Assembly: GCF_000382365.1 (NCBI RefSeq)
Contig: NZ_KB908239.1
Location: 1-34,376, forward strand
Direction of reading: 5' to 3'
Length of the DNA: 34,376 nt
Origin: Pannonibacter phragmitetus DSM 14782
Lineage (GTDB): Bacteria > Pseudomonadota > Alphaproteobacteria > Rhizobiales > Stappiaceae
Shown here: one piece after another, positions 1 to 34,376 of the stretch
Layout: each line of letters begins with the position of its first letter
How positions within the stretch are numbered: the first letter of the stretch is position 1
The notes under the pieces: generated by a model
Told to the model about the DNA's origin: nothing
Databases searched by the model: none
The model's input: the letters and a program-made list of their open reading frames with translations, nothing else
Program-made: the position numbers and the translations under genes

Positions 1-44
1 CGGTCGCGAAACTCACCCGAAAACTTGTTCCTTGTAGCGCTCAT
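1..44 (-). CDS. IS3-family transposase OrfA, N-terminal codons only
   Basis: Reading leftwards from an ATG at 44-42, the frame gives [14 protein letters not shown] before running off the window. These residues are identical to the start of the longer orfA at 34144. An AGAAGGAG ribosome binding site precedes the ATG. OrfA of IS3 elements is the small helix-turn-helix subunit that is normally fused to OrfB by -1 frameshifting to give the active transposase. Nothing further can be said from 14 codons. Confidence 0.8.
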   Translation of the reverse strand, partial: MSATRNKFSGEFRD

Positions 45-94
45 CTCAGCTCCTTCTCACAAATAGGAGCCTCCTGGAAAGCCAGGACGGTTCA
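1..94 (-). mobile_element. IS3-family element, 5' end (left window edge)
   Basis: The first 94 bases are the exact reverse complement of 34094-34187. They comprise an IS terminus beginning TGAACCGTCCTGG, a short leader, a Shine-Dalgarno site and the first codons of an orfA. TGAACCG-type ends and the orfA sequence are typical of the IS51/IS407-like part of the IS3 family. Only this inner end is inside the window, so element length, outer repeat and target duplication cannot be seen. The neighbouring ORF is open right up to base 95, so the element has landed inside a gene. Confidence 0.85.
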
Positions 95-637
95 CTTCTA
101 CGATTTGGTCAGTCTAGGGCTATTGATGGAACTAGTTGGCTTAAGAGAAATGTTCAAGACGACACCTATAATAAAATTATCCCTTTGGTTAAGGGAGAGT
201 GGTCCGCACGAATACAAGCTTACCAAAGTTTATTTGGGAGAACGCCTGATCTTTTGAAAGCCGAAGTTGGAAACCTCGACAAAATGCGGCGCTTGCGCAA
301 CAAAGTGGCTCATAGCTTTGGCAGGGATCCGCAATACTTCGACGATCCCATGACCCTGGCTGGAAAATCTGAAAAACTTCGTGAAGACAAGCTTAAAAAG
401 TGGCTGTCTATAATTGATACATGTGCAACTGACATCGACAAACATCTTCTACCGGCACACATCGGTGAATTCGAGCTTATTTGGAAATACCATCATTGGA
501 GACACGAGACTCGCGACGCGATAGACAAAGGCTTTGAGGAGAATGCTGCATTCTCAAGAATGATAAATAGAACATACGGATCTTCCCCCGGAAGGTCTTT
601 CTGCAAAAGCCTTATTAAGCATTACAATTTATCATAG
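95..637 (+). pseudogene. HEPN-like protein, 3' fragment cut by an IS element
   Basis: The reading frame is open from base 95, directly at the IS terminus, to a stop at 635-637 (180 residues). The original N-terminus is therefore missing rather than the gene starting at the TTG at 185. At 296-313 the frame encodes RNKVAH, within MRRLRNKVAHSFG. This fits the Rx4-6H motif with a polar residue after Arg that marks HEPN-fold nucleases and related domains. The region is visibly more AT-rich than the rest of the window, which suggests horizontal acquisition. HEPN proteins commonly occur in toxin-antitoxin, abortive-infection and CRISPR contexts, but here no partner gene is visible. I do not recognise the exact family. 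Function would be lost unless the IS supplies a start. Confidence 0.6.
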
Positions 638-1078
638 ATGAGGTCGTTTTTATATTTTGAAATTTTTAGATACTTTTCGTACTTACACAAACGCAACCCC
701 ATAACACGTACCGTCCAAGCCTTGTGCCGGGACCTGTCAGGAACGCACGATCCAGCGGCCAATCGACCAGCCGCAACCTCTCCATCGTCATACCGGACGG
801 GAGCGAAGCGAAGATCCGGTACCGGTGAGCCACGGTCTATCCTGCTTCCGCATCGAACCGGCAATCACCCCGGCTCTCCGGTCCCGGCTCAAGGCCGGGA
901 TGACGATGGAGATGGAGTGCGTCCCTGCCGTCAATCGTTCTGCCGCCTTTCCGCCGTCATCCCCGCGCAGGCGGGGATCCAGTAGCCCCGGTGTCAGCCA
1001 TCTCCTGCTCCGGTCGCACTGGATCCCGGTCTTGCTGCTGCGCGCCAAACCGGGATGACATGGTGAGGCGGTGCCACC
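638..1078. other. Gene-free stretch with REP-like palindromes
   Basis: No convincing gene is seen here. The stretch goes from the AT-rich end of the HEPN-like fragment to GC-rich repeats. Arms CCATCGTCATACCGG (782-796) and CCGGGATGACGATGG (895-909) are complementary with one mismatch. A second palindromic unit lies at 956-1059 and recurs at 2859-2961. Short ORFs here run through the repeats and resemble nothing known. Confidence 0.6.
956..1059. repeat. REP-like palindromic repeat, copy A
   Basis: The unit begins GTCATCCCCGCGCAGGCGGG, continues ATCCAGTA, and ends with CACTGGATCCCGG...CCGGGATGAC, so it holds nested dyads. Copy B at 2859-2961 has the same orientation and nearly the same outer arms, with a diverged centre. 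Both copies lie just 3' of minus-strand genes: copy A 76 bp after the aldehyde dehydrogenase stop, copy B 21 bp after the regulator stop. Such repeats are dispersed through many alphaproteobacterial genomes. Confidence 0.75.
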
Positions 1079-1110
1079 ACAAAAAAGCGGCACGGTTGCC
1101 CGTGCCGCCA
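1079..1110 (-). terminator. Rho-independent terminator of the aldehyde dehydrogenase gene
   Basis: Read on the minus strand, a perfect 9-bp stem GCGGCACGG/CCGTGCCGC with a 4-base loop GCAA is followed directly by TTTTTT. It lies 26 bp downstream of the aldehyde dehydrogenase stop codon. Confidence 0.9.
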
Positions 1111-1134
1111 AGTGGATGTGTCCCGGGAGGGAGA

Positions 1135-2655
1135 TCAGAAGAAGCCGAGTTTGTTTGGGTTGTAGCTGACGAGGATGTTTTTCGTCTGCTGATAGTGGTC
1201 GAGCATCATCTTGTGGGTCTCGCGGCCGATCCCGGACTGCTTGTAGCCGCCGAAGGCCGCGTGGGCGGGATAGGCGTGGTAGTTGTTGACCCAGACGCGG
1301 CCCGCCTCGATGGCCCGGCCGAAGCGGTAGGCGCGGGTGCCGTCGCGGGTCCACACACCGGCACCAAGGCCGTACATGGTGTCATTGGCGATATGCAGCG
1401 CCTCTTCCTCAGTTTTGAACGTGGTAACGGAGACGACGGGGCCGAAGATTTCCTCCTGGAACACGCGCATCTTGTTGTGGCCCTTGAGGATGGTCGGCTG
1501 GATGTAGAAGCCGTTGGCCAGATCCCCGCCGAGACGGGCGGCGTCGCCGCCGGTCAGCACTTCCGCGCCTTCCTCCACGCCGATCTGCAGATAGGACATG
1601 ATCTTGTCATGCTGCTGCTGGCTGGCCTGTGCGCCCACCATGGTGGACGGGTCACGCGGGTCGCCCTGCTTGATGGCCTTCACGCGGGCGATGCAGCGGG
1701 CGATGAATTCCTCGTAGATGTCTTCCTGGATCAGCGCCCGCGACGGGCAGGTGCAGACTTCGCCCTGGTTGAAGGCAAAGAGCACGAAGCCTTCGACCGC
1801 CTTGTCGAGATAGGCGTCATCCTGCGCCATCACGTCGGAGAAGAAGATGTTGGGGCTCTTGCCGCCCAGTTCAAGCGTCACCGGAATGAGGTTGACCGTC
1901 GCCGCTTCCATGATCTTGCGGCCCGTGGCGGTGGAACCGGTGAAGGCGATCTTGGCAATGCGGCCGGACGAGGCCAGCGCGTGGCCAGCTTCGGCGCCGG
2001 TGCCGTTGACGATGTTGAGCACACCTGCGGGGAGCAGGTCGCCGATGAGCTCGGCCAGCACCAGAATGGCCGCCGGGGTCTGCTCGGCCGGCTTCATGAC
2101 GATGCAGTTGCCCGCAGCCAGGGCCGGAGCGAGTTTCCACGCTGCCATCAGGATGGAGAAGTTCCACGGGATGATCTGGCCGACGACGCCCAGCGGCTCA
2201 TGGAAGTGATAGGCGACCGTGTCATGGTCGATCTCGCTCATGGTGCCTTCCTGCCCGCGCAGCACACCGGCGAAATAGCGGAAGTGATCGACGGAGAGCG
2301 GAATGTCGGCGGCGGTCGTCTCGCGGATCGGCTTGCCGTTGTCCCAGGTTTCGGCAGCGGCCAGCACGTCGAGATTGGCCTCCATCACATCGGCGATCTT
2401 CAGGAGGATGTTGGCGCGGTGGGCGGCAGAGGTCTTGCCCCAGGCCTCGCGCGCCGCATGGGCGGCATCCAGCGCGGCGTTGATGTCGGCGGCATCGGAA
2501 CGGGCCACCTCGCAGATCTTGGCGCCGGTGATCGGGGTGATGTTGTCCATGTAGCGGCCGCTGACCGGCGGCACGAACTTGCCGCCGATGAAATTGTCAT
2601 AGCGCTCGCGGAACGGTGAAACGGTGCGGAAATCCGCCTGTGCCTGAATGTTCAT
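1135..2655 (-). CDS. NAD-dependent aldehyde dehydrogenase (ExaC/AldB/AcoD type)
   Basis: A 506-residue soluble aldehyde dehydrogenase, full length for the ExaC/AldB group that oxidises acetaldehyde and other short-chain aldehydes to acids with NAD(P). Visible landmarks are the nucleotide-binding region [20 protein letters not shown], the FTGSTATG loop, the general-base Glu in [11 protein letters not shown], the nucleophile in [12 protein letters not shown] (first Cys), and the C-terminal [12 protein letters not shown]. The ATG at 2655 is chosen because GGAGGAG lies eight bases upstream; an in-frame TTG five codons earlier overlaps that site. A palindrome about 110 bp upstream and an AcoR-like regulator gene directly upstream on the same strand suggest substrate-induced control. 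A strong terminator follows. The exact aldehyde is unknown. Confidence 0.93.
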
Positions 2656-2756
2656 GCTTGTCTCCTCCAACGGGCCGCCTCCTCGCGGCCATGGGAAGAG
2701 CTTGACGCACGGCGGACGGTCTGAGGAGCCATGCCGGAAAGCCCCCGCCCGTGCCC

Positions 2757-2774
2757 TGTCGCAGTTCTGCGACA
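2757..2774. promoter_or_regulatory. Palindromic operator candidate upstream of the aldehyde dehydrogenase gene
   Basis: TGTCGCAG-TT-CTGCGACA is a perfect 8-bp inverted repeat with a 2-bp spacer, 102-119 bp upstream of the aldehyde dehydrogenase ATG. Fis-type helix-turn-helix regulators of the AcoR class bind dyads upstream of their targets, and such a regulator is encoded by the adjacent gene. The pairing is inferred from position only. Confidence 0.55.
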
Positions 2775-2858
2775 GATGATGGCGGGTTTTTGTGGGGGCT
2801 CATCCTCGCTGTGCCGCGGTGATTGACGGAAAGCCGTTCCACCGCAGCTTCTCACCTT

Positions 2859-2961
2859 GTCATCCCCGCGCAGGCGGGGATCCAGTAACCCCGGTATTTG
2901 CCATCATTTCCGCCGGGGTTACTGGATCCCGGCTTGCCGCTGCGCGGCAAGCCGGGATGAC
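2859..2961. repeat. REP-like palindromic repeat, copy B
   Basis: Same unit and orientation as the repeat at 956-1059, with outer arms GTCATCCCCGCG and CCGGGATGAC. The inner parts pair well: ATCCAGTAACCCCGG with CCGGGGTTACTGGAT, and CCGGCTTGCCG with CGGCAAGCCGG. It sits in the 3' flank of the regulator gene and could act as a transcript-end hairpin. Confidence 0.8.
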
Positions 2962-2981
2962 ATACTGAGGGGGACGCCCCC

Positions 2982-3926
2982 TCACTCCTTCGCCAGCTTG
3001 CGGTGCAGCGTGGCGCGGGAGAGGCCGAGGGCGCGGGAGGCGGCGGAGACGTTGCCGGAGGCCCGCGCCAGTGCCCGGTGCAGCACGGCGCGCTCCGCAT
3101 CCTCAAGCCGCTCATGCACCGGCAGGCCGAGAAGATCGGCAAGCGGGCGTGGACTTTCGGCGGGATCGCAGGTGAGGCCGAGAATGGCGCGCGCCCCGCG
3201 TGTGGCGCCGATGACGAGATCATCCTCATCCACCGCCACAAGGGCGGCAAGGCCATGCGTGCCGCCGCCCGGCACAAGCACCACACGGGCCTTCGGGAAG
3301 GCAGCATGGAAGAGATCAGCCTCCACTTTCTGCGCAGTGTTCTGCACCGTCTGGCTGATGAGGCTGAGCACGGCGGCGGACACGTCCTGCTCGGCCGTGG
3401 ACACATCGATCACCGCCGCCAGCTGGCCGCTGGCGTCATGCACGGGGGCGGAGGTGCAGGTGAGGCCGATGTTGCGGGCGAGAAAATGCTGGTCACGATG
3501 GATTGTCACGGCCCTGCCCTCGGCAAGGCAGGTGCCGATGCCATTGGTGCCGGCTTCCGCTTCGGACCATACGGCGCCGGTCCACAGGCCGGAGGCGGCG
3601 AAATCGCGGTCCTCGGATGAATTGCCGCGCCGTTCCACCGCGATACCTTCCGCGTCGGCCAGCACCACACAGGCGCCAAGGCCGCCGATGGTCTGGAACA
3701 GCCAGTCGAGATGGGGCGCGGCGGCAGCCACAAGCCCGCCCATGCGCTCGCGCACGAGGGCAAGTTCCTGAGCCGTCAGGCGCGGCTCCACCCGGCGTTT
3801 CACCGGATCAAGGCCATGCAGGTGGGCCGATCGGGCCCAGGATGCGGCAATGGGCGAGCGCGCCGCCTGCCCGCTGGCAAGCGCCGCCTCGATACGGCTC
3901 TGATGCTGAGACGTCACCGTGGGCAT
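2982..3926 (-). CDS. GAF-Fis transcriptional regulator, AcoR-like without AAA+ domain
   Basis: A 314-residue protein. Its N-terminal two thirds resemble the AcoR sensory region, a GAF-like domain with landmarks GLWTGAVWSEAEAGTNGIGT and HFLARNIGLTCTSAPVHDASG. The C-terminus is a Fis-type helix-turn-helix ending GNVSAASRALGLSRATLHRK. Full AcoR proteins are about 600-670 residues and carry a sigma-54-activating AAA+ module between these parts. Here no Walker A or GAFTGA motif is present, so the protein should not activate sigma-54 promoters. The ATG at 3926 follows GGGAGGAA; the longer open frame upstream of it reads as non-coding. Being directly upstream of the aldehyde dehydrogenase on the same strand, it probably controls that gene in response to an aldehyde, alcohol or acetoin-like effector. 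This is inference. Confidence 0.85.
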   Translation of the reverse strand: MPTVTSQHQSRIEAALASGQAARSPIAASWARSAHLHGLDPVKRRVEPRLTAQELALVRERMGGLVAAAAPHLDWLFQTIGGLGACVVLADAEGIAVERRGNSSEDRDFAASGLWTGAVWSEAEAGTNGIGTCLAEGRAVTIHRDQHFLARNIGLTCTSAPVHDASGQLAAVIDVSTAEQDVSAAVLSLISQTVQNTAQKVEADLFHAAFPKARVVLVPGGGTHGLAALVAVDEDDLVIGATRGARAILGLTCDPAESPRPLADLLGLPVHERLEDAERAVLHRALARASGNVSAASRALGLSRATLHRKLAKE

Positions 3927-4135
3927 GTCTGGTTCCTCCCGCAAGGCTCTGACAGTCTGCATCCTGCCCACAGGAACAGGACGCAGGCCGAAGCCCCTGA
4001 GGCGGCAGGCACCACTCCCGGCGGGCCTTTGTTGCAAGGACGCGGATCTCTCCCTTCCGCGAGCCTCAAGCCCCCGATGCGCACCGTGCCGCAAGGAAAG
4101 ACTAGCAGCTTCGCCGCGCGCACGCCACCGGCGGA

Positions 4136-6238
4136 TTACACGGCTGGGCGCACCCATACGGCGCAGTCATGGAAGGCGGCACCGCCATAGGGGGCAATGG
4201 GCTCGGCGCCGATCAGCGTGTTGATACCATTGCCGTTTTCAAAGGCCGTGTTGGGCCAGATGCCTTCCGACACCACCGTGCCGGGGGCCAGCCCCTCCAC
4301 ATGGCGCAGATGCAGCCGCACCTCGCCGCGCCGGTTGCCCAGGATAACGCGGGCGCCATCCTCCAGCCCCGCAGCGGCGGCTTCGCCGGGACGCATCCAG
4401 ACCTCCGGCCGGCCGCCTTCCTTCTTGGTGGAACCAGGCGTTTCGGTGAAGCTGGAATTGAGGAAGGAGCGGGCGGGCGCCGTCACCAGCCGGAACGGAT
4501 GCTCCGCGTCGGCATTCTCCACCGCGTTCCAGTAATCCGGCAGGCGCGGCATGGCCGCGTGGGCGCCGAAGGGCTTGCCGTCTTCCGGCCGGTTGGGCGC
4601 AGCGGTGAAGCCCCAGTCCACCTTGAAGTGATACTTGCCGTCCGCATGGCCGAAGCCATCGAGATAATGGGCGGTGCGGAAGTCCGGCTGCAGATCCTTC
4701 CAGCGCCCGGCCTCCAGTTCGGCCAGCGTGCCATAGCCGGAATTGACGAGCATCCAGTCCACATGCTCGCGGGCGCTCATGTGGAAGCCGGGGTGATCCC
4801 TTGCATCAAGACGCTTCGCCAATTCGTTGATAACGAATATGTTCTCCCGCGCCTCGCCCGGCGCTTCCGTCAGCTTTGGGCCGAACAGCATGTACTGGTG
4901 GCCGCCGCCCCGGTAGATGTCGTCATGCTCCAGAAACTGCGTGGCTGGCAGCACGATGTCGGCATAGCGGGCGGTGTCCGTCATGAACTGCTCATGCACC
5001 ACGGTGAAGAGATCCTTGCGGGCAAAACCCTGCTTCACCAGCGTCTGCTCGGGTGCGACCGAAACCGGATTGGTGTTCTGGATCAGCAGCGCCGTGACCG
5101 GCGGTCCGCCAGCCAGCGCCTCCGTGTCACCGGTCAGCACTCGGCCGATGAGGCTCTGGTCGAGGAACCTTGTGCCGGTACGAAGGGAACTGCCCTCGAC
5201 CATCGACTTGTCGAGCTTGTAGATCGCCCCGTTGTTGTGAAAGGCCCCGCCTCCCTCATACTGCCAGGAGCCGGCAACAGCTGCGATGCAGGCCGCCGCA
5301 TGCATGGAGACGGCGCCGTTGCGGCTGCGGGTGAAGCCATAGCCAAGGCGGATAAAGGTGCGCTTCACTTCACCGATCATCCGGGCGAGCTGCGTGATCT
5401 CTTCAGCCGGAACGCCGGTGATCGCCTCGGCCCATTCCGGCGTGCGTGTGGCAAGGTGCGCCTCCAGCTCATCCGGGCAATCGGTGTAACGGGCAAGATA
5501 CTCCCGGTCGGCCAGTCCGTCACGGAACAGCACATGCATGATGGCGCAGGCCAGCGCCGCGTCGCTGCCGGGCTTCAGCACGATCCCGATATCCGCCTGC
5601 TTCATCGTTTCGGTGCGGTAGACGTCAACCACGATGATCTTGGCGCCGCGCGTCTTGCGGGCGGTGATGGCGTGGGTCATCACATTCACTTGCGTCGCCA
5701 CCGCATTGGTGCCCCAGATGATGATCTGGTCGGCCTTCATCATCTCGCGCGGGTCCGGCCCGGCCAGAAGCCCGGTTCCGGCCACATAACCGGTCCAGGC
5801 CGGATTGGTGCAGATCGAGGAAAACTGCTGCGAATAACCCTTGGCATGGCGCAGGCGATGGATGCTGTCGCGCTGCACCAGGCCCATGGTGCCGGCGTAG
5901 TAATAGGGCCAGACCGTCTCCGGCCCGTGCTTAGCCTCCGCCTCCAGGAAACGCGCAGCAATAAGGTCCAGTGCCTCGTCCCAGGTGATGGGCTCGAACC
6001 GCCCTTCCCCCTTCGCCCCAACGCGGGCCATCGGCGTCAGCAGCCGGTCCGGGTGGTACAGCCGCTCGGCATAGCGGGCGACCTTGGCGCAGATGACCCC
6101 TGCCGTGAAGGGATTGTCCGCCGCCCCTCGCAAGCGGCCGATACGGCCCTCTGCCGTCACCTCCACATCCAGCGCGCAGGTGGAGGGGCAGTCATGCGGA
6201 CAGGCGGAATGGGCGGTGATGGTGACAGGCTTGTTCAT
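4136..6238 (-). CDS. Molybdopterin-dependent oxidoreductase with 4Fe-4S cluster (DMSO reductase family)
   Basis: A 700-residue enzyme of the DMSO reductase superfamily. Cys13, Cys17, Cys21 and Cys50 (CPHDCPSTC...ICAKV) bind an N-terminal 4Fe-4S cluster. The central domain binds the two molybdopterin guanine dinucleotides, with IIWGTNAVATQVN, VVDVYRTET and LIQNTNPVSVAPEQ. Cys143 in SSICTNPAW is the candidate molybdenum ligand. The C-terminal beta-barrel includes ALDH-unrelated landmarks WMRPGEAAAAGLEDGARV and GGAAFHDCAVW. The ATG at 6238 is chosen because the cluster motif starts at residue 13, as in relatives; the frame stays open 42 codons further but reads as non-coding. No Tat signal is seen, so the enzyme should be cytoplasmic. 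No electron-transfer partner subunit lies beside it, and the substrate cannot be told from sequence. Confidence 0.9.
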   Translation of the reverse strand: MNKPVTITAHSACPHDCPSTCALDVEVTAEGRIGRLRGAADNPFTAGVICAKVARYAERLYHPDRLLTPMARVGAKGEGRFEPITWDEALDLIAARFLEAEAKHGPETVWPYYYAGTMGLVQRDSIHRLRHAKGYSQQFSSICTNPAWTGYVAGTGLLAGPDPREMMKADQIIIWGTNAVATQVNVMTHAITARKTRGAKIIVVDVYRTETMKQADIGIVLKPGSDAALACAIMHVLFRDGLADREYLARYTDCPDELEAHLATRTPEWAEAITGVPAEEITQLARMIGEVKRTFIRLGYGFTRSRNGAVSMHAAACIAAVAGSWQYEGGGAFHNNGAIYKLDKSMVEGSSLRTGTRFLDQSLIGRVLTGDTEALAGGPPVTALLIQNTNPVSVAPEQTLVKQGFARKDLFTVVHEQFMTDTARYADIVLPATQFLEHDDIYRGGGHQYMLFGPKLTEAPGEARENIFVINELAKRLDARDHPGFHMSAREHVDWMLVNSGYGTLAELEAGRWKDLQPDFRTAHYLDGFGHADGKYHFKVDWGFTAAPNRPEDGKPFGAHAAMPRLPDYWNAVENADAEHPFRLVTAPARSFLNSSFTETPGSTKKEGGRPEVWMRPGEAAAAGLEDGARVILGNRRGEVRLHLRHVEGLAPGTVVSEGIWPNTAFENGNGINTLIGAEPIAPYGGAAFHDCAVWVRPAV

Positions 6239-6495
6239 CTTCGGTCTTTTCGGGGTCCCAGTGGCGCCGCCCCAAAGCAGAATGCCGCTTAAGGCGGGGT
6301 GAGGCCGCCTGCGGGGCGCAGGCAGCCCGGGAGCTATGTCTTCTTTCGCCAGCTTTCGGGACACCGGCGCATGAAGTCAAGCCGGACCGGGAGGCGGTTG
6401 CAAGCAAGGAACCGTTCTGCCGGGAAAAGGCGCAGCGGCGGTGTGTGGTCTTGAGTGCATGCAACAGGAACATCCCGCTAACCTCACCTTAAGAC
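6239..6495. other. Divergent promoter region between the molybdoenzyme gene and lexA
   Basis: No gene is seen. The stretch separates divergently transcribed genes and must contain the molybdoenzyme promoter. I could not pick out a clear -35/-10 pair for that gene. Confidence 0.5.
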
Positions 6496-6524
6496 TTGTG
6501 GAACACAGTGAGAACAGCTAAGGT
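6496..6524 (+). promoter_or_regulatory. lexA promoter with SOS box
   Basis: GAACACAGTGAGAAC at 6501-6515 is GAAC-N7-GAAC, the reverse-strand form of the alphaproteobacterial LexA box GTTC-N7-GTTC. It lies between a possible -35 (TTGTGG, 6496-6501) and -10 (TAAGGT, 6519-6524) with 17-bp spacing, 51 bp upstream of the lexA ATG. This is the expected arrangement for autorepression. Confidence 0.85.
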
Positions 6525-6565
6525 ACGTTCATGATTTGTACCAGACCCTCCAACGGGGACCTCAC

Positions 6566-7288
6566 ATGCTGACGCGCAAGCAACACGAACTGCTGATGTT
6601 CATTCATGAGCGCCTGAAGGAATCCGGGGTTCCGCCGTCCTTTGACGAAATGAAGGACGCACTGGACCTCCGGTCCAAGTCCGGCATTCACCGTCTGATC
6701 ACGGCGCTGGAGGAGCGCGGCTTCATCCGCCGCCTGCCCAACAGGGCGCGCGCCATGGAAGTGGTCCGCCTGCCGGATTCGGTCACGCCGGGCCTGTCTT
6801 CGCCGCGCGGCAAAGGCTTTGCGCCATCTGTGATCGAGGGATCGCTCGGCAAGGCATCTGCCCCGGCCGCCGCTCCGTCCGCCCCGGTGGCGGAAACCGC
6901 CCCTCACTTCACCTCCATCCCGGTCATGGGCCGCATCGCTGCCGGTGTTCCGATTGAAGCGATCCAGACCCACAGCCACTCCATCTCCGTGCCGCCGGAA
7001 TTGATCAGCCGCGGGGAGCACTATGCGCTGGAAGTGCGCGGCGATTCGATGATCGAGGCCGGCATTCTGGATGGCGACACGGTGCTGATCCGCAAGACCG
7101 ACACGGCCGAGAGCGGCGACATCATCGTGGCGCTGGTGGATGACGAGGAGGCAACGCTCAAGCGCCTGCGCAAGAAGGGCGCTTCCGTGGCGCTGGAGGC
7201 TGCCAACCCGGCCTATGAAACCCGCATCTTCGGCCCCGGCCGCGTGCGCATCCAGGGCAAGCTCGTTGCTCTCTTCCGGCAGTATTGA
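6566..7288 (+). CDS. lexA: SOS-response repressor and autopeptidase LexA
   Basis: A 240-residue LexA. Residues 1-65 form the winged helix-turn-helix that binds SOS boxes ([40 protein letters not shown]). A long Ala/Pro-rich linker (about 72-115), usual in alphaproteobacterial LexA, leads to the S24 peptidase fold. The cleavage site is Ala126-Gly127 (GRIAAGVP), the nucleophile Ser161 (RGDSMIEAG) and the general base Lys199 (EEATLKRL). On RecA-ssDNA contact the protein cleaves itself and releases DNA-repair genes. The ATG at 6566 gives the canonical MLTRKQ start; the open frame ten codons earlier is not needed. The SOS box upstream indicates autoregulation. Confidence 0.97.
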
Positions 7289-7318
7289 GCCGCTGCCACC
7301 CGTTCGACACGCTTGAAG

Positions 7319-7352
7319 AATGCCGGAGACACTGTTTCCGGCATTTCTGTTT
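7319..7352 (+). terminator. Probable terminator after lexA
   Basis: AATGCCGGA (7319-7327) pairs with TCCGGCATT (7337-7345), a perfect 9-bp stem, followed by the T-rich TCTGTTT. It starts 31 bp after the lexA stop. Confidence 0.7.
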
Positions 7353-7740
7353 ACGGCAGCACGCGGCAAGCACCCGGCAGACTTGCGTCACCCGCAACTG
7401 GCCAGGCCCGCGCGGTGCCAGAGCCTGTGTGAGGCCAATCCCAGCAAAAGCAGGCGCCGGTTTTGCGCCCGCAATCGCGTGAAAACAGACAGCCAGAGCA
7501 CCACCGGCCGCTCCGTTTTCATCGAACGTGCTCCAGGCATGATGCGTCAGCCGCTCAAAGCCTTGATACCAGCGGTGAAGAGGCATTGGGACCAAGTTCC
7601 CGCCGGGCACAAAAGTTGCCGGCCTGCCCTCCTTGCCCCCTGCGTCAAAACGCATCTTGCTCCAGACGCGTCTGCGCCGCAGTTAGCGGGTAAGGAAATA
7701 TCCTGATTTGCCGCAAACCGGCCAGCATAAGGAGGCCCTC
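7353..7740. other. Gene-free stretch between lexA and the DUF983 gene
   Basis: About 390 bp in which several frames are open by chance, but none gives a recognisable protein or a good ribosome binding site. A minus-strand frame (7158-7655) overlaps lexA and lacks support. The promoter of the DUF983 gene must lie here. Confidence 0.45.
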
Positions 7741-8151
7741 ATGCCCATCGAGACATCCAGCCAGTGGCCAGCCCAGTCGCCCGCCCATGTCGGTGTGCGC
7801 GGGCGCTGCCCGCGTTGCGGCCAGGGGCATCTGTTCAAGGGCTTTCTCACCCTTGCCCCGTCCTGTGAAGTCTGCGGCCTTGACTACAGCTTCGCCGACC
7901 CGGCGGATGGCCCGGCCTTCTTCGTCATCTGCTTTGCCTGCGTTCCGAGCGTTGCCTTCGCCATGTGGCTGGAAATTGCCTTCACGGCGCCCTATTGGGT
8001 CCACCTCGTCACAACGCTGCCCCTGCTGCTCCTCACCTGCATCCCGCCCCTCCGCCCCCTCAAGGGCTGGCTGGTAGCAAGCCAGTATATTTACAAGGCC
8101 GAGGAAGGCAGGCTGGTGACGGATGATAAGGACGGCAAGGAGCCCGGTTAA
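7741..8151 (+). CDS. DUF983 family membrane protein with zinc ribbon
   Basis: A 136-residue protein matching DUF983 proteins of alphaproteobacteria. An N-terminal zinc ribbon (CPRCGQGHLFKGF...CEVCGLDY, CxxC-x20ish-CxxC) is followed by two hydrophobic helices (FFVICFACVPSVAFAMWLEI and VHLVTTLPLLLLTCIPPL). The ATG at 7741 has an ideal AAGGAGG site six bases upstream. DUF983 genes are often found near cytochrome oxidase assembly genes in related bacteria, but not here. Function is unknown; a membrane-associated metal-binding role is plausible. Confidence 0.85.
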   Translation: MPIETSSQWPAQSPAHVGVRGRCPRCGQGHLFKGFLTLAPSCEVCGLDYSFADPADGPAFFVICFACVPSVAFAMWLEIAFTAPYWVHLVTTLPLLLLTCIPPLRPLKGWLVASQYIYKAEEGRLVTDDKDGKEPG

Positions 8152-8322
8152 GGCCGCGGACTTGTCACAGGGGCCTGCACGTCGTTGCACGATCGCATCC
8201 CCTCGACCGCCGCAAGCCGTTGGAAGCGCGGCAGGGGCCCGAGATGCGGGCTTCACCTTATACCAAGGCTTTCGATGCTGACGCATCACGCCTTTAAAAT
8301 ACTCAAGCGCCGCACGGGCTTA

Positions 8323-8359
8323 ACCAATGCTCGATGAGTCAAGCTCATCGAGCATTGGT
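8323..8359. terminator. Long perfect hairpin between convergent genes
   Basis: ACCAATGCTCGATGAG (8323-8338) and CTCATCGAGCATTGGT (8344-8359) form a perfect 16-bp stem with a 5-base loop TCAAG. It lies between the 3' ends of the DUF983 gene and the O-antigen ligase-like gene, so it could serve as a bidirectional terminator. No T-run follows in either direction, so a repeat or other structural role is also possible. Confidence 0.6.
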
Positions 8360-8392
8360 ATTAAGCTCTCATCATGCGGCAGCGCCCGCCAG

Positions 8393-9658
8393 CTACCGGC
8401 TCGCACTCTCTACAGACGAGCAGCGCCATTTGAGCATGAAGGGCAGCGCAGCAAGCGCCATGAGGCTTAGCCACCATCCCTGCCAGGCCCCATGACTGAC
8501 CACCGAAACGCCATAAATCACCGCAATGGTCAATGTAGCGGCTGTCAGGTCCCTCTCCTTGAGCCTCCCGATCCGCAGGAAGGCCAGAGCCATGGCAATG
8601 GCAAACAGGACAACTCCGGCAAGCCCGAGTTCGAACCACAGCTGAACGGACGCATTGTGACTGTGCCCAAGTGAAAGAAGCTTGAGCCGCTCTGGCGGAT
8701 AGCTCGCGACCTCAGGGAGCGTATCGGCGACCTTGGACGCTTCCATGCCATAACCCAGCCAGAGCTTGTTCGGCAGCAGATTGGCGTACTCCGTCCAGAT
8801 CAACCCACGGATTGTCAGAGATCCATAACCAACGCGCTCATGGATTGCCTGAGGGATCATGCTGTTCACATGGCTCACGATTAGCGGCATGAACAGAAAG
8901 GTAAGCAGAATTCCAGCCACTACGGCACGATAGGTCAGCTTGGGCCAGATAAGAGCCGGCACCAGAAGAATGGCGATCAGAAGCACGCCCAGCTGTGCCG
9001 AAGAACTCTCGGTCTGAAACGTCGCTACTGCGCAAGCGGCCAAAAGCAAAAGCTTTAGCCATTGCCTTTGTGGCGCAGCAAGAGCAGCAAATGGGATGAA
9101 TATGGCGATGGCGACTGCCGAACGGTTGAGAATGTAGTTGTCAGGATCAGCACCGATGGCCGCATTCAGGGCGCCACCGGTATGATACTGAATAAAGATC
9201 AGGATTGCCGTAACCGGCAGCGCAAAGAGCAGCGCCGTACCGATCCGCCGGACGATTCGCGTCGATACCGCCTCGGGCAATGCACCGGTCGAGATCCACA
9301 GGATGCCAGAGGCCACAACGCAGAACAGCGCTCCGGATGATGAATTCAAGCCACGCGTCTGGACCGCTTCAGGCGTCCAGTTCACTGACAGAAACATCAA
9401 GGCAATACAGCAAAGAGAGACCCAGAGCACAGGTGAGCGAAGCCGCCTTGCAAAATCCGAGAACATCGCCCATCCGCAATAGGCCCAGCCAAGCCCGAAA
9501 GCCGCGACCACAGCAACGGCCAGAAACAGAGGAGGAGATACACGGGCAAAGGTCAACACCGGAGGCAACGCAGCAAATACAGCAACGAGCAGCAACTCCA
9601 TTGCTCGCCCAAAGCCGCTGCCGGCAGCTGTCAGTCTCTCAGAGCTGTCACTCAACAT
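8393..9658 (-). CDS. O-antigen ligase-like polysaccharide polymerase/ligase (Wzy_C domain)
   Basis: A 421-residue polytopic inner-membrane protein with about ten to twelve hydrophobic segments. The signature is a periplasmic loop ending in GHSHNASVQLWFELGLAG, which matches the H-N-x5-ELG motif of the Wzy_C domain shared by O-antigen ligases (WaaL) and some polymerases. The large loop RGLIWTEYANLLPNKLWLGYG precedes it, as in the family. Such proteins transfer undecaprenol-linked glycans to lipid A-core or join repeat units. The ATG at 9658 is preferred since AGAAGGA lies just upstream; a GTG six codons earlier is less likely. It follows the sugar dehydratase gene by 56 bp on the same strand, so the two probably form an operon for a surface polysaccharide. 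Ligase versus polymerase cannot be decided. Confidence 0.85.
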   Translation of the reverse strand: MLSDSSERLTAAGSGFGRAMELLLVAVFAALPPVLTFARVSPPLFLAVAVVAAFGLGWAYCGWAMFSDFARRLRSPVLWVSLCCIALMFLSVNWTPEAVQTRGLNSSSGALFCVVASGILWISTGALPEAVSTRIVRRIGTALLFALPVTAILIFIQYHTGGALNAAIGADPDNYILNRSAVAIAIFIPFAALAAPQRQWLKLLLLAACAVATFQTESSSAQLGVLLIAILLVPALIWPKLTYRAVVAGILLTFLFMPLIVSHVNSMIPQAIHERVGYGSLTIRGLIWTEYANLLPNKLWLGYGMEASKVADTLPEVASYPPERLKLLSLGHSHNASVQLWFELGLAGVVLFAIAMALAFLRIGRLKERDLTAATLTIAVIYGVSVVSHGAWQGWWLSLMALAALPFMLKWRCSSVESASR

Positions 9659-9714
9659 TGCATTCCTTCTTGCCACGACAGGCTCTACGTCACTGCGTAA
9701 GCTTGATGATGATT

Positions 9715-11613
9715 TCAGCTCGCCGCTGCGGGAGCCTGGGAGCCTGATTCAATCTCGGCGAGGGCATCCTGCAGCATGCTACGGCACTGCTCACTTGCCC
9801 CAGTCATGGCGCAGGCTGTCAACTGATCGACCTGTGTCACCATCCGCTCGAGCGGCACAAAATTCGCGGAAGCGATGAAAAAGCCGTCTGCATCATGCGA
9901 GGCTGTGACCTCATTGGCATCAAAAAGCTCTTCAAACAGCTTCTCACCAGGGCGCAGACCTGTGAACTCAATCGAAATGTCCTCATCCGGACGGAGCCCG
10001 GCGAGCGAAATCATGGTTCTGGCCAATGTCAGGATCTTTACGGGCTCTCCCATGTCGAGCACGAAGACACGGCCACGCGTCTCTTCCCTGCCAATCTCGG
10101 CCGAAGCAGCCTGCAAAACCAGCTCCGTTGCCTCACGGATCGTCATGAAGTAGCGGCGCATGTCGGGATGCGTGACCGTAATCGGACCGCCGGCGGCTAT
10201 CTGGCGTTTGAAAAGCGGAACCACAGAACCGTTGGATCCGAGCACATTCCCGAACCGGACAGTGATGAACCGCGTACTTACTCCGCTTATATCCAGCGCC
10301 TGACAATAGGCTTCCGCCAGACGCTTGGTTGTGCCCATCATACTGGTTGGCCGGATCGCCTTGTCCGTTGAAATCTGCACCATCGCCCGGGCGCCGCAGG
10401 CAACCGCAGCATCAGCCACATTGCGCGAACCGGCGACATTGGTGAGCACGCCCTCGCAGACGTTGTCCTCGACAAGAGGCACGTGTTTCAGCGCAGCCGC
10501 ATGGAAAACGAGGGCCGGACGGCCGGCATCCATCACCTCGAAAATGCGGCGCCGGTCCCGGACATCGCCGATAACCGCTTTGCGCGGCAGCCCCGGCACC
10601 AGCCGCGAGACCTCAAGATCGATCTCGTAAAGGGCATATTCGCTTGAATCGACCAGTATGAGAGAAGCTGGCTCACATGCCGCAACCTGGCGGACAATCT
10701 CCGAACCAATGCTTCCTCCGGCGCCAGTGATCAGGACTGTCTGCCCCTTGATGAGCGACCTTATTGCTTCAAGCTGAAGTTGAACGGGCGGGCGTCCCAG
10801 AAGGTCCTCAAGGGTAATGTTGGCCAGATCCGGCTCTGCGCCAGTCAGTGGACGGTTGACAACACGGCGCAGCGGCAGTTTCAGCCTTGCCGCACTCGCG
10901 GCAACGACCTGCATTCCCTCCTCCCCGCCTCGCGGTGTTGCGAGAAGCAGTGCAGAAAGCTGGACACCATTACGCGCCAGCCGCGCAGCAATCTGATCCA
11001 GTTCGTCTATCGAGCCAACGACAGGAACACCGCGCACGGCCCGGCCACTTCGTTTGCCCTCTCCTGCCTCAACAATCCCTTCAACCTTGTAGAGGCGAGA
11101 GGATTCCAGTTTGTAGTTCCGGATCACCCGGTCCGCGTCGCTGACCTTGCCGACGATCAGCACATGCTCGCGTCCCTCGCATCTCCGGTCACCAAACCCG
11201 AGCCCTCTGAGATGCCCATCCTTTGCTGCACGGTAGATGAGCCGCGGCGCGCCGAGCAGCACGATAAGGACGAACCAGAGAATCAGGGGCGTCGACCTTG
11301 GGAAATTCTCAAGGCGGTCGATCAAAAGGTGAAGAATGAGAAACGCAAAGATCGAGGCCGTGCTGCTCAGCACGATGCTCCGCAGATCACTCAGCGAGGC
11401 GAAGCGCCAGATGCCCTTACCCAGACCGAACAGGGCAAACATCACGGCGGAGATGGCCGCAAAGGAGATCACCCACCAGGCCAGACGGCTTGCAGGCGGC
11501 AGATACTGAAGATCGTAGCGCGCCAGCAGCGCGATTGTCATGGCAAGGCCAGCCATGATCACATCATGCAGGCGCGCGAGCAGTTGCTTCGTTGATGCCC
11601 GCGTTAACACCAC
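9715..11613 (-). CDS. Membrane-bound UDP-sugar 4,6-dehydratase (WbpM/PglF/FlaA1 family)
   Basis: About 632 residues. Four N-terminal transmembrane helices (such as WWVISFAAISAVMFALFGLG and TPLILWFVLIVLLG) lead to a CoA-binding-like domain (HVLIVGKVSDADRVIRNY). The C-terminal short-chain dehydrogenase domain has the NAD(P) loop TGAGGSIGSE and the active site STDKAIRPTSMMGTTKR. In this family Met replaces the usual Tyr four residues before the catalytic Lys. LRPGEKLFEEL near the C-terminus is typical. The enzyme makes UDP-4-keto-6-deoxyhexoses from UDP-GlcNAc, the first step toward sugars such as QuiNAc, FucNAc or bacillosamine. The start is uncertain: GTG 11613 gives a family-like N-terminus and follows GGGAG, while TTG 11661 is also in frame. 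A well-placed ATG at 11642 is in another frame. Confidence 0.9.
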   Translation of the reverse strand: MVLTRASTKQLLARLHDVIMAGLAMTIALLARYDLQYLPPASRLAWWVISFAAISAVMFALFGLGKGIWRFASLSDLRSIVLSSTASIFAFLILHLLIDRLENFPRSTPLILWFVLIVLLGAPRLIYRAAKDGHLRGLGFGDRRCEGREHVLIVGKVSDADRVIRNYKLESSRLYKVEGIVEAGEGKRSGRAVRGVPVVGSIDELDQIAARLARNGVQLSALLLATPRGGEEGMQVVAASAARLKLPLRRVVNRPLTGAEPDLANITLEDLLGRPPVQLQLEAIRSLIKGQTVLITGAGGSIGSEIVRQVAACEPASLILVDSSEYALYEIDLEVSRLVPGLPRKAVIGDVRDRRRIFEVMDAGRPALVFHAAALKHVPLVEDNVCEGVLTNVAGSRNVADAAVACGARAMVQISTDKAIRPTSMMGTTKRLAEAYCQALDISGVSTRFITVRFGNVLGSNGSVVPLFKRQIAAGGPITVTHPDMRRYFMTIREATELVLQAASAEIGREETRGRVFVLDMGEPVKILTLARTMISLAGLRPDEDISIEFTGLRPGEKLFEELFDANEVTASHDADGFFIASANFVPLERMVTQVDQLTACAMTGASEQCRSMLQDALAEIESGSQAPAAAS

Positions 11614-11642
11614 GCCCGGCCACTCCCGACATTTGAAGCCAT
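11604..11642 (-). CDS. Possible 12-residue leader peptide overlapping the dehydratase start
   Basis: An ATG at 11642 preceded by AGGAGAGG opens a 12-codon frame, MASNVGSGRAWC, whose TAA stop overlaps the GTG-GTG-TTA start region of the dehydratase. This is the best ribosome binding site near the gene. It could be a leader that couples translation to the dehydratase start. Alternatively it marks the true start of the dehydratase, with a frameshift inside these 40 bases. Confidence 0.35.
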   Translation of the reverse strand: MASNVGSGRAWC

Positions 11643-11661
11643 AGGGTCCTCTCCTGACCAA

Positions 11662-12081
11662 GCTTCATCAAACTGCTTCGCTTTTGCCCTGACCAGTGTC
11701 GCGGCGTCAAGGCCAAGACAGACGGAGGAGCAAACCATACCGGACGGGCTTGCCGAAAATGCACAATTTATACGCGTATCATCTTTGATCCTCACCATTG
11801 CAGCAGTCTATGAACGGCATGGCGCATAGACCTTCCTCCAGATATTCGAAACATGATTAATTCGAGGCAGATGACGCACGATCAATGTCTTGGGCAAACG
11901 GCTGTCACTTTCAGATAAAAACTTCAACTTCACTTCCTCCCATGATTGAAGCGAAAGATATGCCACCCACTTTCGAGTGATTAATATTTTGTTAAAATCC
12001 AGACCGTTGCCGCGTTCGTTCGCAAAATGAACTGGCGGCTTCCAGATTTGCACCTCATTCAAATGCGTTTGCGGGGGCCAA
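11662..12081. other. AT-richer divergent intergenic region
   Basis: No supported gene. The stretch separates the minus-strand polysaccharide operon from the plus-strand NrdJ-like gene and is AT-rich around 11960-12000 (TTAATATTTTGTTAAAAT). Promoters for both directions must lie here. I saw no NrdR-box pair and no cobalamin riboswitch. Confidence 0.5.
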
Positions 12082-15018
12082 ATGCGTATCAGCCGACTTT
12101 TCACCAAAGCCGGAGCGCCGGCATATTGCGATATTCGTTTCCGTAGGCACCAGAGCGAAGTGCGCACACAGGGCGGCAAGGTTCTGTCGCGGCAAGCTGT
12201 ATCGGAAGTGCCGGAGCGCTTTTCCCAGGTTGCAGCGGATGTGCTGTGCCAGAAATATTTCCGCAAGACGGGCGTTGCTGCATGTCTGAAGAAAGTGCCG
12301 GAGGACGGTGTCCCGGTCTGGCTGCAGCGATCGGTTCCCGATGGGGAAGCGCTCAAGTCTCTTCCCGAAGAGGCGCGCTTCGGGCCGGAAACCTCGGCAC
12401 GGCAGGTCTTTGACAGGCTTGCTGGCACCTGGACCTACTGGGGCTGGAAAACCGGCACCTTTGACGGCGAAGACGATGCCTGCGCCTTCTTCGACGAGAT
12501 GCGCGTGATGATGGCGCTTCAGGCTGCCGCTCCGAACTCCCCGCAATGGTTCAACACCGGCCTCTTCTGGGCTTATGGCATCGAAGGCGCCGCACAGGGC
12601 CACTGGCATGGCGATCCCGTCTCCGGCGAAGTCATCCCCTCCCGCACGGCCTATGAGCGTCCTCAGGTCCACGGCAGCGTCATCCTCTCGGTGGAGGATG
12701 ATCTGGTCAATGAGAACGGCATCATGGACCTGTGGGTCCGGGAGGCACGGCTCTTCAAATATGGCTCCGGAACCGGCTCCAATTTTTCACGCCTGCGCGG
12801 CGCCGGAGAGCCGCTGGACCACGGCGGCCGCTCAGCCGGGCTCCTCTCCTTTCTCAAGGTCGGAGATGTGGCTGCCGGATCACTGAGACTTGGCAGCACA
12901 ACCCGTGCTGCGGCCAAGATGGTCGTCGTGGATGCTGACCATCCGGATATTGAAGCCTTCATCGACTGGAAGGTGGCCGAGGAAGAAAAGGTCGCCGCGC
13001 TCGTTTCCGGCTCCCAGCTGGCCAGACAGTGCCTCAACCGGATCATTTCGCTGGTCAGGGCCATCAGCGGCCATCACACCACGGGCGAGCGGTTCAAGAC
13101 AGAGCTCGATGCGGTCATTCAGGAGGCGCGTGCCGCCCAGATCCCCGACAGTTTCATCGACCGGATCCTGCGCAGCGCCTCGCAGGGCCACGAGCTGCCC
13201 GAGCTGAAAACCTACGACATCAACTGGGATTCGGAAGCCTACCGCACCGTCTCCGGCCAGAATGCGAACAACTCGGTCCGGCTTCCGGACAGTTTCCTGC
13301 AGGCCCTGGAGACAGGCGGCGACTGGCACCTGTCTGCGCGCCGGACCACGGCGGCACAGGCAGGACAAGGCCGCAGCATCAGGGCCGAAGCACTCTGGCA
13401 GCGGATTGCCCGCGCGGCCTGGACTTCGGCCGATCCCGGACTGCAGTTCGATACCACCATCAACGGCTGGCACACATGCCCGGCTTCGGGCCGCATCAAT
13501 GGCTCGAACTCCTGTTCCGAATTCATGTTCGTGGACGACACGGCCTGTGTGCTCGCTTCTCTCAACCTCATGGCATTCGTACAGGTGGATGGCGAGATCT
13601 GTCTTGAGCGGTTCCGCCATGCGGTGCGGTTGTGGACGGTCAGCCTCGATATTTCCACCACCATGGCGCAATATCCTTCGCGGGCCGTGGCACATAACAC
13701 GCTGCGGCACCGGCCGCTGGGGCTCGGCTTTGCCAATCTGGGCGGCCTTATCATGTCGCTTGGCCTGCCCTATGACAGTTCCGCCGCGCGCAGCCTTGCG
13801 GCCGCGCTCACCGCCGTGCTGACGGGCACGGCCTATGAGACATCGGCGGAGCTTGCCAGAGATATGGGGCCTTTCCCTGCCTTGGCCGAAAACCGCCATT
13901 CCATGGAGCGGGTGCTGCAAAACCATGCGGCCTGCGCAAGGGGCGAGAGCGATCCGGCACACTATGATGGGGTGTGCCGGCCGCCCTACTCTGCCGGCTT
14001 TGACATGTGCCCGGACACGGACCTTGCCGCAGCTGCGGCCACAGCCTTTGACCGGGCGCTTGAGCTTGGCCGGCGCTTCGGCTGGCGCAATGCACAGGTT
14101 TCGCTGCTGGCCCCGACCGGAACAACCGGGCTGGTGATGGACTGCAGCACGACGGGCATCGAACCGGATTTTGCCCTCGTCAAGTTCAAGACGCTGGCGG
14201 GCGGCGGCTTCTTCAAGATCATCAATGCCATGGTGCCGCTGGCCTTGCACAGCCTCGGCTATGGCGAGGATGCCATCACCCGCATCGTGCAGCACATCGT
14301 CGGACACGGGTCGCTCAAGGATGCGCCGGGCGTCAATCTGAACAGCCTGCGCCAGCGGGGGGTGACCGAAGCCTGTCTCGCCCGGATCGAGGCTGCTGTG
14401 CAGGGCGCAAGCCATATCCGCGATGCTGTGAGCCAGTGGATCACCGGTCCGGAGGAACTGACCGGCTGCCTCGGAATCACGGCAGCGGAAATGGAGCAGC
14501 CGGGATTCGACCTGCTGAACTGGCTGGGCTACCTGCCGGAAGAGATCGAAGCGGCCAATGCCCATGCCTGCGGCGCACTGACCATCGAGGGGGCTGCGGA
14601 TCTGGACCCGCAGCATCTGCCGGTGTTTGACTGCGCGACGCCTTGCGGCCCCAGGGGCGTGCGCGCCCTCAGCCTGGAAGGGCACCTGACGATGATGGCT
14701 GCGGTGCAGCCCTTCCTCTCCGGTGCCATCTCCAAGACGGTCAACATGCCGCGCAATGCCTCTGTCGCCGATTGTTCCGCTGCGTTTCTCAAGGCGTGGG
14801 AACTGGGCCTCAAAGCCATTGCGATTTACCGGGATGGCTCCAAGCTGTCGCAGCCTCTGTCGGCGGGCAGTCTGGACCAGCTTCCGGCCGTCAACACAGG
14901 CGGCAGCAAGGCAGACCGGGCGGAAATGCGTGAAGAAGAAGAGACGGCTCAGTCCTCGAAGGATCAGGCCGCTTCTGCCGAATCCCCGGCTGCATCGCGC
15001 TCGCCCGTCAATGCCTGA
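12082..15018 (+). CDS. NrdJ-like class II ribonucleotide reductase homologue, shortened and lacking redox cysteines
   Basis: A 978-residue homologue of the adenosylcobalamin-dependent reductase of alphaproteobacteria, which is usually about 1200 residues. Family landmarks are clear: [14 protein letters not shown] (about 111), [76 protein letters not shown] and [17 protein letters not shown]. The radical triad Asn476-x-Cys478-x-Glu480 and Cys489 are kept. The other substrate-reducing Cys, normally in HACFIQ, is Ser199 here ([12 protein letters not shown]). The protein stops soon after KLSQPL with a low-complexity tail. It thus lacks the roughly 230-250 C-terminal residues that hold the TSCPD-type region and the cysteine pairs that take electrons from thioredoxin. 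Ordinary reductase activity therefore seems unlikely; a redundant paralogue, another radical function or a different reductant are alternatives. The 3' end overlaps the convergent EAL gene by 55 bp. Confidence 0.88.
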
Positions 15019-16556
15019 GCGAGCTCGATATAGAGTTTGCCGGGCAGCGGCGGCGCAAAGAGATACCCTTGTGCCGCCGTCACGCCCAATTCACGCAGGC
15101 GCTCCACCTGCTCGACCTTCTCAACGCCTTCGGCGATGATGCCCATGCCGAGATTGTCGGCGAGTTCCACCATCGAATCCACGATCGTGGTGGAGCTGTC
15201 ATCCGTACCGATGGCATCGATGAACATCTTGTCGATCTTGATGATGTCGATGCCCAGCTTCTGCAGATAGGCCATGCCGCCATGGCCGGTGCCCACGTCA
15301 TCCAGCGCCACACGCACGCCAAGGGCCTGGATCTCGGCGATCAGCTTGCGGGCCAGCTCCAGATCCTCCAGCGGCATGCGCTCGGTCACTTCCACCACAA
15401 GCTGCTGATAGGCGATGGCGGAGTTGCCGTAGATTTCCTTGATATCGTCGATGATCCGCCGGTCATTGAAGTGGCCCGCAAACAGATTGACCGACAGCTT
15501 CAGATCCGGGTTTTCCGCATAGAGCGGCCCAACCTCGCGGACGGTCTCGCGCATCATGATGCGGGTCATTTCAAAGATATGCCCGGTACTTTCGGCGTAG
15601 GGCATGAACTGCGCCGGCGGGATCAGGCTGCCGTCGCGGTTGCGCCAGCGCATCAGCACCTCGCAGCCGCGCAGGCTTCCGGTTTCGATATCCATGACCG
15701 GCTGATAATAGGGAATGAACTCCTTGCGCCGGATGGCGGCGGCAAATTCGTCATCCGCATCCCTGTCAGGCCGCCAGGAGAACCAGACGCCGATCGCAAT
15801 AAAGATGATGGCCAGCCCTGCGCAGACCACGGCCACCATCATCTTCAGCCCCGCGACCAGACTGATGGCGGCAGAACGCGGCACCGCAATGATGGATTTC
15901 AGCGGATAGCGGTCCGAGCGCACCTCGACCGTCAGAATCTCGTCGCTTTCCAGAAGCTCGGAGCTGAAGCCGCCGGTGGAGAACCAGGGCACATCATTGC
16001 CGAGCCGCAATTCGGCACGCCGGAAGGCCCGCAGATACTCCGGCCCCGGATCAATCGATACCGCAGCCGGTGATATTTCGGCAAAGAGCCGGGTCGAATT
16101 CATCAGGTCCCAGCTGACGATGGCAACATGGGTGCCCAGAAACTGGACGCCCATCACGCCGATGCCCACCAGCGGCGCATCCTGCTTGGCGGCCGGCAGG
16201 ATCGCCTCGCCGTTGATCTGACCGTCGGGAACAACACACATGCGCACGCCGTTGCGGTCGACAAGGCCGATGCGCTGCAGAAAGCCAAGCTGCCCGACGG
16301 CGGCCAGAAGCATCTGCCGGTCCTCGCGCGAGCAGCTGGTGGCCGAACTGCGCTCAAGGCGCTGAAGCGTGGTCACCGCATCATTGATCGCGAACTCGCC
16401 GCGCATCACATAGCGCCTGGCCATCGCATCCAGTTCGGTGCGGGCGTTGGTAATGGCATAGTTGTCGAGAACGAAATTGGCTGCGACAAGGGGCGCCAGC
16501 GCCAGCATCAAGGCGACGCAGACAGCCCTGATAAAGATCATGTAGCGTCGTGTCAT
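14964..16556 (-). CDS. EAL-domain cyclic di-GMP phosphodiesterase with periplasmic CSS-like sensor
   Basis: A 530-residue inner-membrane protein. A first transmembrane helix ([20 protein letters not shown], about 6-26) is followed by a periplasmic region of about 200 residues. That region has cysteines in ATSCSRED and VRMCVV, as in CSS-motif sensors whose disulfide state controls activity. A second helix ([20 protein letters not shown]) leads to a cytoplasmic EAL domain. Catalytic landmarks are present: the signature Glu in CEVLMRW, SVNLF, VEVTER, the paired Asp in [20 protein letters not shown] and the Gln in AAQGY. It should hydrolyse c-di-GMP to pGpG. No GGDEF domain is present. The ATG at 16556 gives the usual short cytoplasmic N-terminus; the longer frame upstream lacks support. 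It is divergent from the PfkB gene with a 124-bp shared promoter region. Confidence 0.92.
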
Positions 16557-16680
16557 TGCGCGGCCTGATTCCCGAGGGGTTGCTGACCACAATGGTACAG
16601 GCCAGTAAAAAAGAACTGAACACTCCATATGCGGCCGTATGTGCCGGCCGCAGCGGATTTACTGCCGGGAGGCGGACACT

Positions 16681-17577
16681 ATGAAGGCACTTTTCATCGG
16701 GCAGGCCTATATCGACATCACGTTCCTGGCCGATCAGATCCCCACCGGCGATGAAAAAGCCATCGCGCAGGACTATGCCGTGAGCTTCGGCGGCAATGCG
16801 GTCACGGCTGCCTTCTGCTGCGCGAAACTTGGGACCGCTCCCGATCTTCTGTGTTCGCTTGCCGATGACTGGCTCGCCCGCATGTTCCTCGACATGGCCG
16901 CGCGCTACGGCATCTCCGTGCATGGGCGCAAGGTGCGCGAGTCGTCCCTCTCCTTCATCATGCCGCATGATGGCAAGCGCGCCATCGTGCGCTGCCGCGA
17001 CAATGACTTCCTGCATCCCTTCCCGCCGCTGAACCTCAATGGCTGCAAGGCGCTGCATCTGGACGGGCACATGCCCGATGCCGCGCTCCACTATGCGAAA
17101 ACCTGCCGCGAGGCCGGCATTCTCACTTCGCTCGATGGCGGTGCCGTGCGGCAGAACACCGATGAGCTTTTGCATTTCATCGACGTGCCCATCGTTTCGG
17201 AACGGTTCTGCGAGCAGCTGAAGCTCGACATTCCCGGCACCCTCGCCTATCTGCGCGCCCATGGCTGCCCCGTGGGTGGCGTCACCGCCGGGCACCGCGG
17301 GCTCTACTGGTACGAGGGCGACGGCCCGGTGCAGCACATGCCGTCCCTCGCCGTGCCGAAGGAGAAGGTCGTCGACACCAACGGGGCAGGCGACACATTC
17401 CACGGCGCCTATGTGGCTGCCTATCTGCAGAACCCGGAAGGCAGCTGGGAAGACCACTTCCGCTTCGCCCGCGCCGCCTCTGCCCACGCCATCCAGCACC
17501 TTGGCAACGAGGCCAGCATGCCCACCCGCGAAGAAGTCCTCGCCGCCATGGCCACCTGGCCGGAGCGGGCAGCGTAA
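16681..17577 (+). CDS. PfkB-family carbohydrate/nucleoside kinase
   Basis: A 298-residue ribokinase-like kinase. The N-terminal substrate-binding region has FIGQAYIDITF and the glycine pair in YAVSFGGNAVTAA. The C-terminal PfkB signature VDTNGAGDTFHGAYVAAY contains the anion hole and catalytic base Asp238. The ATG at 16681 follows GGGAGGCGG at good spacing; a TTG or other upstream start is not needed. The enzyme phosphorylates a sugar, sugar acid or nucleoside with ATP, and the substrate cannot be told from sequence. No transporter or dehydrogenase neighbour gives a clue. Confidence 0.92.
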   Translation: MKALFIGQAYIDITFLADQIPTGDEKAIAQDYAVSFGGNAVTAAFCCAKLGTAPDLLCSLADDWLARMFLDMAARYGISVHGRKVRESSLSFIMPHDGKRAIVRCRDNDFLHPFPPLNLNGCKALHLDGHMPDAALHYAKTCREAGILTSLDGGAVRQNTDELLHFIDVPIVSERFCEQLKLDIPGTLAYLRAHGCPVGGVTAGHRGLYWYEGDGPVQHMPSLAVPKEKVVDTNGAGDTFHGAYVAAYLQNPEGSWEDHFRFARAASAHAIQHLGNEASMPTREEVLAAMATWPERAA

Positions 17578-17591
17578 AAAGAACGCGGCAG

Positions 17592-17634
17592 CCTCTCCGG
17601 GGCACACCGCCCTATGCTTCGGAGAGGTCTATAG
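17592..17634 (+). terminator. Weak hairpin after the PfkB kinase gene
   Basis: CCTCTCCG (17592-17599) pairs with CGGAGAGG (17620-17627) across a 20-base loop that can itself fold, followed by TCTATAG. The T-run is poor, so the call is tentative. Confidence 0.4.
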
Positions 17635-18380
17635 CCACACCGGCGACGGAAGACTTTTTGGCCGCGAAAGGCACAGGCTGCTTCCATTTTTCATGGCCGG
17701 ATTTTATTTTTTTCTTTCGCCATTCAAATAAAAATGGTGAAGGCATTGCTTTTAACGCCATATCAGCGCATATTGTTTTTGCTGATTTGATTGATATGGC
17801 TTTGCGATGCAAAAGCCTTGCTGTGTTTTCTCAAATTCCGGTGACTGGACGCGCCTTGTGGCGCATTCGGGGAACCGGCTTCAGGACCGGAACATTTTTC
17901 TGCGCTGACCACGGATGTACTGGCAGACAGACTGCGTTCCGGTCTGGAATGGCACTCGCCAATCCGGCATCCGGGCCGTCCGGAGGCCTCGCCTTCAGAT
18001 AGACACTCTGCTCTGTGACCCGCGCCGCTGCCGGATTGCGTCTTCTGCTGTGCACATATGCCTGCGCTTATGCCGCGCATGGCGGCGGGACAGGACTGAC
18101 ACCCTTCACCTGGGAACTGCGCACCCGGGAGCTTATTCGGTTGCGGGGCAACGCCGCTCGGCAAGTCAGCCGTCAAGGCTCGATGCCTCAGCGCCTCATC
18201 CAACTCCCGGCGAGCTTGGCTTACCGGGAAGTCTTCAAGCCAGCCGCCACTCGTCAGCTCAGAAGCGGGCGCGCAAAATCGCAGTCGCTGACCCGAAGAT
18301 AAAGGCATCCCCTGCCGCCGGACCTCTTGGAATAGCCGCTACTGCCGTTCCGGATCACCTGACAAAGGACCCATCGACCC
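17635..18380. other. Long intergenic stretch without a supported gene
   Basis: About 745 bp. The first part (17690-17830) is unusually AT-rich for this window, with runs such as TTTTATTTTTTTC. The rest is GC-rich with scattered short dyads. Open frames on both strands give proteins that look random and lack ribosome binding sites. A small RNA or a decayed gene could be hidden here, but nothing specific is seen. Confidence 0.5.
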
Positions 18381-18686
18381 ATGACCTCCACTGCCCGTCC
18401 CCGCCGCCCTGCGCCGCGCCCCGTCAGCCATGACGTGCCGGCCTATCTCTACAAGGTCGGGCAGGATGTCCGGCTGAACGGTGGCTCCATGGAGCGGCTG
18501 CATGCCGCGGGCGTCTACCGCATCACGGCCCGTCTGCCCATCGAGGGCGACACCCCGAAATACCGCATCCGCAGCGAGGACGAACGTCACGAGCGGGTCG
18601 CATCACAGGACACGCTCGTTCCGGCAGGCCCGGCCTCCGGCAGCGCAGACAGCTCTCTTCTCGAAAGGACATTCCGTCATGGCTAA
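18381..18686 (+). CDS. Small hypothetical protein (101 residues)
   Basis: The frame starts with ATG at 18381 after AAAGGA and gives a basic N-terminus (MTSTARPRRPAPRPVSHDVP) followed by a compact region with LYKVGQDVRLNGG, GVYRITARLPIEGDTPKYRI and DERHERVASQDTL. That central part resembles the short beta-rich, SH3-like proteins annotated as hypothetical in many Rhizobiales. No signal peptide or membrane helix is visible. Its stop overlaps the start of the next small gene by 8 bases (ATGGCTAA), indicating translational coupling. Function unknown. Confidence 0.75.
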   Translation: MTSTARPRRPAPRPVSHDVPAYLYKVGQDVRLNGGSMERLHAAGVYRITARLPIEGDTPKYRIRSEDERHERVASQDTLVPAGPASGSADSSLLERTFRHG

Positions 18687-18825
18687 GGGTCAGAAGCGCA
18701 GCACGCGCGAAATCAGAAAGCCGAAGCAGGACAAGACCGCCGCAAAGGCAGCCCCCGTCCCCTTCGCCAACAGCAACAAGCCGGGCACCAGCCCCTTCCC
18801 GAAACTGGGTGCCAGCAAGAGCTAA
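18679..18825 (+). CDS. Small basic hypothetical protein (48 residues)
   Basis: ATG at 18679 opens a 48-residue frame beginning MAKGQKRSTREIRKPKQDK, rich in Lys and Arg and ending PFPKLGASKS. Short proteins with the same MAKGQ.RS.RE.KKPK start occur widely in alphaproteobacteria as conserved hypotheticals. The preceding gene ends inside its first codons, so the two are likely co-translated. The charge pattern suggests a nucleic-acid or ribosome-associated role, but this is a guess. Confidence 0.75.
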   Translation: MAKGQKRSTREIRKPKQDKTAAKAAPVPFANSNKPGTSPFPKLGASKS

Positions 18826-19401
18826 GCTTGATTGGGCGGGGCAGGATCAGACGCCGCCCCGTCCAGCGGCTCCCGGCGTTTCGACGGGGCCAGGCAACTC
18901 GCAGTTTGGATGCATTTCAGGCGCTGAACGGCTTTGTACCAGACGCCGCTTCCAGAAAATCGGGCCATGGCCTGAAGCCGGCCATCTTTTTCACGGGAAC
19001 AGCCTGACAGCGCAGTGTCCCGCAACTGGTCCAGCCCTTCCGGCAGTTACTGAAGCTGCAATGCCACCAAAGATATACTGGTCAGTCTTTGGCTCGAACA
19101 GGAAGACACGGGCTGATTGCGCAAGCCCCGCCTCTCACCCGGAAGCTCACACAAACTCCCCGGCACCGCGAGATCCAGACCAGCGCAATCATGCCTGTGC
19201 CCGGGTTCCGCAAAGCCCGGACCCCATCCAGAACAGGGCGGCAGCCCCTTTCACTGCGCCGACTCGGCTTCAGGAAATTCTGACAGGCAACATGCCACAA
19301 CACCGGCCGCCACGCTCATGGTCTGCAGCCGCCAGTGCAGGCGGGTTTGCCCTCAAATCCGCCATTCAGGCAGACGGGCTCCATTCCTGAAGACGAGCCG
19401 G
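18826..19401. other. Intergenic stretch without a supported gene
   Basis: About 575 bp. A GC-rich dyad just after the small basic gene (GGGCGGGGC near 18833 with GCCGCCCC near 18853) might end its transcript. Several open frames run through the rest but contain no known motif and no ribosome binding site. Confidence 0.45.
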
Positions 19402-19665
19402 TCAGAATTGCGAGGCGTCGAGGATATGAAATGGCCTTCGCGCCCGGGCGTGCGTACGCGCTGCCACATCCTGAATGCGCTCGCGCATGACATCAAAGGC
19501 CGCAAGGTAGCTGGCTGTCGTATCAAGCCTTGATCCATTGAGGCTTTGGAGAACCGGGTACGGAATGGAAAAGCGAATTTCCGTCACCCCTTCATGTCCG
19601 GAAAAGGCAATTCGGCCAGAATCCGGGTCCGCGACCCGCATGCGATTTGGAAATGACAATGTCAT
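19402..19665 (-). CDS. DUF1488 family protein
   Basis: An 87-residue protein beginning MTLSFPNRMRVADPDSGRIA and containing FSGHEGVTEIRFSIPYPVLQ and AAFDVMRERIQDVAA. The order and spacing match DUF1488 proteins, short soluble proteins common in Rhizobiales and other proteobacteria. The ATG at 19665 has CGGAGGA upstream; the longer open frame is not needed. Function is unknown. A run of ten C lies about 105 bp upstream of the start. Confidence 0.85.
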   Translation of the reverse strand: MTLSFPNRMRVADPDSGRIAFSGHEGVTEIRFSIPYPVLQSLNGSRLDTTASYLAAFDVMRERIQDVAARTHARARRPFHILDASQF

Positions 19666-19770
19666 GTCTGAGGTCCTCCGGTTGCGATAGGTTTGAGAAT
19701 ACGTTTCCCCGGTGCCGGCGGCACTCACATAGATCAGCACTGTGTAAAACAGTCCGGCAGAACCTGCCGT

Positions 19771-19780
19771 CCCCCCCCCC
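19771..19780. repeat. Homopolymer tract of ten C
   Basis: Ten consecutive C residues, the G-tract in the direction of the DUF1488 gene, lie 106-115 bp upstream of its start. Such tracts are prone to slippage. Confidence 0.9.
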
Positions 19781-19835
19781 TTGCTGACATGAAGAACCGG
19801 AGATCGGGCGGTGCAGGCCTGCCACCTGCGCCGGA

Positions 19836-20072
19836 TTACATCCGCCGGACAGAATTACCGCTGTTGATGATCTTGATGATCAAACGCGACACGGCTTTTC
19901 CCAGCTCTTCCTCTTCGGGCGTCCCGACCGTAGCTTCATGAGCGGCGGCTGCATCCGTCAGAACGCCAATTATCTCAGATTCCGGCAGGACCTTGGCGTC
20001 GTTCAGCGCCAGCAGAAGCGACTCACAGATGGCCAGAGCAGCTGTCCCGGCGACATCAGGTGGTATCAGCAT
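19836..20072 (-). CDS. Small hypothetical protein (78 residues)
   Basis: A 78-residue helical protein beginning MLIPPDVAGTAALAICESLL. It contains LLALNDAKVLPESEIIGVLT and ends with a basic tail. Similar short proteins are annotated as hypothetical in Rhizobiales, usually as single genes. The ATG at 20072 has AAGAAAGGGA upstream. It is divergent from the Crp/Fnr gene, with 188 bp between the starts, so the regulator could act here. Function unknown. Confidence 0.75.
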   Translation of the reverse strand: MLIPPDVAGTAALAICESLLLALNDAKVLPESEIIGVLTDAAAAHEATVGTPEEEELGKAVSRLIIKIINSGNSVRRM

Positions 20073-20260
20073 GGATTGTTCCCTTTCTTCGGGATCCACG
20101 GGCAGTTGCCAAGCCTTGCAGAGCCCGTCTTCGGCTTGTCAGCATGGCACATAATCTCTGGGAGAAACTGACCTGCAGCAGTATTGCGGCTCTCATTTCG
20201 GTCTAGATTTCATTTGATAGTTTGCCACTCAGAATGGCATGACTCCGGGGTACATTGCTG

Positions 20261-21037
20261 ATGAACAGGTTTCTTACCGCCCGGCCACCAGGAACTGGCC
20301 TGCAAAACCCTGCGGCAAAATCACCGCTGGCACGCAAGCTGGCTGCCTATGTCGTCCTGTCGGACACGGAACTTGCAATTCTGGGAGAATTCGAAAAACG
20401 CAGGCGGCGATTTCCGCTTGGTCAGGATCTCGTTTACGAAGGCCAGGGCAACCAGAGTGCCTATATCCTGTCGGAAGGCTGGGCCTGTTCATACAAGCTG
20501 CTGCCCAACGGAAGCCGGCAGATCGTGGACTTTCAGATTCCAGGCGACTTTCTGGGACTGCGCTCGGTGCTCCTGCAGACGGCAGACCATAATGTCGAAC
20601 CGGTGACGGTCATCGAAGCATCCGAGATCACATCCGAAGACCTGATCGAGGCTTTCTCGGCTACGCCGCGCCTTGCAACCGCCATTCTCTGGGCAACGTC
20701 GCGCGATGAGGCCATGGTGGTCGAACATCTTGTGAATCTCGGGCGCCGGGACGCTGCGCAAAGAACGGTACATTGCCTCCTGGAACTTGGGATGCGGCTT
20801 CGGCTTGTTGGCATTGGCACAGCCTCAGGCTATGCCTGCCCTTTGTCCCAGTATCTTCTTGCTGATGCCCTTGGCCTCAGCGCGGTACACGTCAATCGCG
20901 TCTTGCGGCAATTGCGTGAAGACGGTCTGCTGACGTTCCAGAAAGGCAAGGTCGAGTTCCTGGACCTTGAACGGCTCATCGGATTTGCGGATTTCGACCG
21001 CACCTATCTCGATCATGAAGGCCCTATCCTGACGTGA
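20261..21037 (+). CDS. Crp/Fnr-family transcriptional regulator
   Basis: A 258-residue regulator. Residues of about 35-150 form a cyclic-nucleotide-binding-like beta-barrel (YEGQGNQSAYILSEGWACSY, LLPNGSRQIVDFQIPGDFLG). A dimerisation helix (EEHLVNLGRRDAAQR-like region) leads to the C-terminal helix-turn-helix SQYLLADALGLSAVHVNRVL. The N-terminal Cys cluster of Fnr is absent, so it is not an oxygen-sensing Fe-S type. This subgroup is abundant in Rhizobiales and often controls stress genes. ATG 20261 is chosen over the TTG two codons earlier. A strong terminator follows at once. Neighbouring small genes may be its targets, which is inference. Confidence 0.92.
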   Translation: MNRFLTARPPGTGLQNPAAKSPLARKLAAYVVLSDTELAILGEFEKRRRRFPLGQDLVYEGQGNQSAYILSEGWACSYKLLPNGSRQIVDFQIPGDFLGLRSVLLQTADHNVEPVTVIEASEITSEDLIEAFSATPRLATAILWATSRDEAMVVEHLVNLGRRDAAQRTVHCLLELGMRLRLVGIGTASGYACPLSQYLLADALGLSAVHVNRVLRQLREDGLLTFQKGKVEFLDLERLIGFADFDRTYLDHEGPILT

Positions 21038-21040
21038 ACT

Positions 21041-21079
21041 CCGCCCCGGACGGGCGCGATGTCCGGGGCGGTTGTCTTC
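21041..21079 (+). terminator. Rho-independent terminator of the Crp/Fnr gene
   Basis: CCGCCCCGGAC (21041-21051) and GTCCGGGGCGG (21061-21071) form a perfect 11-bp stem with a 9-base loop, followed by TTGTCTTC. It lies four bases after the stop codon and also sits at the 3' end of the opposing small gene. Confidence 0.9.
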
Positions 21080-21080
21080 G

Positions 21081-21275
21081 TCAGGTAAGCGCACGGCAGG
21101 CCGCATTGTGCGCGTTCAGTGTGCGGGTTCTGTTTCTTGTACTCTTGCTTTTCTCGGCAACCTGAGAGCCACCGCCCGCCGCAGGTTTTGCTGCGGCGTC
21201 AGAAAGCGGCAAATCCCATGCAGCTTTAACGGTCTTTCTCTGCGCGTCGGCAATCCGGAACTTGTTCAGGTCCAT
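21081..21275 (-). CDS. Small hypothetical protein (64 residues)
   Basis: The frame starts MDLNKFRIADAQRKTVKAAW and continues with DLPLSDAAAKPAAGGG and a basic, disordered-looking tail. The ATG at 21275 follows GGGAGAGGATGA. An in-frame ATG at 21299 with GGAGG upstream would add eight residues. No family is recognised. Supported only by ribosome binding sites, composition and its place in a row of small minus-strand genes. Confidence 0.5.
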   Translation of the reverse strand: MDLNKFRIADAQRKTVKAAWDLPLSDAAAKPAAGGGSQVAEKSKSTRNRTRTLNAHNAACRALT

Positions 21276-21431
21276 CACGTCATCCTCTCCCAGATACATC
21301 TTCTGCTGACCTCCAAATGACTGGTCCTGACGCAGAAGCGTGCGCACCATCACTCATCCGGATTTCTGCAGTTTTTCTGATGCAGCTTTGCCCTAAGTGA
21401 ATTTCTTACAAGATATTTCAGACTCACATCG

Positions 21432-21605
21432 TTAAATATCTCGAATTACGTCCTTCCCTTTTCCGTATGCCTTCTGCACTCTCCCCTCTTCTTTCTTTTG
21501 CTTTCCTTTCATCTCCAGAGAAGTGTTGCCAGTCAGCTTGCCAGCGCTTTCCTTGATCGCACCCTCTGTCTGCTTGACGGCACCCTTGATGCGGTTCTTG
21601 TCCAT
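21432..21605 (-). CDS. CsbD-like stress protein (57 residues)
   Basis: A 57-residue frame starts MDKNRIKGAVKQTEGAIKES, continues AGKLTGNTSLEMKGKQKKE and ends GKGKDVIRDI. This matches the CsbD family: small, hydrophilic, Lys-rich proteins with the repeated K/G/A/E pattern KGxxKxxxGxxKExxGKxxG. CsbD proteins are induced by general stress regulators in many bacteria; their molecular function is not established. AAAGGA lies upstream of the ATG. It keeps company with other small proteins seen in alphaproteobacterial stress regulons. Confidence 0.85.
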   Translation of the reverse strand: MDKNRIKGAVKQTEGAIKESAGKLTGNTSLEMKGKQKKEEGRVQKAYGKGKDVIRDI

Positions 21606-21966
21606 GATTCAATGTCCTTTTTCTTTCAGGCAAATTGCCAGCACCGCGCCGCAATGGGGGGCAGATCAAACCAGTTCAGATGCGGGCGGAAGCGCATCTT
21701 CACCCGCTGCAACTTCCATCGCCCTAACCTGTATCAATGCCCCTGCCCGATAGAGGCCAGAGCTGCAATCAGGGAAAAACTCGCCTTATGCGGGCAGACT
21801 GATCCAGGTAAGTGCGGCGTCACCGCAACCCGGTCATGACTTCTTTTCAGCAGTGAATTGCAGGTCCGCTAGCGGCCTTTTGACGGTCTTTGGTGACGGC
21901 CTTTGGCCCTTTGTAGGGACTGCCCCTCAACGCCTGGGCCTGCGGACACAACACGGGAGAAACTTC
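21606..21966. other. Divergent intergenic region
   Basis: No gene is supported. The stretch lies between the divergent CsbD-like and membrane-peptide genes and should hold both promoters. Two near-identical units, GACGGTCTTTGGT and GACGGCCTTTGGC, lie in tandem around 21883-21907. I did not find a convincing EcfG-type GGAAC-N16/17-CGTT promoter. Confidence 0.5.
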
Positions 21967-22158
21967 ATGTCATTGATCAATCTGATCGTAACTCTGGTGG
22001 TCGTCGGCATCGGGCTCTGGGCGATCAACACCTATGTGCCGATGGACCGGAAAATCAAATCGATCCTGAATGTTGTGGTCGTCATTGTTGTTGTCCTGTG
22101 GCTGATGCGCGGCTTCGGACTACTGGGCGATATCGGATCCATCCGGGTGGGAAATTGA
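21967..22158 (+). CDS. Thivi_2564-type small membrane protein (63 residues)
   Basis: Two hydrophobic helices, SLINLIVTLVVVGIGLWAIN and SILNVVVVIVVVLWLMRGFG, flank the polar turn TYVPMDRKIK. This layout, with the conserved NTYVPMDxKIK, is that of the Thivi_2564 family of tiny inner-membrane proteins, whose function is unknown. ATG 21967 follows CGGGAGAAAC. It lies upstream of the ndvB unit on the same strand, with a possible hairpin (GTTTCAG/CTGAAAC, 22179-22199) after it. Confidence 0.85.
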   Translation: MSLINLIVTLVVVGIGLWAINTYVPMDRKIKSILNVVVVIVVVLWLMRGFGLLGDIGSIRVGN

Positions 22159-22280
22159 CGCCTGGCATTGATGACCCTGTTTCAGAGCAAAACTGAAACT
22201 CTGCAAAACGCGCTGGCCCCGCGGAAGTACGCAAGGGCATTCGTGGTACGGGGCGGAAAACCCGCCCGGAAAGGAGCATC

Positions 22281-22475
22281 ATGGAGTGGGATCTGATCGA
22301 ACACAAATGGAAGTCGATGACACGCCGTGTACGGCCCGACTGGCCGAACCCGGCCTGCAGTGCATCACCTCCTCCGCCGCCGGATGCTCAGGACCAGTCG
22401 CCGCCCTCCGTAAACGGAAGAGCTGCGGGAACGGTGGAACAGGTTGCGCGGCCTGACCTGCCGCAGTTCAAGTGA
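22281..22475 (+). CDS. Small protein with CsbD-like N-terminus and proline-rich tail, coupled to ndvB
   Basis: A 64-residue frame begins MEWDLIEHKWKSMTRRVRPDW. The opening resembles the W-D/N-x-I-E-x-x-W-K start of longer CsbD proteins, but the usual K/G-rich repeats are replaced by a Pro-rich segment (SASPPPPPDAQD). GGAAAGGAG lies ideally before the ATG. Its TGA stop overlaps the GTG start of the cyclic glucan synthase (GTGA), so the two are translationally coupled. That coupling is the best evidence that it is real. Function unknown; it may help initiate synthase translation. Confidence 0.65.
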   Translation: MEWDLIEHKWKSMTRRVRPDWPNPACSASPPPPPDAQDQSPPSVNGRAAGTVEQVARPDLPQFK

Positions 22476-25400
22476 CTGCCGGCCAGACAGGATTGCGGTG
22501 GCGGGCCCGGTTTGAACGGGCAACCGGTATCCGGCCCCCCGTCGCAACGCCCTGGCAGGACACGGCTGCCATCCGCTCGGAGCTTTTCGGCACCGAGCGG
22601 CTTGAGCACCATGCGCTCACGCTTGCGATGGCTCAAACCGTCACGGATCAGCCCGCTCAAGGCGGGCGAGAACTGGCCAGACGTGTCAGCGAAAACGCAA
22701 GCTTCCTGCTCGGAGCCTACAAGGCCTGTGCTCTGAACCTGCAAGAAGGGCGGGCAATTTCGCCGGCGGCAGAATGGCTTCTGGACAATTTTCATCTCGT
22801 CGAAGAGCAATTCCGCCAGGTCGCGGACGATCTGCCTCATGACTATTACAGGCAATTGCCCAAGCTGTCGGCCGGCCCCTTCGCAGGCTATCCAAGGGTG
22901 CTGGGTCTGGCATGGGCCTATGTTGCCCATACGGACAGCCTGCTGTGCAGCCCTGTCCTCGCACTGTTTGTCAAGTCCTATCAAAAGGTCAGTCCTCTGA
23001 CCATAGGCGAGCTTTGGGCTGTCGCAATCACCTTGCGCATCGTCCTCATAGAGAACATGCGGCGTCTCGCGCAGGAAATCACCCGGGGCAGCGACCTGCG
23101 CAAGACGGCAGATGACATCGTCGACAGGATCTGGGCCGCAAAGCGCAACGGATCACAAGCGACTGTGCGTGAGTTCCTGGCTGCAACAGCCGGACTTGAG
23201 GACACGCTCCTGGATGAGATCATAGCCGCCCAGATCGCCAAGCGCCTCCGCGGTTTTGATCCGGCAGAGACCCCTTTGCATGTATGGCTGGAGGACAGGC
23301 TCCGCAGTCAGGGATCATCCATTGAGACCGTGGTTCAGAATGCCCAGCTGCGGCAGGGAGCCACCAGCGTCACGATGCGCAATATCGTGACCAGCATGCG
23401 CTTGGCATCGGAAATGGACTGGGCCAGCTTTGTCGAGGATGTCAGCCTGATCGACGCACACCTGCGGGCCAGTTCCGGTTTCGCCGGAATGGATTTCGCC
23501 ACGCGGAACGCCTATCGTACGGCAATCGAGATTCTGTCGCGCGGATCGCCCCTGAGCGAGATCGAAGTCACTGGCGCGGCACTCGATTTCACCGCCCATG
23601 ACGGGAGCGGTGAAGCTGGCGACCCTGGCCCTGCCCTGATCGGGACAAGGCGCAGGGAATTCGAAAAGACATTGGGCTTCAGGCCTTCCCTCCCAGTGAG
23701 GCTGGGCCGGATGCTGGCAAGCCTTGGTCTTGCCGGCTATCTGGGCGCCATCGCGCTGGCAACAGCTGGCGTTCTTGCTGCAGCGCTCTGGGCCGTCGGC
23801 ACGAGCGGGCTGGCCGTCTTGGTGCTCGCAGTCACGGGCCTTGCTGCCGCCTCCGAGGCAGGAACGGCACTCGTCAATCTGGCAGTCACCCGGACCGTCC
23901 GGCCAAAGCTCTTGCCGGGCCTCGACCTGACAGCGGGCATTCCGCCGCATCTGCGCACTCTCGTTGCCGTGCCGGTGCTGCTTTCTCACAAGAGCGATCT
24001 GCTGGATCAGATCGGGCGGCTGGAAGTGCATCACCTGTCAAGCCCCGGCGGATCCCTGCATTATGCACTCCTGTCCGATGGTCCGGATGCGCAGACACGC
24101 ACGGTACCTCAGGATGCTGAGCTGATCGCGGAAGCGCAGGCCGGAATAAAACGGCTGAATACACTTTACCCATCCAGCGAAGGAGACCGTTTTTTCCTGC
24201 TGCACCGCCATCGTCTCTGGAACCCGCAGGAAGGCGTCTGGATGGGATGGGAGCGCAAGCGGGGAAAGCTTGAGGAACTGAACAGACTGCTGCGGGGCGG
24301 AACCGGTACAAGCTTCCTGCCGGGGGCGTCCGTGCCGCAGGATGTCCGGTTCGTCATCACCCTCGACGCGGACACGCGCCTGTTGCGGGACACCGTGGCC
24401 AGCCTGATCGGCAAGATGGCACATCCCATGAACCGCGCCGTCCTTGACCCCGGCCAGCGGCGGGTCACGGCGGGCTACGGCATATTACAGCCAGGCGTCA
24501 CGCCAGCTCTTCCTGCAGGCACGCACGGTTCCCTGTTCCAGCAGGTCTTTTCCAGTCCGGGCGGGATAGATCCCTATGCCAGCGCCACTTCAAACGTCTA
24601 TCAGGATCTGTTCGGCGAAGGTTCCTTCACCGGAAAGGGAATCTATGATGTGGATGCCTTTACTGGCAGTCTGGCCGGACGGGTGCCTGAAAACACGATG
24701 CTCAGCCACGACCTGTTCGAGGGGATTTTTGCCCGCGCCGGACTTGCTTCGGATATCGAGCTCGTTGAGGACTTCCCGGTGCGCTACGACGTTGCCATCC
24801 GCCGTCAGCACCGGTGGACACGCGGGGACTGGCAGCTTCTACCCTGGCTGCTTGGAATAGGCAGGGGTAGAGACAGCACTGTCCCAGCTACCGGCCGCTG
24901 GAAGATGACCGATAATCTGCGCCGGGCAGTCGTGGCTCCATTTTCGCTGGCCTCGCTGTTTGCAGGCTGGCTGCTGCCGCTGCCTGCCGCAATTTCCTGG
25001 AACGCTGCGATACTGACCATGCTGGCGGTGCCGCAGCTGACAGGCCTGCCGTTTGCAATCCTGCCGGGACGCGCCGGGATCACGTCGCGCAGTCACTTCG
25101 CTGCCCTGCGGCAGGACGCCCGCACGGCAGTCCTGCAGATTGCGCTGGGCGCCGCGTTTCTTGCTGATACCGCCTGGCAAATGACGGATGCCTGTGGCCG
25201 GACACTTGTCCGGCTTGGACTGACCCGGAAGCACCTCCTGCAATGGGTGACAGCTGCCGACGCCGGTGCCAGTGCGCGCCCGGGATATGCAGCGCAATAC
25301 CGCAACATGGCGGGCGGGCTGGTACTTGGGCTTAGTGCAAGCGGTGCCGCTCTCGCCCTCAATCCACTGGCGTGGCCGGCTGTGGTTCTGTTCGCGCTTG

Positions 25401-28400
25401 CGTGGCTGGCTGCTCCGGCACTGGCCTACCGTGTCAGCCGCCCGTTTGTTCCCCCTCCGGAAGTCCCGCTCTCCCCTGACGATGCACTTGCATTGCGCCT
25501 CATCGCGCGCAGGACCTGGCGTTATTTCGAGAGGTTCGTGACCGCGGCAGACAATTTTCTTCCACCCGACAATTTCCAGGAGACACCGAAACCTACCGTC
25601 TTTCACCGCACCTCACCTACCAACATCGGGCTTTATCTGCTGTCGGTCACCGCCGCGCGCGACTTTGGCTGGACCGGTCAGACCGCAGCCATCGTCAGGC
25701 TCGAACAGACCTTGCAATCGATCAAACGGCTGCCCCAGTTCAGGGGGCATCTTTTCAACTGGTACGAAACCCGCGAATTGCGTGTTCTCGATCCCGCTTA
25801 CGTGTCTTCAGTCGACAGCGGGAACCTCGCCGGACATCTGATCGCGGTGGCTCAGGCCTGCCGGGAATGGCGCACGGTCCCTCTCGCCGCCTCCAGCAGG
25901 CATGCAGGGGTCGCCGATGCTCTGACACTGGCACGGCAGGCGTTGACGCCGAAAATCTCCGGTCTCGCGGCGCTGCTGGACAAGCTGGCGGCAGGCAACA
26001 CCGCCCATCATCCGTTCGAGGCCCTGTTACCGCTTGCCCGCGAAGCGGCGGATCTGGCGCTGGCCAGTTACGGACCGGATCATGAGCTTGCATTCTGGTG
26101 CTGCGCGGCAAGGGACTGCATCGCCGGACACATGGATGACGTTTGGGAAATCAGCTCCGCAAGACTTCATGCGCTTGAAGAGCTTTTCCGCCGCCTCGCC
26201 ATGGATATGGATTTCCGCTTTCTGTTCAATCCGGAAAAGAAGCTTCTTTCCATTGGTTTTTCTGTCACCACCAACAGTCTCGACCCCAGTTGCTACGATC
26301 TTCTAGCGTCCGAAGCGAGGCTGGCCAGCCTCTTTGCCATAGCAAAGGGGGATGTGGAAACACGGCACTGGTTCCGGCTTGGCCGGGCCGCGACGCCGGC
26401 CGGCGCAAGTTCCGCGCTGATTTCCTGGTCAGGCAGCATGTTCGAATACCTCATGCCGTCACTGATCATGCGGGCGCCTTCAGGTTCCGTGCTGGAACAG
26501 ACCAGCCGCCTGATCGTGGCACGTCAGCAAGACTATGGGCATGCAAACGCCATCCCTTGGGGCATCTCGGAATCGTCCTTCAATTCCCGCGATCTGGAAA
26601 TGACGTACCAGTACTCGAACTTCGGAGTGCCGGGGTTGGGATTGAAGCGGGGCCTGAGCGCAAACCGGGTCGTCGCACCTTACGCAACTGCACTTGCCGC
26701 CATGGTCGATTCAACGGCTGCGCTGAGGAATTTCGGAAGGCTGGCGGCTATCGGTGCGCAAGGGCGCTACGGCTTCTACGAGGCGGTGGACTTCACCCCT
26801 TCACGCCTGCCCGCCGGAGCCCATCATGCCATCGTACGCAGTTTCATGGCACATCATCAGGGAATGACAATTACTGCAATCGCCAACACGCTTCAAAATG
26901 GACGCCTGCGCACGAGGTTTCACAACGAGCCGGTAATCCAGGCCGCAGAACTGCTGCTGCAGGAACGGATGCCACGCGACGCAAGATCCGCTCCACCACG
27001 CGCCGGGGATGTTCCTGTTACGGCGCTCAACACCTCCGCTGCCCCCGCCGTACGCCATTTCGATGCTCCTGGGGACGGGCCGCCAACCGGCCACATGCTG
27101 TCGAATGGAAGTTATGGCGTGATGCTGACCCCCACAGGCGGCGGCTACAGTTGCTGGCGCGGCCTTGCCATCACCCGCTGGCGTGCCGATCCGTCACAAT
27201 CGACCCTTGGTTCCTTCATCTTCGTGCGTGATGTGAAGTCGGGCGGGTTGTGGTCTGCAGCAATCCAGCCTACAGGCGCTGATCCGGGCCGCCACTCCGC
27301 CACCTTCAGTGAGCATAAGGCATCATTTGTCCATAAGGGCCGGCGGTTGAGCACGACCACTGAAGTCGTGGTCTCGGCCGAGGACGATGCAGAAGCCCGC
27401 CGCGTCACACTGACAAACACAGGCCGGCACCCGCGCGAGATCGAGCTGACGTCCTACAACGAGCTTGTGCTGGCCCCGGCCGCCGCCGATCTTGCGCATC
27501 CGGCGTTTTCCAAGCTCTTCGTGGTGACAGGCTTCCTGCCTGAACTGGACGTGGTCATCGCAACCCGGCGCCGGCGTGATCCCGCCGATCCCGAGGTCTG
27601 GAGCGCGCATATTGCCGTGGTCGAGGGACAGGAGACAGCCCCCCTCCAGCATGAGACAGACAGGGCGCAGTTTATCGGCCGCGGACGCAGCATCAGGGAT
27701 GCGGCAATGGCAGGTGCCCCGCTGTCCGGCACCACCGGCGCCGTACTAGACCCGATATTCTCGCTCCGCCGCCGCATCACAGTGCCACCTGGCGGCATGG
27801 CGCGGGTCAGCTTCTGGACACTGGCCGCCAGCACGCCGGAAGCCCTTCTGGATCTGGTTGACCGCCACCGTGACCCATCCGCCTTCGAACGTGCTGCGAC
27901 CCTGTCCTGGACACAGGCGCAGGTGCAGTTGCGCCATCTGGGCGTGACACCGGCAGCTGCAGCTGATTTCCAGCGCCTTGGCGGCATGATCCTGCGGGGA
28001 GATGCAAGCCTGAGGGCAACGCGGAGCCAGATCGAGGCCGGGATGGGGCAGCGTTCCAGGCTGTGGCCCCTCGGCATTTCCGGTGATCTGCCGATCGTCC
28101 TGTTCCAGATCAGCGAAACCGAAGACGTTGCCGCCCTGCACGAAGTTCTGGCCGCCCATGAATACCTGCGGATGCGGCAACTGGATTTCGATCTGGTGAT
28201 CATAAACGAGCACGCGCCATCCTATTATCAGGACATGCAAGCTGTGATCGATGATGCCGTGCGCTCGGCACAGGCCCGTCCCCGCAGCGGCAGGAACAAG
28301 GGCCCCGCCCACGGTGCCATCCACACGTTGCGCACCACCCTGGTGTCGCCCGGTGCCCATGCCATCCTGCTGGCTGCCGCGCATGTGGTTCTTATCGCCG

Positions 28401-30919
28401 GCAGGGGCAGCATTGGCGATCAGATCGATGCTCTGACACCTGAAACGAAACGCCCCTTGCTCCCTTCATTCAAAGGCGGGGCGGCAGAGGAGGCAACCAC
28501 AGTTCCAACGCCGGAACTGGAGTACTTCAATGGCCTGGGCGGTTTTGCCGAAGATGGCCGGGAGTATGTGACGGTCCTGCGCCATGGGCAAACCACCCCT
28601 GCCCCCTGGATCAACGTGATCGCCAACCCCTCTTTCGGTTTTCAGGTCTCAGCCGAAGGCAGCGGCCATGTCTGGTCCGGCAACAGCCGGGAGAACCAGC
28701 TGACGGCATGGTCAAACGACCCGGTCTGCGACCCTGCAAGCGAAGCGCTCTATCTTTATGATCTCGACAGTGGCGCGCTCTGGACACCAACCGCGCTGCC
28801 GGTCCGGGGCAAAGGCACCTACATCGCCCGGCACGGTTTCGGCTACAGCCGGTTTGAACATGCAGAGCGCGGGATTGAAGCAGACATGTTGCAGTTCGTG
28901 CCGGTGGATGACCCGGTCAAGATCACCTGGCTGACCTTGCGCAACACCGGCAAAACCGTGCGCAGACTGTCTGTCACAGCCTATGCAGAATGGGTGCTCG
29001 GCACGTCACGCAGTACAACGGCAGCCGGCATCGTGACCATGAAGGACCCGGAAACCGGCGCAATCTTTGCCCGCAATCCCCATGCCACCGGTTTTGCGGA
29101 CAGGGTGGCCTTTGCCGATCTGGGCAGCGGAACAGCGAGCCTGACCGCAGACCGAAGCGAAGTTCTCGGCAAAGGCGGCGATATGGCCGCGCCGGCCGGC
29201 ATTGGAGCGGCGCGTTTCTCGGGGCGCACCGGCCCGGCACTCGATCCCTGTGCCGCATTGCAGCGTCTGGTGGCGCTGGAGCCGGGCGGAACAGCGACCG
29301 TGGTCTTCCTGTTTGGGCAGGCCGAAACGGAACAGGCCGCACGCAGCTTGATCCTGCGGCACCGTAGCAACGATCCGGCCAGAACCCTGAGCATCGTCCG
29401 CCAGCACTGGAACGATCTTCTGACCTCCGTTCAGGTCACATCGCCGGATCGGTCCATGGACATCCTGCTGAACGGTTGGCTGCTTTATCAGACGCTGGCC
29501 TGCCGGATCTGGGCGCGGTCGGGCTTCTACCAGGCAAGCGGAGCCTACGGCTTTCGCGACCAGTTGCAGGACGGCATGTCCCTGACTGCGCTGCGCCCGG
29601 AAATAACGCGCGCCCATCTTCTGCGGGCGGCAGGCCGGCAGTTTCCGGAGGGCGATGTCCAGCACTGGTGGCTGCCTCATTCCGGGCAAGGTGTCCGCAC
29701 GCGGATTTCGGATGACCGGATCTGGCTGGGCTACTGCGCCGCGCAATATGCGAGCGTAACGGGTGACACCTCCATCCTTGACGAGCAGGTCCCGTTCCTT
29801 GAAGGCCCTGCCCTGCAGCCTGACGCGCATGACGCGTTCTTCCAGCCGGCCGTTTCCGCGTCCACCGCCAGCCTGTTCGAGCACTGCGCCCGAGGCTTGG
29901 ACCTCGCCATCGAACTGACAGGCACCAATGGTATGCCCCTGATCGGCTCAGGCGACTGGAACGACGGCATGAACCGGGTTGGCGCGCAAGGCAAGGGCAC
30001 CAGTGTCTGGCTGGGGTGGCTGCTGATTGCCGCCATCGACCGGATGACGCCGTTTGCAGGTGAACGTAACCCTGCCCGCGCAGCCCGCTGGCACAGCCAT
30101 CGCACTGCCCTGTTACAGGCGATTGAACGGGACGGCTGGGATGGGGCATGGTACCGGCGCGGCACATTCGACGACGGCACGCCCCTGGGCTCGGCAGCGT
30201 CAGACGAGTGCCAGATCGACAGCATTGCCCAATCCTGGGCAGTCCTGTCCGGCGCCGCCAACCCGCAGCGCGCCGCCACCGCCATGGCCAGCATGACCCA
30301 ACGTCTGGTCCAGCCCGGACCGGGCCTCGCCCTGCTGTTCACCCCGCCATTCGACAGCACACCGCGGGATCCCGGCTACATCAAGGGCTATCCGCCGGGC
30401 CTGCGCGAAAATGGCGGCCAGTACAGCCATGCTGCCATGTGGGCCATCCTGGCACAATGCGGGCTGGGAAACGGGGATGCGGCAGGTGAACTGTTCTCGC
30501 TCGTAAACCCGGTCAACCATGCCCTGACCCCTGAGGCGGTTGAACGTTACAAGACCGAACCCTATGCCGTGGCCGCTGACGTCTATGCCAATCCCCAGCA
30601 CACGGGCCGCGGCGGCTGGACCTGGTATACCGGCTCGGCTGCGTGGATGCACCGTGCCGGTATCGAAGGTATTCTGGGGCTGACATGGTCAGGACCGGAT
30701 CTGTTGCTGAACCCCTGCTTTCCCAAACATTGGCCGCAGCTGAAAGCGGTTGTCCGCCTCAGGGAAAGCTCCCTCACGATCTCAATAGACAACCCCAACC
30801 AGACCGGCCACGGCATCCAGTCGGCAAGGTTGAATGGCGAAGCCCTGACGGTTGCCGGGCAGAAGCTCCGGATCCCCATGCCGAAGGGCGAGCACAGCCT
30901 GGACGTCACCATGACCTGA
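22472..30919 (+). CDS. ndvB: Cyclic beta-1,2-glucan synthase (NdvB/ChvB/Cgs type)
   Basis: A 2815-residue inner-membrane enzyme, close to the usual 2800-2870 of the family. It initiates, elongates, cyclises and length-controls periplasmic cyclic beta-1,2-glucan from UDP-glucose. The order matches: an N-terminal cytoplasmic region, transmembrane helices from about residue 410, and a GT84 glycosyltransferase core. That core shows the nucleotide-sugar Asp motif [10 protein letters not shown] (about 630), [23 protein letters not shown] and [16 protein letters not shown] (about 777). More helices (about 815-985), glycoamylase-like and carbohydrate-binding repeats follow. The C-terminal GH94 phosphorylase domain has [13 protein letters not shown] (about 2492) and [16 protein letters not shown]. 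Cyclic glucans serve osmotic adaptation and host interaction in Rhizobiales. The GTG start overlaps the preceding small gene, and no exporter gene (ndvA) is adjacent. Confidence 0.95.
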
Positions 30920-30964
30920 GCTGGCAACCCAGGGCAAACCCGAGCTCCTGAATTGGGCGCTGGG

Positions 30965-32249
30965 TCACTCGGCGGCGTCCAACTCGCCATCCAACGAGAC
31001 GACTTCAATCACCGGGTCTTGGAACTCAGGCAGGTTAGATTTCGCAGGAGCCATCCATGACGGCACTTTTCCTGCGGCCTCGCCGGCTTCTAAATGGTTG
31101 GCGACTTCGGCAAATGGATGACGGAAGAAGTGCTGGTTGAGAGCGTCGGCAAGGGCCTTTTCCTTGCCCGCCCTCGCCAGCGCGAGAACTGCATCGCCGC
31201 TCTTCCAGTCAATCTTCGCCTTTACGCGGCGGACCTGCTCATCTTTCAGCTTCGCGAGCGCATCAGGTGCGATGCTGCCACTCGTCCAGATTTCAAAGCG
31301 CTGCTCTGCCTCGCGTAAATACCCGTGCTGAGCGTAGTGAGCGCGGAATGTGGGAATCTTCGCGAGCCATTCCTCCACCTCCGCCAGACTCAACACACCG
31401 CCCGGCTCCTTACCTTTGCATTCAATGGCAGTGACGAGTGCGTTCTGGTTGGTAATCGTTTGAACGTCGATATCCGCTGTCTTCCCGGTGCTCGGATCTT
31501 TGGCGGTGACGCCCATATCCATCGTCATGGCTGTGCGCCTTGCAAGATAACCCGCCACCATCTCGAACAGGATGCCCCGGAGGTTCTTGTTGCGCCCTTC
31601 GATATCGAACAGGTTGTTCAACAGCATGGTGAGGCGTTCGGGGCTCGATGACGCATATTTCGCGGCATTCTTGAGCACTTCGCAGAGCGAGACGATTGCC
31701 TCCCCGACACGCTTCCCGAACAGGTCTTTGGGGGTTGCCAGCATAACGCCCGCCGCATGTCCTGCGGCCATTGCTTCGCCTGTGAAGCCTTCTGCGACGA
31801 TGATCGACAGAATGCCGATATCCTTAAAGCTGGCTTTGAGAACGCGAGCTTTGCGGATGAAAAACTGAATCTCATGGACGGTCAAAATGCCTTCGGCGAA
31901 AACGTCCGCCACAACGAAGCCCGGTTTGCTTGCCGATCCCTGCAACGGTAGAAGATAGCTCGGCCCGGCAAGATCGAATGCGAAAGGCCCGATCGGCTTC
32001 AAATCTTCGTCGCCCCGAATTCGGATAGCGTTGTAGCTCGCGAGGCCAATTTTTCGGCACCATTCGCGTAGGCCATCCAGCAAGACGCGTTCCGTAATGT
32101 CCCGCGCCCGCATGGCCGCGGTTGTGCCCATGGCCAAGCTCGGAGCCGTGTGGAAACAGCGGCCATATCCCTGGTCGTGGAATTCCTTGAGGAAGCCGGA
32201 CTTTATGAGACGGCTGGCGACCGTATCAGCCGGGACTTGCCCGGTCTTA
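30965..32249 (-). pseudogene. PD-(D/E)XK-like nuclease gene, main part, split by an IS1031-type element
   Basis: The frame ends at 30965 and stays open upstream past the TTG at 32137 to the IS end at 32249. It then continues in frame beyond the element (33185-33344) if one TTA duplication is removed; across the join it reads VRPKTGQVPADTVASR. The C-terminal half has DIDVQTI (Asp codons at 31472 and 31466), then VTAIECKGK (Glu codon 31421-31423, Lys codon 31415-31417). This D...ExK pattern fits the PD-(D/E)XK nuclease fold. The N-terminal part may be helical and DNA-binding. About 480 residues survive and the native start is lost. I do not recognise the exact family. Such nucleases are frequent in restriction and phage-defence genes, which is inference here. 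Confidence 0.65.
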
Positions 32250-33181
32250 GAGGCTGCCTCAAAAAGAGGTGGGTGATTTCAACAGGTTATGATTCCTTCG
32301 GATTTGCGAGATTCGATGGAGTTCACAATGGCCTGGACCAAAATCACCCGCCGGCACTATGCCCGGCGAACGGCACGCTACGCAAGCGATATGACGGATC
32401 GGGAATGGGGGCTGGTTCAACCGTTCCTACCAATGCCGCGCCGCCTGGGGCGTCCTCGTACGACCGACTTGCGAGAGGTGGTGAATGCGCTGCTTTACAT
32501 CGCCACGACCGGTTGCCAATGGCGAATGCTGCCGAAGGATTTTCCGCCCTGCTCGACCGTCCAGCGCTATTTCTATGAATGGCGGGCATTAGGGCTGTGG
32601 TCGCGCATCAACCATCATCTGGTAATGGAGGCCCGCGAACTGGAGGGCAGAGAGGCCTCTCCGACGGCCGGTGTCATCGACAGCCAGAGCGTCAAAACCA
32701 CGGAAAGCGGCGGTATCCGGGGCTATGACGCGGGGAAGAAAATCAAAGGCCGCAAACGTCATATCATCGTCGATACGCTTGGTCTGATGGTCGGCCTCAT
32801 GGTGCACAGCGCTGATGTCCAGGATCGCGATGGTGCTCCCGATCTCCTGAAATCCATTCGCTACAGGTGGCCATGGCTGCTGCACGTCTTCGCCGATGGT
32901 GGTTACGCGGGCGGCAAGCTGAAGCGGCGGCTGAAGAAGATCGGGCGCTGGACGGTCGAGATCATCAAGCGCTCGGACAAGGCGAAAGGCTTCGAAGTCC
33001 TCCCGCGCCGCTGGGTCGTCGAACGCACCTTCGCCTGGCTCGGCAGATGCCGCAGACTGGCAAAGGATGTCGAAAAGTCCATCGCCTCATCAGAGGCTTG
33101 GATCATGATCGCCCACCTGCGCCTGATCACCAGGCGGCTTGTAAGGTACCGATATCGTTGAAGGCTTTTCGAGTCCGACTC
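32250..33181 (+). mobile_element. Complete IS5-family element, IS1031-like group
   Basis: Imperfect 17-bp terminal repeats match at 13 of 17 positions: GAGGCTGCCTCAAAAAG at 32250-32266, and the complement of 33165-33181 (GAGTCGGACTCGAAAAG). The direct duplication TTA lies on both sides (32247-32249 and 33182-33184). A 3-bp TNA duplication and about 930-bp length are characteristic of the IS1031 group. Removing the element and one TTA restores the frame of the surrounding nuclease-like gene. Confidence 0.9.
32328..33161 (+). CDS. IS1031-type transposase
   Basis: A 277-residue DDE transposase filling the element. The N-terminal DUF4096-like region has TDREWGLVQPFLPMPRRLGR and LREVVNALLYIATTGCQWRM. 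The DDE triad is visible as Asp in GVIDSQSVKT, Asp in FADGGYAGG and Glu in RRWVVERTFAWLGRCRRLAK. The ATG at 32328 (MAWTKITRRHYARR) matches relatives and has GGAG upstream; the frame is open 13 codons further. It appears intact and may be active. Confidence 0.9.
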   Translation: MAWTKITRRHYARRTARYASDMTDREWGLVQPFLPMPRRLGRPRTTDLREVVNALLYIATTGCQWRMLPKDFPPCSTVQRYFYEWRALGLWSRINHHLVMEARELEGREASPTAGVIDSQSVKTTESGGIRGYDAGKKIKGRKRHIIVDTLGLMVGLMVHSADVQDRDGAPDLLKSIRYRWPWLLHVFADGGYAGGKLKRRLKKIGRWTVEIIKRSDKAKGFEVLPRRWVVERTFAWLGRCRRLAKDVEKSIASSEAWIMIAHLRLITRRLVRYRYR

Positions 33182-33184
33182 TTA

Positions 33185-33344
33185 GGCCTGACCGTCGCAC
33201 CGCTTACAACGGCGAATTGCTCGGCAGGAATCATGCCGCCCCGAGCGATCACCCCGTCGATAGCCGCTGCCGTAATCGAATTGGTTTCGCGAAGATCGCG
33301 CAGGAAATTTTGCCAGAACCGTTCGCCATTTCGCTCCTTCTCTA
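33185..33344 (-). pseudogene. Nuclease-like gene, upstream fragment between two IS elements
   Basis: Read on the minus strand the 160 bp encode ERNGERFWQNFLRDLRE, then about 30 residues ending SGATVRP. They continue in frame into the main part beyond the IS1031-type element. The upstream boundary is the IS427-type element at CTAG (33342-33345), where the frame is cut. The native N-terminus is not in the window. Confidence 0.65.
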
Positions 33345-34093
33345 GGCCGTCGACTCATAAACTCTGACACCAGATCCTCGCTGAGATGAGTTTGACAGCA
33401 GCGAGATAATTTTCCGGGCGCTTGTCGTAGCGGGTTGCGATACCTCGAAACTGTTTGATCTTGTTGAAGAATCTCTCCACGAGGTTTCGTTGCCTGTAAA
33501 CCCACCGCGAGAACGAGAAGGAGCCCTTGCGGTTTGCCTTCGGCGGGATGTTGGCCCAGGCACCACGTCCGGCCGCCTTGGCTCGGATGGCATTGGTGTC
33601 ATAGCCCTTGTCAGCAAGCAGGATATCACCTTCGCCGAGGTCGTCTGTCAGCGCGCCGGCTTCAGTGCAGTCAGCAATCTGGCCGCCGGTCAGACGGAGT
33701 GCGACTGGCCGGCCTTCGGCATCGACGAGCGCGTGGATTTTGCTCGTAAGCCCGCCACGGGAACGTCCCATGCCACCATCGTCTCGAGCCCCTTTTTTCC
33801 CGTGGCCGCGTGCTGGTGAACGCGAACACAGGTGGAATCGATCATGACGATATCACCATCATAAGCCTCGGAAACCGCTTCGAGAAGCCGATCCCAGACC
33901 CCGGCCTTCCTCCATCGGACAAAGCGGTTATAGCAGGTGGTTGGTGGCCCGTAACGCTCGGGAATCTCCGCCCAGGGCGAACCTGTCCGGAACCGCCAGA
34001 GGATGCCGTTCAGGACCCGCCGGTCATCAGCACGAGGAACGCCCCGTGGCTTGTTGGGCAACAGGGGCGAAATAATTGACCATTCGTGGTCCG
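33345..34093 (-). mobile_element. IS5-family element, IS427-like group, 5'-truncated
   Basis: The 3' terminus (GGCCGTCGACTCATAAACTC on the plus strand) adjoins a CTAG site, the type of target used by this group. The 5' end is missing: the transposase frame reads RFTDHEWSIISPLL back to the boundary with the IS3-family element at 34093/34094, then hits a stop inside that element. About 70 bp including the start codon and terminal repeat are lost. Confidence 0.8.
33355..34093 (-). pseudogene. IS427-type transposase with -1 frameshift, N-terminus missing
   Basis: Two overlapping frames encode the DDE transposase. The first runs from the truncated start (TDHEWSIISPLLPNKPRGVP) through WRFRTGSPWAEIPERYGPPT and DGDIVMIDSTCVRVHQHAAT. 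At A-AAA-AAG (33798-33792) a -1 shift joins it to GARDDGGMGRSRGGLTSKIH, continuing to LLADKGYDTNAIR and YRQRNLVERFFNKIKQFRGI and the stop at 33355. The slippery heptamer and fusion are usual for this group. The IS3-family insertion has removed the first codons, so it should be inactive. Confidence 0.82.
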
Positions 34094-34376
34094 TGAACCG
34101 TCCTGGCTTTCCAGGAGGCTCCTATTTGTGAGAAGGAGCTGAGATGAGCGCTACAAGGAACAAGTTTTCGGGTGAGTTTCGCGACCGTGCCGTGCGGATG
34201 GTGGCGGAGCATCGTGGGGATTACCCGTCGGAGTGGGCGGCGCTGACCTCGATTGCTGGCAAGATCGGCTGCACGAGCGAGACGCTGCGCCGCTGGTGCC
34301 GGGAGGAGGCTGGCCGACGAGCGGGGCCAGAGGCGCAGGCCGTCAACGACCGGGACCGGGTCAAGGCATTGGAGCG
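34094..34376 (+). mobile_element. IS3-family element, 5' part (right window edge)
   Basis: The element begins TGAACCGTCCTGG at 34094, directly inside the IS427-type transposase. Its first 94 bases equal the reverse complement of 1-94, so both window edges carry the same element in divergent orientation. It continues beyond the window. Confidence 0.87.
34144..34376 (+). CDS. IS3-family transposase OrfA, partial
   Basis: From ATG 34144, after AGAAGGAG, 77 codons run off the window. [20 protein letters not shown] starts the helix-turn-helix domain, and [20 protein letters not shown] holds the recognition-helix region. This pattern (R-x-A-V-R-M-V...IGCTxETLRRW) is typical of OrfA in IS51/IS407-like IS3 elements. 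OrfB with the catalytic DDE domain should follow outside the window. Confidence 0.88.

Follow-up and report, generated by a model that had tools for sequence, protein, structure and literature searches.

Class II ribonucleotide reductases (RNRs) of the NrdJd type that lack the cysteine-rich domain (CRD) have been noted as second copies in certain Frankia and in a small number of Alphaproteobacteria (PMC5704485). There, the CRD is described as absent only from genomes that also hold a CRD-bearing NrdJd. Tetramers and hexamers do not form without it, turnover driven by TCEP needs it, and in mixed oligomers electrons pass between subunits (PMC5704485). The second active-site cysteine, conserved in all RNR classes, protonates the 2'-OH as it leaves; the third, which some class III enzymes have as well, makes a disulfide with the second in classes I and II (PMC4390871). 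Both cysteines are regarded as common to class I and class II RNRs. Enzymes of these two classes dimerise at helices A and B (PMC9531940). In the literature that we searched, by title and abstract opening and with most subscription journals outside its scope, there was no report of the cysteine losses described here or of a NrdJ/c-di-GMP gene pair, and no paper joining Pannonibacter and ribonucleotide reductase.

The window, i.e., the whole stretch of 34,376 nucleotides analyzed here, is contig C25 of the 4.78-Mb genome of Pannonibacter phragmitetus DSM 14782, and the nearest named relative found was Pannonibacter indicus DSM 23407, with 94% identity at the window protein. Features of the NrdJ paralogue are collected in Table 1. 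Its frame of 978 codons holds no internal stop, and the protein matches PF08471 and PF02867 above cut-off, indicating a class II N-terminal domain and an RNR barrel. Residues 1-928 align with the solved NrdJ chains 7b9p and 7b9q, whose sequences (925 residues) stop near the window protein's end. Against TIGR02504 the protein scored 487.9 bits (cut-off 399.95), and against the alphaproteobacterial model PRK07562 it scored 1354.6 bits, below the cut-off of 1737. As the TIGR02504 score shows, annotation by models can take genes of this kind for functional B12-dependent reductases, so counts of two-NrdJ genomes may include them.

Table 1. Coordinates in the window of the NrdJ paralogue, its mapped parts and the adjoining gene.
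Feature	Position	Strand	Basis or remark
NrdJ paralogue, 978 aa, without CRD	12082..15018	+	Frame; profile and structure-chain matches
P151-N-S-P154, phosphate-binding motif of the diphosphate type, retained	12532..12543	+	Motif from PMC8365446
HGSVIL, residues 197-202, replacing HACFIQ	12670..12687	+	Ser199 codon AGC at 12676-12678
Residues 204-241, predicted site of dimer helix A	12691..12804	+	General RNR anatomy, with PMC9531940
N476-S-C478-S-E480, radical cysteine motif	13507..13521	+	Canonical motif N-P-C-S-E
Cys489, third active-site cysteine, retained	13546..13548	+	
52 residues past KLSQPL, without cysteine-rich domain	14860..15015	+	
CSS-motif EAL gene, convergent	14964..16628	-	55-bp overlap with the 3' end of the paralogue

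A first-pass annotation of this DNA had described an intact frame in which HGSVIL stands for HACFIQ, the radical motif and Cys489 are present, and the redox tail is missing; all of this was borne out in the sequence. Ser199, the radical motif, Cys489, and the missing tail are common to six proteins of the same kind, for which we use our own label, type A. They occur in the five genomes of the genus that were covered (G000-G004) and in one of another genus in the same family (G006), and the window protein has 63-94% identity to the other five. All six have Ser (AGC) at position 199, where their six canonical partners have Cys (TGC), position 477, the Pro of N-P-C-S-E, is likewise Ser in all six, and N476, C478, E480, and Cys489 are retained throughout. 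Every type A protein lacks the cysteine-rich tail, and every type A genome has a complete nrdJ. The annotation had named resequencing that shows a TGC codon at position 199 or a frameshift restoring the tail as grounds for abandoning its claim; the close relatives all have Ser, and no frameshift brings the tail back. Sequencing error is very unlikely, since three named relatives that were sequenced separately, P. indicus DSM 23407 (94%), P. carbonis Q4.6, and Pannonibacter sp. SL95 (67%), have the same Ser and likewise stop early. When G-S-N-S-C-S-E-F/Y was searched for as a DNA pattern, it matched six of 87 family genomes, exactly the type A six. This pattern overlooks true members (G093, G193, G073, G074, and G114, which belong to the group described below, came from other searches), and paralogue counts are lower bounds, drawn from two scored candidates per genome and the best matches listed in order-wide NrdJ searches. 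Pattern matches in G199, where the fetched locus held no NrdJ frame, and in G621, which has an in-frame stop within the matched bases, were treated as chance. By correspondence with E. coli Cys225 and Cys462, we take residues 199 and 489 to be the second and third active-site cysteines, respectively. The window protein is, by this correspondence, without the more widely conserved of the two reducing cysteines, and a type A paralogue is, as far as its sequence indicates, not capable of completing canonical dithiol reduction alone.

A second, complete nrdJ, for which the first-pass annotation had advised a check, is present in the window genome on contig C13 (1238 aa, with HACFIQ and NPCSE), and a large-subunit homologue with an 824-codon frame lies on contig C2. 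The window protein and the complete NrdJ are 57% identical overall, with 0 and 6 Cys, respectively, in their last 60 residues. Since both retain PNSP, differing phosphate specificity does not explain the pair. The view that the paralogue is maintained rather than decaying also held. Nei-Gojobori dN/dS over 930 codons was 0.124-0.297 in five type A pairs (with dS above 1 in two of these) vs. 0.053-0.159 in the matching canonical pairs, which points to a gene that is constrained, less tightly than the canonical one. A decaying duplicate with no present function would fit the loss of the C-terminal domain and a dN above that of the canonical gene in 5/5 genome pairs (0.023-0.301 vs. 0.005-0.070). 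Set against these dN/dS values, a frame that is open in all six genomes, and the retention in all six of 307 of the 380 columns invariant in 32 canonical NrdJs, decay is the reading to which we give least credence.

Residues 204-241 are presumably the site of helix A, given general RNR anatomy. Compared with the complete NrdJ of the same genome, 37, 37, 34, 35, 35, and 31 of these 38 residues are identical in the six type A proteins (92% for the segment vs. 59% overall). In the window genome the count is 37/38, and residues 211-240, identical at 30/30 positions, form the best-preserved 30-residue stretch; in G006 (31/38) other stretches are better preserved. The adjacent Cys strand (196-203) is only 46% identical in type A pairs. 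Recent gene conversion does not explain the segment in G000 and G004, where codon sharing among its identical residues (0.57 and 0.54) is no commoner than elsewhere (0.53-0.61); it is possible in G001-G003 (0.67-0.75) and G006 (0.90). We read this identity as a probable sign of selection for pairing with the complete NrdJ; constraint on helix A could also serve homodimers. With the helix segment near-identical and the active-site strand diverged, the evidence leans to a partner role. Our favored reading, held tentatively and at a little less than an even chance, is that the window gene, a class II RNR paralogue under selection and without a CRD, encodes a non-reducing hetero-oligomer partner of the complete NrdJ. 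The paralogue would bind nucleotide and AdoCbl, and its conserved helix A segment would be the site of pairing with the complete NrdJ. The occurrence of a complete nrdJ in 6/6 genomes and the closeness of the two genes in G001-G003 and G006 speak for this reading. Since it would bring neither the second active-site cysteine nor a CRD to the mixed complex, the activity or oligomer state of such complexes would be lowered or tuned. A subunit without either element could occupy a place in mixed oligomers of the kind described for NrdJd without reducing. Some observations count against a partner. Retention of N476, C478, E480, and Cys489 in 6/6 is more than a purely regulatory protein needs, and the changes in the loop 1/loop 2 positions and the separate contigs of the two genes in G000 and G004 weigh on the same side.

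The main rival, ranked next after the partner reading, is an active AdoCbl radical enzyme with altered chemistry, in which the Cys478 thiyl would abstract a nucleotide hydrogen and the product would be something other than a deoxynucleotide made with Cys199 and Cys489. Among the 380 canonical-invariant columns, 33 are changed in all six type A proteins, including positions of the Cys strand (196, 199, 200, and 202), of the surroundings of the radical cysteine (477, 481, and 490), and of the predicted loop 1 to loop 2 region (247, 252, 260, 263, 267-269, and 276); strand, loop, and helix names were assigned by sequence position from general RNR anatomy and PMC9531940. That such changes fall in the Cys strand, the finger loop, and the loop 1/2 region speaks for altered chemistry, as do purifying selection, the retained PNSP, and N-x-C-x-E in 6/6 type A and 10/10 of the related type B proteins described below. 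Engineered losses of this kind in E. coli RNR, however, lead to self-inactivation, and no product, substrate, or pathway neighbor was found. The lost second cysteine is also the one conserved in all classes (PMC4390871). On balance, we consider altered chemistry unlikely, if the strongest of the alternatives.

The first-pass annotation had also named relatives of the same length that keep the Cys at 199 as grounds against its claim. The close relatives all have Ser; a more distant group of short paralogues, type B, keeps Cys199 and has lost Cys489 instead. At least ten are present in the same order (G050, G065, G073, G074, G093, G114, G154, G167, G193, and G309), with frames of 1008-1121 codons and 48-69% identity to canonical NrdJs. 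They retain Cys199 (in HSCFIQ) and N-S-C-S-E, with Thr or Ser at 489 in 10/10, and nine of the ten have no Cys in the last 60 residues (G073 has one); the tail domain before the cysteine array is still partly alignable in some. Of the 380 canonical-invariant positions, all ten differ at only nine (198, 260, 267, 268, 273, 477, 489, 490, and 540). Identity to the complete NrdJ over residues 204-241 is 21-23 of 38 in the six type B pairs compared (57% vs. 55% overall), and the Cys strand is 71% identical, the reverse of type A. The cysteine set of type B, second kept and third absent, is thus class III-like in proteins that are class II by sequence, one copy having been checked in each of two analyses. 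The window copy shows the reverse. The annotation had left three roles open, a different reductant, a different reaction, or regulation; the last, as a partner, is now favored, and its comparison with formate-using class III enzymes fits type B better. In favor of an RNR in which an outside small reductant, thiol or formate, replaces the cysteine pair and CRD stand the joint loss of pair and CRD, the type B cysteine set, and the glutathione-transferase (GST) gene in eight of ten type B loci, and CRD-less NrdJd still works with DTT (PMC5704485). The window copy, however, lost the proton-donating second cysteine rather than the third, and none of the type A six has an orthologue of the type B GST. 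An outside reductant is a decidedly improbable account of the window protein in our judgment, though one given slightly more credence than decay.

Type B genes belong to a recurrent gene module. An orthologous PAS-GGDEF-EAL gene adjoins the type B gene in 10/10 loci (L093, L094, L095, L096, L046, L099, L100, L110, L112, and L113), convergent in nine and codirectional in G154; in G050 a contig end cuts this gene. The PAS matches were weak. Type B genomes contain 6-17 EAL matches each, and no EAL-query match at E 1e-6 was found at 11 canonical nrdJ loci (from the ten type B genomes and G008), covered over 8.9-16 kb each with three cut by contig ends. The type B GGDEF-EAL protein gave 14 matches past E 1e-150, spread over 13 genomes of a sample of 101, and 12 of the 14 were examined: five adjoin an NrdJ-like gene and seven do not. 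The copy of the window genome is among the seven, lying on contig C1 with no NrdJ match in the 13 kb covered there. The GST gene (~206 aa) precedes the GGDEF-EAL gene in 8/10 type B loci, the exceptions being G154, which has none, and G050, where the contig ends and the orthologue is on another contig. A GST orthologue occurs near one of the seven NrdJ-free GGDEF-EAL loci (G079) and a weak 27% match near one of the 11 canonical loci. No close GST was found in the type A genomes (best 29-36% identity; no match at E 1e-20 in G004 and G006). Close GSTs were seen in one of 20 paralogue-free family genomes searched (G013, 54%) and in one of 14 other genomes that were paralogue-free or had an NrdJ-free locus (G057, 50%), so GST alone is no marker of the module. 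With Cys489 kept, no GST orthologue, and a different EAL neighbor, the window copy stands outside the type B module.

The EAL gene beside the window copy was considered as a sign of c-di-GMP coupling and rejected. It is an immediate neighbor of the paralogue in five of six type A genomes and lies ~5 kb off in G003. Orthologues are present in 85/87 family genomes, and among 31 paralogue-free family genomes nrdJ and the EAL gene share a contig in 18 (within 50 kb in 14) and are on different contigs in 12, with no EAL match in one. Since this gene differs from that of type B and its position reflects inherited synteny, there is no c-di-GMP evidence at the window copy. The paralogue is directly 3' of nrdJ in G006 and ~4-6 kb downstream of it in G001-G003, and the two are on different contigs in G000 and G004. 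The gap between nrdJ and the paralogue in G001-G003 (L041:10308-11468, L042:9497-10573, and L043:9257-11977) contains different genes in each: G001 has an M78 peptidase there, G002 a GmrSD/NsnA-like gene, and G003 a CBASS-like set that matches cyclase and 4TM effector models. From its gene content it looks like a variable defence islet. Elsewhere in the window, a 2815-aa frame at 22472-30919 (+) with glycosyl hydrolase 94 and glucoamylase-like domains is presumably a cyclic glucan synthase, and an IS4/5-type transposase at 32289-33161 (+) lies close to the contig end.

The position of the paralogue in G006 suggests a recent tandem duplication of the family's own nrdJ, an origin that the phylogeny disfavors. 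In a maximum-likelihood tree of 48 proteins, from which three distant rows (two actinobacterial NrdJs and one plasmid NrdJ) were left out, types A and B and a further copy in G079 were separated by one branch from 31 canonical NrdJs once active-site columns had been taken out (ultrafast bootstrap 96, SH-aLRT 97), with the caveat that long branches may draw A and B together. Forcing type A into a clade with nine canonical NrdJs of its own family gave a worse fit (AU p 0.020; 0.088 with a simpler model). Within the group, the tree does not set type B off from A and G079 as a single clade, and neither an A+B nor a B+G079 constraint was rejected. The G079 copy (L101:6480-9872, 1130 codons) combines N-S-C-S-E with both reducing cysteines, matches TSCPD, and has no cysteine array in its tail, making it a possible intermediate. 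Plasmid-borne NrdJs were also considered as relatives and set aside; H8, H9, H11, and H12 retain HACFIQ, NPCSE, and six or seven tail cysteines. As a separate observation, G240 holds a 1217-aa NrdJ frame (L053:709 onward) with HACFIQ and NPCSE and no Cys in its last 60 residues. It is conceivable, though in our estimation rather doubtful as a whole, that a single NrdJ-derived, AdoCbl-type branch broke the dithiol in two opposite ways and lost the recharging array. Type B would then use GST and glutathione or make a non-deoxynucleotide product, wired to c-di-GMP turnover through its dedicated PAS-GGDEF-EAL enzyme, and type A would be a dimerising partner of its own RNR.

A natural branch that is under selection, has kept the radical cysteine, and has lost one or the other reducing cysteine raises the question of what a thiyl-radical barrel does without its own dithiol, and also whether inactive paralogues serve to tune RNRs. 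With the type B gene pair, a connection of c-di-GMP to a protein derived from an RNR would become open to direct test. Like type B, the window copy has N-S-C-S-E, has lost the tail cysteine array, and falls on the same side of the tree; unlike the window copy, type B keeps Cys199, lacks Cys489, has PAS-GGDEF-EAL and mostly GST neighbors, and is diverged in the helix A segment. The large subunits of betaherpesvirus RNR, reported to be without enzymatic activity (PMC11772975), offer an analogy only: there a homologue gave up reductase activity and took another role, but it is class I and viral, and its role is in host signaling. With class II NrdJd bearing a CRD, represented by the NrdJ of the same genome and by 7b9p/7b9q, the window copy shares the N-terminal domain and barrel, N-x-C-x-E, PNSP, and the predicted helix A segment, and it differs in Cys199 to Ser, Pro477 to Ser, the missing CRD, and a score below the PRK07562 cut-off. 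A further comparison is with the CRD-less second NrdJds; in contrast to the window copy, no loss of active-site cysteines is mentioned for them in the available part of the paper, yet they likewise stand beside a CRD-bearing copy and may include the type A clade (PMC5704485).
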